Positions 1 to 64,000 of a stretch of 64,000 bases of DNA are shown piece after piece. Made by a program: the position numbers and the translations under genes. Location: positions 380,744 through 444,743 of the forward strand of contig SSNU01000109.1 in NCBI GenBank assembly GCA_012064415.1, written 5' to 3'. Numbering within the stretch: position 1 is the stretch's first letter; the number at the start of each line of letters is the position of its first letter. The notes below the pieces were generated by a model. It was given only the letters and a program-made list of their open reading frames with translations. It made no database searches and was not told where the DNA came from. Source of the stretch: Gyrodactylus bullatarudis. Lineage: Eukaryota > Platyhelminthes > Monogenea > Gyrodactylidea > Gyrodactylidae.

Positions 1-1383
1 CATCATCGGAAATGCATTCAAAGTAAACTGTACCAGACGAAATAACGAATTATTTTTTTATTCCTTAATTTAAAAAAACTTTATTTTTTTCACCGAAATC
101 AATAGGGAAAACAACTAGGCATGACAGATGAATTGTAAGAAATTCTGTTGCAGTGTTTCATATTACAAGAATTTTCATTTTACAGAAGTCTTATGATCTG
201 TCATTTAAAAGGAATATTTTATTTTATTATTCGAATTCTATTCACATGTTGATGGAATTCTTTAAATCAACACGGATATCTTACAAGCAAGACTGCTGAA
301 ACTCTATTCATTCTTCTCTCTAAAGAACTCCATAGAATGATTAATTTGAAGTGAAAGTTAAAAAAGTTCAATGAAAAAGAGTAGAGTAATCCCCAAATTT
401 AGATGTGAATAGAGGGATTGCTGTCAATCCATTTCTGACTCTTTAATGAATAGTAGAGAAAAAAAACAATTAAAGTAGGGATTTACGCAAGCAATGTCAC
501 AGAGAGAAGGAGAGTTTCAAAATAAAATCCATCAAAATACATCTCCCATCGCATACTCCTCGATGCAGATAAATAATACATGAGTTAAATGTGTGTGGAA
601 ATCTAATGTTGAGTCAGGCTGACTACTTTAGTGGAACATGGTGATAACTCAAGTTTGACACATTCCCAGTTGCATGAGAGCTAACTTTACTTACTCCCTT
701 CAAGCTGTAATCTATCTTGACTTGTGAATAATAAAATGAGATAAATTTGGTTTAGTTAACACTCCTGGTATGCTCACCAATACACAACATACCAGAAAAA
801 AACATTGTAGGAAGCAAAAACTTTTGTGGCTTCTCTCACTAACTGGCTACTTTTAAGGGCTACTTTAAAAATTCATAGAATCGTAGAGATGATAAATAAA
901 ACAGTAGCTCCAAAACACAGGCAAACTCTGGAAGCAGAGATTTTCTCAATTCATTATTCATTTGATTTAATTAAGACGGAGAGCGATGAGTCACGCATTA
1001 GGCGAGTGAAGAGATGGCACTTTAGTTATTAAGTGTGATATTGGCAATACTGGTTATCACACACAGGGGAAATAACTCTTTCCTCCTTTTCAATTGCTAT
1101 GGAAAATTGGGTTAAATCTAAGAAAAATTTGTTATTCTTTCTCTTTTATTTTCCCCCCTCAAAATTGAAGTTGTCATCATTTTGAATGAGAAAAATTGAA
1201 TTAAACTGTATGCAAATGTAGATGAGAAGCAGGAAATTTCCTATAAATAATACAAAAGTCATTGCAAGCAAATCTAATGATGGTCCGAGAATGAATGGAA
1301 TAGCTGTTGATTTGATAAGCCTCAAATTAGAAAGAGATTACTATAGTTGGTTGACATAATTTCTACAGAAATCTTTTTGTTTT
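1..1383. other. gene-poor stretch with one unassigned open frame
   Basis: No recognisable gene. A frame on the plus strand is open from a TAG just before 811 to the TAA at 1030-1032, about 73 codons with no ATG start. It is preceded by an AG that could be a splice acceptor. The product is basic and mixed polar/hydrophobic and matches nothing I know. The region is otherwise AT-rich non-coding DNA. Confidence 0.4.
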
Positions 1384-1686
1384 CTAGAATTATTTCGTTC
1401 TAGGTGCTTAGGTGATATATCCCACAGGTACGTCCTGATTGGTAATGGATTAGTCCATGTCGATGAATGTTACAGCTTACATTCGTGACTAGTACGAAAG
1501 AAACTCACAGAGCATTTAGAAATAATCTAATATAGTATATGTCTACCACAGATGTATTATTTCTAAATGCTCTGTGAGTTTCTTTCGTACTAGTCACGAT
1601 GGGATCCATTTGTAAGCTGTAACATTTAGCGACACGACGAACCTGTGGGACATATTACCTAAGCACCTAGAACGAAATAATTCTAG
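1384..1686. repeat. 303-bp hairpin (fold-back) element
   Basis: Two arms of about 135-140 bp are inverted copies of each other (about 1384-1525 and 1554-1686) around a loop of about 30 bp. The arms begin with CTAGAATTATTTCGTTCTAG and its complement. The inner halves, around ACGAAAGAAACTCACAGAGC, are almost identical, while the outer-middle parts differ by several substitutions and small indels. There is no coding capacity. It is probably a non-autonomous DNA transposon of MITE/fold-back type. Confidence 0.8.
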
Positions 1687-2698
1687 TTAATCTTTGTAAG
1701 TATAGATGCTGCACCATTCATTTGTTGTATTCATCAAGAGTTCGAATATGTTTGAGAAAATTTCGGAATTCAGATCATGATACCTAATTTTACAGTTTGA
1801 GGAAATATAAATGAAAACAATTGATTTAAGAAAAAATATGGTCATTTTTAAAATTTCGATTTGGCGCCAAAATCTTATTTTATAAACTTTGAACTGAAAG
1901 CTTTTATTGATTTCAAAGTCAGGAGTGGAAGCCGAATATATTGAAATCAAAATATACGAAAATGATCATATTTTCGTAAAAGTATTTTTTTCAGATAAAT
2001 TGAAACCATCCTCAGCTCTCATATGAGATCAAAGTTGAACCAAATTGTTGCTGATTTGCATTGAGTCGGGGTGCTGCCTTCAATTGGCTTTGGGATCAAT
2101 ATCAGAGTTTTTTAATTTTTATGCATCTCATGCTTTAATTTTAATATAATTTTTTTTAAGTCCAAAAAACGGTTTAGTTCAGTATTTTGGGATCAAAACT
2201 TTTGGAATGAAATGAGACTGTCTCCCCATTCTTTTCATATCCCATAAAAGAAAGAATGACATTGACACTAGCCAGACTTGAATATTTTTTGAAGGAAAAT
2301 CAAGTTTTCACATCAAAAATAGATATCTTTTGAGATTTCCCTGATTGTTTCTCTCAAAAGTGTGAGTGCATACCTTTGAATGGGATCACACCCAAGTTGG
2401 AAAATCCAAGAGAAATTCAAAAAAAGGTGAGATTGATGATAATACAATGAGGCAGTTGGCTAGGGGATTTCTTTCTTTTTGGCAAGCTGTACTCAATTGT
2501 TCTATGTGTGGGCCAAATACAGATCAGGATGTAAATACAATTTTATTTAGTCGTTAGAGTGAGGGAAGCAACACTGAAATCTGATCTGATAATGTAACTA
2601 GAGTTGTTGTTCTATACACATTTTTTTATTTATTTGAAATTTCAACAAACTAAACTAATGGTATGATCCTTAAATTGATGCACCATGAATTTTTACGT
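1687..2698. other. non-coding, half-arm repeat relics
   Basis: Repeat-like AT-rich sequence, including text around 1820-1990 that resembles one arm of the fold-back family found elsewhere in this window. An open frame at 2366-2557 starts with GTG and has no recognisable product. No gene is called. Confidence 0.35.
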
Positions 2699-2960
2699 TT
2701 AACCCTAGAAGTTACACCGGGTCATTTCTATCATTTAAGCATCAGAAGATAATTGGCTTACAACCCATAGTGAATCGAGTATTTTCTTGGAATAACCAAA
2801 GATCTCAGATGTCTTATTTATTTAACACGTGTTAAACTATTTTTAAAAATTTAAACCCGTTATTGGAACTATTTGTCAAGATTGTAGATGTAAAGTAAGA
2901 TAACAGACCTGAAAGATTTTTGGATCGAAAATATTTTAAATCCTGAACTAAGATCAATTG
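2699..2960. repeat. TTAA-linked repeat, one end
   Basis: TTAA at 2699-2702 is followed by CCCTAGAAGTTACACCGGGTC, a diverged copy of the terminal sequence at 30568 and (inverted) 39686. The following sequence, TCTTGGAATAACCAAAGATCTCAG near 2790-2815, matches the interior of those copies. The far end is not clear, so this is probably a decayed copy. Confidence 0.45.
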
Positions 2961-3676
2961 TAATATATTCTTAAACAGTGTAAACTATTCAAGAAAATAT
3001 TAAACCTTAAGATTTTGGATCGAAAAATTTCTTAAAATGGACGAAATCAATAAGACTTTCAGCTCAAAAGTTGAAAATGTGAAAAATTGACGCTTTCTAA
3101 ATTTTTGATCGAAATTGAAATTTGAAAAATAGATTCCCAACTTCATATCAATTAGCTTTAGCCTTATACAAGAGACAAAAGATTAAATACGATTCATGAA
3201 AAATATCTCTGAAACTCTAAAAGCATAATTTTGAAATCCAGTTTCTATTAAAATTAAATTGACGTTTCTTCGTCAACCTCTTACTATTGTTAAGACCAAA
3301 TATTACATGATGAATAACAGCTACGTTACTAGCTCCTTATTCCAAGAGTGCTGGATTGCTAAATATATATATTTATATGATTTTGATGGAATGCATTATG
3401 ACTAATCTTTCACCAAGAGAGATTAAAATTGCTATTTGCCACTGATGGGAATCATATCAGGCAAGAAAGTGTACACATTTTGTTAAAAACAATTTAGAAA
3501 GACAATTGATAGGAGACGAGAAAACCAATCAATACAGAACAGTATTAGCTACTTCGTTCATCTTTTTTTGACAAAAACTTTGACAGTAAAGAAATCTTAA
3601 CCTTAACCTCGGAGATAACTTTAGAGCCCCTGCGATTTCGTTGTTTTCAACCCTCGAATTTCCCAAAGATCTTTAT

Positions 3677-4345
3677 TTAACCCTTTCGATACCAGAGGTC
3701 ATATATGACCTCTATGTTCAAACTGACTTTTTTCAATGATTTTGAAACATTTTTTCATGATTATTTTTTGATAGTATATCTTAGTTTGCTATCATGCTAT
3801 ATTTTTGCTAGCCAGGCATAAGAATGTCATAGATATTTGAACATTTACCGAAGGAAGTAGAATTCCTTAATTCAAGATTCTTTTTGATCGAAATTATTAA
3901 ACTTATCAATGTTCAGATATAATAAGATTAATTTCCGTAGAAGCTAAATAGTTAATCCAAAACAAGGTATATTTTTTATGCAAGAGATCAATGAGCAGTT
4001 CCATGAAGAGTCTCGTGAAAATAGGGCAATTTTCAACTCCGTTTTTACCCATCTTCAATATCTAGGTTATTTTGTAATAAGATCTAATGAAATTTAAAAG
4101 ATCCTTTTTGACATTAATTGAGTCTATGAAACAATTAACTTTCAAATAAATCCCTTCATTGGCAAAATTCCCTCTAAATTACTCACCAGTAGATGGGAAT
4201 TTCAATATAAATCAGACCCTGATGAAATTATGTGTAAAGAAAAATTTTGTCCTAGTCAATGTTTTTATCATCACATTTTAGGTATTTCTGTGAGAGAATT
4301 AAGCTTGAAACTTTATTTGTTCAGCTATGGCATCGAAAGGGTTAA
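3677..4345. mobile_element. 661-bp piggyBac-like MITE with TTAA duplication
   Basis: The element is bounded by TTAA at 3677-3680 and 4342-4345. It starts CCCTTTCGATACC and ends GGCATCGAAAGGG, 12 of 13 terminal bases pairing. Just inside the left end is the palindrome GAGGTCATATATGACCTC. A TTAA target duplication with ends beginning CCC is the hallmark of piggyBac-superfamily transposons. There is no transposase frame inside, so the copy is non-autonomous. Confidence 0.75.
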
Positions 4346-6124
4346 CAAGTTTTTCAAAAGAACGTTTTTTAAGAACCTATTTTTATGTTATCCTCCCTAT
4401 AGATTTTGAAAAGGAAGAGAAAAACTCTCCTCTGTCAGTCATTCCCGGAATGAAAGGAGAATTATTCATTTTATCATTTATCAAACAATAATAATAGTTT
4501 TGATAATTTCTTAACAATGCAACATAAAATGGATAGAACAACATTAACAATGCTAAATGATCCAATCCCCTTATTTCTCCATTGTTTCATTCATATGACG
4601 ATTTCTTGAGTAGTATATATCACCATCTGGTATGTCATAGATGTAATAAGAAACGTCTAGCAACAACTAAAATTTGTGAATACATACACTCTTGAAAAGA
4701 AGCTACTAACTTTATAATGGACATTGGAATGGAGAAATTCCCTGGAGATGAAACCCTCTCTTTGAGATTAACTAATATAATTTCAGTCTCTCATAATTTA
4801 ATGTGAATAATGGACATTCTCTGTTCTTCGTGTTCTTATAAAGGTTTGAGTATCAATTTCATGTCTAGTCTTGATCTTAAATATCAGTAAAAATTTTCGA
4901 AAACATCTAGCAGAATTTTGAATAGGATAATTGTTTAAAAAATCACTCAAAAATACCTCTTAAATTTCACAAGCATTTACTATGGCATCATGGTTCAAAG
5001 TTACATAGTTTTTAAATGTAATATTTTGAGGATAAGGTATTGAAATAGTAATATATTATCATAGCATGGTATTTCATTCTTACCAATGATCTCAATCCAC
5101 ATTTTTATTTGAGGTACATTGATGATTTTCATTGCCAAGCTCAAAAATAACCTTGAAGATTTAATTTAGATTAATTTCAATATTAATTGATAGTTTACGC
5201 AAGATATTTTTTGGTAAATTCGTGATAATGTATAGTTTTTTTATGAAATTTATTAAAGCATGGAAATTCTAAAGTTAACCCAAGTTAATAAATTTCATTA
5301 TGAAACTACAAAAAAGGGCAATAAAAAATAGCAAGATACTCACCACCATCAAGAAAACATATCCAAAAGTATAATAATCTTTTATTGTACGAATTTTTAT
5401 TGAATATCTCTCCTTCTCTTGAGTGTCTACCACATAATGATCCACATTTATTATTATTGTCTAAGTTTTTCAAAACACTTCTTTCCTCCTTCTTCTACTG
5501 GATAACAAATAGTAGTAGAGGGGATGCAATTAGGACTACGGATTGAATAGGATGCTTATGAGTTTACACTTTGCTTCGTTCTGATTGGTTCATCATTCTC
5601 CAGCCAATAAAGTTCATTTGAAATATTTTCTTGTGAAAAATATTCAAACTGTACAACAGGATAACACAACCATGACTCATAGTGAAATTTTTTTTATGAA
5701 CTGTTAATTATCGCTTTAGAATTCAAGAGGGTAAAATTTCGAAATGACATAATAACTGATTATTTTCCCTGAATAATACAATTCTCTTTTACTTAATTTT
5801 TACTTGTGAGAATATGAAAGTCTGTGAAGGAAGTTGAATATTCAGGTGTCTGCATAGCTTTTATTCGGACAGATGTTTACCAAGTTGACAGTCTCATAAG
5901 TTCTCAACAAGTTATTAAGTCGAATGAGTCATTCAGAAAATTATTTTTATAAAATTTAAATCTATATAATACAGAATTTTTAGGATAAAGCCCTACTTGA
6001 GAATATCTAGAAATAATAATTGATCTCTTGATGATCTATACAGTGAAGGTATGAATTTATCGACTGATATCAAATTATTCAACAAATGCGATTAAACCTT
6101 GATGACAGGTATGGAATAAGCAAA
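4346..6124. other. no gene seen
   Basis: AT-rich non-coding sequence. Short open frames (such as 4383-4565 minus) have no recognisable content. I see no gene or repeat structure that I can support here. Confidence 0.4.
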
Positions 6125-6450
6125 GCTAATTAGTATGAAGATGAGAATTTACTATTTTTACAAAAACTCAATATTTTTCCCTACATAAATGAACCCCCAA
6201 AATTAGGCAATTTGAATTTCGAAAAAGCGAAAATTTTTAAAATTTTTCAATACTCAATCTCAAAACTTTTATTAATTTCAGCTTTTAATTGCTTCAAATT
6301 TTCGAAAAAATTTTGAGGCATTTTCAAAATTCCAAAAATGGCTAAATTAATTTCAGAAATTTTAAAAATTTTATAATATGATCCAAAATTTATTCGCGTT
6401 ACTGAATATTGAGTTCTTTTGTTAGTTCTCATCTTCATGCCAACTAGCTG
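6125..6450. repeat. fold-back element, about 326 bp
   Basis: The left end reads AGCTAATTAGTATGAAGATG and the right end is its near complement (CATCTTCATGCCAACTAGCT), with further weaker pairing inward. The end sequence is the shared terminus of the fold-back family described at 7901-8609 and 15319-16072. Frames crossing it are by-products of the repeat. Confidence 0.6.
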
Positions 6451-7900
6451 TATCATAAAAGTGCTTGAAAGATTGTTTTTCAATTGAAATTGAGGATATT
6501 ACATGTAATATACAATTAATTAAGACAGATAATGTACGATAATACCTATTGTAGAGTCTCAAACATAAGGGAAATCTAATTTTTCCTTTCTTTTTCATGT
6601 TAATAGCACTTAATAATCCCATTGATACATAGACTTTGGGTAGAGAGAGCTGGACTTCCGCTGCAAGAACATTTCCCTTTCACAAGTTTTGTTGTTCTGA
6701 ATTAGAATTATGATAACGAATAAGGTTACATGAAAAAAATATTCAACTAACACATTATCTTGTAGTAGGGTTATCAACAAAACTAATCGGCATTCTTAGA
6801 GTTATACAAATATCCAATTACAGACTGTTCAAGTTCAAACAAATATATTAAGGGATGATTGACTTAATCTATGAATGAATAATTGAGAATACTTCTTAAG
6901 TTGTTGGGAAAAAATTTTAAAAACTCTTTTAATCAATGCTCTTAATTATTTAATTGTTCTACATTTTGGGTTTTCAGAAAAGTTTTTAATGAATGCATAC
7001 ACAGTGGGCTACACACAGAATAATAAGACCAGCATGCCAGAAAATGATTGATTGTAGATTCATAAAAAGTTTCCAATATTAAATATAATCAAGGATTCAA
7101 ACCTGAATTTAAACAAATCACTTATTTCTTATTGAACCAGAAAAAAAGAGATTCTGTCAATAGATATAACATACTCATAACTATAGTTATGTATTTCTAT
7201 CATTTGAAAATGAAACTGGAATACGTTAGAAACACTTATGGATGAATAAATAAGAAGTTGTAAAAACTTGTAATTTGCGAGACGAGAAAGTCAACTTGCA
7301 CATACGAGAACGATTTAGAAATTACCTCTTATTGAGGTCAATTGGCTATAGAAGGATTGATTATTCCCACCGAGAATGTAACACACAAATGTCTGCTAAT
7401 TTTCATTTCAGTACTCCAATGTTTCAGTTTATATTTATTGTTTTACCTCATCCGTCTTATATTCATCATTTTACATAAGAACAAAAAATTGTAAATGGAA
7501 ATGATACAAATTCAATAAAGTATGGCCATGAATACTTTTTTTCTCAATTGTTATCACATCAAGATGTCTACAGGTCAAGATGTAGATGGCCACTGTGTTT
7601 GACATCCTTACTGGTTGATGGTGATTGTTCCTGAAGCGATGCAAACTAGTCGGCATTATTTCCCTTACATAGAGGGGTTAACTGTTAGAGAATATGATGA
7701 AGAAAACTTGCGTTGATGAATGTCGAACAACTGTTATTTTTTCTCAAATAATTCAAAAGATTAGTTTTACCAAACTGTTTTCAAATTCACCATCAAACTT
7801 GTCGAAAGTCACTACTGGGTAGAGCACTGCTTTTTTTCTTAAGAAACTTTTCAACTCGCAGAAGTGGATTCAAGATTTACAGAGAAACTTGAAAATAAAG
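6451..7900. other. no gene seen
   Basis: AT-rich sequence. Short frames at 7275-7478 and 7471-7656 have no recognisable products and no supporting splice or start context. Confidence 0.35.
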
Positions 7901-8609
7901 CTAGTTAATATGAAGATGGGAACTTATGATTTTTACAAAATTCTTAATTTTTTCATCAAGAAATCGAATTTGATCTAGAATTTTTGGAATCTAGATTATA
8001 AGGCCGTCTTTTACGATACGGAGAAAAAAAATTTAGAAAATATCTATTTTTAAGGAAAATACGGCAAATTTCAAATCTTGAAGTAGCACCGAATTCCCAT
8101 TTTTTGAACTTTGAGTTGAAAATTTTTGTTGATTTCAGTGTGAGAGAGTGATCAAAATTTGATTCTTAGGATCACAAAAAACCGATGATCATAATAAAAA
8201 TTTTGATAAATTCGTCATTTTTCTGGGATCTTGAAATATCAAATTTCATTGACTTTCAAGTAGGGAAAATGATCAAAAAATAAAAAGTTTGATTTTGACA
8301 CGATTATGGGGTGATTCTCAAAACAAGATTCAGCATATTTGTTTATTTTGACTAATTGTGATCCTAAGAATCAACTTTTGATCACTTTCTTACATCGAAA
8401 TCAACAAAAATTTTCAACTCAAAGTTCAAAAAATGGGAATTCGGTGCTACTTCAAGATTTGAAATTTGCCGTATTTTCCTTAAAAATAGATTTATTCTAA
8501 ATTTGTTTTCTCCGTATCGTAAAAGACGGCCTCATAATCTAGATTCCAAAAATTCTAGATCAAATTTGATTTTTTAACAATCATAAATTCCCATCTTCAT
8601 ATTAACTAG
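7901..8609. repeat. 709-bp long-arm fold-back element
   Basis: Almost the whole element is two inverted arms of about 300 bp. The left arm starts CTAGTTAATATGAAGATGGG and the right arm ends CCCATCTTCATATTAACTAG. Arm blocks such as GGAAAATACGGCAAATTTC and TTTTCAACTCAAAGTTC occur in mirror image, and the centre includes GACACGATTATGGGGTGATTC. The sequence is homologous to 15319-16072 and to partial copies at 11245-11640 and 19795-20245. There is no transposase, so it is a MITE-like fold-back element. Confidence 0.8.
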
Positions 8610-9758
8610 GTGTACATTAAGATGATGAAAATATTCGGTTTGGTACAGTTGATACAATTAATGATTACATACAGAGTTCAAATGCTACCAAATGCCAAGT
8701 TAATTATTGAATTTTGCTGAAGTTTTACAAAGAAGAGCTTTGTACTACTCCTGGTTAATTTTGCAATAAAAGCTTTATCATCAATTCTATTACTACTCTA
8801 GAAGATTTAATCAATGCTCACATTCAAGATGAAGAAAGTTTTTGCCAAGTCAATCAAAGTAGAGAATAATTATGACCCAACAAAAATGCAATTCAACACT
8901 CTTATTCAGGTTAGAGACCATGGGAGAGATAGTCTTTTCTTAACTATGTGTCATAGAGTTTCACATTCATAACCCACCTACAATGAATAACAATAAAAAA
9001 TCAGGAAATCATCACAATCCTGAGGAGTTTCATATGGGTTATGTTTTTTTTGTGAAAGAAAATAATGAATTAAATCCCAAAGAAGACCAACATTCTTCTT
9101 GTTCTATTCCCACAAATATCAACACAATTAAGCAAATAGTTTTTGTTGCTTTTTTCAGTCAAATAATAAATTTGATTGATATTTTTCTGCAGAAAATGTT
9201 GATATAACCATTGGATTAGAGTGAAATTTGTTTATGTTTCGAATAATTCACTTGAAAAGTTACCATTCTCAGGGAATTTTTAATGCCCAGGTCATGTTGA
9301 GTATATTTTTGAAGAGAAAAAATCCTCCCTCGTTATGAATTTCTGATAGCGGAAATCATAGAAAAATTAATTTCACGGTTAGACATCTTTCTCTGACAAG
9401 CTTTTTTATAAAATTTTAGTGATAACGTAGTACGAATTGAAAATACAGAGGCAATTCGAAAAAAATAGTACTTTAAAACATGAATACCATAAAGTAGAAG
9501 CCTGTTCGAAGGTAATGGTTTTTGGTAATAAGAAGACACTGAAAAGTTGAATAACAATTAAAGGTTTGCTTTATACTATAAGTTGATATAACTCGAACTC
9601 TGCACGTGTAAGTATCGATTTATTCTACTGATGGGTAGGATATACAATGAGCCAGACAACTTTCAAGTCCAATATACCAAAAGATAGATGTGCCTGTTGA
9701 GAAGCATAATCTTACAGAATATCTCGAAATTAAACAAACATTTTTTATATAATTTGGC
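8610..9758. other. no gene seen
   Basis: Contains an ATG-started frame of 74 codons at 8983-9207 (polar start, hydrophobic end) that I do not recognise and would not call a gene. The rest is AT-rich non-coding sequence. Confidence 0.35.
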
Positions 9759-10084
9759 TCATATTTTCTTAATAGTTAATAAATAACTATAATTTTGAAC
9801 CAAGTAGTTCGGCATAGATTGACTATAACGTTGTTTGCTTGCTACCTGACTATATTGTCTTCTGGCTTGTATTGGTCTATCTGTAGAAAAAGAAAAAGGA
9901 AAGAAAGGTGTAGTATTTCTTAAAAAATGAGGATTATAAAAATTATAGTGATTGTTATAGTAATCAGAATTATTAGAGTAATAACTCTGATAATATAATT
10001 CACCACTTGAAAGAAAATTAAAATTAAGATAAGAATTAAAAAATAAAATAACTTATCCTGATCCCTAATATCACATGTGTTCAT
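9759..10084 (-). CDS. candidate two-exon gene, Tyr/Asn-rich protein
   Basis: Unrecognised. Exon 1 is 10053-10084 (ATG AAC ACA TGT). A GTTATT..TTTCAAG intron of 47 nt (10006-10052) leads in frame into exon 2, 9759-10005, ending at TGA. The 92-residue product has a Tyr/Asn-rich N-terminal part (YYSNNSDYYNNHYNFYNPHF), then a basic stretch with RPIQARRQYSQ. The join restores a frame with an ATG and no stops, which supports it. The weak point is that low-complexity AT-rich DNA can stay open by chance. A pyrimidine-rich AG followed by a CAG-GTAGC donor lies within exon 2, so the gene could instead be spliced further, for example to an acceptor near 9675. Confidence 0.4.
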
Positions 10085-11244
10085 TATGTCTCCTCCAAGA
10101 CCTCAACAGTGTCCTAATCTAGATATATTCCCACAAAGCTTTAGTTATTTTGAAATACTTACTTCAAGCTTATCATTTGAGTCTGAATATTCTCATGCGT
10201 GCGAATAAATATCTTGAGAAAAGCAATGCTCTAACCTAACCTAACAACAAAGTATTTATTAGAGTTGAACTCAAAAAATTGTTATCTTGAAACAAATTGA
10301 TATAACTGTATAACGAATAAAAATTAGACATTTTGAAAATATACAACTATTTTCTACTTTAGTTCATTTAGCTCAGAGTACTAATGCTTCCAAGAGTGCT
10401 CAGTTTGATTATAATTGAATTTATTCTGGTAAATTTGGCTTCAAACAAGTACAATAAAGTAAAGCTGGCAACACCCTCTCTCCCTAACAAACTCAACTGA
10501 TAAAAACATAGACAGTCTCTATTAGAGAGGATATTCCTTTCGCATATATAGAATTAAATAAACTATCGTATTTGAGAACACTATTTACCCATTTTTAATG
10601 ATGATCTCACTTACCACTACTGAGGCGCGTTAAAAAGCCAAACCACAATTAATAATGATGATTTGTATCACCAGTATTTTTTATAAATAGGTGTCAATGC
10701 AGCGTGTACGAAGCTAATTGAAAGGGTTGATCTAACAATGTTGATTAACAACTCTTTTCATAATGATTAATTGAGGATATAAAGAATGATAATAGGTTTC
10801 AGTTCAACCAAATATCTTACATAGACCCATATATATTGGGAATACCAAATATGATTTTGTATTTAATCAACATATTATAGTATTCTTAACAAGTTTTGTA
10901 GGAAAACTCTACATGAATTCTCAGTATCTACAAAAAGCTCAGCTTTAGTAAGACTTCTTAAAAAGCAGGGATTTGTCTTTTTCAATTAAAATTAATGTCA
11001 CAAGAATTTTTACTCGATTTGTAGAGCTTTGTATGACAAAAATATCTGAAATATTATATATAGGAAATATATTCAAGAATGTCTATTGTACAATTGTATT
11101 ATTAAATTCATGCTGAAGAAACTAAAACTTAACAAGACGTCTTTATAGATTACTATAAGCTCAAATTAGTATTATTAAGTTTCAAAAGTTTTGAAAATCA
11201 AATATTATTCTTGATCAAGTTCGACAATAATATAAATCTAGTTC
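10085..11244. other. no gene seen
   Basis: AT-rich non-coding sequence. The stretch immediately upstream of the candidate gene start (10085-10150) is less AT-rich and could hold its promoter, but I see no defined element. Confidence 0.35.
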
Positions 11245-11640
11245 ATATGAAGATGGGAATTTATGAATTTTACAAATTTTTTTCATTAAGAAATCGAATT
11301 TGACCAAGATTTTTTGGAATCATGAGACCGACTTTTACGATATGGAAAGAAAAGAATTAGAAAGAATCAATTTTTAAGGAAATACAATAATTTAAAATCT
11401 CGAAGTAACACAAAATTAAATTTTTTTTGAACTTTGCTGATTTCAATGTGAGAGAGTGATCAAAAGTTGATTTTTAGGATCACGATAAGGCAAAGTAATT
11501 GAATATACTGAATCTGGTTTTGAGAATCACCCCATCATCGTGTGAAAATCCAAAAAATTTTGATGATTTAAGATTCCTATAAAATGATGAACTTATGGTG
11601 AAAATTTAGTCTTCTCAAAGATCAAAACCTCCAGCAGCTA
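11245..11640. repeat. partial fold-back element
   Basis: Begins AGTTCATATGAAGATGGGAA and carries the arm blocks of the fold-back element at 15319-16072 (including the GTGAGAGAGTGATCAAAAGTTG block and the TTTTGAGAATCACCCCAT centre), but the mirror arm is missing. It is a truncated copy, directly followed by a LINE relic. Confidence 0.6.
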
Positions 11641-12330
11641 AGTAAAATTCTATAAATATGCTGAGGATCTTAAAATAATCATTCCTAACTTCAATAATGA
11701 CCTCATCAACAAAGAACTTGATATTCGATCCTCTCTTGAATCCGTTGGTTTGAAATAAACAACGAAAAAACTACAATCATGTTACTGAATCACAATAACC
11801 CACTAGATTGTCTCAATCCTACTCTTTCCCAGCTAATTGTCCTCAAAGTCAAAGACCTGGGTCTCCAATATGATTAAAAACTCAGGATAAAACCACAGAT
11901 CAACGAGCTCTTAAAATCGTTAATCTCCTCATATTCAATCACTGAATTCGTCTACTGCCCCCACCTGAAGCTGACTCTATTTAAATTCTTATTCTCTCCA
12001 AATTCGGCTACGCTGCTGCTCTGGTCTTGGGAATATCTATAGAATCGACCAAAAAGATTGAACGAATCCAATTCAAACTCCTAAAATCCTGTTTCGGTCC
12101 GCAAAACTATAGAGAATGCCTCAGATTAGCATCTCTTTTTCCTATTTGGGTTAGAAGAATCTCGTCATCAGTCATACTGTACAACTCAACAATGTCAATA
12201 GAGCTTCACCGCACAACACAAGAAACCAAAGAGGTTACTTAATCCTATTAAATAACATCCTCCCATTGCAAGCGAGACTGAGGATTAATATTGCAAAAAT
12301 CCCTTCTGAGAACCTGAAATCAACTTGCAA
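11641..12330 (+). pseudogene. dead non-LTR retrotransposon (RT C-terminal part)
   Basis: Fragments of a LINE reverse transcriptase can be read on the plus strand across several frames. A degenerate catalytic box, YAEDLKI, lies near 11655. Next comes the downstream block VKDLGLQYD near 11850, which in intact LINEs reads KDLGV.YD. The last piece includes KKIERIQFKLLKSC at about 12050. Stops and frameshifts interrupt it throughout. No endonuclease is visible, so it is a 5'-truncated dead copy. Confidence 0.7.
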
Positions 12331-13479
12331 CTTTCTCGTAGATCTTGTGCCATCCTCCCACGAGCTATTCAAAAAGTATTTTCTTTAAAAAGATTCATGA
12401 ATATATTGTACATAATATCAATTTTCGAAATACAAAATTTCTATTCCAAAAAAATCTCGTGTTTTCATCAAGAATTCGAGTATGATAAAGATTTCTTGGA
12501 ATCCAGATCATACGTAATTTTGCGGCTTAAAGGAAAATATTCTGAAAATTATGGTAATTTTTTAAATTTCGATCAAGGATCTATCAAAAACAGTGGGTCT
12601 TTTACAAAATTAATGGCAATATTAGTCTGATCCTGAAAAACCTCTTTTGACCCCCCACCCGACTTTCAAATGAATAAAAATAAATTCTTAACTTCAATCA
12701 ACTTGCTTCAGTCTTGAGCTCGACTCAAAATGAATCTATCATTTTATTTTGACAAAGTCTGAACATTGTTGAAAACACATTTTGATTAATTGTTTCACTA
12801 CTCAATTCAATAGTTTTGTACAATACAATCAAATTGAATCAAAACTCACCAACAAGATCATCTCATCAGATTGAAATCAACAATTCAATTTCCTCTTACA
12901 ACTGTAGATAATAGTTTACATACATATAAATTTCAATCAAGGGCAGAATCAAGTGCATATCATGATGATAAATAGAGAAAAATTTGGCAAAAATTAAATT
13001 TTTCTGGAAACATTTTACTTATGATTTTGATCTATCTGATTGATATCTTTTATTTAGAAACGATGAAATATTTTCAATGGCCATAAGATGATTTATCCCT
13101 TGAAGCAACTAATAAATATTCGATCGTCTGATATCTGAAACAAACGAAATTAAACCAAAATAACTGAAGATATCAATTTTTTCTAGTTGGCAACCTAAAG
13201 ATCAAGTTATTGGATTCCTCGATAAAATGTTTTTGACAAGAAGCCGACTATTCAAATTGTGATCAACATATCCTAACATAACATACTCGAGTTTTTATTT
13301 GATTTCTCAATCTTTCTATTTCAGAAAAATTTCTATTCCTAAAATAAACAAGAAAATAAGGTTCGTTCGAAATTCCTAAATTCATTTTTCATTTCTCTTT
13401 TGCAATTTTCAACGCCAAAAAGAGCTATCAAAATCCTAACTTACTTAAAGACTTATAGAGAAAACTAGTGTTGAAATAG
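12331..13479. other. fold-back fragment, otherwise empty
   Basis: Positions 12390-12610 resemble one arm of the fold-back family (TCATCAAGAATTCGAGTATG, then a TTTCTTGGAATCCAGATCAT block). A 101-codon open frame over 12325-12630 is explained by that repeat. I see nothing supportable in the rest. Confidence 0.35.
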
Positions 13480-13910
13480 TTGAGGAATTTTAATTTATTT
13501 TCAATGAAATCTGACGAAAACTCAGACATTTGGTTCATATTTGTACTCTCTACCAATATCTTACCTACGTTTACTTTCCTTAAGAAAAAATCATTGGTCT
13601 TTGCAAAGCCTTTGATAAAGTATTTTTCAACAAGATTCTTGAAGCCTTTCACAACAGAGGAATTTGCTCAAAACTGCTTAAATATCTTGAAAATTATTCA
13701 ATAAATAGACAACAATTTGTGGAATGTAATGCTCAAGGGTCAACTTTAAGAAAAATTAGTTTAAGTGTTCAAGAGAAGATTCTTCCCAAAGAGAGCCTTG
13801 GCCTCACTTATACTCATAAACTTGACTTCACTGACCACTATAAGGAAATTATGAAAAAATTCATTGGTCGACTCATTCATGTCCACGAATGCATAAAGAC
13901 TGAATAAAGG
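13480..13910 (+). pseudogene. dead LINE fragment (RT palm region)
   Basis: A piece of LINE reverse transcriptase on the plus strand, split by frameshifts. Around 13600-13700 one frame reads KAFDKVFFNKILEAFHNRG, the conserved SKAFDKV block. It continues with SINRQQFVECNAQGSTL and then, in the 13719-13907 frame, LPKESLGLTYTHKLDFTDHY, the usual K-x-LG-x-x-Y downstream block. The catalytic YADD section between these blocks is deleted. Confidence 0.7.
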
Positions 13911-13964
13911 AAGCAGAGAAAATTTTGAGGAATAAGCTCTTAAATGCCCTCCAACCCTGATTAT

Positions 13965-14021
13965 CGAGAGAGCCAATCAGATTTATTAATTTTTTTCTTT
14001 GTTTTTACTATATATTTGGCA
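13965..14021 (+). repeat. short repeat shared with the Penelope element flank
   Basis: CGAGAGAGCCAATCAGA, then an AT-rich spacer and TTTTACTATATATTTGGCA, occurs here and inverted at 57737-57793, immediately outside the right arm of the Penelope-like element. A diverged match starts near 21273. It may mark a terminal part of a related element. Confidence 0.45.
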
Positions 14022-14736
14022 TATAAGAGACTGAAGAGTATGCCTGAAATAGAGCGCATATTCCTCAATATTTTCTCGGTATCCTTATTTATTCAAACGC
14101 TCTCATCGTTTGCCCAACTGACTGATGAAATGGAAAATCATTCTGATACCCTAAAAAAAGATTTCATAATTTTGATAATTTAGAGGCGAAATTTGGCGGG
14201 ATGTTATTAAAATTTTTGTAGACTCTTAATTTTATCATATCGAGACGGGATTTTTGTATTTCATCATAGTCTGATATCGCCTCTAAAAGTTAGCAATTTT
14301 CACTTATTTCAACTATAGTCTATTTCATTTCGTATAAAAAATAGTGAAGAGCTTTCGATTTAATTGACAAAGATTATTATCGACACAATCTCTTCTACCT
14401 TTGCTATCTTAAATGATCTCATGTATTATCTTGTTGTTGTTTTAATAAATGTTATATAAAGTTGAGCATCCTGTTCAAGATCTATCTATTACTCCTCCCT
14501 TGATCACAATGGAAATTCTGATATTAATACAATTATTATATAATCTATGGTTATTCATTGAAACATGACTTTTTTTCCTACGTGTAAGGAATGAAATTAA
14601 TAACTACGCCATTGTGTGTATATCTCTTCTTAAAGTGATGGAATCTGAATTTAATAGATGGAACAAAGTCTTCTTATATTGTTTGCAACTAGAATTATTT
14701 CGGAAAATTAAAAAGTTGGAATAAATTTGTACTTAA
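14022..14736. other. no gene seen
   Basis: AT-rich non-coding sequence. The frame at 13944-14183 overlaps the shared repeat and has no recognisable product. Confidence 0.35.
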
Positions 14737-15072
14737 AGCTATTTTCGATGAATTTGGGAATTCATGATTTTTCCCAAGATATCGAAATTTTGGCAAATAG
14801 TTTTTTTGGAAAATCTTCTTTAACTTTGAGTTGGAATTTTTGATGATCTCAAGGTTTGAGAGGAATCAAACGTTATTTTTCAGGATCATCATTAGACAGG
14901 GAAAATAATTAGACTTATTCATTTTTTTGATAAAACACACCATTCACGTGTGAAAGTCTAAAATTTTCCAAAAAAATCAGTAAAAGTGTTGAATCAGTTA
15001 TCATTTCGATACCTTGATGAAAACCGAGATTTTTATAAAAATCATGAATTCCCAAATTCATCGAGAATAGCT
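14737..15072. repeat. 336-bp fold-back element
   Basis: The left end, AGCTATTTTCGATGAATTTG, is mirrored at the right end (CAAATTCATCGAGAATAGCT). Inner blocks TGATTTTTCCC/AAAAATCATGAATTCCC also pair. It is a short member or relative of the fold-back family. Confidence 0.65.
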
Positions 15073-15318
15073 GTAAATTACTAATTGACATGAAGATTAG
15101 AATTTTACTAATTTTGCAATAAACTCAATATTTTTCTCCGAAATGTCATTAACACAGATATTTCTTGGATCCCATCAGAGCCAAAATCTGGAAGAGGCTT
15201 TCATAAATTTGTTTAAAGAAGCAAAAAAATATATTTTGGAGCAAAATTTTTAACATTATCATAGAGGTTTTTGGTCATTTTGAAAAATTACGTTAAAGTC
15301 TACTTTTTTACATAAAGC

Positions 15319-16072
15319 TAATTAATATGAAGATGGGAATTTATGATTTTTACAAAATTCTTAATTTTTTCATCAAGAAATCGAATTGGATCAAGAATTT
15401 TTGGAATCTAGATTATGAGGCCCTCTTTTACGATACGGAGAAAAAAAATCAATTTTTAAGGAAAATACGGCAAATTTGAAATCTTGAAGTAGCGCTAGAT
15501 TCCCATTCTTTTGAACTTTGAGTTGAAAATTTTTGTTGATTTCAATGTGAGAGAGTGATTCAAAGGTTGATTTTTAGGATCACAATAAAACCAATAATTA
15601 TCATTAAAATTCTGATAAATTTGTCATTTTTCAGGGAGCTTGAAATATCAATAAGCACAAAGTAGAAATTACATTGTTTTTTTGAAATATCAAGTTTCAT
15701 TGACTTTCAAGTAGGGAAAATGATCAAAAAATCAAAATTTAATTTTGACACGATTATGGGGTGATTCTCAAAACCAGATTCAGTATATTCAATTACTTTG
15801 CCTTATTGTGATCCTGAGAATCAACTTTTGATCACTTTCTCACATTGAAATCAACAAAAATTTTCAACTCAAAGTTCTGAAAAATCGGAATTCGGCTACT
15901 TCAAGATTTCAAATTTGCCGTATTTTCCTTAAAAATTGATTTTTTCCAAATTTTTTTTCTCCCTATCGTGGAAGAGGCCCTCATGATCTAGAAAATCTTG
16001 ATCAAATTCGATTTCTTGATGAAAAAATTAAGAATTTTGTAAAAATCATAAATTCCCATCTTCATATTAACT
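15319..16072. repeat. 754-bp long-arm fold-back element
   Basis: Two inverted arms span the whole element. The left arm opens ATTAATATGAAGATGGGAAT and the right arm closes ATTCCCATCTTCATATTAAC, here separated by one T (AATTCCCATC). Blocks ATCAAGAAATCGAAT, GGAAAATACGGCAAATTTG and AATCAACTTTTGATCACT lie in mirror order. The centre includes GACACGATTATGGGGTGATTC. It is closely related to 7901-8609. There are no coding frames of its own. Confidence 0.8.
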
Positions 16073-17010
16073 AATTCATTTCCACTTAGTAGAAGCCTGA
16101 ACAGTAATAATAATTCAAACTTGAAAATTTCTTTTCAAGAAAAATTTAAAAAAATAGGTGATACCTTGGTACTTTATCATTTCATCTTTCTTTGTGTTAA
16201 TGGCTTCTTGCTCCTTCTGTTCAGATAAACAACAAATCCCTATTTCATTCTTTTGCCATGATGGGGTTTCAATGCTATACGCAGTTGAAGAGGAAAAAGT
16301 AGAAATTATGAAATAAAAAGCAAAAATATTATTATAATACTTTGGCAATGTTTGGATGCATTTGTGAGGAAAAAAGATAACGCCATAAATTCTTGAAATG
16401 AAAAAAAATTCACAAAATTTCTCTGGGAAAGAAACAATAAAATATCTTTTTGTTATCCCAAAAAGCTTTTTTGTCTACCTATTTTTCTTTCTTGGGTATA
16501 AGGATCAAGTATCATCATTGCCAAAAAAGGCTTCAAAATAATAAAACGGATCACATATTTCTTAGCAGACTAGAGATTGAAATTCTTCACGCCTAATGAA
16601 AGGATTATGAGCTAGTGAATATTTTGGCTATTTTCTCACATTCAACAAGTTCATACGGAAAGCCAGGAAAGAAAATAATCTTTGGATCCCATTATGAAAT
16701 AAGCCAATTAGTTGTTAATAGAAAAAAGATTTCCGAAAAAAAGATTTGAAAAAATCAGGCAATTTTTTTGAAAATTCTTGAATTTTTTAACCCTAATTTT
16801 TAAACGATTTCGAAGCTGATAATTGGGTTCAACATGAAAAATTTGAATTAGCCTAAAGACAGTCACAAAAATTCATTATTATAATGGAAACAGCAAGTTT
16901 TTCTCTATGGCAAAATCCGAATTCTTCGATAAAGATTATAATTTCAAAAATTGAATTAGTTTAAATTTGGCGCATTTTCAAAATTAAAAGTTTTTGTTAA
17001 TTTTTCTATT
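16073..17010. other. no gene seen
   Basis: AT-rich sequence with scattered fold-back fragments around 16680-17000. The 77-codon frame at 16115-16348 (minus) is not recognised. Confidence 0.35.
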
Positions 17011-17231
17011 TTAACCCTTTCGGTGACAATGGACATATATGTCCATTTTCCAATTTTTTTGAACCTTCATAACTCTACCAGTTTGATAGGTTTCTGGATC
17101 AATTAAAGTTTAAATTGAAGCCCACAATGTGAACTTGCATTAGTAATATTTTTGGCCAAATAACTTGGTATCTTCATAGCTAAATTTTGGTTTCTATAAA
17201 AATTGTGAAATAGTCTCACCGAAAGAGTTAA
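17011..17231. mobile_element. 213-bp piggyBac-like MITE
   Basis: TTAA at 17011-17014 and 17228-17231 flanks an element starting CCCTTTCGGTGA and ending TCACCGAAAGAG. A sub-terminal palindrome GGACATATATGTCC follows the left end. The interior is nearly identical to the copy at 30631-30837. It is non-autonomous. Confidence 0.75.
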
Positions 17232-18366
17232 CAACACATGGAGTGATGGGAAAAAAACTTTCATATTGACTCAATATTATTGAGGTGCTATCATATCAAA
17301 TAGCTTTAGAATAGAAACTTGTTTACCAACTTTTTTTCTATAAATGAAACAGAAATTTTTTTCGAAACTTTGGCCAATGGACATAAGGAGCATTTAATAC
17401 CTTTCTTCGTAATATTCTGAACTATCATTTTATCAAAAGTTATTTCAAGTTGACAGTCTACTATTGTTTGAACGGAACCCATTTCTAGCGCGAGGATTAA
17501 CAAAAGTTTTTTCAAATAAACCTGTTTTAATCTAAAGCTCTTCTTGATTAATTCAAGTATATTTTTCATCAAGGTATCAAAATCTTCTGAAAATTTAATG
17601 GTAACCAATTCAAAAGGTACACTTCCACTTATTGTAAAAATCATGAATTCATTGAGATTAGCTAAAAAAAATTTTTGAAATATAGGCAGTTGGAAGATAA
17701 ATAAGAGACTCTACATTTAGGAATAATCGAGTGTTGATATGCTTGTATAGATCATCTTAATTTCATTGCATTAACAAAGAAACAATAAAGTCACTCTGTT
17801 CTATTTGTGGAATATAAAAGCTTTTTTATTCCCCTTTTTAAATAAGCTTTTCATGTTTTCCCTATTTTTTGGTGTTTTTACACGAGAGTATGATTATTAC
17901 TTGTGAATATCATAAGAGTGAGGGGATATTTATGATATAAATGACTTGATTTTTTTATAACTACCTAGGCTAGTTAAGTGGAGGAGAGATAAACGAACGA
18001 ACAAACGAAAGAGATAGAAATCAAACGGATGTTTTCTAGCCAAACACACAAACTTTAACGTAACAACAATGGAGAGCCAAGGAAAAAGAATCTTTCACTA
18101 CTAATATATTAACTGTATTTCTAAAGAAACAATACATTGCGTAATACGTACTAGTTGAAACATCAATGAATTGAACATTAGAATTAGAGTAGTAAGAGTT
18201 AACTACAAGAGTTAATTGAAAACTTTCATCTCTGTGTGTGCTATCATTCAATAGATTTTGGTGAAAGGCAATAAACAAAAAACCTCTTGACCCATCTTGT
18301 TAGCAGAAATTAACACTTTTTGTGATGAAATTTAGAGAAAATGGAAATGAAATGGAAAAAATATAT
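17232..18366. other. unassigned open frame, otherwise empty
   Basis: A 112-codon frame on the minus strand (17306-17644) opens inside a fold-back terminus (TCATGATTTTTAC-like). It encodes a Lys/Leu/Ile-rich sequence with CSLCPLAK near its end. I do not recognise it and suspect an old transposon piece. Nothing else is supportable. Confidence 0.3.
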
Positions 18367-18516
18367 ATAGTTGGGAATCTATGACTTTTACGAAAACCTC
18401 GATTTTTTCATCAAAAATTTGAATGTTAAAGAATTTTTGGAATCCTACTCATGTTGCCCACTTACTTACGATTTGAAGGAAAAAATTCGTAAAAATCATA
18501 GATTTCCAAGTTAAGC
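18367..18516. repeat. short fold-back element, about 150 bp
   Basis: TAGTTGGGAATCTATGACTTTTACG at the left is mirrored by CGTAAAAATCATAGATTTCCAAG at the right. The interior resembles the 42779-43432 element (TTTTTGGAATCCTACTCATG). It is a reduced copy. Confidence 0.55.
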
Positions 18517-19794
18517 TAGAAAATCCTGAATACTCACAAATTGTCTTCTTTTTGAAAAAAAGAAATAAATAAATCACTTGAAGCAAGTTTTTTTGTCATT
18601 AACTAGGTGAATTAAGATATTCATAATATCTAATGATAAAGTATGAAATTTTAAAGTTATTCTTTCTCAGATTGAATTTAATAAAGATTTTTTGAGATTT
18701 AAAAAAATGGTGTATTCTACCCTTCATCTTTAGTTTAATATCTTGCTCAGACTTCGGTCCAAAATCCAATGCTTTGTAGGCTTCAAATAATACCTAAAAT
18801 TGTTTATTAGAGAGAGCTGATTCGTTTAAAGAGCACCGTTAGAATCAGAAAAAAATACTGAATTTATTATTGCCACTCTTTCATATTTTAAATTTTTGAG
18901 ATTTGTTTAAATCAATTAGACAACAAGTATTATTCTTTTAAAATTCTCAAAAAGACTCCTGATTACCACAGAGTAACAGAATATTTTCTCTAGCTACCGA
19001 TTGATTAAAAATTTGTAAAGGTAATGTCTTTAGTTTCAGATCTCTCCGTCCCATTTCTATGCTTACTTTATTGACCCCCTCTCAGTTGTCTGTAATTTAA
19101 TCTTGTTTTTTATTTAGGAAAAAAAGAGGAAATTTGAGAAGTAGTCAGTTGAACTGGACTCATGAATGGATACTCTACTCTCTTGTTCATCTTTATTTTC
19201 TTCTAACTCGACTATCCCTTAATCAGGGGAGATTTTGTATGAATTTATCTGAGATATCTGAACAATTCCCAATAGCTAAACACGATCTCAATGATCACTG
19301 ATTTTCAAGATGAGAAAGATTTAATGTCAGATATTTTTCCCCTCCCTCTTCATTCTTTGCTAATTTAAAATGTTGTACTTTTTTAATTTTGAAAGAATTA
19401 ATTCTGGCCAAGAGATTTTGGAAGGTAACAATAATTTTTACCACACCTTAATTTATCTTGACAAGGTGTTCTATCACATATCAACTCATTATAATTCATT
19501 CAATGTCCAGGAAATACTTCGTTAAGGAATACCCGTTCGAAAGGAAATCTATTAATCTCCTGAAAAAAGCAAAAATCTCAGCTCTATCATTCGTCATATT
19601 CGTAGTCTAATTTTTGTTTTAAAAAGTTTTCTTTTGAAAACCTACTTCCAAGAGTCATAGATAAAAAGTAAGATAACTTTTGTGAAGTAATCTTACCTGT
19701 AGAATTCAAATATGAAATTTTTTGAACTCTGTTAAAGCTTCAAAGGTATCCTATTTTTAGAATGCATTTTAATTTCATGAACTTGAATAATGTT
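18517..19794. other. interior fragment of a TTAA-type repeat, otherwise empty
   Basis: Positions 19525-19760 match the interior of the element at 30568-31244 (ATTCGAAAGGAAAT-like block, AATCTCCTG, AAAAATCTCAGCT). No ends are visible. The rest is AT-rich with no gene seen. Confidence 0.4.
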
Positions 19795-20245
19795 GGTGAT
19801 TCTGAAAATTTGCTGAAAATTTTTGGAATCTAGATCATGAGGGCCTCTTCCACGATGGGGAGAAAAAAAATTTGGAAAAAATCAATTTTTAAGGAAAATA
19901 CGGCAAATTTGAAATCTTGAAGTAGCCGAATTCCGATTTTTCAGAACTTTGAGTTGAAAATTTTTGTTGATTTCAATGTGAGAAAGTGATCAAAAGTTGA
20001 TTCTCAGGATCACAATAAGGCAAAGTAATTGAATATACTGAATCTGGTTTTGAGAATCACCCCATAATCGTGTCAAAATTAAATTTTGATTTTTTGATCA
20101 TTTTCCCTACTTGAAAGTCAATGAAAATTGATATTTCAAGCTCCCTGAAAAATGACGAATTTATCAGAATTTTAATGATAATTATCGGTTTTTTTGTTTT
20201 ATTGTGATCCTAAAAATATACTTTTGATCACTCTCTCATTCATTA
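19795..20245. repeat. partial fold-back element
   Basis: Matches the inverted right half of the 15319-16072 element over most of its length, from TTTTTGGAATCTAGATCATG through GGAAAATACGGCAAATTTG and TTTTGAGAATCACCCCAT to GATCACTCTCTCAT. One terminus is lost. Confidence 0.65.
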
Positions 20246-21459
20246 ATACAATAAATTCTAGTCCCGTTTACAATTTTATTTCTCTAAATTCTTATGTAAA
20301 ATTCATGATTCGAATATGATTTTATTTACTGAGATTTGCGTAAAAATACCTATCTTCATTAAAGATATTTTTCTTCATATATTTGCATTACTTGACGTAT
20401 TCCGTAGCCGGGTGGAATTGTTTCTTATTTCTTACCTTGAAAACGCATCAAATTTTAATTTATGCATCATACAATTTAATCATTCACCGAATAAACAAGA
20501 CTATTTCAATGTCAATGGATATTGAATTATTAAAATTCTTGAATATTGTCCAACTTGCTACTTCATAAATAATACAACTATTATTATATTATGTACAAAC
20601 AATATTTAGTACTCAAACGAGAATGAATTTCATACACAGAAATCATAATTATAATTATAATTTATGTGCTAGGATTGAAATTGAAATTAGTATAATGGTA
20701 GCTGTCTTTGTATTAATCTCCCCTAATGGTATACAAGTATATTCAAAATACTTCAAGAACATTCTTTTCTATTGCTCGATCAAGTGCAATGAATAAAATG
20801 ATCAATGCATTTCATTATCATCTACAACTGTAATTAACCTTGGTATCGATATGTTATTGAATGCTCCCATTTATTAGACAAGAAATACACACCGCCCATT
20901 GTTAATAACTGGAACTCGAGGATTAAGAGGATTCGAATTTTATGCGAATTTCAAATTTATTTAACTTTCTGTACTGTCTAGCAAATAGCTCAACTGACTC
21001 TCTAAACTCCGTTTTTCACACTAAACGAACGAGTCTAATAGTGTTTAGTGATACAGATCAAATCCGGAGAAATTTCTCTACAAAATGAGACCAAAAACAG
21101 AAAAAATGAAAAAAATTGTCCAAAAGATAATTTTTCTAAATAATTGGCCTACTTCAAAGTATGACTATAATAAGAAAAACTGTTTCAACAGCCAAAAACA
21201 GGGTGTGGGCTTTCTCAAGCACCAAAACTGGTGAAGAAGTGTATTTAAATGTTAGCCAACTCTAACTAATGGGAGAGCCAATCATATTTAATCTTTTATT
21301 CATATTCAACTTTACTTTTATATACTATATAATAGCAATGATCCTCCAATTAGATGAGAAACATGTTTGTTAGGGCAATATAAAATTTTATTTTCCCCGA
21401 ACAATGTTTTATGCCTTAATCGACGACTGATGTTTTAATCATGAAAAACACATTTTTGA
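20246..21459. other. no gene seen
   Basis: AT-rich non-coding sequence. The overlapping short frames at 20316-20568 are not recognisable. Confidence 0.35.
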
Positions 21460-21835
21460 AAATTAAAATGAAAACTTTTCATGTTCTCATATACAAAAAT
21501 CGCACTTTCCCTAAAATCATCAAAATTAACCTGATAACATAGGACTTTCTTTCAACATGTGAAAAAAGACTCAATTTTTACTATAAACCCTTTTTTTATT
21601 CAAAATTTTGCAAATTTTTTCAAAAATCTTAGTTTTTTCCTTTCTCGTAGTAATATTCATTGAAAAGATCTTGGCGCGTGTTCAAAAACTGCTATTTTCA
21701 ATCGAGATTTTGTATATCAGAACAAACTCGAAAACGTATGGTTTTATGGGAAAAGATGCTTAATTTTCGATAATCTTCAGAATGAGATTAAGACAGGGAA
21801 AAATTTGGCCTACTCTTATGTCTATAATATTTAAT
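21460..21835. repeat. dispersed repeat, copy A
   Basis: About 375 bp matching 32560-32935 in the same orientation. Shared blocks include TTTCTTTCAACATGTGAAAA, GCGCGTGTTCAAA and TCGAGATTTTGTATATCAGA. No coding content or terminal repeats are visible, so the class is unknown. Confidence 0.65.
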
Positions 21836-22313
21836 TCTTACTTGACCCTGCTCAAAAGATATTCAAAAGAAACTAAGATCAGTTAGGAGATTTTTTGAGG
21901 ATACCATCAAAAGTCAAGTGATGATGGGCATTTTTGGCCGAAGAAAATTTCCCTTTTGTAAGATACTGAGATAAAGTTTTTATTCTTTCTTGCATTCAGA
22001 AAAGACTAAAATTATGTCTGAAAATCGGCAAAATTTTCAGGCTTCTCCTCTGATTGTAGAATAAATCGTAAATTCAAAAAAATCTTTAAGAGCACTACTC
22101 TGTGTTTTGCTTCAATGCAAAGAATACTTTTTATTATTTGTCCTCATCATCAATAATCGCAAGTCATTAAAGAATAGTTTTAAAAACAAAGATTTAAATT
22201 TTGTAACAATTTCAATAGAATTCTTTCTTCAAGTCATAAAAATCTTCACCCTAGACCCAAAGAGTATTGGTCAAAATGTACAATGGAGAGACATTATTTC
22301 GTCTTTAGAGGAC
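21836..22313. other. no gene seen
   Basis: AT-rich sequence with no supportable gene. Confidence 0.3.
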
Positions 22314-22591
22314 AGTTTTTCGAAATTAGTAAAGAAGCTTAACGTTATTAGTGGAATCATTTTTTACAAGTTATTTTTGTAATAAATAGATGATGTATAC
22401 AACAAAAAATTTATTTTATGCAGCCTTTAATGGTTCTTCCCTCAAGGCTTTTCTCAAATATTCCAATTTACTCTCATGATACGGAGTAAAATCATTTTCT
22501 TCCATTCTAGCTATAGGAATTTCATCATTATTTTATGAAATCAAACTAATCCACTAATAACGTTAAGCTTCTTTACTAATTTCGAAAAACT
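22314..22591. repeat. fold-back element with perfect 42-bp arms
   Basis: AGTTTTTCGAAATTAGTAAA and the bases after it (22314-22355) are repeated as an exact inverted copy at 22550-22591, about 195 bp apart. Short variants of the arm (TCCACTAAATTCG, TCCACTAATTTCG) recur three or four times through 22750. This suggests decayed tandem or nested copies. Confidence 0.65.
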
Positions 22592-25490
22592 CTCCACTAA
22601 ATTCGAATAGATCCTAATTATCTCATTCTCTTAATATTGGAAAACTCTCCAGAAATTTTGTTTAAGCATTCCACTAAATTCGAGAAAATGTGCACTAATT
22701 TTGTAACTCATTTGATAATTACACCTTTAATTATTCTTATTTTGGAAACTTGTCCACTAATTTCGTAAAATGACTGTAATGAGATTGTATTCCATCTGAG
22801 TCATTAGAAATGTCTCCTGATTGTTAAAATTGTTAAATTAATTACAACTAAAATTTCTAACAAAAAAAAATAAAATAGCAATAATAACTGGACTATGGAA
22901 ATACATAAGTGAAATGAATGCTGACATATCTTTCATACACACGTTTGAATTCAGGAGAGTATCAAGTAAATTATTATTATTTTCATTTATTGAACAGATA
23001 TATGTACATCTCATACTCAAGAGATCGTAAATGAGTGCAAATTTCAAGATTTGCCCCATTGTACAAAATTTTACATTGAACTCTATGAGTATGAGTGTTC
23101 TGGGGAATAGTACGAGGAATGATTATAAATCCAGTTCAGGACGAATTCAAGTTTATTTACTCATGAATGAATTATCAAGATTACTTGGAAATAGAAAAAG
23201 ATTTATTTTAATTTTTCATTACATGATCTAATGAATTAAATTTTTTTTTGAGCTTCTAAATGTTGTATGTGGTCAACGTTTCAGAAGTTAAGTCAATAGT
23301 TGTCACTTTTTGTATCAGAGATCGAATGAAATACAAGTTAGAGAATCGAAAAATAATCCAAACTCATGGCAGGTGTTTTGAAGAAAAGTGTTTTAAATCT
23401 GTAATCACATACTAAATTTTATAGGGAAATTTTCCATTTGAAAATGATAAGGATTTTTTGAAAGATATAGCACCATTTGAGTGATCAAAAATTTATTTTT
23501 TAGAATAACATTAAAACAAGGAAACTAAACTATCATTGTCGATATGTTCGTAGATCTTGAATACTTAAAAGTAGTAAAAATTGTCAAGAGTTTACGATGA
23601 TGGGTGATTCAAAATCAACTTTTGATCACTCTCCCACTTTTAAAGCAACAAATGTTTTCCACCCGAAGTTCAGAAAATTGAAATTTTAAAAGTAGGCCTC
23701 ATAATCGGGATTTCTAATAATCTTCACTACAGTATCACCTTTATTGACAAAAATGACAAATCTTATTTCTGATTGGTTTAGAATTTTATTATTTCTTTTT
23801 AGAATAGGACTTAATTTTTTCTAGTTTTTCATTCAAAAAGAATCAGTTGAATAACAAGATATTTGACAGTAAAACTGGTGCTAATTTCATTGGATTCAAC
23901 ATACAGGCAACTGTTGGTTACAAATTTTGTAATTTCTTTTTTCCCCCTATATATTGAAATATGTAATTTGCTGGATACATGGATCATGTAACAGAAAAAA
24001 GATGGTAGAAGATCATTGAAACATGTATATAATTATTATTATATTTTAATTTTTTAGAAGAATTGTTCTTCCAAGCTACTTCATATCCCTCCTATAATAC
24101 AACAGTTGTTACAATGTATTGTATAATGTTAGTTTCATCACCTAAATATTTTTTCTGTACTACAGACACGATTTGTAATTATTATCATTGTTGAAAATAA
24201 AGTAATCTACAGGGATATATATTGAGATGATCCAATTCATCATTCTCGTCATCAGAAAGGTAAAAAGTAGCCATGGATTCTGCCAGACAAAACTACTGAC
24301 TACCTTTACTTTAACTACAATGTAAAAATTACAGAGTTCTAAGACATTTACCCAACTAGAAAAGTTTGGTCATTAGATAAGGGTTTTAAATTTGCATATT
24401 TTAGATATTTCGAATTTTAACTCAGTTACTTTTATTAACGTTCAAAATCTAGTTTGGTAAAAGTTTCTTTTAGCTCAATTCTTTACATATATCTGAGCTA
24501 TTCTAATATGCATTATCAAAATTGATTAGAAATTTTGGAAAACGAATCCAACCTATTTTTTTTGCTGCAACTAAGTATTTTGAAGAAAACCCTGTAACTA
24601 TTTTAAAAATTTAGAAATTTTTCTCATAATCTACCAAACTATTTTGTACTTGATGAAATTCAAATTTAGTATTTATGAATATGTCACAATGATAGAAAAG
24701 TTTTTCATGCATATTTTGTCAAAACTATGGGTCTTTGAGTAATAGGATTTGAGCAGGATATCTGGCCTAGTGGTAAGTAGCGTTGTTGACCCGAAACGCG
24801 TCTTCATCTGGCACCGTGAGTTGGATATTACATATTCTACTCTCTTATGGAATTGACACTTTTCCTATTTATTTAATAATACAATTTCGTTGATATCAAC
24901 TTTATTTACGTTATTCATATTTGTGGTTCAGTGTAGCCTTACAAGAATGGGACCATTTTTCTTGTTAATTTAAATAGAAATAGCCTTTTATTATTTCATC
25001 AAGTTTACTGCTTAGTATGTGATTGCTAAATTGTATTTACTCTATTCTAGATCCTAATACCAGAGCCATCAAAGTTACTATATATATTCGAATGAAATTG
25101 TTTTCTGCATCTATCGAGAATAAATTAAATTATCTGTTCTTTTTTAACGAGCGCTCATTTTGTGCAATAAATTCATTCAGTAATGAGTATTCTTACTACA
25201 ATAATTGCATTTGATGGGGAACGTTATGCGTAGTCTTAGTCTTTTACCGTGTTATGTGAGAATTGAATTAAGGTTATTGAATCAAACCATGAGAAGGAAG
25301 ACAACTCTTCATCCAATATCATTATTATTGGAAATTGAATTCATTTTGTCTAGAATTCCCTGTCTTGATATGGAATATTTACATGTTTACGATCAAGTGT
25401 AAGAGGTAAACTTTACTCAACCCCTTCGTGAGGTTCGCCGTACATTCAATAATTTATTGCAAACATAATTTGGAACTTTTTCTATACACT
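22592..25490. other. non-coding; weak fold-back and tRNA-like text
   Basis: Positions 23420-23720 show a weak palindromic layout resembling the fold-back family. At about 24765-24845 the text TGGCCTAGTGGTAAGTAGCG looks like a tRNA A box, but no acceptor stem or T-arm can be folded, so a tRNA-derived SINE or relic is the most that can be said. Open frames at 25023-25402 are not recognised. Confidence 0.35.
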
Positions 25491-26109
25491 TCAACTTGGA
25501 ATATCTGATAAAAGAGATTCAATATAAAATCTTTTATTTATGAAGAACCCAAGCTGGGATTCGATAGCCATAATTTTCAGAATGGTTGATTTAATATATA
25601 TAAATGCTAAAAAACTTCGAAGCTCTTGTATAATCACTAAAATTGTAAAAAAATAATCAGTGAAGTCAAATTTACATGAATAAGTAACTCTAAGGTCTTT
25701 GACAAGTTCTGTTGGTGGGATTTTATGTTTGCCGATGTAAATATTCAGGTTAAAAATTATTTTTTTATTTGGCATTGTTTAGAATGAGGGAGAAGGATAT
25801 TGAGTAAAATAGAATATCCTCGTGAAGCTCTCAGATTGTAATGACTGGTTGATTTGGGCGCAAATTTGGAGTAAAGGACAGCAGAAGAGGCAGTTCTTCT
25901 TAGCCAGAGGGGATGTAGATTGGCTCTGTCAAGAAGATCTTTGTATGGAAGAGGACCAAAACAGCTTTTAAGGTACGTGTACTGAATCCTTTCGAGTTTC
26001 TTACTGGTCCCAACAGGAAGATCACAGAGAATACCTGATCCATCTTTTTAAATCTTTCATCGAAAAATTTAATACAAGTAAATGTACCTTGTTTCACTAG
26101 ATATTCCAA
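25491..26109 (-). pseudogene. LINE relics, two pieces in scrambled order
   Basis: Minus-strand frame 25491-25775 contains PPTELVKDLRVTYSCKFDFTD, the KDLGV-type block after the RT palm. Frame 25900-26109 contains the C-terminal LINE block, ending FHTKIFLTEPIYIPSG. In an intact element the second piece lies downstream of the first. On the minus strand here it comes first, so these are two truncated insertions or a rearranged copy. Confidence 0.6.
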
Positions 26110-29100
26110 GAAGAAAAAAATTTGACATTATTCTCATCTTGAAGGGATCCATAGAAAACGTTTACCTCCATCCAATTTAAAACAAGAACAATTATAGTTA
26201 ACCTTTAGGGCAATTACAATCTCTTAGTTAGTTGAAAGACTTTCAAGTTTTTACCCTCTCATACTCCACTCTGTAGTATATAGTAAAATCTACACCTATC
26301 TTTATTATTGTATCACTCTTTTCGTCTTTAAAATGGAAATAATAATAGTACAACATAAATCAAATCTTGCAGGGTTAGAGAAATTCCATTGCCAGTTTTG
26401 TAACAACTGACAACACTTTTCTCACACGATTTTCTTGAGAAATTAAATCTTTAAAATTTTTCAATTTTCACAAAATTATTACAATATTTAAAAGAACAAA
26501 GGTGGGGTTCAGAAAGATTCCAAAAATTTCCGAGTCGCCTCTATTTGACTTCAGATGTAAACAAAAAATAATTATAATTATAAAATAAGTTCCGATTTGT
26601 TTAATTCTACAGAAATCCTACATGTTAGTAATCAAATAACAATTCTTCAATTCTGAAAGCTTGAAGAACGATAAATAGGTCCAGAGAAGATCCTAGGTAA
26701 CCTTAGAGATGGTTCTTGCGAAAAGGAAGGTATCAAATCCCTTTTAGACTTGTTGAAAGCTCTTGAATTTTAATTTGAACAATCTAATTTTAATCATTTA
26801 TCAACATGAAAAAAAATTCAAAAGATTATTGAAAATTAATTTTAAATTATTTTGATAAATTTTTGAATTTTTTCAGACGGATCCGAATCTGAATTATCTG
26901 AAGAATCCTAAACAGAGGACGAAATCACTCAAATGCATCTTTTTCGGTTAGGTCATTTACCAATAAAGATTGAAATGTATTTTAAATAATTAAAAATTTG
27001 CAGTAAATAGACATAATACGAAATCAATATCCAAACAAGACATATCTAAATTCAAAGTTCCAACCAATGAAAATTTCAACTCTCAAAATATCAACTTCGT
27101 TAATTCTTTTTAAATTAGTACCAAACCTCCGATGATTACAAAATAGTTATTTAAAACAAATATTTTGTTTACTTTTGCAATTTTTGCGTTCTTTAAATGA
27201 ATTCCTGTCTAAACTTCAAAGTTGATTGAATTCAGTTGAAAATGGAAAACCCCAGGATTTACAATTGATATTCTGAGATGGAATCAAGATTTTTCGATGA
27301 ATTGCACCTTGAACTATTGAATGAATCCTCAGACTTATGGTATTTTTGTTAAAAATCTATTTTCATCTACCTCTAATATCTAAGATGAGTAGTTTCGAGA
27401 ATGCAGCTTTTCAATACAATGATTGAGTGTAAATTATCAAAAAACGTCTGAAAAACAAGTTAAATTCATATTAGTTTAACTACCATGGGGTATGTGAGCT
27501 GTTATTTATCTCTTTACTGTTTTTAATAAAATTTAATCAAGATTTTAGTGTTTTTCACCTAATATTTAAAGTACAGACTTTTGGGATCAACATTAGACGA
27601 AAATTGAAACATCTAATATTTTCAACTATCACAAAGGTAAATGTAAGGTTCTTCTATATTTTCTGGATCTGTATCAGTAGAAAATAATAATTTTTTCAAA
27701 TTTGATTTAGCCCTAAAATTGTCTGTAGACTGCAAAATATTTTGAATGAAATTTATTACAATTCAATTACAAGATTATTTTACTACAACTCTATTTCCTA
27801 AACAAGTTACACTCTTATACATATAACGATTGGCCAGATTACCATCGTGATTAAGAATCTTAATTGTGATTAAAAATTGACTGAAATAATTAGTATTATT
27901 GGGGAATTCCGGCGTCTGATTCTCTTTTGTTAAGGCTTCTATACTGAACTATTTAGTTAATTAAGTATAGTACTGGGCTGTTTAAAATTTAAATTAAGCT
28001 TTTAAAAGAAATTTCTCATATTCTACTTTTTCAACCTTATGTTAGAGAGAGATTCAAAAAAGATATCCTCAAAGATAACACTATTTTTGAGTTTTTTGAC
28101 TGTAAGTCATGCTAGTTTCAAGATCGAAGGAAAGATTAATTTTGTATTCAAGACCGAACACAGATTTTTTATAAATTTATATTTATGAAAATTCAGGGAA
28201 AATTTTTAAATCTGACCGATTGTGGTTATTTGTGAATTTTTGGTTTGAAGAGAGCCAACGAAAATAAAGCCTTATTACCGAATAATTTTTCGTTCGATAT
28301 TAACTCTAGCATGGCTTCCGAATTCAGTCCTCTAAAAACTAACTTTTATTCTTATGGTGTGTTTATTTCTGAAATATGATCTTTGATCAACTATTCCCAT
28401 TGAACCATAGGCTAAATTAACTTTCTTTAGATAACCTACCTGAATCAAAAACAGACTATTCCTGACTCGGTATGACTCATAGATATCTCATAAAACAATA
28501 TTCTCTTTTTCACGTTATAATCCAAGTGTTTTAGACTAAGACCGCTCGAGTGAGATGGTCAAAGTTTTAAATGAAAAAATTAATAAAAGAAATCAGAAAA
28601 TCAATTCTTTACCCCTCAATACTGGGAGTGGAGTCTACACTGCATTGCAATAATAACAATATTGTTTTTTCCCTTCATTAAGTAATGCTTTCTTTCCTTT
28701 TTTTGTTATTCAATCTTCCAAAATCCCCCTCATCTACCCACACATTTCTACTGAAATTCTATTCTCTGCCAATGTTGTCTCTGTTGGTCAAATGATGGAT
28801 CACTTTTCTTGATTAAAATTTAATTTTGAATAATATTTTTAGACTTTTACTCTATTTACCTCACGTCCTAAAAATGAGGGGACTTGATTTACTGTTTTAT
28901 GAGGGTTGTTTATAGAAGGTTCCCATTGATACCTCACAAATCTTTAATCATTCAGAAGAGAAGGAATAATTTGAAAAAAAAGTTACCAGCATTTTAGTTT
29001 TAATCTTTTTTTATAAGTGCTCCATATTTTAGTATTAAGCCACCAGGATTTTCCAGAGTACTCACAAGTGGCGTAATATGAAAAACACATTGTAGTTTTC

Positions 29101-30018
29101 AGTAAATTTCAAAAATTATTGAAATCGATCCCAAAAAGCCAATGATTGCTATAGAGATATCATTTTTTGAAATTTCAAACGAATTCCATTTATTTTAGCT
29201 TTTTATCTATTTGATAATGAATTTATAGCAAAATTTCGGATATTTGGTAGCAATTTACATGATAATTTATTTATTAAAACTTTAAATGTGACGAAAACTT
29301 TTGGCGCATGATTCAAATTTTTAAAGAAACATTTCGAATTGCCAAAAATCTTTTTTCAGATATCTTCATTATATTTTAAATTGATTTTGTTTTCAGAGAT
29401 ATTCTTCGGTATTTTTTCAGTTTCCTTTTTATTACTCGAATTATCCATTGAATAATTAACAGACTGTACACTGTACACTATGCATACTGTACGGTTAAAT
29501 CATATGCAATATAAATGAAGGAGGAATGGATCTGAGCAAAACTCTCCAGACATTCTGCAATAAATCATTGATTGACTCTGAAATGTATGTATCCGTTTCA
29601 TCCTACCCTCACCCCAAATATTCCTTGTGGTGTGTATCGAGAAAAGTCTATTTACTCACCGATCATGATCCATTTAAGCAAGAAATCCAACTCAAATTAA
29701 AGATGGGGCAGAGAGGTATCCCACGAATACTATAAAATATTCATATTCCTGACCATCGCTAAAATATATATCGATATTATATATTAGATGAGGAGTGAAA
29801 AATAACAAGATTTTCATTAAAATTTAATGAGATCTGTTCAAGATTATGTGATTCAGGCACGATTCATTGTCTACTTTAGTCTCTCACCTCCACAAAAACT
29901 GTTTTTCATGGAATATTTATTGGTCTCGAGTATCATTCCTATTACCACTATACTATACCCTTTGCATGTCATTTTGAGAGAAAGAGTAGAAAAAACCGTC
30001 ATTTCTGAAATATAAACC
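26110..30018. other. large gene desert
   Basis: Nearly 4 kb with no recognisable gene. A 69-codon ATG frame at 29526-29735 (plus) follows a purine-rich leader but encodes nothing I know. The rest is AT-rich sequence with short homopolymer runs. Confidence 0.35.
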
Positions 30019-30561
30019 AAATTGACATGAAGATGAGAATTTACTATTTTTACAAAAAACTCAATATTTTTCTCCGGATTCACAGAAAAAATAATTTTTT
30101 GGATTCTGAAACGGAATGAGCTAATAATGGGGATTTTAAAAAAATCAATCTGACCAAAATTATGCCGTTTTTCGAATTTCGAAAATTTACCAAATTTCCA
30201 CTTTTTCAACTTTTGAAGCCAATATTTTTATCGATTTCGATGATTCGAAGCAGTTAAGTGATGATTACCTGCAGAAGTTCACTGAAGTTCGTCATTACTG
30301 TGGGAAATCGAACCATTTGAAATTTTCGATTATCATGAAGGGAAATTATCCAAAATCTGGGAGTTTAACTTTTTTGGAAACAATAAGATCTTAGCCATCT
30401 CTATGGCCAAATTCGAATTCTTTGTCTAATATGGATCCCAAATATCATCACTTAACTGCTTCGAATCATCGAAATCAATCAAAATTATTGTTTCTGTGAA
30501 TGAAGAGAAAAATATTGAGTTTTCTGTAAAAATAGTAAATTCTCATCTTGATTTCAACTAG
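30019..30561. repeat. 543-bp fold-back element
   Basis: The left arm begins CAAATTGACATGAAGATGAG and the right arm ends CTCATCTTGATTTCAACTAG. Blocks AATATTTTTCTCC/AGAGAAAAATATT and CTTAACTGCTTCGAATCATC are mirrored. The 112-codon minus frame 29871-30209 runs into it and is repeat-derived. Confidence 0.7.
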
Positions 30562-30563
30562 CT

Positions 30564-31248
30564 TTAACCCTTAAAGTTCCACTGGATTATTTCTATGACA
30601 TATCATTTTAGAAAAACTCATTATTGTTAACCCTTTCGGTGCCGATGTGTTCATTTTCCAATTTTTTAAACCTTCATAACTCTACCAGTTAGGTAGGTTT
30701 CTGGATCAATTAAAGTTTAAATTGAAGCCCACAATGTGAACTTGCATTAGTAATAGTTTTGGCCAAATAACTTTGTATCTTCATAGCTAAATTTTGGTTT
30801 TTATAAAAATTGTGAAATAGTCTCGGCACCGAAAGGGTTTATTTAAGTCTCAGAAAATACTTAGTTTACTACCCATTCGAAAGGAAATTTATTAATCTCC
30901 TGGAATACACAAAAATCTCAGCTATACCATTCATCAAACTAGCGCTATACAAATTCAAAGAAAGTTAATTTCGGTTTTAAAACGTTTTTTTTTGAAAACC
31001 CTGTTTCCCAAGGTCCTAGATAAAAACAAGATAACTTTTACCGAGTAATCAGAATATGCAATCGCCTGAACTCTATCTACTAAAGCTTTCAAGATGGTCA
31101 ATTTTTGATCCAAAAATTGATCCAAATTTTTGATCGATGACTCCTGAACTAAAAATAATTGCTTTTAACAGTAGGTTCGTATTCAGCATATTCATTAACC
31201 ATAGAATAGTCAAAAGATTGAAAAATTCTCTGGGACTTCAATGGTTAA
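30564..31248. mobile_element. TTAA-flanked MITE with a nested second MITE
   Basis: TTAA at 30564-30567 is followed by CCCTTAAAGTTCCACTGG. The right end CTGGGACTTCAATGG is followed by TTAA at 31245-31248. The ends resemble the element at 39132-39686. A distinct 207-bp element (30631-30837) sits inside it near the left end, so it inserted later. Confidence 0.6.
30627..30841. mobile_element. 207-bp piggyBac-like MITE, nested
   Basis: The terminal inverted repeats, CCCTTTCGGTGCCGA and TCGGCACCGAAAGGG, pair perfectly over 15 bp. The left flank is TTAA (30627-30630) and the right flank is TTTA, one base off. The interior is nearly the same as the 17015-17227 copy, which dates both to a recent burst. 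Confidence 0.75.
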
Positions 31249-32559
31249 TGGTATGACGGATTAACTATCAGTACTGTGAATAAAATCCGTACAAGTCTTA
31301 CACTTTTCTTCTAACATTTCCATCATATTTTGCCATGTTTCGCTAACCTAGTAGACAAAATGCACTTAGAAAATGAAAAAAATTATTTAAGATTTAAACC
31401 AATCAGAGTGAGTTTAACTTTTGACCTAAAACATTTACGTTGAGACTTGCAAAATGAGCATTTTGTTCTCTCAAAATGACATGCAAAGGTTTGAAATTAG
31501 TTTCCATTTCCAAAAGGAACCTGTTTTAGAGGAGTGCTCAAATAGAAGGATAGTTAAATGGGAATGAAAAATGGAATAAGTATCGAAAGAGAGTTTATCA
31601 TTATCATTTTATAATCCTTAACGTCGCTTATTAATAAAAAACAGGTCCTGTTTGCTCCATTCAAAATGAAGCGTATTTTTCAAAAATAGGTGTAATCTAA
31701 ATTGAATTTTTCAAAAACGGACCAGTATAAAATTTAATTAAATTCCACCCTACATCTCTGATATTGATATATCTACACTGCTTCAATACTACTAAATACA
31801 TATCTATCCTGGCTAATCGAGATGTAGCAAATAAATTTGTAGATTGTGGTAACCACTGATGATCATCATAGTCAAAAAAGTAATAGAAAAAAATTTAATT
31901 TTACTGCACTGCTGTATAATGAGAGTACAATAAATGAGAGCAGTGTTTGAATTTAATTTTCTATGGGACAAATGAAAACAAAAGAGTTAATTAGAATTCT
32001 CCCCTAAATAAATAGAATTGTTCTCAATTTTTATTTGAGCTGATATAGGGAGACTCCTTTTCCTCACTCAATTTGATACCCTCAGAATATAAAGAAGAAA
32101 TGTACTTTTGAGTAGAAGGGGATAAAAATTAGCACCTAATTAAAACATTGTTACGAATATAGCTATAGCTGAATTTTTAATGAAAAAAATTCTATTCCAA
32201 TCAAGAGATACAGAAAAATGGGTATTTGCAAAACTAGTATGTCCAAGGGGTGTTTATTCAGAGTTGATGTTTTTTTTTCTAATTGAAAAATCAGATCTAG
32301 TATGTCAGATTTAGGAGTTTCTGTTTTGAAATTTAGTATATTTTTGCTTAAAAATTAGTATGGATTACTATAGCATTTACATGTCTAATTGGTAGAAATG
32401 CATTGCAATTTTATAAAAGTGAAATCCTATTTGGAAGGGTGGAGTAAATAGGGTTGTATGGGTTTTAATACTTATGGGGCAGAGATGTAAAAATCCTGAA
32501 TGTATGATATTACATTCCATAGATTTTATTCATAAATAATCTGTTTTGTTTTCAAACTT
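31249..32559. other. no gene seen
   Basis: AT-rich non-coding sequence without recognisable frames or repeats. Confidence 0.35.
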
Positions 32560-32935
32560 TATTATATTTTCCATGTTCTAATATACAAAAATCCTCCATT
32601 TTCCCTAAAATCGTCAAAATTTACCGAGTTTCAATTTAGGAGTTTCTTTCAACATGTGAAAAAAAAGACTCAATTTATTTTTCAGCCCTATTTTTATTCA
32701 AAATGATACAAGAACTATTCAAAAATCTTAATTTTTTCCTTCTCTTGTAGAAAAATTTACTGAAACAATCTTGCGCGTGTTCAAAGATTTTCAATCGAGA
32801 TTTTGTATATCAGAATAAACTCGAAAACTCGTATGGTTTTATAGGAAAAAATGCATAGTTTTCGATCATAATCAAAAATGAGATCAAGGCCTGTAAAAGT
32901 TGAAAAAATTAGCCTACTCTATTCTATATAATTTA
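32560..32935. repeat. dispersed repeat, copy B
   Basis: Same-orientation partner of 21460-21835, with small insertions and deletions. Ends are not defined. Its junction with the sequence upstream of OXLD1 shows no target-site duplication that I can see. Confidence 0.6.
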
Positions 32936-33110
32936 TGGTCTAAATTTACAGGGAATAAATAATGTGGAAATTTTCATTAGAAATGTATCTATATTTCAAG
33001 AGAATTTTTCAAAATACAAAATATCTTTTTAAAACTTTAAACTTAAAATATATTGTCAAATCTACTTACGAGTAGATGTATGTAACTTTGATAAAATTAT
33101 TACAGTGTTT

Positions 33111-33386
33111 TTAAAGATTAATTTCTTTTCTTAAATCTTTCAATTCTAACAACAAAAAGTACTTGACAGATTGATCGTTAATTCTAGACAGTTCCCTTTC
33201 AATTTTTTCAATATAATCGATTTTTTCTTGATATGTCATTTCTTTAAGTTTGCCTTTGTAATCCTTGAGTATTCTCTCAGTGTACTGCATCCAGACACAA
33301 TTCGGACAACTTGAATCACAACACTCGTCTGGCTTTGGCGGGGGCGGGAGATTGAAACGATTCCATTTGATTGAGAAGAATCTTCT
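33111..33386 (-). CDS. OXLD1: OXLD1-like protein, last exon
   Basis: Homologue of oxidoreductase-like domain-containing protein 1, a small mitochondrial protein of poorly known function. The exon reads from an acceptor (TTTTAAAATATTCAG, ending at 33387) to a TAA at 33111-33113, 91 residues. Its hallmark is PPPPKPDECCDSSCPNCVWM, the proline run and CC-x4-C-x2-C cluster of the Oxidored-like domain, followed by a Tyr and a Lys/Glu-rich helical tail ending KEINL. There is no in-frame ATG, so the start and the likely mitochondrial targeting peptide are in an upstream exon. An ATG near 33560 could be spliced in, but I cannot fix the donor. The gene lies 215 bp downstream of PGGT1B on the same strand. 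Confidence 0.85.
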   Translation of the reverse strand, partial: RRFFSIKWNRFNLPPPPKPDECCDSSCPNCVWMQYTERILKDYKGKLKEMTYQEKIDYIEKIERELSRINDQSVKYFLLLELKDLRKEINL

Positions 33387-33601
33387 CTGAATATTTTAAA
33401 ATTTAAGAATGCTACATTTTTAAATAAAATTTTGATTAATCAGAGGAATAAAAAGCAATCTAAATAATAACTACATCATTTATTGAATCAAGGAAATATA
33501 TACGATTAAGAATATATAGTTTTGCGAAAAGGACACTGATCAATTTTTCCTCTTTGCATGACTGGAACGGATTAGAAAGTGAAATAAAAAAAATAGATTG
33601 A

Positions 33602-36562
33602 TTAATTCTTCCATGAGTTATGGACTTTTTCTAGGTTCTGTTGAGCACATGTTGACATATTGAGGGCCGGACACATCTTTTTCAGTTTGATAATTGAATC
33701 GTCCTCGCCCATGTTAAGACAAGAGAGGCCGGATAACGTGAGATATGTGTGGATAGGATCTAGAATAGTTTAAAAATAAAATTTTCAAGTCTAATTTTAG
33801 GCAATTTCTCAAATAAAACCATTTTGTAAGAAGAATAAAATACATGAGATTAAAGATATGAATTGCTCTAAACTATAATAATAAACTTGACACCTCAATT
33901 TATACCGCCACCATACTTAAGACCCTAAGAATCAAATCCTACTTCCTTCGGAAATTTGTACATGTGCCAGAATTACAATATTTGAAGCAATTCAATGGAT
34001 ACATTTTGGATCATCATCAGACGAAGTATTAATCTTTGAAATCGACAAAAGTTTTGAGCTCAAAGGCCTAATTTTGGCCAGATTTAATTTTTTCGGAAAT
34101 ATTCAAAAAAATCATCTTTTACATGACCATACGGGGAAAATGTTGAGTTTTTTGTAAAAATATTGAATTCACATCTTCATGTCAAATAGGTTTATGTAAC
34201 CTGTTTGCGAGCATAGTTGGAAAACTGAAACCCTTCAATACTTTCGATCTTGTTTTTGACCATATTTATAGAAAGAAAACCAGATACCCTGTTATCATCT
34301 ACGCTCTTCAAGAGACTTTACAATCCCTGCACTCTCTCAGATATAGATTTCAATTAAATTTTAGTATTTTCAAAAGTCAGAAAATATCCCAGATTGTAAA
34401 GGTCATTCCAGAATTTCAGTACCAGACAAACATGACTATTTTACTAATTTATTTTTAATAAAAATTATTTTTGCAATGCATACATCTCAAGATTAATATT
34501 ACAATTAAGAGGGAAAGAGATTAACTAACCTGGGAATCCTTCGGGAAGTTTAGAAAACGCATGAAGCTTATCATAGTATGCGGTATTTAGAAATTCCACA
34601 AGTCTTTTCTTTTCAATCAACTCTGGATGCCCAAGCATGCTAAGACTGGCTCCAATCCAGAAAGTGTAACAGGAATCATCACGCTTATTAGTTCTTCCAT
34701 GAAGACCACCAGTTTGAAGGGAGATAAGCCAATGAATAAGACGATTTTTTCGTTTAGAGTTTGGCGGTAACAGCTCATCGAGGATATCCAACAGAAAGGC
34801 TGATGATATGGCACAATAACTGATTCCGGCGTGTGACTCTAAATGCTTTGCTTGCCCAAAGCCGCCTTCGTATGACTGATTTGGAAAATAAATAAGGTCA
34901 AAAATCTCCACCAACTGTAAATTCAATTTGTATCTCAATTCCCTTCATATTCCCATATTGCAAAGCTCAAGATTCATTACGCCAACAATGAGGAAAATCC
35001 ATAATAGTTTTCACCTATGGCGATTTTAAAATTTATGCATGTGGAACAACTTTCCAAACGAAAATAAATAATTTTGCTTATCAATGGAATCAGATTTCTG
35101 GAATAAGGTTCAGACACAAGAGATATTAAATACAAAATCTCATAATTCCATTAATTTTTGTTTAAATAATGGTCGTATCTGTTATAATTTTTCAGCCGAT
35201 GAGGTTGAATAAAAGTTTATTCTACTTATTAGTGTCCCTTAATACTGGGGGGAATTGCATTTTAATAGAAAATAAATATACCATGCATTTTATATTTTAG
35301 TATGGTATATTTCATGAAGAATTACAGTAAATATTCCGATTTTCTACTCTGAAAATAAAATTCTTCATTGTCGAATTACTTATGAGTAAGCACTGATAGC
35401 TAAATTTAGTTTAAAGTTAAAAACTGTTGATAGATCGTCTCTTCCGCATACGATTTGTACCATACTAGCTCACTAAAGATTCCAGATAACAACAATATCT
35501 TAGCTCGTCAATGTTTACCCCCAAGACATTCTCATAATTAGAAATGGCTAAAAATTTCGAGTGAGAAAGAAGAAGATTCAGCTAATAAATAAAGAGAAAA
35601 ACAGTAAATATATAGGTAATTTAGATATAAACAGAATAAACGAAAACAAACAAGTCATCCTTAGATAAAGGGAGTGAGCAAAAGATTTGAAAACAATATT
35701 TTCATCATAATTATAATGCAATTTGCGTAGGATAAAATACGAAAGAGAAGAATTTGATTCAAGTCATAATGACAATGAGTCATTGAAATGAGAAGAACAG
35801 AATGAAATCAATATTAATCCTAAAATGTATTTCCCTAATCAAGCCCATAAATGATTTATCAAAACATTCCCATTAAAACTGTGAAAATAAATAATTACAG
35901 TGTCAGTAAATAGAAAATTATTTCTTAGAGTTATTCAGATTTCAAATTGTAGAGAAATTTGGAAACTCACAATAATACTCTCGAAAAAACTGAGAATTTT
36001 CTTTCTATCAAATATACTAGTATCTCCAACAATATAGGCGGATGCAACGGCTGAATAAATAAATCTGGCGTCATGCTCTGGACAGAAAATACTGGCTTGG
36101 TAATTTCCCGGAATTAACTTGTGTTCGAGAGCTTTGAGTCCATTCAAAAGCTCCTTACGATTTATTCTTGACAAATCATCTCCAAGGATTACAAGAATAG
36201 ACAAAGCAGTGTATGTCATTGTAACATGACTAGTGTCATATGTGTGATATTCCTTAGGAGACTAAAAAACTTGAAACGATCAGACTTACATCAGAGAATT
36301 TACAACCGCAATTAAGAGAGCCTGTAAATCCTGATCGTTTACCATTAATGATCTGTAACGAGTAAACATAGTCGATTATCTCTCGTTTCTCAAGTTCATC
36401 CACCTCGCCCAGAATATCATAACCAGCTATTGCAAAGTATAAAATCATAATCCTAATCTTGAGAATAAAAAATTACTTTGAATGATCAAAGGCTGAAAAG
36501 TTTTCCGGCATTATATGCAAAAATCTAGAGAAATATTTTAACAGTCCTTTTTTATCAAACAT
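33602..36562 (-). CDS. PGGT1B: protein geranylgeranyltransferase type I, beta subunit
   Basis: Catalytic beta subunit that, with the FNTA alpha subunit, attaches geranylgeranyl to CaaX proteins such as Rho GTPases in the cytosol. There are five exons: 36477-36562, 36290-36452, 35971-36261, 34530-34875 and 33602-33759. All four GT..AG introns keep frame and give 347 residues (human about 377). Introns are 24, 28, 1095 and 770 nt. Prenyltransferase repeats are clear: MTYTALSILVILGDDLSRIN in exon 3, GGFGQAKHLESHAGISYCAI and GGLHGRTNKRDDSCYTFWIG in exon 4. The zinc ligands are present as the Asp and Cys of DDSC and the His of DPIHTYL. The N-terminus is shorter than usual. Its start codon lies 62 bp from the divergent gene at 36625. 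The intron of 770 nt holds a possible LINE fragment. Confidence 0.95.
34201..34458 (+). pseudogene. possible LINE endonuclease fragment in a PGGT1B intron
   Basis: An 85-codon open frame without an early ATG, on the strand opposite PGGT1B. It includes VIIYALQETLQSLHSLRY, which resembles the D-I-I-x-L-Q-E-T block of APE-type LINE endonucleases, and an upstream GKLKPFN-like segment. It is preceded at 34150-34195 by a fold-back terminus. The resemblance is modest. Confidence 0.35.
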
Positions 36563-36624
36563 TTTTTGGATTCAAAATAAAATCTATTTTAAACACCAAC
36601 ATTGTGGAATACTGTTAAAATAAC
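36563..36624. promoter_or_regulatory. 62-bp divergent intergenic region
   Basis: Only 62 bp separate the start codons of PGGT1B (minus) and the 36625 gene (plus), so one short AT-rich region must serve as promoter and 5' leaders of both. No TATA or other core element is obvious. If the second ATG at 36655 is used, the gap is 92 bp. Confidence 0.6.
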
Positions 36625-39600
36625 ATGTTTACATTGTTCGGAATTTTGAAAAAAATGTCTGTTGAAGATTCTCTAGTCAAAATTTTAATCAATCCTTGTA
36701 ATTATAATGAATCTCTTGACGATACTCTTCTGAATCGTCTGGCTTCTTGTATTTTGTGCGAAAAAAATCATTTGGAGTCTTTTGTAGACGTATCTTGTAC
36801 ATCTCAAAGCTTTCAAACGCTATCTAAACTCCTGGAAAACTGCACTATCGATAGTGAGAATTTTCATTTTTGCTCAATTATTCATATTTTCTTTATTCTT
36901 TTTATAAAACTCAAACTATCTAAGGAACTAAGAATAATTTTGGGCAAATTAGATTTTAATTTCGTCATAGAAACATTTCTCAGAAAATACCACAACCATG
37001 ACCTTTCAATGTTTGTCAAAAATTTGGACTCGAAATTACTTGATGATAACTTTGCAATTGATATTATGAATGTAGCCCATGGCCTCTCTTCAGATCTCGA
37101 TCCAGAGAAATTAATCCATGAGAATAATTATGCATTCTTTCTTAAAACTCTTCGGACGAAATCCTTTGAAAATTTTCAAAAAGTAATCAGATCCAAGGAA
37201 AAAATGCCTGATGAAATCAAATCATTCTTTGCGCATAACTGCAACGATGAAAAGTTGGCCATTAATGAAGTAATACCGTCGCTCAAAATTGCTTTTCAAA
37301 TTCTCCATTATTGCGACTATACTAAAAGTCTTGTGGAATTTTGGCTTAAAATGATTGAAATAAAGATTGAGCAAGCCTCGGATGAGTTGAGTCATTCTCT
37401 TGAGCTAGAAAAGTGCTTTAACTGGATTAACCAAATAGATATTCTTCAAGCGATGCGAAAAATAACCTACTTACCAGTAAAATTCAAAGCGGAAAATATA
37501 TTCCTCTCAAAAAATACAAAGATTATCAAATTATTCATGAAACTATTCAAGTATTTACGCAATCAAGACTTGGCGGAAAATTGTCTCAAGATAAACTTTG
37601 ATTGTCTAGTTAATAATTTAGAAAGTGAAAATTTCAAAATTCTCCTCGAATATTCTCAACTGTCTGGAGGTTATGATGACTTGATGCATAAACTGTCCAC
37701 TCTAATCAATGATGAACTGGATAAGGAAGAGCCTCGGACTAGCCTTTTTTATGAGATTGTCAACATGGCCAAATACGTAACATCCCCGGAGGAACATGTC
37801 AAAATGTTATGGAATTTAAACGCCAAATTTTACCACAAATTATCCCTGGACCACTATCGTCTTCCATATGTTCAGAAGAATGTTTTCCTCGAGGGAATAT
37901 TTAGACATGACATTGATTTGGTGATTAGTACTATGGACATAACGTTTTTGTCTTATTATACTGGATCTTGTATTAGACTTTTAGATTTTGGATCACTATT
38001 CTACTTCTTTCTTGTCAGCCTCTTGTCGGCCATGATTAACGAGAGGAACTGCAATATGACCTACATGAAATTCATCCTTGATTTTGACTGCAATGAAATC
38101 TTTTCCGACAGTAACGAGTTTCATTTAGCTCGAAAGGTCCTGATTCACATTAAAGGGGTGAGATTTTGATAAACTACTTGCAAGTAAACCAAAAAAATAG
38201 AATGATGAAAATTCAATTAATGTTGAAATTGATCTAAAACATCTAGATAATAAAATTCAAGGTTTTTTTGAGCTTAGCTGAAAATGTATTATTTTAATAC
38301 CCTATCTTTGAAATAATAAACTTTATAACTTTGAAGCTTGATGCGATAATGAAAAATTTATTGTTTCAGAACAGAGGGCATTTTTCAGGCTCAAGTGATA
38401 ATAGGACGGGTGAAAATGGGGTCTAGATGTTTTTTTCTAGTTCTAAAATTCTGATGGCGCAATTTTGCGCTGATCAAAAATATATTTGAAAAAAATTGGC
38501 TGCCTGTAAGCTGAGATAATGATCAAAAATTTTCAAAATTTCGAAAAACGCCTCTCAAACTTTTGCTATTTAATGAAAGATAAAAAACATTAGATTAATA
38601 AATTTTATACCATCTGAAAGAAGAATAAATTTTAAACGTAAAGGTTCTATTTTTATTTATCCCAAAAGGTTTTTTTGAGAGAAAACCGAATTTTTGAGCC
38701 AGATTTTCTGAAAAATTTGCTATTTCTTCTCTACGGCTCGTTTCAACTGTCTAAAAACTTTTTTTTTCAAATCCCCACCAGGGTAATGATTAAAAAGTTA
38801 AAATGTATGACTCTAATTTATCGCCAAACATGATAATAATTAATAATTGCATGTATTCAGTGTTTATGTAGTTTTAAGTCATTAGTTCCCTCATGCGTGT
38901 CGCTCCCCTAGAGAATATTGATAAATCTTTTTATTTCATGATGACTAGTTTATCCCTTTAGTCAATAATTTAAAATTATTATCGAATCAGCTTTGATTAA
39001 TTGCCATCTACGATGACTTCCCACGATGATTTTAATACTTTTGCAGTCTGAAATAAAAAAAATTGTTTCTTCTTCCTTGATAATTTCATCAGTATTGTCT
39101 CTGATGAGAATCCGCTTTTCCAATTTATTAATTAACCAACTTTATTTCTCAACTGGAAATGATTAACAAAAACTATACCCATTCTATTAATCTCTTGGAA
39201 TAGGCAAAGATCTCAGCTTTATTCTTCTTCAAATAAGCGATATACAAATTCAAAGAAAGTTGATTATTCTCATAAAGTAAGTTCTGTTTAAAACGTTTTT
39301 TTGAAAGCCTAAAAAGTTATAGATCAAAAGTAATCATACTAAAGCTTGAAAGATTTTGCTTCAGAAATCTAATGACTAAGCCTCTGGCTGACATTCTTTT
39401 ACGCTTAAAAAGACCTCTTTATTGATTGTTGTAAGGGTTTGAGACACTAATTAATAATCAAGAAAAATTTATTTGAAAAATTATCTATAATATTTTGAGT
39501 ACTGTAATAACTATATAGTTAACCGTTTAGTTGCTTTAGATTTTGAATGCAATCATGTTTTTCTATAATTTGAAATCAGAGCTTATAACAAGATTATTAA

Positions 39601-39970
39601 AGATGATAGATTTCTTAGCCTTGAATAAATAAAAATTAGTTGCTCAAGAAGTATGTGATAGGAATAGCCCAGTGGGATTTCAAGGGTTAAACTACTCAAT
39701 GATGTTAGATATTATGAATGTAATTTTAATCATAATTAGTTTATTACTTTCTATTTTTTTCCATTAAAGAAGATTCAAGGAGATCATCTGGAGAAACTTC
39801 TCCAGGACAATGTATCAATTGAGTACCTCTTAGTTTTATCTCGAGAGAAAGTTGGACTACTTAACCACTCAGGAAGATGTCCTGAATGTCTTGAGAATCC
39901 AAGGGAGCTCATTGAAAATATTCTTATTGCATCCGAGGCTGGCAGAGATATTGATTGCATTGGAGATTGA
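36625..39970 (+). CDS. unrecognised large protein, spastizin-like end
   Basis: Exon 1 (36625-38157) is an uninterrupted 511-codon frame. A second ATG at 36655 in a better context gives MSVEDSLVK. The protein is helical and Leu/Lys/Asn-rich with no predicted signal peptide, consistent with an alpha-solenoid. At 38158 GTGAGA offers a phase-0 donor. Exon 2 (39770-39970), after TTTTTTTCCATTAAAG, continues in phase 0 and ends at TGA, giving about 577 residues. Its RCPECLENPRELIENIL resembles a C-P-x-x-L-E-D-P-x-x-L-L-E-x-L-L block of spastizin (ZFYVE26), but no FYVE finger follows. Without the splice the protein ends VRF at 38169. The 1.6-kb intron contains a TTAA-type MITE. Function is unknown. 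Confidence 0.7.
39132..39690. mobile_element. TTAA-type MITE inside an intron
   Basis: The right end GGGATTTCAAGGG followed by TTAA (39687-39690) mirrors the left end of the 30568-31244 element. The interior shares ATACAAATTCAAAGAAAGTT and the TCTCAGCTTTA block. The left end near 39132 (TTAACCAACTTTATTTCTCAA) is more diverged. Confidence 0.5.
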
Positions 39971-40689
39971 AAACATGATACGTAACATTACAACTGGTAT
40001 AATACAACTTTACTGTATCATCAAAAGAGAGATTATCAAATGTATTTTTTTCTACTCTTCATTGAAGAGTCTTCAAAAAAACTCGCTTTTCAAATAAATG
40101 TAAATCTAATCAAGAAAAATTAAATGATTTTGAATTTGTGTTCGGTTAGCTTTTTCTTTATTGCATGCCTAAAAAGTTGAGTTTTTGATACTCTTATTGA
40201 ACTCTCTTTCTGATAACTGGTAAAATTTTGACAAGATTAATTTATCTTCACAGATCAACTAAGATGAACACATTCGTTTTCCCTATATTTGGAAATGGCA
40301 ATTGAATCAAGCTCGGCTTGCGTGAATGAATCTCGGAATACAGTATGTGGTTGTTAATTAGTTTTTTTAACAATCACATCCCATGATGCTGAGGGAATTT
40401 AATTTTGGATCACAACTGATAATTTAAAAATAGCAAGATCAGATAAGAAATACTCAAATATTTGAAAATAATTTATGGAATTGAACGACTTTTTATCATT
40501 TCTAAAAATCTGATAATTAACAGAGTCAAAATAAATGAAAAGAGAAATTTAGTCCGAAATATTCCATAAAAGATCAACATGAAATTATTAACCCTTTTTC
40601 CATGACTTGCATCTGATCTTTCTTGTATCATATGATTTGTAAATACACTGAGAGATTATGAATATACAATTATAGATTTTTATTTATAA
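39971..40689. other. no gene seen
   Basis: AT-rich sequence after the 36625 gene. AATAAA at 40093 could serve as its polyadenylation signal. An 81-codon frame overlapping its last exon (39852-40097) is in another phase and is a shadow. Confidence 0.35.
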
Positions 40690-42130
40690 ATTCGATGAAA
40701 AAGTTACAAAAATATTTATGGTTCTCTGGAATAAATTGATAAAGATAATTACGAGCTCTGAGCGGGACCAGTACATGGAGAAGTATGGAAAACCTGATCC
40801 CGATCTTATATTACAGTTGCTTGAATTCAATGGGGCTCTTTTATTGAAAAGGGTAGCAGCGGCAGCAATCCTTCCGAGCCGAGGGGATGTAGAACAGATA
40901 ATTCAAGGAGGGTTTTATAAATATTTTGTATCCTCTCGATCTTTTTACTCATATTCTGAAGAAGTTGGCAAAGTAGACTAGAACTATAATCAAAATTGGG
41001 GAGAATGACTCCTTTAAAGATGTCCAGTCGGATATTAGATGAGATGATGAACTTCTTCAAGAAGAAGCATTTGCAATTCATTATCTTAATAATAGTGGAG
41101 AAATGATCTTTGGTATTGAGTATGGAATTGTAGTAGAGTCCCGGGTCCTTTATTGTATTAACCAAGAGCTGTGTGTAGGGACAATAGGGATTTTATTTGA
41201 CAGAGACATTATTTTTGTTTTGGAATGGTTCAGGGTGAGAGTTAAGAATTAAGGTGAGTTAGTTCGATTTCAATTGCATCAGTATTCAATAGGAAAATTT
41301 TTTTGTTCCATGATGGAATCTGAAATCTTCAATAAAAATTAGTAAAAGTAGATTTAAATAGGATATAACCAACCTTTTTCCAAAGCCTCTTCCAGACGTT
41401 TCGGTACTGAGATCAAGTACTTTCTTCAGTGGATGAGACGCTTGTAACCTGAACTCTCTTCAATTTTATCTACAAACCTTGGTATTCCTAACTATTCAAA
41501 CTAAAACTAAAACTATTCAAAATTGCATAAACCTTAAAATCAATCAGATTGTCTGTAGAAAAATAAAACACTAAAAACCTGAAATTAACCATTTTTTAAA
41601 TCAATAATTTATGAAAGTCTTCTTCTCTCTCCGTATAATTGCAACCAATTATCCCCTATTTCGATTTCACCAATATTGCTATTGTATCAAAGTATCATAT
41701 GTACCTATTTCTAGAGCCTCATTTTTATTCAAGCATCAGTATTCCTTTGAAGTGGGAGAAGGATTTTGGTGTCATCTGCATATTTGAAATATTGGACTGA
41801 GTCATTTGATAGTTTTATTATTGACTATATATCGACATAGATTACAGCACAAGGGCTATTACCATACAGAAGATCGTTTGCCCTGTCAAGGAAGTGGAGT
41901 AGATTAGTTGTGGTACTTCTTCTCTTAATGAATCCGTGTTGATTTGGGTCGTTTGAGGGTAGGTTGATTTTTTTTTCAAATGTGAATTAATGAGTCTATC
42001 TATGATCGAGAGAAAAATTGGGATATTTGAAATTGGACGGATAACAGCGGGAGTAGAGGGAATAGGGGTATAATTTTTTAACACATTTATTTTTAGTCCA
42101 TGAGTTATTGTCAAGATTTGGGTCATTTTT
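40690..42130 (-). pseudogene. dead LINE with recognisable RT blocks
   Basis: A long but broken reverse transcriptase on the minus strand. In order come NYTPIPSTPAVIRPISNIPI near 42060 (the N-Y-R-P-I-S block) and, after a frameshift, HGFIKRRSTTTNLLHFLDRA near 41920. Then come VIYVDI and the catalytic YADDTKILLPLQ at about 41750-41783. DPGLYYNSILNTKDHFSTI near 41130 and KKIERIQNIYKTLLELS near 40920 follow. In-frame stops and a deletion between the VDF and YADD blocks make it inactive. No endonuclease is seen. Confidence 0.85.
41378..41440. repeat. short dispersed repeat, copy 1
   Basis: CAAAGCCTCTTCCAGACGTTTCGGTACTGAGAT-type text shared with 48250-48300. Inside the dead LINE span, so it may be LINE-derived or a later insertion. 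Confidence 0.5.
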
Positions 42131-42251
42131 GATCCAAAAATTTGCTATCATTTAAGCTTTATCGAATAAAAAACTGGATGATAAAAATTTTGTCAGTTTT
42201 GTTAATATATCACTAGTCAACAAATTGAAGGGAAACCAGGCTGATTTTGAG

Positions 42252-42727
42252 ATATGTTGTTTAGAATTTTGCACTGATTTCAATGATGCTATTTTAAAAA
42301 TATTTAGTTTTGTGGCCACCATGGCAACAGAAAGTTTTTACAACTTGCCTAGACATTATTTTTATTCTCTCAGGTTCTAAATCTCGTAGAATAATGTCTT
42401 GGTGTCAATCGAAAGCTAAAAATATTTATCGTACGAATTTATAATCGTTAAAGTTTTGAGACTTTTCAGCTCTGTCTAACAAGCCTTTTTTCTTTAAATC
42501 CTCCATCAAAATATTCTCAACATGACGATTTAAAATTTCATCAAGTTGCTGAATATATTTTGATCTCTTTTGTATCTAAAAAATTAAAAAAGTTAAAGGT
42601 GTTTTAAGTTTTTTCATATGACAAGGACTACACCAGCTTTAGGGGGTTTATGGGGTAACAAAAAAATGAATCTGTCAAAACAATAATAGCATCATTGAAA
42701 TCAGCGCAAAATTCTGAACAACATATG
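42252..42727. repeat. 476-bp element with 42-bp terminal inverted repeats
   Basis: ATATGTTGTTTAGAATTTTG at 42252 is mirrored at 42686-42727, with two mismatches in 42 bp. The interior carries a 50-codon minus-strand frame (42426-42575) headed by a good splice acceptor. The terminal repeats resemble those of a DNA-type MITE. No target duplication is evident. Confidence 0.6.
42426..42575 (-). CDS. exon-like frame, helical basic peptide
   Basis: Unrecognised. After the acceptor CTTTTTTAATTTTTTAG-like text, a phase-0 frame runs 49 codons to TAA (42426-42428). It contains KYIQQLDEILNRHVENIL and ends YKFVR, a typical charged helix. A donor CAG-GTGAGT at 43638 could supply a preceding short exon (frame ends AIDEKTVYQ), giving an intron of 1062 nt occupied by a fold-back element. 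The whole frame sits inside a terminal-repeat element, so it may be a captured exon or part of the element. No start codon is established. Confidence 0.35.
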   Translation of the reverse strand: MQKRSKYIQQLDEILNRHVENILMEDLKKKGLLDRAEKSQNFNDYKFVR

Positions 42728-42778
42728 TGAAAATAAAACTTTCAAAATACAGTAGGTATGCATATTTCGTTCTAAAGT

Positions 42779-43432
42779 TGGTTGATATGAAGTTGGGAAT
42801 CAATGATTTTTACAGAAATCTTGATTTTTTCACCGGGAATTCGAATTTGTTGAAGATTTTTTGAAATCCTGCTCAGTTGCTCACTTTTACCATTTGAAGG
42901 AAGAAATTGTGAAAAAAATTATTTTAATGATAAATATGGTCATTTTTCAAATTTGGCGCCAAAATCCCATTTTTTCGAACATTGAGCTAAATTTTCAGGA
43001 TCAAGATTAGATAATAAAGCTGAATAGCATCGTCGAATAGTTCCCCTATTTTCGAGATATTTCGAATTATCGAAATTCCATTGATTTTCAAGTAGTGAAA
43101 ATGATTTGAAATTCCTCTCCCAAACGATAATGAGGTTATGTATACGATCAGACTCAGTTGAATTGATTTTCTTGTCTAATCTTGATCCTGAAAAACTTTT
43201 TAAATCAGCCTTCTACTCTCAAATCAACAAAATATTTAGCTCAAAGTTCGAAAAAATGGGATTTTGGCGAGAAATTTGAAAAATGACCATATTTTTCATT
43301 AAAATAATTTTTTTCACAATTTTTCTCTTCAAATGGTAAAAGTGAGCAACATGAGTAGGATTTCAAAAAATCTTTAACAAATTCGAATTCTCGATGAAAA
43401 AATCATTGATTCCCAACATTTTATCAATTAAC
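42779..43432. repeat. 654-bp fold-back element, divergent subfamily
   Basis: The left arm starts TTGATATGAAGTTGGGAATC and the right arm ends in its approximate complement. Blocks ACTTTTACCATTTGAAG/CTTCAAATGGTAAAAGT and the GGATCAAGATTAGA/TCTAATCTTGATCC centre are mirrored. It shares the family terminus but not the arm interior of 7901-8609. Confidence 0.7.
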
Positions 43433-44571
43433 TTTAGTTAGTACTCTTCTCTGATCAGTTTTTTGAATACTTTAACCCCAAACTATCACAAGGCTTTTGA
43501 AAGCCAAGTTTCGATCACTCAATAACCGGGAATAAATGGTTAGTTTCTCGAACAGTTCTTAACCCTCAGATAAAGATGAAAATTATCAAACTCAGAAAAA
43601 GAGAGAAAAAGCTTTAAAAAAATAAATAGAAACTCACCTGATAAACTGTCTTCTCGTCGATTGCTGTATAAATATCTCATCAGACCTCTTATAAGACTAT
43701 GCAATCATTCTTTAATCCATTCGAAATTCCATTTCGGACTAGTACACAATGATAGCATAGGTCTTATAAGCTGGCATCAAGAGTATTCACTGTACTGAAC
43801 GATAATACTCGTTTCGTCTCTAAACTCATGAGGTAGGTTAGAGAAATTGAGCTTATATTTTAGTGAATATATTTGAGTCCTTATGAGTTTAGAATCAAAC
43901 GAAATTATTTAGTTTCTTCAAATTAGATCCATTTGAGCAATTTCAACATGAAAATAAAATAATTTTTATGCCTCAATCCATATATATTTTATTATATAAT
44001 GTTCTGTTTGGGGAATTAGATGAGCATACAATGTATATTACACATGAACTATGTATGTAACTTTACATGATCTCGTATACCTTCTATATTGTACATAATG
44101 TACACACAATGTAGATTGTATATTAGGTTATAGATGTATCATGGGATATACCGGCGGGGGATTATTGTTCAGTTCTTGAAATAATATTAGAAAAAACTGA
44201 TTATCACATAATATATATATACACCAGAATATGAATGAATCTGTCCTATATTCGTACATATGAATAAACTGAAAAATCAACTTTTAAATTAATTTTTTTA
44301 GAAAACTGTCCTGGCTACTTTGGAGTGGCTGGTACATTTAGCTGAAAATGAATAAAAATATTTTAATAATAACAGGGATTGGCTTAGGCAGTAGGAGTGG
44401 TTTTTGAAATTTCTTATTCTGCTTTTTGATCCATCTATTTTATTCAGTTCAGGAAATGTCTCTCGGAATTATTCATTAAACTTTATCTGATTTTAACATT
44501 TTCCCATACAAAAGGAAGAATTATTTTAGCTGAGTTTACTGAACTAATTTGAGAGGTTAGGCTTTTAGAAG
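43433..44571. other. non-coding; short inverted repeat
   Basis: CTTATAAGACTATGC near 43691 and GCATAGGTCTTATAAG near 43756 form a small inverted pair. The remainder, including a run of TGTACATAATGTACA-like text near 44090, is AT-rich without a gene. Confidence 0.35.
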
Positions 44572-44779
44572 CTAATCAAATTCAATCATAAGCCTGAATG
44601 AAATTGATACGGGAGCAGTAAACTCCATTCGTATTCGTTGCTGGCAGTGAAAAACAATATTTTGATATTTACCAACTGGGAATTATCATCTTTATAGTCT
44701 TTAATAAAGACTCTGTATCGTTTATCCTGTTCGAAGGAGAAAATTTTTTTTTCATAAATTGAAACATCAACCAAAATTT
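44572..44779 (-). CDS. two exons of an unidentified gene
   Basis: Unrecognised. A frame beginning at an acceptor (44779, TGTTTATTCAG) reads through 44673. A 32-nt intron (GTAAAT..CTGCCAG, 44641-44672) keeps phase into 44572-44640 and a TAG. The joined 58-residue C-terminal part includes KRYRVFIKDYKDDNSQL and RIRMEFTAPVSISFRLMI. The micro-intron of the size used by confirmed genes here is the main support. A preceding exon must supply the start with phase 1, and I could not find it. Confidence 0.4.
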
Positions 44780-45296
44780 CTGAATAAACACAGAGTATTT
44801 ATCCATGAAAAAAACAAAAGATAATTACGCGTTTACACCATCATTATATAAATAAACAATGTAATGTATTAGACATTATTATGAAACACGTACATGCATT
44901 TATAGTACAAAGCGTGATAGATATTTTAATCTATGGATAATATCCCTGTAGAATGTTTCCTATTTAACTTGGTCTAAATCTGTTTCAGTTTTATTTAAGT
45001 AACACAGGTAGTGATCTGAAAAAAAAATTATAAGATCTTGATCTGGTATAACTTTTCTAGAATAAAATTTTATGCTTTCAGAATTTCGATACCGTTTTTA
45101 AATAGCTTAATAAACTTAATTGATAATCATAATTATTTTACGATAAATTTAAAAATTAATTTAATTTTCAAAAATTATTATAATACTATCTGTTTCCAAT
45201 GAAGAACTCATTGTGAGGATTCAGAAGACAAGTGAAGTGTTTTTGTTTTGAGAGGTCGCAACTGAATGAACTTGGTGAAATGAAACAAGAATGAAT
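44780..45296. other. no gene seen
   Basis: AT-rich sequence. Possible location of the missing first exon of the gene to its left, but no candidate fits the phase. Confidence 0.3.
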
Positions 45297-45509
45297 TTAT
45301 AATCCTTGTCTAGGACAAGATTGTATATCAATGAGATCTATTTGGACTCTTTCATTGTGATTAGATGATACAATGGGATGAGAGACTTCACCTTTTTTCT
45401 TCATTTTGGGATTTTTCTGGCAAGTTAAACAAAATTTCAGATATTGTGCAATTTGATCAAATGTAATATTGAAATAAAGATTATCCAGGGACTTTTTCGA
45501 ATTTTTCAA
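45297..45509 (-). pseudogene. retroelement integrase fragment
   Basis: The minus-strand frame contains FNITFDQIAQYLKFCLTCQK and ends VQIDLIDIQSCP. This matches the end of the zinc-binding domain (the C-x2-C pair) and the first strand of the DDE core of Ty3/gypsy-type integrases and their domesticated KRBA2/SCAND3-like relatives. It stops right after DIQSCPRQGL with no further catalytic region, and no LTR is seen. It could be a relic or an exon of a domesticated gene, and the abrupt stop favours a relic. Confidence 0.6.
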
Positions 45510-47167
45510 TTCTTCAAATAATGAATTAAAAAATGTTCAATGTTTCATCTGTTTTTAAAATAATCGCAGAATAACGGTTATTCTGTGGAATCACTGGATG
45601 ACACGGATTCGTTGTAACATATATACAATTTTAAAAACCTGATAAAATGTTGAATAAAATCCTCTGATGGGTTCAATCGGATTTAAGCACAATAAAGGGG
45701 AAGGAGGGATTGGTTGTTTGTTTCCAGAATCATTGTTTCCTCCTAACGTATCTATCCTTCGTTAGCTGCGCACTTAGACTTGTACGTTTTCTGCCCTTCT
45801 TAATTATTGCAGGTGCAGGTTTCTTATCATTTTTGTTTCCGCTAAACATTCTCAAACATATTTCGGAAAATTGATAGAAAAATAAATTTTGGACCAAGAT
45901 TTAAAAATCCTGCAAAAGTTTCTACGTGATCGCTGATCATCAAATCTTCAGACCTTTTTCAGTCTGGTTGTGATAAAACAGGCGTGGGCCAGGCCACGTG
46001 ATATCAACTGGTTGAACTAGTGATTTTTCAAGAAAAAAAACTATGCAGATAGAGTTCCATTCTATGTCGACCTCTTGGTTTATTATGGTATTTCCAAAAA
46101 CATAACAAAATTTGAAATATCAATAAAATCAAGGTGCAGAATTTCGATTTCAAGAAGAAAATTTTAAAAAATTTTCAAGTAAAAAATGATCATTTGAAAT
46201 TTCGATTTGAAGCCAAATTCCCATTTTTTGAGAAGAAAAATTTTGCTGATCTGAAAGTGGAAGGTTGGTAAATTTGGTTTTTTAGAAACACAATTAGCCA
46301 ATGAATTTTCAAAAGATCCACCATTATTTTAGGGATTTTGAATTGTCGAAATTTCCTTGATTTTCAAGTAGTGAAAATGATCAAGAAAACGAAATTCAAC
46401 TCCCAAACGATAATGCAGTTAAGCATTAGAACTCATTTAGCCTAATCGATTTTCTTCTCGTATTTTGATGCTTAAAAAATTTTTTTGACTACCCTTCCAC
46501 TTTTAAATCATTTTCTTTGTTTCAACGGCATCATGATCTCGATTCCAAAATATCTTCTTCATAGTTGAAATATCAAATGGCCTTACATGGAATTCACTTG
46601 TCTATTTAAATAATTTCAACTTGGACTGACCATTGACAGGTCAAAAAATATCTTTTATCCTATAATTTTTCATATGCTATTTAATTTTGTACATAATTAG
46701 CTATTCTTGGTATATTTCTCAAGTATCTTAGCGCAGAATTTCTAGATATGGAAATAGAATTATCCTTACTCAAACAAAAAAGCTTGCTTCTCACGACTTG
46801 TAAGATAAAAATCAACCCGGATGTTACACTGAAACAATGTTACTGCTATGCAAGTCAGATATAAATACTATATCGTCGATGTATTCTAATTTGAGATAAG
46901 CTTAGAAGATGGGGTTCTTTCTATTGGGAAAAGTACAGACTGAACTATGCATGAGCCCTAACTTCTATTGGAATATATAATATGAACTAAACCATTTCCA
47001 ATAACATTTTAAAAACTACTTGTGAGTATGATATCTATCTATTTATGCAAATTTTTGTAGAAAGAATTCAATTTTACTTCAAAAGAGTTGCTCTTTCTCG
47101 ATAGCTCTGGTAAAAACTGAATTGAAAAAAAGTAAAATGATGACTTGTTTCACGCCAGTGATCCCTG
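45510..47167. other. fold-back remnants, no gene seen
   Basis: Positions 46020-46560 carry decayed fold-back-family text (TTGATTTTCAAGTAGTGAAAATG and GATCTCGATTCCAAAAT-like blocks). No coding content is recognised. The frames at 47145-47468 on the plus strand are shadows of the gene that follows. Confidence 0.35.
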
Positions 47168-47589
47168 TCAATTTTGGGGTTTTTTCTTGTTCAAAACTGG
47201 ACAAGGACTCGCGAATTCAGGGTTACTACAAAATGTTGTATTCAAAGCTTCATTGAGCCATTGCGATGGTGTATTCTTCTCGAGGTATTTAATAAACTCT
47301 TTTTCGAATTTCTTGATATCTTTCTTCTTTTGCTTGTCGTCTTTAATTTCTCGTCGTTTCTGGCCAATTATTGAGACTTTGCATGCCTTCTTCAAGTCAC
47401 GATGCGTGCAATATCTTTTTTGTATCATTTTCTTGAAACCTCTTGACAAAAAGGCGAGTTCCTGGTGAAGTTTTTGATACTTTAAAGTATCTGTAACTGG
47501 GAAAAAGTAAATCAATCTATTTCCCACTTACCCTCATCACAATTCATGATATAGAGACAGGAAATCAGAAAAATAGCTAAAAGTTTCAT
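47168..47589 (-). CDS. secreted four-cysteine protein, paralogue 1
   Basis: Member of an unrecognised secreted family. Exon 1 (47532-47589) encodes the signal peptide MKLLAIFLISCLYIMNC. A 35-nt phase-1 intron (47497-47531) follows, then exon 2 (47168-47496) to the stop, 128 residues. Cysteines fall at 49, 58, 109 and 118, giving C-x8-C-x50-C-x8-C-P, with SIIGQKRRE after the second and a Lys-rich helical stretch between. Two disulfides are likely. There are no membrane segments beyond the signal peptide. Both exon lengths equal those of paralogue 2 (58 and 329 nt), showing recent duplication. An ATATCAATATAAAA box lies about 40 bp upstream of the ATG. Confidence 0.8.
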
Positions 47590-47625
47590 GTCGAAAATTC
47601 TTTGAAAGCCCTTCTGAAAGCATAG

Positions 47626-47640
47626 ATTTTATATTGATAT
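47626..47640 (-). promoter_or_regulatory. TATA-like box shared with the neighbouring paralogue
   Basis: ATATCAATATAAAAT on the minus strand, 37-51 bp before the start codon of paralogue 1. The neighbouring paralogue has ATATCAATTTAAAAA in the equivalent place (49005-49020), so this is likely a duplicated core promoter. Confidence 0.45.
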
Positions 47641-48550
47641 CTCTATAAATTTGATTGGCTAGAGGGTTTTTGGCAAATCACAGTCCATAGAACTTTTACA
47701 TTCTCAATAATTATTAATCCTTCTCTACTTGCATTGTCAGATCGACAGTTCTGGTTTAACTGAAGAACAACACGTGGGTAGTTTTTATTCCAGTGAAGAA
47801 TTTTCCAATACGAATACAATACGGAGTAAGTCTTGTTCTTTGTTTATTTTAAAGTATTTTTAGTAATCTTTCTTGAAATCTCTAGGGGCATAAGATTTTT
47901 CAATTGGGTTTTTAGAACTTGTAAAATGATTGATATACTTTGAAAACCTGTAATTTTTAATTGCAAAAATTATATCAGGCATCAAGTGAACGGAATTTCT
48001 TGCTGAATATATCCCAAAGTGGCTGACTATATTGCAAAAAAAAGACTATACATTTAGTACTAAAAACTTATTCAGCAAAAAAACCAAAATTTTTTAAAGA
48101 ATAATCATATTTTTAAATGAATTATTTAGCGATGTTGACTTTGAAATTGTCAACAAAAATGATTTTTTTATAATTCAATTGGAATGTTGTAGAAAAACTA
48201 TATAAACTTTATTTCTATCGATAAGGAATCTGGAACACAGACAACCTTTCTCAAAAGCCTCTTCCAGACGTTTCGGTACTGAGATAGTCAAGTATCATCT
48301 GAATTTTGAAGAGTTTTTCAGATCTGGACCAATAGGAAGGTACTTCAAAGACCAATTTAATACGGAAACGTCTGGATGAGGTCACTTTGACAAATACCTA
48401 TTGAAGATTTCAAAATAGTTCTAGTATTATACTTTTATGTAGAGTTAAGCCTTATCACTGAACGATCAGTTATTGTAACAAGAATTGAGTATTACTTGAC
48501 AAGAAAACTTTATTAGAACAAAATTTGAAATGATTCGAAATTCTTTGAAA
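47641..48550. other. intergenic, one dispersed repeat
   Basis: At 48250-48300 the text AAAGCCTCTTCCAGACGTTTCGG repeats that at 41390, and a nearby inverted part (GAAACGTCTGGATGAG near 48370) gives a loose fold-back. No further cluster member is detectable in this 0.9-kb spacer. Confidence 0.4.
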
Positions 48551-48979
48551 TTATTTGATCTTCATGCGGAGAGTTTTTGTAGCCTCTGGACATAGCTTGC
48601 TAAACTCTGAGTTGTGACAAAACGTAGTCCTTATTTTGCTAGTTAACCAATTCGAACTATCTTTGCCAGCAATGTAGCTGGAAAACTCCTTTTCTGTTTC
48701 ATGAATCTCTTTTAGTTTATCTGCGTCAATTTCCCGTCGTTTCTTGTCGATCTCATCATCTCGGCAGGTGTACTCAATTCTGAAATTCTTGCAATATATT
48801 GCCTGAATATATTTTATAAAGTCTCTAGATAGAAATTCCAAAACCGAAGTCAATTTGTGATATTCATTGTAATCCATCTCTGAAAACAGATTTATTAGAT
48901 TTCAGAAACCAAATAAGTTACCATGATCAGCTGAAGCTAGAGTTATAATGACTGTTAGAATAATTGCTGAAAGGAGCAT
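48551..48979 (-). CDS. secreted four-cysteine protein, paralogue 2
   Basis: Same gene plan as paralogue 1. Exon 1 (48922-48979) carries the signal peptide MLLSAIILTVIITLASA, a 42-nt phase-1 intron (48880-48921) follows, and exon 2 is 48551-48879, giving 128 residues. Cysteines at 49, 58, 107 and 116 give C-x8-C-x48-C-x8-C-P. The IIGQKR motif has changed to EIDKKRRE, so this is the most diverged motif in the set, while FLSRDFIKYIQ and RTTFCHNSEFSKLCP keep the family pattern. It is probably secreted. Function unknown. Confidence 0.8.
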
Positions 48980-49004
48980 TTTTCCGAATGAAAAACCATA
49001 CCAA

Positions 49005-49020
49005 TTTTTAAATTGATATA
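49005..49020 (-). promoter_or_regulatory. TATA-like box of paralogue 2
   Basis: TATATCAATTTAAAAA on the minus strand, 26-41 bp upstream of the ATG, matches the paralogue 1 box except for two bases. Inferred core promoter. Confidence 0.45.
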
Positions 49021-49071
49021 ATTTAGTCAAATTTTTAAGGTACGTGTCGAGAAAAATGGATCAATAACTGC

Positions 49072-49260
49072 TTAAAATAATTTGATAGATTTTTTTAGGT
49101 TTTGATTAATTCTATTTCTAATTTTCTGAATATGTTCTCTGACATCTATTGAGAGGAAAAAGATTCTTTGAGTCATAAAACTGACGGTTATGAAGCTATA
49201 ATTGTAGTTGAAAAATCTAAATATTTCGCATAGATTTGGGACTACTTCAGATTTTTCCAT
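49072..49260 (-). CDS. candidate small protein, 62 residues
   Basis: Unrecognised. An ATG in a strong context (GGGACCATGGAAAAA) opens a 62-codon frame to TAA with ordinary amino-acid composition. It has a helical Tyr/Phe-rich middle (FRFFNYNYSFITVSF) and a basic C-terminal helix (REHIQKIRNRINQNLKKS). There is no signal peptide and no cysteine pattern, so it is not a member of the cluster it sits in, between paralogues 2 and 3. A single-exon frame of this length in AT-rich DNA could be chance. The start context is the main support. Confidence 0.4.
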   Translation of the reverse strand: MEKSEVVPNLCEIFRFFNYNYSFITVSFMTQRIFFLSIDVREHIQKIRNRINQNLKKSIKLF

Positions 49261-49906
49261 GGTCCCATAAAAATTTTTGAATAATTTTATTTAAAAATTT
49301 TTTTTGAATTAGTTACGGATTTTCTCACATCTGAATTCAACAGTAGGGATAAAGTTGAAAGACGCGTTTGAATGCTAGAGGTATAACTCTAATAATTATT
49401 AGTATTATTTTTTTAAAGTAATATATTTATTTTATTTTTGATTCCAATTAAAAGTACAAACAAATTTTTATGCAAAATATTTAACTGCAAAGAAGAAATT
49501 ATTTTTAGAAATTTTCAAATTATTTCTTGAGTCTTATAATACTTTTGTTTATCCCTTTTCAATTGAGAAAAAGATTCAATAAACCATTCGAAATTATTTT
49601 TGTTTTTCAGATTTTTCTAAAATTGATACTTTTAGTTATTCGTATTGGCAATTGATGCAATTTCTTTACTGGTGTTGATTCTTATTTGGTCTGCTTCAAA
49701 AACTCAAATTTACTGATCAGAATATTTGATGACTTGGATTTCTCACTGTAGCAATAAAAATTTTTTCAACTTGATATCATGCCTTAACGAGAACGTCTTT
49801 TATATTAAAGTAACAGATAAATACTCTTTATTAAAAGCCAATTATAATTTCATTTATAGTTTCCCTTCAAATGTATTTTTTGTATTGACAAATAAATTTT
49901 CAAGTC
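49261..49906. other. no gene seen
   Basis: AT-rich spacer between cluster genes. The frame at 49726-49929 on the plus strand is not recognised. Confidence 0.3.
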
Positions 49907-50300
49907 TTATATCGGACAGTTTGGTGTAAATTCTTGTCTGCCGCAGAAATCTCGGTCAACTGACATTTTGAAATACTCAGAGAATGAATCGAAACTTTCT
50001 CCAATTTCAGCCGTGAAGGATACTGCAAAATTGTCAATCTCTATCATCCTCTCAGGGCTTAGTGTGTCACGCTGTTGGCCAATAACGGTCTTTTCACATG
50101 CATCATTTATATCTCTATCTGAACAGGAAATAGTCTGTACTCTTCTCCTGAACTCATTCGAATAGAAGGGGAGAAATCTGTGCAAATTCTGTAAGAGAAT
50201 TATCTCCTTTTCAGCTATAAAATGAAAATAATTTTAAAGACTCACTTTGAGCAGCTGCGTAAGAGATGGCGATAAGACAGAGGAAGAAAATCTGCTTCAT
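49907..50300 (-). CDS. secreted four-cysteine protein, paralogue 3
   Basis: Exon 1 (50246-50300) encodes the signal peptide MKQIFFLCLIAISYAAAQ. A 31-nt phase-1 intron (50215-50245) leads to exon 2 (49907-50214), 120 residues in all. Cysteines at 49, 58, 109 and 118 keep the exact C-x8-C-x50-C-x8-C-P spacing, and KTVIGQQRDTLS is the motif after the second. The protein stops right after the final CPI, so the C-terminal tail of paralogues 1 and 2 is missing. It lacks the Lys-rich middle of paralogue 1 and is acidic there (ERMIEIDNF, EIGESFDSFSEYF). Its start is 185 bp from the divergent two-domain gene, which may share control sequences. Confidence 0.8.
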
Positions 50301-50451
50301 ATTTAATTTCTTGCGTTGGTAAAAGTCCTTTTTTCACTTGACTCAACTACGCTCATGGAAAATTTCAGACGCAAAAATGTGCAGTTATAGAGTTTTTCTG
50401 TTTTGCAAATATCTCATGACTCTAGATAACTTCGGACATTACAGAGAAATA

Positions 50452-50457
50452 TATAAA
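50452..50457 (+). promoter_or_regulatory. TATA box of the two-domain gene
   Basis: TATAAA in the context AAATATATAAACAACC, 29-34 bp before the ATG at 50486. The short distance implies a very short 5' leader. Confidence 0.45.
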
Positions 50458-50485
50458 CAACCTTACTTTTTAATTGTTAACAATC

Positions 50486-51250
50486 ATGAAGTTTTTAATT
50501 CTTCTACTAGCATTCACTTTAACCTTGGCAGATATTGTCCAAGATGAAGATAGACTCATCAAAGACCTTAATGTTCAAATTCCCTACCTTTCGAGTGAAT
50601 TCAGAATAGACATGCAAGAAGATTTATGCTTAGACAAAGATATGTCCCTCGCTTGCAATTTCAGTATTATCGGACAAAAAAGAGATAATGCAAGTGATGT
50701 AAAACTAAAGGAAGTCGAAGAGTTTGAGAAAGGTTTCAAGACAGAATTTGACGAAAAATTTATGAAATTCTCAAGAGGTTTCAAGACAGCAGTTACCAAC
50801 ATTTTCTGCAGTGTTACACAATTCGGTCCGAACTGTCCAGTGAAAGGTGTTACTAAAAATGAAACTGAAACTGAAACTACAACAACCACCAGAAAGCCCA
50901 GAGATCCTAAATTTATTGCACTAGAAGAAGATTTGATCGCAAAGAATCAACTTCAACTTACTTACTTTGGAAAAGATTACAAGCACAACATGCAAGATCT
51001 TTTCTGTGTTGGTGGAAAGGGTGTCGAATGCGCTGTTGGCATCATTGGTAGTCATAGAGCCTATGTTCCCAAGGCAAAACAACAAGAAGCTGATGATATT
51101 GCCAAGAAAATTTGGGAGGAAGTTCAAAAGAATCAGAATGATCTGTCCGATTGGTTTGTTACAGAGATGCAAGGAAAGTTCTGCAATAGTGGTGAGATAT
51201 GCGAGGTTGGTAAAGGGGATCATGCCAAAATCAGGCCTCCAATGAATTAA
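50486..51250 (+). CDS. secreted protein with two four-cysteine domains
   Basis: Intronless, 254 residues. The start is ATG at 50486 (a longer frame to 50474 begins with TTG). The signal peptide is MKFLILLLAFTLTLA. Domain 1 has Cys 48, 57, 108 and 117 (C-x8-C-x50-C-x8-C-P) with FSIIGQKRDN. A linker, KNETETETTTTTRKP, looks flexible and possibly O-glycosylated. Domain 2 has Cys 174, 182, 233 and 239 with VGIIGSHRAY; its last pair is shorter and it lost the final Pro. Two N-x-S/T sites are visible (NFS, NET). The phase-1 intron of the paralogues is absent, so it was lost or the gene was retroposed and then internally duplicated. The family is unknown to me. Confidence 0.85.
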   Translation: MKFLILLLAFTLTLADIVQDEDRLIKDLNVQIPYLSSEFRIDMQEDLCLDKDMSLACNFSIIGQKRDNASDVKLKEVEEFEKGFKTEFDEKFMKFSRGFKTAVTNIFCSVTQFGPNCPVKGVTKNETETETTTTTRKPRDPKFIALEEDLIAKNQLQLTYFGKDYKHNMQDLFCVGGKGVECAVGIIGSHRAYVPKAKQQEADDIAKKIWEEVQKNQNDLSDWFVTEMQGKFCNSGEICEVGKGDHAKIRPPMN

Positions 51251-51291
51251 GGGTTTTTATAACTGAAACCAAATATAGAGAGATTCGGATC

Positions 51292-51297
51292 AATAAA
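51292..51297 (+). terminator. polyadenylation signal of the two-domain gene
   Basis: AATAAA 42 bp after the stop codon, the usual position for a compact 3' UTR. Confidence 0.5.
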
Positions 51298-51683
51298 AAG
51301 CTATTACTAATCTATTCAGAGTGATAACATTGTTTTTTTATTGAGATTGAATTTGAATTCTAGGAAAATTTTAATGTCTTTCACTTATTTCAAATGTAAT
51401 TTAGATAGTTTTTTTAGTCGGGTTTTGAATTAAGTTTATACCGAGTTTGAATTCGGAAATCAACCTATTCAATGAGTTACCTTCCTGAAAAATGTAAAAT
51501 AAGCCATTTAATCATGATCATTTTTTAATTTTATGTTAGAGAAAACTTTAGGTTTATTCAAGACACCTTTCATTAGAACCTAAAAAATGATTACTCTATT
51601 TTATTGTTGGACCGATTCCAGGGTAGTTAAATTTGTATAACTATAATAAAGAAGAAAATAAAAAGTATGAAAAAATGTTTATT
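51298..51683. other. no gene seen
   Basis: AT-rich spacer between convergent genes. It contains no recognisable element. Confidence 0.35.
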
Positions 51684-53396
51684 TCAAGAGTTTACAAAAC
51701 TTTTCTTTGTCCTGCCAAAGCTATGCTCGAGGGAGTATTTTGAAAAGTCATTCAGGTTGGGAATTATCACAATGTTTGGGTCGATTCTCTGGATTAGTTG
51801 GCTTATATTAGACTGTGTTGTTAGTAGACGATTCCTTGCAATCTTTTTAATCTTTGGATCTCTATCGATGGATTTCAGTTGAATTTGCTCCAGCACTTCG
51901 AGTATTCGAATTCTCTTTTTTCTCCTCTCCAGCAAAAGATAATTAGAAATATACTTGCGCTCAGCTGAAATGAAATTCTTTATGATAATATTTCTCCCCT
52001 TTATTCCGCAGATGGCCTCAACGCCCTGAAGAATGATTCTATTCGCTTCGGAATTGATCTCTGAAAAGAGACTCAGACTTTCTGGCTTCTTGGATTCGAT
52101 CCTGAGGAGTTTCATCAAGACTGGCAAAGTTACTCCGAAAAAGACTATTGTAAACAGTATTGTGAATAGGGTTAGGTCCTTCATAATTTCTTGTAACTCT
52201 TTTCCATTAACTGGGAAATTTTTTTCATTCACCATATTGGCTAGAGAATAGGATATGGCTCCGCGTAGACCCCCATACACTAGAATTATACCCTCTTTGA
52301 AGCTGATAAAGTGAAAATCGAATTGTAATGCATTGAGAATCGGTGTTAAACAGGATATTGTTAGAATCCTTGACGAGAACACAATTAAAATAAATGAGCC
52401 AAACAGTTTAATGTGCTTTCCAATGTTGGCGAAGCAGCCGGGCATTTCCTTCCCGAGAAAAAGGAAAATTATACCCTCTGCTGTTTTCGCAAGGTCCCCA
52501 ACGATACTTCGTATCATATAAATTGATTTTGGCTTCATGTTCTTAAAGGCATATGACATTTGCATAAGTCCACAGCCTATGAGAGCTACAATGCCAGACC
52601 AGCCAAAAAACATTGCCGAGTAATAGGCACAAATAGGAACAAGCATTTGGACAATAATTTCCGAGTCGTACTCAACTCTTGAAATGATGGAGGATACTAG
52701 GCCATAAACTAGACCAATTACAAGCCCTCCGAATGAAATAACAAAAAAGGCTATGAAACACAATAAAAAATCAATAAAGTTAAATTGATCTTTTGTATAA
52801 TGCTTGACTATTTCATACAAAGTCACTGATATTGCATCGTTGAATAGGGATTCGCCGAATATTAAAAAATAGAGCATTTTATTCACTTTTGCTTGATTGA
52901 ATATGGCCAACACAGCGACTGGATCAACAGCTATAATTATTGAAGAGATGAGACGACAAAATCCAATGTCAGCACCTTCAAGTTCGATATAACCTATTTT
53001 TAACATCATCATGAATGCAGAAAGAATTAAAACAAAGTTGGATATTGTTCCCAAAATTGCATAGCTCAGGGTTGCAAAGACAACGTTTAAAAAGTCCCCA
53101 TCATAGAGTGTATACGCTGAATCTAAAATTATCGGCGGAAGAAGAATGTGAAAAAATATATTTGGACTCAAGTTCATGTCCACTGTCAATTGGCCTGATA
53201 TTGAGCCAAATGTTATTAATCCAAGGGAAAAAGGAACATATTTTGTTATAATATTGAATCTTTCATAAATCCATTCGAAAAATATCAAGCCGAATGAGAA
53301 AAGTAAAACATTCAGCACTCTTAAATATTCAATGTATTTGTAGAATACAAGTTTATCCTTTTCAAAAAAGAAGTTTACTGTATGATTCCTCATCAT
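51684..53396 (-). CDS. Na+/H+ exchanger (SLC9/NHE type), intronless
   Basis: Monovalent cation/proton antiporter of the CPA1 family, exchanging Na+ (or K+) for H+ across a membrane. The single exon starts ATGATGAGG at 53396 and encodes 570 residues. About 12 hydrophobic segments span residues 25-430. Family signatures are HILLPPIILDSAY (83-95, amiloride-region), AVDPVAVLAIF (156-166), FGESLFNDAISVTLYE (180-195, the core Asn-Asp), EGIIFLFLG (307-315) and YGGLRGAISYSLA (374-386). The cytoplasmic tail (about 430-570) is short and basic, lacking the long calmodulin/CHP-type tail of vertebrate NHE1. It resembles organellar or NHE8-like forms, but I cannot assign the paralogue. An intronless ORF of this size is unusual among the spliced neighbours. 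Confidence 0.9.
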   Translation of the reverse strand: MMRNHTVNFFFEKDKLVFYKYIEYLRVLNVLLFSFGLIFFEWIYERFNIITKYVPFSLGLITFGSISGQLTVDMNLSPNIFFHILLPPIILDSAYTLYDGDFLNVVFATLSYAILGTISNFVLILSAFMMMLKIGYIELEGADIGFCRLISSIIIAVDPVAVLAIFNQAKVNKMLYFLIFGESLFNDAISVTLYEIVKHYTKDQFNFIDFLLCFIAFFVISFGGLVIGLVYGLVSSIISRVEYDSEIIVQMLVPICAYYSAMFFGWSGIVALIGCGLMQMSYAFKNMKPKSIYMIRSIVGDLAKTAEGIIFLFLGKEMPGCFANIGKHIKLFGSFILIVFSSRILTISCLTPILNALQFDFHFISFKEGIILVYGGLRGAISYSLANMVNEKNFPVNGKELQEIMKDLTLFTILFTIVFFGVTLPVLMKLLRIESKKPESLSLFSEINSEANRIILQGVEAICGIKGRNIIIKNFISAERKYISNYLLLERRKKRIRILEVLEQIQLKSIDRDPKIKKIARNRLLTTQSNISQLIQRIDPNIVIIPNLNDFSKYSLEHSFGRTKKSFVNS

Positions 53397-53863
53397 TAAC
53401 CATAAAAATGGTCATCGAGTAAACTTTGAATGTGTAAACCTCAATGAAGTTGTTTGTAAATTTTTTAAATGAATTTTCCTGATAATCTTACAATGAAATT
53501 TTGAATTTTTTTCTCAATTGCAAGCTTGAAAATACATGCCATATTATGCGGCGTACATTATACACCTGTCAAAAAAGTTAAAATTTCACTTATGCCATAT
53601 CTTTTATGGTAATACTTTTCTCCACTTTTCTGAGGGTTTTTAAAAAATCTAAAAATTCAATTATTTCGTCAGCTCAAAATTATTTGCCTCAGTGTAAATT
53701 TTAAATTTTACTAAGAAATTATATTGCTACTTGCTAGTGACAACGAATATTTAAATTATGATTTATAATAAATCATTTATTGCATTTACTAGAATCTGAA
53801 AATATTAAGAATTGAACTAGAAAAGCTATCAAAATTTATTTTATAGAGATAAGTTTTACTATT
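53397..53863. other. no gene seen
   Basis: AT-rich spacer between two minus-strand genes, with nothing recognisable. It should contain the NHE promoter. Confidence 0.4.
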
Positions 53864-54086
53864 TCAATCATCCGATTCTCCGGTCAAAACTTTTCCTAGC
53901 TCCTGATACTTAGATTCTACTTTAATCCATTTATTCGTGAGATAATCCAAAAAGGATTCGGATTCAGTAAGGATCGATTGAGTGGCTTCATCTAGTTGAT
54001 CAACGAACTCTTTAAATTGTCTAAATCATTATATAATGAGAAAATTACAAAAGATTTTCGTAGTGATTAAACGTTGATTTTTTCAT
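53864..54086 (-). CDS. small helical protein, 64 residues, one micro-intron
   Basis: Unrecognised. Exon 1 (54049-54086) starts ATGAAAAAATCAACG. A 28-nt intron (GTAATT..GATTTAG, 54021-54048) joins in phase 2 to exon 2 (53864-54020), ending GESDD. The product includes FKEFVDQLDEATQSIL and FLDYLTNKWIKVESKYQELG, an acidic amphipathic helix of the kind seen in small subunits of larger complexes. It has no signal peptide or cysteines. The start is 100 bp from the divergent AIMP1 start, suggesting a shared promoter. The intact frame across a micro-intron makes it a credible gene. Confidence 0.6.
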
Positions 54087-54186
54087 TTACTCGAACTTGA
54101 ACAAATTTACGAATATTTGAATAAACAAACTAGAATGGTGATCATTTTAAAGTAAGGATTTTGTTTTATTTACTAAACTTTTCAAC

Positions 54187-55071
54187 ATGATACAGCAAAT
54201 TTCTAAAAAGATACTCGAGATAGAAAATCTGAGTAAAGATCCTGCAAAAGTCAAGAGTTGTATACAATTCTTGAAAAACAAGATAGCAGAAAATGAGAAG
54301 AAAATAAATGATCTCACCTCTAAAATCATTAACCAAGAAATTTACTGGGGCAGTAAGTTACTTATAGATAATTTATCTCCAGAAATTCAATATGTGGTTC
54401 CTGAAATCAAAAAGCAACCTGTAGTAGTTGTTAAAGAAGAGCCAAAGCCTCAGGCTAAAGTTGAAACTGCTCCTAAAGTAGCTGAAGATAAAAAGGCCAA
54501 GACTGCGAAGCAAAATGATTCAAAGGTAAAAGATAAGGCACCCGCTCCAGCACTCCCTCCAGGAAGTGTTTGTGTTTCTCAATTGAACTTCCGTATTGGT
54601 AAAATTATTGAAATCAGCAAGCATCCCGATGCTGATTCACTTTACGTGGAAAAAGTTGATTTGGGAGAAGCTACCCCTCGTACAATTGTCAGTGGTCTCG
54701 TGAAATACGTATCTAAAGAGAAACTCGAATCTAATTACTTTGTCTTCCTTTGCAATTTGAAGCCTGCCAAGATGAGAGGAGTTGAATCTCAAGGTATGCT
54801 CATGTGTGCAAGCGATGCTGAAGGTCAAGGAGTTGAACCCCTAATGATTAAATGCGATGATGTTAAACCTGGCGCTAGAATAATAATACCCTCAAAGGAC
54901 GGTCCTCCTGAAGCAGTTCTTAATCCCAAAAAGAAAATATTTGAACAACTTAAACCAATGATTAGAACATCCAAGGATGGTATTGCATGTTTCGATGGTG
55001 TCCCATTCATCGTGGAAGGTCATACAAATAGTTCAATCTATTCTAATTTGAAAGATGTTCAAATATCTTGA
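54187..55071 (+). CDS. AIMP1: AIMP1-like tRNA synthetase complex protein
   Basis: Scaffold and tRNA-binding cofactor of the cytosolic multi-aminoacyl-tRNA synthetase complex. Single exon, 294 residues (human AIMP1 is 312). Residues 1-55 form a heptad-patterned coiled coil (IENLSKDPAKVKSC, NKIAENEKKINDLTSK), which in animals binds arginyl-tRNA synthetase and AIMP2. Residues 75-125 are a Lys/Pro/Ala-rich linker. Residues 128-294 form the EMAPII domain: an OB fold with LNFRIGKIIEISKHPDADSL and KPAKMRGVESQGMLMCAS, plus the EMAPII-specific C-terminal extension (LNPKKKIFEQLKPM, PFIVEGHTNSSI). AATAAA at 55108 is the probable polyadenylation signal. Alternatives such as tyrosyl-tRNA synthetase are excluded because no catalytic domain precedes it. 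Confidence 0.95.
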   Translation: MIQQISKKILEIENLSKDPAKVKSCIQFLKNKIAENEKKINDLTSKIINQEIYWGSKLLIDNLSPEIQYVVPEIKKQPVVVVKEEPKPQAKVETAPKVAEDKKAKTAKQNDSKVKDKAPAPALPPGSVCVSQLNFRIGKIIEISKHPDADSLYVEKVDLGEATPRTIVSGLVKYVSKEKLESNYFVFLCNLKPAKMRGVESQGMLMCASDAEGQGVEPLMIKCDDVKPGARIIIPSKDGPPEAVLNPKKKIFEQLKPMIRTSKDGIACFDGVPFIVEGHTNSSIYSNLKDVQIS

Positions 55072-55142
55072 CTCTTTTTAGCTAGTGAAATTTTAATTTT
55101 TGGTAAAAATAAATACTTATATTTTCAAAAAGTCAAATCTTC

Positions 55143-55750
55143 TCAATGATTGGTAAGACTGGAAACAAAATCATCAAACTCTTTCAAGATCCTTTCATGT
55201 TTTTCAAGGTCATCATTCATAAAGTCAGGACAGAAATTTGAAGATAATCCATGCACTGATTTGGGTACCTGAAAAACAATCGATTAGTCATGGTTATATT
55301 AATAATTATAATGTTTTAAAGAACAACAAACTAACTTGAAATATCTCAAGGTCACTTTTTTCCTTGAACTTGTTGAATAATTGTGTCAAATTAGAAGTGG
55401 CTCCACTAGCAGTACTAAAGGGTAAGGAAAGTGGAGCATTGTCTGTGGCTGGGGGTGTCAAATTAATTTTATTGTCTAATTCGGATTCTAAAGGCCTTGT
55501 TGTGCAATTTGGGGAATTGTAATTCAAATCGTCAGGGTCTGTTGATGTCTCACAACTACCAGAGCTGCTATCTTCATTAGGATTCTGTATTAGATTTTCA
55601 TTTTGTATTGTATTATAAATGTGATCATCGTAGAATCCATCGAGCTCTTCATCAAAGTTTTCATCGTCATTTCGATCGACAAATGCAGGCTTTACAGGTC
55701 TGTAGATTTAATATAGTATTACATTTGTAAAAAGAAGAAGAAAGTGATGC
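55143..55750 (-). pseudogene. 3' part of an acidic protein gene cut by a Penelope element
   Basis: Unrecognised. The last exon (55143-55268) and the one before (55336-55699) join in phase 0 across a 67-nt intron. A 23-nt intron (55700-55722) then leads back to an exon starting before 55750, where the element's left arm begins. The readable 170-odd residues include PVKPAFVDRNDDENFDEELD, a Ser/Thr/Asn-rich middle (PLSLPFSTASGATSNL) and a C-terminal helix (DLEKHERILKEFDDFVSSL). No start or upstream exon is found beyond the element (57,738 on). Either the gene was truncated by the insertion or its 5' part lies farther away, within an intron holding the element. Confidence 0.6.
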
Positions 55751-57737
55751 CAAGATTTTCACAAATAAGGCCTTTATTTCGGGCATACTCATCAGTGTGA
55801 TACATGCCATATATATAAGGTTTTTAGAAAGAAAATGAACATCGAAAGGTTATTGGTTAAAATATCATTTTACATTACAATTGGCTCAAGCCTGTTACCA
55901 GGTGAGCACAGTGTAGTTTTTCATATTGTTAAAATTAAAATTGGTGCTAATTTTTCCATAATTATGGGTCTCTTTTTATAACAGAGTGTAAGTGTAAAAA
56001 TAGTAAATTAAATAAATGATCATAGAGGTCGTTCTTCATCGGTTTAAGGATTTCGACGAGCCACTTCGCTATTTTGCTTGTTGCCGCTGCAAGCATTCAC
56101 TTATGGACACGTTCGACTTTGTGGATAAGATCCAGAATATAAACATGACAGATCAAACAATGTTGTCTTTCGATGTGGAGTCTCTATTCACCAACGTACC
56201 ATTAAAGGAAACAATCGATTTTGTATGTGACTACGTGAAACAGAACCAATCAAATTTCATTATACCATCAAACTGGGTAAGAAAACTGCTAAATCTCTGC
56301 TGTAAAAATGTTGTGTTTAGCTTCAACGAGGAAATGTATATACAAAAGGATGGAGTCGCAATGGGCACGCCATTAGGACCACTGCTAGCTGACTTATTCT
56401 TAGCAAAACTGGAGATGTCGTCTTTGAAGCCCTCAATAGATAAGTTCAATCATTACTACCGCTACATGGATGATACATTTATAGTAGCTAATAATAATTT
56501 GTCCATTGAAAACTTGTTAGCAGAATTCAATCAAGCTCACGGGAAGATCAAATTCACGATGGAGAGAGAAACAGAGAACAACCTTCCCTTTCTAGACGTC
56601 AACTTATCAAAGAATCCGGATGGCTCAGTGAAAAGAGGCATATACCGTAAGAACACATTCACCGGAAAAATGCTCAACTACAATTCATTTATACCAATGA
56701 AGGTGAAACGAGGATTGATAACAGCTCTAGCGAAAAGAACCCGCAGAATAGTTTCAGAATCAGCATGGGAAGAAGAATTGGAAAAATTGACCGCCATCTT
56801 CGTTTCAAATGACTACCCTATTAACTTGATAAACGATAGGCTATCAAAGCTCTACACCCCAAGAAGGAAGCCCAAAGAACAAGAAGGAGAAACTGCTTAC
56901 TTGAGCCTACCATTCAAAGGGGATAAAGCCGCAACAATTTTCCAAAAGAAAATTAATGAAGTCTTCACCCAAACGTACCCAAACGGAAATCTCAGAATTA
57001 CCTTTCAGACACAGAAAATGTTCACTAGCAATGCAAAGGACTCAATTGACAAGATGAAGCAGAGCAACGTAGTGTACAAATTCTCATGTCCGTGCAAATC
57101 TGAGTATATTGGCCACACAATAAGACGTCTCGAAGAGAGGATCAATGAACACCTTCACACGGGTCAGACCGCAATACGAGAGCACCTCAGAACATGTAAG
57201 GCAAATGTTTCGTCCCAAAACTTTGAAATAATCTATAAACCAACTAGAAACAATGTCTACTTGTTGAAAGCTGCTGAAGCATACTTGATCAATCAACAAA
57301 AGCCAAACCTATGCGTACAAAAGAATCATGTAAAGCCCCTGAATTTACCTAAGCCTAGGGAAAAAAAGTGTCCTTTGTCCCAACCCCCCTCCAGGAAGAG
57401 AAGGAAAATGGAAGTGGAAACTAACCAACAAATAACTGATTTCTACAGAACAACCCAATAATTATGATCATTTATTTAATTTACTATTTTTACACTTACA
57501 CTCTGTTATAAAAAGAGACCCATAATTATGGAAAAATTAGCACCAATTTTAATTTTAACAATATGAAAAACTACTCTGTGCTCACCTGGTAACAGGCTTG
57601 AGCCAATTGTAATGTAAAATGATATTTTAACCAATTAACCTTTCGATGTTCATTTTCTTTCTTAAAACCTTATATATATGGCATGTATCACACTGATGAG
57701 TATGCCCGAAATAAAGGCCTTATTTGTGAAAATCTTG
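55751..57737 (+). mobile_element. Penelope-like element with 273-bp inverted arms
   Basis: The left arm 55751-56023 and right arm 57464-57737 are near-identical inverted copies, starting CAAGATTTTCACAAATAAGG and ending AATAAATGATCAT at the inner side. Between them is one intact RT-endonuclease frame. The right arm is the natural 3' untranslated part. The left arm is an inverted duplicate of it, so the start codon lies inside the arm. The flanks GATG and AAAT show no clear target duplication. Near identity of the arms and the intact frame indicate a recent insertion. Confidence 0.9.
56016..57461 (+). CDS. Penelope-like reverse transcriptase/GIY-YIG endonuclease
   Basis: 481-residue protein of a Penelope-like retroelement, which primes reverse transcription at a nick. 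The frame opens within the left inverted arm. The N-terminal RT fingers of complete elements are missing, and it starts just before HSLMDTFDFVDKI. Blocks include LSFDVESLFTNVPLKETIDF (50-69), VAMGTPLGPLLADLFLAKLE (114-133) and the catalytic YRYMDDTFIV (148-157), then ENNLPFLDVNLS. The GIY-YIG nuclease with its cysteine finger, VYKFSCPCKSEYIGHTIRRL (about 350-369) followed by ERINEHL, marks the canimate Penelope lineage. A basic nuclear-localisation-like tail (SRKRRKMEVE) ends the protein. Lacking the N-terminal part, it is probably a 5'-truncated copy. Confidence 0.9.
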   Translation: MIIEVVLHRFKDFDEPLRYFACCRCKHSLMDTFDFVDKIQNINMTDQTMLSFDVESLFTNVPLKETIDFVCDYVKQNQSNFIIPSNWVRKLLNLCCKNVVFSFNEEMYIQKDGVAMGTPLGPLLADLFLAKLEMSSLKPSIDKFNHYYRYMDDTFIVANNNLSIENLLAEFNQAHGKIKFTMERETENNLPFLDVNLSKNPDGSVKRGIYRKNTFTGKMLNYNSFIPMKVKRGLITALAKRTRRIVSESAWEEELEKLTAIFVSNDYPINLINDRLSKLYTPRRKPKEQEGETAYLSLPFKGDKAATIFQKKINEVFTQTYPNGNLRITFQTQKMFTSNAKDSIDKMKQSNVVYKFSCPCKSEYIGHTIRRLEERINEHLHTGQTAIREHLRTCKANVSSQNFEIIYKPTRNNVYLLKAAEAYLINQQKPNLCVQKNHVKPLNLPKPREKKCPLSQPPSRKRRKMEVETNQQITDFYRTTQ

Positions 57738-57935
57738 CCAAATATATAGTAAAATACGAAGTAAAATATGATAAACTCTGATTGGCTCTCTCGTATTGGT
57801 TGTGGGAGGGGAGGACATCAATATGATATCATGTTAACCGGGGGTAGAGGTTATGTGTAAAGGTAATATTTCCCACCCTAAGGTGGCGTATGTGAATTTA
57901 TGTTTAATATGTATTACATGATATATGAGGTTAAC
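57738..57935. repeat. element flank shared with 13965
   Basis: Up to 57793 the inverted text TTTTACTATATATTTGGCA / CGAGAGAGCCAATCAGA matches 13965-14021. The rest to 57935 is non-coding, with a GC-richer patch (GGTTGTGGGAGGGGAGGACA) near 57800. Confidence 0.4.
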
Positions 57936-58134
57936 TTATAAGTTTTGTATAGGAGTTTTCATATATTGTCTAATAAAATTGTAATTGTATAAAAAATATT
58001 TTTCAAATTGATGTTCATCACAATAATAATAGAATGATAAAAATTGGTAAAGTCTAATATAATCTTTAATCTCATTTGGCAAAGGTTCTACTGGCTAAAA
58101 TATTTTGTAATTTTGTTGTTGTTGGATACGCCAT
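57936..58134 (-). CDS. candidate micro-gene, 56 residues, one 28-nt intron
   Basis: Unrecognised. Exon 1 (58092-58134) starts CAAATGGCGTATCCAACAAC and encodes MAYPTTTKLQNILA. A 28-nt intron (GTAGAACC..ATTAAAG, 58064-58091) joins in phase 1 to exon 2 (57936-58063), ending TAA. The C-terminal part is aromatic-rich (IRLYQFLSFYYYCDEHQFEK) with a final KTPIQNL. It would be a small cytosolic or membrane-associated protein. Support is the intron of typical size, a good start context and a preserved frame. Aromatic bias could reflect AT-rich chance coding. Confidence 0.4.
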
Positions 58135-58985
58135 TTGAGTTCCTGTTTCTCTTTTTATGACTATGATTATGTATTTTCCATCTTTCTCTCTTCAGGTTTT
58201 GGGGTTAAAACATTTTCGAATACTTCTATCCCCTGAAAGATTCATCTGGTTTTGTAGAGTTCCTTAAAAATGCGACGTAAAGGAAGATGTGATGTTATTA
58301 TTGGATGCTCCTTCTGTATTCGTAAACTGAGTGAAATACGGGATTATATCATGAAAGTATCGAGAGAGAAATAAGTGTTCCCAATTCCTCAAATGGTACT
58401 GAAGTGACTATTACAGGTAAAAGCTCTGTAAAGTGAAGAGAGTTACTATTACTATTCTGATTTGGATTCATTATGAAGATTAGAAACCAAGCAAATAATA
58501 AGTGATAAACTTTTAATTTCGCCGGGTCTCTTCAGACTTTACCCCGAGCTTGAATTTATACTCTTACAATACATTTTCTACTTTTTTATTGGTTAAAGAA
58601 ACCACTCAATTTGGGACGGGGGGAACACTGGCGATCCTGTATCCATGGACTCATTACTTTTGTCTCTTCAGTAGATTGGGATATCTCAAGAATTCATCCA
58701 TTAGTAACTGACAGCTGCTTCTCTTCTGTTTTCGCTTAATTGAGGTTTTATTGATCAATTTTACTCTAGTGTTTGTTGCAAATCTCATGAATAATAGACC
58801 AAAATAAGTTAAGTATTTGTCGGCCACCAGAATCGAGCAACTTTCCTTTTACAATTTTCTCACGGTTCCAAATATATTTTGCTACCAGAATCTAGAATTT
58901 TTCAATAGATTGATGAAACTTTGTAGATGGTCTTAAAATTTGTTCTGATTAATTTCCACTTAGAATTTTCTTTTTTTCATATTAC
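58135..58985. other. short plus-strand frame, otherwise empty
   Basis: At 58271-58375 (plus) ATGCGACGTAAAGGAAGATG opens a 34-codon frame with a Cys pair (GCSFC) and a possible GTATCG donor. It could be a first exon, but no partner is found. The rest is AT-rich. Confidence 0.3.
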
Positions 58986-59408
58986 TTAGAGGCTGTAATA
59001 CACTGAGATAAAGCAGTCGTCAGTCAGACTTAAATTTAGTATAATTATATTCAGCGTAAAATTCTGAGTCAGAATAGAAATTTTCAAGCTTCTATTCGAT
59101 AAAATATGGCTATACTTGGATTTTGAAATTAGTTTCAGATCTTGAATGATTTTGGATGAATCAAAAATCTTTTTATACATCTCTGGTCCCATTAAGTTTA
59201 TTATTAAGGTAATTAAACGAGAAATAAAGAGTGAGAAACATATTACTTCGGTCACTATATATCTAGGAAAAATTATAGTATACCAGTGAAAATTGGCTCT
59301 GACTTGAGTTCTCATTGGTATTTTTTGAAAATAAGGTCTTGGACTGTGATAAGCACTTGACTTGACTATCAAGTAATAAAATCTATATTCAACATAATCG
59401 TGACGCAT
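58986..59408 (-). CDS. candidate small membrane protein
   Basis: Unrecognised. ATGCGTCACGATTATG at 59408 opens a 140-codon frame. It begins MRHDYVEYRFYYLIVKSSAY, then SPRPYFQKIPMRTQVRANFH, then a hydrophobic run (YIVTEVICFSLFISRLITLI) that could cross a membrane, followed by a polar helix (PEMYKKIFDSSKIIQDLKLI). The first ~100 residues look more protein-like than the Ile/Leu/Ser-rich end, so the true end may be spliced. The layout, a short basic N-terminus then one membrane segment, recalls accessory respiratory-chain subunits, but I cannot name it. Confidence 0.4.
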   Translation of the reverse strand: MRHDYVEYRFYYLIVKSSAYHSPRPYFQKIPMRTQVRANFHWYTIIFPRYIVTEVICFSLFISRLITLIINLMGPEMYKKIFDSSKIIQDLKLISKSKYSHILSNRSLKISILTQNFTLNIIILNLSLTDDCFISVYYSL

Positions 59409-60546
59409 GACTTTTTACGAAGGTTATATTCACCAAAAATAAACAAATGGTGGAAAAACTAACATGCGAAAATTTTTAGACTGATCAACGCTCGAAAAAA
59501 CATGAAAATGTTATGCATGTTCAATGTACATTTAATACTTAGAACCACAAGTTTTTATGCTTCCAGTGAACCTTTAAAGACTCAACTAAAATGATGTAAT
59601 AAATTAATTTATTTTAGACCATGCTGAAGATCAGAAAATCTTTAGTGTGTTGTCATAAAGAATTATCATGATAGCTTTTAACCTAAAGGTGTTTTATGTA
59701 TGATGCGACATGTTCTCTTTCTTAAGCTAGTTTTTTTTCTTGAACACATACACTGCTGAAAATCAGAAAAATGTTAATGATCCAAGATTCCTAAAAAAAT
59801 ATTACGTTGATAAACACTTTCTTTGTTTAATTGTGATCCAAAAACTCTCTAATTTGGGAATGAACAAAAAAGTTTTGTGCTAAATTGAGATTTGAAATAC
59901 ACTATAGATTCCTTAAAATTTGGTTTTTAAAATTATTTTATTCTTTCATATGGAGAATGTTAAGCTTATGATCTGAATTCTAAAAATTTCTTTTTTAGAA
60001 AGACTATTTTTACTGAAATACCTGATCAATTCATAACAAAAAACCTCCAAAATATCGAGCAGTTTTTTTGAGGATCAGTTTGAAAAATAGAAATGACACT
60101 ATCTCCACACATGTCATATCAATCGACAAAGAATTCAAAGTTTTTTCTAGTCACCAAAAAGTTTAAAGGAAAAATTTGCTTTAGAGAAAATTAAATTTGG
60201 AATTTATATTTTTTCTAATTATCTCAAAATTTTAAGGAATTTTTCAGATCTAGGATCAGATTCGAAATCAGCGCAAAAAATTGCACCAAAAATTCTAATT
60301 TACCTTAGTTTGGATTTTTTCTGTGTATGGTTGGCATGCATGTAACTACCTCTCAAATTTTATCAGATGAGAGGGTTTTATTTAATTATCAGATATTTTC
60401 TTCATTCAAGATACGATTTTTATATAACTATCGAGTTCTTTAAAATGATTGCAACATATTAAACTGAACGGAGTGTAAACATTAAACTTAGAATATATAT
60501 AAATGGTGAATGAATCGGGTATTTGATATGGATATTTATATATAAA
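59409..60546. other. no gene seen; decayed fold-back text
   Basis: Positions 59790-60290 contain fold-back-like blocks (AATTGTGATCCAAAAACTC, GATCTAGGATCAGATTCG). This is where the missing C-terminal half of the M16 protease would be expected, and none of it is recognisable. Confidence 0.4.
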
Positions 60547-61446
60547 TCAATTACGAATAGATTGAACTGTTAACTTCATTTTAGATGCTGAATAATAATT
60601 CTTGAAATGGCCTCTCAATAAATCATACGATTCGAATCCCTGTTGCTTTGGCATTTCAATAAGGCTTTTAATATTTCCAAAGTTGAAATTGTTAAATGGT
60701 GAGTCTTTCTTAAACAAGGAATGATCCAAAATGTGTAAGTGTATATATTCTTTGGATTTTGCTAAATTATACTCTATCGTAAAAATAAATTAAATAAGAA
60801 ACAGACCATTTTCAACTGCAGTTATTTCATTCTCAACTGCACTTTTAAGCATGAGGGGTTTTCGAAAAAAGTTTGCAAAAATATCTAGACTTTTCTCCAA
60901 ATGTTCTGGATTGACACTATAATGGTATGTAGTATTGAGAAAAATTGTTACAGCATTGGCAAATCCTCCTCTAGTGGATAGAAATCTGGTAAAATAATTA
61001 TCTTTTGGGTATTTTTTACTACCACGAAATAGCACTATAAAAGTGAAATAAAAAAATTCTTACTATGTTCTAAGAAATGAGAAAGTCCCTGACAATTTTT
61101 AGGATCAAAATATGCACCACAGCCAACATTTAGCACAGCAGCACTTGAAATTAACTAGACGCTCAAATTAAAAATGCATAACTACTCACACATTCAGAAT
61201 CACCATCAGTTTCTCCCTTATTTTTTTGGTTACAAAGACATTTGAGACATCGTTGCTAGAAAAAAGTTATTTAAATATTTAAAATCTCACCATTGCGTTT
61301 TCACTGTTGTTTATAATACTATCGCCACCAACAGAAATTAAAAGACATTCAAGGGAATTTGGCAGTGTAATATGTCTGAAAAGTATCAGGAATATTATAT
61401 ACCTGTATTGTTTAGTATCGAGAAGAGATTTTTCAAGTTCCAACAT
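60547..61446 (-). CDS. M16 zinc protease, nardilysin/IDE-like, N-terminal half only
   Basis: Six exons (61403-61446, 61291-61375, 61190-61255, 61064-61154, 60807-61034, 60547-60773) with introns of 27, 35, 35, 29 and 33 nt, all in frame, give 246 residues. The zinc site HFLEH (inverted H-x-x-E-H) lies in GLSHFLEHMLFRGSKKYP, and the third ligand region is ENEITAVENEYNLAK. It continues NNFNFGNIKSLIEMPKQQ, as in M16A enzymes. An insert between the first strand and SSAAVLNVG sits where nardilysin carries its acidic domain; here it has four Cys (RCLKCLCN, DSEC). Full M16A enzymes have about 1000 residues in two halves, and this one stops after MKLTVQSIRN. Either a downstream exon is missed (GTAATTG at the stop could be a donor) or the gene is truncated. 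Confidence 0.8.
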
Positions 61447-62440
61447 TATTTTTTAATTATATTGTCGCAACGATCAAAGTTAGAAGATGCGAATATTGGT
61501 ATACTATTGTTTAAATATTGGTTGGATATTCAAAGTAACATTTGAAAGCATAATTCATTTAACTATTTTTGTCAGAATTATTTAATTATATTTGCGCACT
61601 TGAAAAACCTTAATTTTGTTAGTTCAATTACACTTTGCAACAAATTTAGACTTTTATTTTGGTAATTTTCTATAAACTACAATTATGCTGTAGCTTTTAA
61701 GTCGATTTAACATAATCAGACAGGTGTTCAACCAATGATGATGTGTTATACTTCATTTTAAAATTATTCAGAAAACTTTTTTCATAGTTTTAAGTTGCTT
61801 CAAAGTTCAAGAAAGACGAAAATTTATGCTCTCATTGTTGAGTGGTATAATTTTGTTGGTCGCGTTAAGCTGAATAAAATGTTGTTTTTCTTATAACTCT
61901 GCAGTAAAAAGTGAATAGGTTACGGGCAAAAATGTAAATTTATATTATAATTTTGTGACATCAGCATATATAGTTAATTACACACATGATGGCTCACAAG
62001 ATGAATAGTTTTCATCTCATTTTTATATTTATACCTGTTTGCTTTCTTTCAGTAGACCAATAGGATTAGAGAAACACAATAACATTTTCATATAGGTTTA
62101 AACCTAAACTTAGTAGGAATTTAGGTGTGCTGCGTTCGCTTGCTTTGGGATTGAGATCAGTTTAAACATTTTTTATGAAATTTATTATTTTTTTGTATTT
62201 TTTTATTTAATATCAATATAATGTTTTTATTTCAAAAAAAAATTATTTTTCGAAATGAAAAAAATGGATCTTGTTGCATAGCTTCAAATTTTAGTTTAGC
62301 AAATAAGAGAGAAAATCAATAAAAGGGGGTTTCATTAGCATTAGATTTTCAACTTGACTGGATTTGTGTGTGTTTCGTCAAGACACGTTGAGGTTTGTAT
62401 TTGACTAATCAAAATGTTTTTTTTTCCTCAATCTGTTTAG
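61447..62440. other. no gene seen
   Basis: AT-rich sequence upstream of the protease. It contains no recognisable frame or repeat. An acceptor-like CTGTTTAG ends at 62440, just before the next frame. Confidence 0.35.
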
Positions 62441-62752
62441 ATGGATTTTTCAGTCAACACTAATTCTTATTATCATGAAAAACAACTTACGCCTCAAGAA
62501 CGATTGTAAATAAAGAAGCTTTCTAAAACTAATTCCACTCGTTATTTAGCTAAATTCTTTAGAGTTACCCTACTGACCATCGAAAGAATTATTATTGAAA
62601 GTGAAGTGAATACAGCACCAAAGATATCTCATTTTCAAGTACTTCGCCAAAAATTTCAGAGTGTCTCGATACCAAACAAGCAGAAGAGATCGAAATTTAA
62701 AAAAGGACTTAACCGATATCATCAATTTATATCGAACATAGTACTAAATTGA
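62441..62752 (+). pseudogene. HTH-like frame with one nonsense codon
   Basis: ATG at 62441 opens a frame of 104 codons to a TGA, interrupted only by one TAA at codon 23. After it, KKLSKTNSTRYLAKFFRVTL and TIERIIIES look like a helix-turn-helix of the kind at the N-terminus of transposases, followed by a basic region (PNKQKRSKFKKG). It could be a decayed transposase N-terminus or a gene with an error or unusual splice. Identity is not established. Confidence 0.35.
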
Positions 62753-62859
62753 CATTTGAAATGAAAAGTTTATACAAATAAATAATTGAACAGAACTCGG
62801 CAAAAGATAAAGTTCATCAAAAGTAGAAATTTTTTCATAACTCAAAACATTTTCTTAAC

Positions 62860-63775
62860 AGAAAAGATATCACCAAAACAGATTTCAATCACATAGATAA
62901 AATCGACCAAATACTGTCGAAGACAACAAAATTGCTCAATGACCAAAACAAGGATCCGGTCAATTGGCTCAATAGGAAAGGTGTCGTCCTGCTCCTGCAG
63001 CCAATCATACATTGGCATGACTGTAAGGCCCATTTCAGCTAGGATCAAAGAGCATCTCAATCCCAGCAATGACAGTTCTTCTATACAGGAACATTTACGT
63101 ACGACTAGCCACTCGGCGGGAATCAAGAAATTCAGAATTAAATACGCCGCAGATCCAAAGCTCAGTAAGCACCAAATTCAAAAAGTCATGGAGATAACTT
63201 AGGCGAAGCTAGTGAATGATGAGTTACCACCGCTATGTACAGAAAATATTGGGCAGGAAGTTGGGTTTCACAGGTGTCAACTACGAGAAAGCATCCAAGA
63301 TAATTAAGAAAGTTTCAAAGATGACCAAAGGATCCCCTGTGAGTCCCCCATTCCCAACTCAAAACTTAGACCCAAATCCGGAAGTTTATCCTCCACCTCA
63401 AAATCAGTTGATAAAAAATAATCCGAGAGCGGTCCAATGTTCACCTCTACACAAATATATGGATCAAATAACAATGACCCAGCAACTATATTGGCAAAAA
63501 CTCAAACCTGAACATCAGTTGATATTAAAACCTTCTCAAGTTGCAAATCATCAAATGAACCCGACTCACAAAACCCTAGTAACCAAATTTCTACTGTACC
63601 CCACGATGATCGAAAAAGGTATTTTTCTCAGCCAGAAGTACAAGCCCCTACTCCATCACGAAAAAGAAATCTGTCGACATCACCTAAGCAACAAAAAAGA
63701 GAGGGGAAACAGAGAAAACGATTACCAACTAACAACCAGACAATAGATGTATTCCTCACAGCCCCAAGAATATGA
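62860..63775 (+). pseudogene. dead second Penelope-like element, GIY-YIG part
   Basis: In one plus-strand frame (62939-63775) a GIY-YIG endonuclease with cysteine finger is legible: SSCSCSQSYIGMTVRPISAR, then IKEHLNPSNDSSSIQEHLRT. At least four in-frame stops follow (first TAG at 63200-63202). The same frame resumes into a basic tail (SRKRNLSTSPKQQKREGKQR) ending TNNQTIDVFLTAPRI at TGA 63773-63775. This mirrors the basic tail and TNQQITDFYRTTQ end of the intact element at 56016, but the sequences are too diverged to be the same subfamily. The RT domain is absent. Confidence 0.75.
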
Positions 63776-64000
63776 GCACACTCAACCCCCATTGGTCAAT
63801 CTTGGATGATTAATTGCTATTCGTCAGATTTTATAATTCGTCAGATTTTCCTTAATCTTGCATGTATATAAACATATAGTGGTAGAAAAAAGTATTCACT
63901 AGAAATTGTCTCTAAATCACTTATTAAAAGTTATTGAAAATGGAAAGATGACCCATTCGATAGAGAATATTCGTTTCTATCAGAAATTACTTTTACTCGT
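63776..64000. other. end of window, no gene seen
   Basis: Contains a short direct repeat (ATTCGTCAGATTTT twice near 63820-63850) just after the Penelope relic, possibly its 3' tail. Nothing else is supportable. Confidence 0.35.

Follow-up and report, generated by a model that had tools for sequence, protein, structure and literature searches.

An apparently undescribed four-cysteine domain family with predicted secreted and putatively membrane-anchored members in the monogenean Gyrodactylus bullatarudis

Among the flatworms, the monogeneans are major ectoparasites of fish, and a short locus in the genome of one of them raises the question whether its neighbouring genes share a secreted domain, whether this domain belongs to a family already described, and what it could be used for. 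The locus occupies positions 47168..51250 of the window, by which we mean the whole stretch of 64,000 nucleotides of Gyrodactylus bullatarudis DNA that was analysed. A first-pass annotation had placed four genes with five copies of a four-cysteine domain there, and its coordinates and counts were right.

The window cluster and its domain

The features of the cluster are:

g1, 47589-47168, minus strand: predicted gene model, 128 aa, one domain
g1 exon 1, 47532..47589, minus strand: start codon and signal peptide MKLLAIFLISCLYIMNCDE, with a hydrophobic N-terminus
g1 phase-1 micro-intron, 47497..47531, minus strand: 35 nt, GT...CAG
g1 exon 2, 47168..47496, minus strand: domain at approximately 47192-47488, C-x8-C-x50-C-x8-CP
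g2, 48979-48551, minus strand: predicted gene model, 128 aa, one domain
g2 exon 1, 48922..48979, minus strand: start codon and signal peptide (hydropathy)
g2 phase-1 micro-intron, 48880..48921, minus strand: 42 nt
g2 exon 2, 48551..48879, minus strand: domain at approximately 48581-48871, C-x8-C-x48-C-x8-CP
g3, 50300-49907, minus strand: predicted gene model, 120 aa, one domain
g3 exon 1, 50246..50300, minus strand: start codon and signal peptide (hydropathy)
g3 phase-1 micro-intron, 50215..50245, minus strand: 31 nt
g3 exon 2, 49907..50214, minus strand: domain at approximately 49910-50203, C-x8-C-x50-C-x8-CP
g3/g4 spacer, 50301..50485, no strand: 185 bp between the divergent, head-to-head g3 and g4; a possible shared control region
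g4, 50486..51250, plus strand: 254 aa, intronless, signal peptide, two domains with a Thr-rich linker between them KNETETETTTTTRKPR
g4 first domain, 50549..50845, plus strand: C-x8-C-x50-C-x8-CP; AF2 predicts four helices (pLDDT 90.6)
g4 second domain, 50927..51211, plus strand: C-x7-C-x50-C-x5-C; AF2 predicts four long helices and a short one (pLDDT 77.1)

The proposed signal peptides agree with an N-terminal hydrophobic stretch in all four window genes (Kyte-Doolittle hydropathy), and by hydropathy all four are predicted to be secreted proteins with a signal peptide and without a membrane anchor. The phase-1 intron common to g1, g2 and g3 (35, 42 and 31 nt), predicted to be spliced directly after the signal-peptide exon, was likewise found where it had been reported. 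Third codon positions differ more often (0.63-0.68) than first and second positions (0.33-0.48) in all five pairs counted, a pattern as for coding sequence.

All nine domains of the family comprise approximately 100 residues with four cysteines each. The spacing C-x8-C-x50-C-x8-C that had been given for the copies of the window holds for g1, g3 and the first domain of g4, with x48 in g2 as noted before, and the last copy is indeed shortened to C-x7-C-x50-C-x5-C. An identical spacing throughout the family does not hold, as outside the window the first two cysteines are separated by seven residues in all four genes, and the second and third by 49 in two of the four. The fourth cysteine is followed by proline in four of the five window domains. 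A motif resembling IIGQKR could be confirmed, being exact in two of five copies (g1 and the first domain of g4) and otherwise reading VIGQQR, EIDKKR or IIGSHR. Identity of the domains of this genome to the first sequence goes down to 16-38%.

Members elsewhere in the genome and the search for relatives

Searching the 77.3 Mb genome with seven protein queries gave at least eight genes with nine domains on three contigs, four of the genes lying on two contigs other than that of the window; these four are called the C168 pair and the C444 pair (C444a, C444b). The family found, with eight genes, is small. With g4 as query, g3 (E 5e-17), g1 (3e-9) and the C168 pair (approximately 2e-5) were found, and the matches to g2 (E 0.14) and to the C444 pair (E 0.05 and 0.1) were weak. 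The weak members are tied in via others, namely g2 to g1 with an E of 1.1e-17 and C444b to C168 with 1.6e-13. The second domain of g4 has its best matches outside the window in the C168 pair. A profile of eight domains scores all nine copies at approximately 113-120 bits, where one must keep in mind that the profile had been built from eight of these copies and that the remaining one is almost identical to one of the eight.

The claim that all members are secreted fits the window cluster but probably does not extend to the four other genes, which appear to be membrane-anchored. Both C168 genes possess a strong hydrophobic segment after the domain (3.1-3.3 over 19 residues), and both C444 genes have a nearby exon with a hydrophobic helix and the tail LLNE(K/R)F...YGDE, helix and tail being 54% identical over 54 residues between the two genes. 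These four look like type I membrane proteins, as predicted from their hydropathy.

Diversifying selection, as proposed in the first-pass annotation, is not supported: divergence between the paralogues counted is too high for dN/dS to be informative, and the C168 pair contains a 319-bp patch over the domain that is 99% identical. On the sequences, this patch is best read as gene conversion, which would make the two copies more alike, opposite to diversification.

Is the domain known from elsewhere? None of the six of eight family proteins that were scanned reaches the cut-off of a Pfam family. NCBIfam gave a best E of 0.017, with one member matching each time, and the PDB sequences gave a best E of 0.14, the weak matches listed being of other kinds (ISWI, MOP23B, OR280). 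Two profile searches in a database of 5.8 billion proteins accepted none of 214 candidates (E up to 1) and none of 3,190 (E up to 10). That the domain was not recognised in the first-pass annotation is in agreement with the results from these four collections.

As a control, AIMP1 was searched in the same protein database and finds Cichlidogyrus, flukes and tapeworms; the AIMP1 of this genome groups with Cichlidogyrus (99/99), in keeping with its monogenean origin. No gyrodactylid name is among the best 120 of 2940 AIMP1 rows, and the proteomes of close relatives may therefore be missing from the database. Only proteins with five-residue words in common with the query are scored by this search, and among such word-based candidates no relative was detected in the other neodermatans of the database. 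As far as sequences tell, the domain appears to define a family of monogenean proteins that has not been described before. Saposin-like proteins were considered as well; these have six cysteines and three disulfides, and the nine domains have four cysteines each.

Predicted fold and internal duplication

A compact domain is supported by the AF2 models. The best model, that of the first domain of g4, reaches a pLDDT of 90.6 and a pTM of 0.81 (76.5 to 90.6 over five models, five window sequences) and predicts helices at residues 2-15, 18-28, 52-75 and 78-88. The second domain of g4 is predicted with its four long helices in matching order (57.2 to 77.1 over five models). Foldseek gave no significant match of these two models in the PDB, with best E values of 7.6 and 4.2.

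A further aspect, absent from the first-pass annotation and new here, is that the domain, judged from its sequences, contains one and the same kind of unit, helix-C-x(7-8)-C, twice, as the result of an internal duplication. If the 16 residues before the first cysteine are compared to the 16 before the third, the mean BLOSUM62 score is +7.1 in one register only, all 16 shifts score -4.95 or below, and none of 20,000 column shuffles reaches +7.1. With the cysteines omitted, the block before the third cysteine picks the first as its best place in eight of eight domains, and the block before the first picks the third in six of eight, g1 and g2 failing with ranks 7 and 4. Aligning blocks of 30 columns of the two halves by hhalign leads to a local probability of 90% and to only 21% if the alignment is forced to be global.

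Possible functions and meaning

We tentatively propose as the best explanation that the domain is an extracellular binding module restricted to this lineage, made in a secreted and in a membrane-anchored form and most likely used for protein binding at the interface between worm and host, although the probability of this reading stays somewhat below even. A unit of approximately 50 residues would be doubled in tandem to give a predicted extracellular four-helix bundle of approximately 100 residues. Each unit would consist of a helix and a short helix of the pattern aromatic/Leu, Ser/Gly, x-x, aromatic/Leu/Met, x3, I/V/L/M, x3, a mostly aromatic residue and Cys, the second cysteine mostly following 7-8 residues after the first. 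The likeliest disulfide pairing would be one bond per half, each closing its own loop. The window cluster would provide soluble one- or two-domain proteins exported by their signal peptides, and the two other gene pairs would hold the same domain outside a membrane via a C-terminal transmembrane helix. The hydrophobic and cysteine positions are kept and the rest is variable, which suggests a scaffold for binding other molecules. Parasites of the monogenean group live mostly on fish skin or gills, and the likeliest place of use, we infer, is the tegument or a gland secretion, where soluble forms could be released ligands or decoys and anchored forms their surface counterparts. A putative host-directed role could be that of an effector or venom component. 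There is a small chance that the doubled helix-C-x8-C represents a new fold and a monogenean invention in two matched forms, with membrane-anchored receptors on the worm's own surface and secreted copies of one or two domains competing for, or capturing, the same partner of the fish host.

The same family could instead serve the worm itself, as extracellular proteins for contact between cells, for gametes or for building the embryo or the tegument. This is a reading we find credible but doubtful: receptor and adhesion systems commonly use an ectodomain in both soluble and anchored form, and four of the eight genes appear anchored, the C444 pair with a common transmembrane exon, as expected of such proteins, but it would be unusual for a conserved internal function that no relative was found in the Cichlidogyrus, flukes and tapeworms of the database. 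Worm-internal roles in development, reproduction or gut are also conceivable. Compatible with any of the functions considered here, descent from a known secreted family by divergence so strong that the sequence link is lost appears rather unlikely; identities of 16-38% within one genome mean that outside relatives could be beyond reach of a search dependent on shared five-residue words, but neither the Foldseek comparison nor the Pfam scan of six proteins pointed to such a family.

Small, helical, exported proteins with disulfides are often lipid carriers, and such a role, for lipids or for other hydrophobic molecules in a cavity of the helix bundle, was considered and judged improbable. The one hint towards it is a score of 18.2 bits (E 0.0034) against the lipid-binding ML domain (PF02221) in one of six proteins, C444a, below the cut-off of 22.7; in the other five, nothing matches this domain even with E values up to 10. 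The ML fold is a beta sandwich, whereas the models, which cover the two domains of g4, are helical. Least probable are cationic antimicrobial or venom-like membrane-lysing peptides. Signal peptide, cysteines, clustering and the strongly basic g1 (pI 9.8) would fit the antimicrobial role suggested before, but only one of nine domains is cationic (+13), the other eight having net charges between -10 and 0, and domains of this length, in a family half of whose genes appear anchored, argue against it.

Taxon-restricted secreted families are known from parasitic helminths, such as the schistosome micro-exon gene products and cestode antigen B. The present family shares with these, as a kind, the signal peptide, the small size, the clustered paralogues and the lack of outside relatives found; it differs in its duplicated helical four-cysteine domain and its apparently membrane-anchored paralogues, and the likeness is one in kind only, with no relation of sequence or fold claimed. 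The TGF-beta mimic (TGM) family of Heligmosomoides polygyrus, in the outline given by PMC10516467, likewise comprises several genes of modular build in a parasite, and it serves here only as an analogy for how modules can drive evolution, not as a sequence relative.

Only a few monogenean genomes are at hand: PMC12677651 counts six assemblies for December 2024, its own not included, and suspects scarce data and annotation trouble behind the large number of nominally unique genes in Gyrodactylus kobayashii. The family described here is without detected relatives, yet several lines of evidence indicate that its genes are real, although any of them could be silent or spliced differently; these lines are the repeated conserved domain, the shared intron position, the coding-like substitution, the confidently predicted fold and the internal duplication. 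As modelled, the domain may represent a new fold and would be a worthwhile target for structure determination, and, being small and defined, it could represent a test case for whether lineage-specific secreted proteins of monogeneans act on the host.

Gene cluster and its genomic setting

Four neighbouring genes encoding five copies of a four-cysteine domain had been proposed at 47168-51250 in the first-pass annotation, and our gene models confirm this cluster with small corrections.

Within 47168-51250, reverse strand: g1, g2 and g3, each with a short exon 1 (start codon and predicted hydrophobic signal peptide) and an exon 2 with one domain
Ending at 51250, forward strand: g4, intronless, with one predicted signal peptide and two domains separated by a Thr-rich linker

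The phase-1 micro-intron after the signal peptide, said to be common to three genes, was recovered in the models of g1, g2 and g3 with lengths of 35, 42 and 31 nt, respectively. The genes g3 and g4 lie head to head, 185 bp apart. The cysteine pattern C-x8-C-x50-C-x8-C holds for three of the five copies and the g2 copy has x48 between the second and the third Cys, as annotated; the last copy, the second domain of g4, had merely been called shortened and reads C-x7-C-x50-C-x5-C.

The window is located at the end of its contig in an assembly of 77.3 Mb and 471 contigs, and the G+C content of its bins is 28-37%. Assembly size and base composition are close to the values listed for Gyrodactylus genomes in table 1 of PMC12677651 (67-91 Mb, 31-39% GC). 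The cluster has the following surroundings.

34525-34944, reverse strand: exon coding for part of a prenyltransferase alpha-alpha toroid protein, presumably resembling the farnesyltransferase beta subunit
36619-38169, forward strand: 516-codon open frame with no Pfam match at E 0.01
51684-53411, reverse strand: intronless Na+/H+ exchanger frame of 575 aa (Pfam E 1.9e-45), adjoining the cluster
54187-55071: AIMP1-type gene, neighbour of the cluster
56016-57461, forward strand: 481-codon open frame with reverse transcriptase and GIY-YIG domains, a combination we take to be that of Penelope-like elements

The AIMP1-type gene finds its best database match in a monogenean, Cichlidogyrus casuarinus (48%), and its next ones in flukes and tapeworms, and a tree of 16 proteins groups the window protein with Cichlidogyrus (support 99/99). 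On the mitochondrial contig (14,926 bp), comparison of COX1 with a fly protein reads AAA as Asn at both of two positions, AGA as Ser at two of four and as Arg at none of the four, and TGA as Trp at six of eight. These readings agree with the flatworm mitochondrial code, in which AAA is Asn, AGA is Ser and TGA is Trp. By visual inspection of part of the contig's listing, the mitochondrial gene order presumably fits parasitic flatworms.

Family members on other contigs

Seven family proteins served as queries for a genome-wide search in which only the first candidates were scored, so that the counts are lower bounds: the family has at least eight genes and at least nine domains, namely the four window genes and one gene pair each on two further contigs, C168 and C444.

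78078-78701 (forward strand) and 82879-83499 (reverse strand) of C168: gene pair, inverted, tail to tail, about 4.2 kb apart
62929-63183 and 63748-67668 of C444: loci of similar exons with a transmembrane helix and the tail LLNE[KR]F...YGDE, downstream of the C444 genes
60001-60321 of C444, forward strand, near the family pair: frame reading like the end of a serine protease, presumably trypsin-type by its GDSGGP motif

Each C168 gene is a single open frame comprising an N-terminal hydrophobic stretch, the domain, and a strong hydrophobic segment (hydropathy 3.1 and 3.3 over 19 residues). Among the eight genes the N-terminal stretch is weakest in C168b, with 1.22 over 12 residues compared to 2.3-3.2 elsewhere. 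In both C444 gene models the domain must be followed by a phase-2 intron (56 nt and 3,683 nt, the latter placed solely by the parallel with the other gene), in both cases with donor GTTAGT and acceptor TTTAG; without introns both frames stop shortly after the domain. The helix-and-tail exons share 54% identity over 54 residues. Judging from the C168 segments and the C444 exons, the family seems to be split into a soluble and a membrane-anchored branch.

Internal repeat, predicted fold and search for relatives

The 16 residues preceding the first Cys (C1) resemble the 16 preceding the third (C3). Their common pattern is in its clearest form (F/Y/L)-(S/G)-x-x-(F/Y)-x3-(I/V/M)-x3-(F/Y/L)-C, from which single copies deviate. 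Between the two blocks the cross score averages +7.1 in Cys register and at most -4.95 at the 16 other shifts tested, and the Cys-register score was not attained in any of 20,000 column shuffles. If the blocks were slid with the Cys omitted, the Cys register ranked first in all eight domains one way and in six of eight the other, the failures being g1 (rank 7) and g2 (rank 4); these counts exclude C168b, which is nearly identical to C168a. A hhalign comparison of the blocks gave 90% locally and 21% if forced global, percentages that are supporting and not independent as the blocks were cut at the cysteines by hand. The helices predicted by AlphaFold2 (2-15/18-28 and 52-75/78-88) follow the order long helix, short helix ending at a Cys, then repeat, which agrees with an internal duplication.

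The best model from the five window sequences has a mean pLDDT of 90.6 and a pTM of 0.81 (five models, 76.5-90.6). For the second domain of g4 the best pLDDT is 77.1 (range 57.2-77.1), with the last nine residues below 50, and the four long helices of the model follow the order seen in the first one, with one short helix in addition. In Foldseek searches, neither domain model matched a PDB chain at better than E 4, nor did the first match a viral model at better than E 1.4. The predicted fold is possibly new.

The domain had not been recognised in the first-pass annotation. Pfam gave no family at its cut-off for the six of eight family proteins scanned, and two profile searches of approximately 5.8 billion proteins led to the acceptance of none of 214 candidates (E up to 1) and none of 3,190 (E up to 10). 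Used as a control, the AIMP1-type gene retrieved 2,940 proteins; the 120 listed include entries from Cichlidogyrus, flukes and tapeworms, which indicates that proteins of these worms are present in the database searched. No gyrodactylid name occurs among these 120 and close kin may therefore be missing from the database. The family is not detectable in Cichlidogyrus, flukes and tapeworms by the profile search used.

Divergence and possible function

Five gene pairs differ by 0.63-0.68 at third codon positions and by 0.33-0.48 at first and second positions, a pattern read from the sequences as coding constraint; they are too diverged for a test of positive selection. The two C168 genes share a 319-bp block that lies over the domain, with 99% identity (3 mismatches). 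Up to 1.5 kb to each side of this block, signal-peptide and membrane parts included, they have no nucleotide match. The proteins share 77% identity over residues 4-168 and 68% in the full alignment. The block is best read as a putative recent gene conversion between inverted copies, and this patch speaks against simple diversification.

An antimicrobial role had also been suggested. The charges give no support to a cationic antimicrobial, with eight of nine domains at a net charge between -10 and 0. Compact, duplicated domains that are predicted to be exported, and that appear to be lineage-restricted and to come in soluble and anchored forms, would suit a role as binding module. For such a module in an ectoparasite, the host interface would be the likeliest site of action, and an internal role in the worm is nearly as likely. 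The gene family is real and apparently undescribed so far; the kind of system, taxon-restricted secreted proteins of helminths, is already well known.
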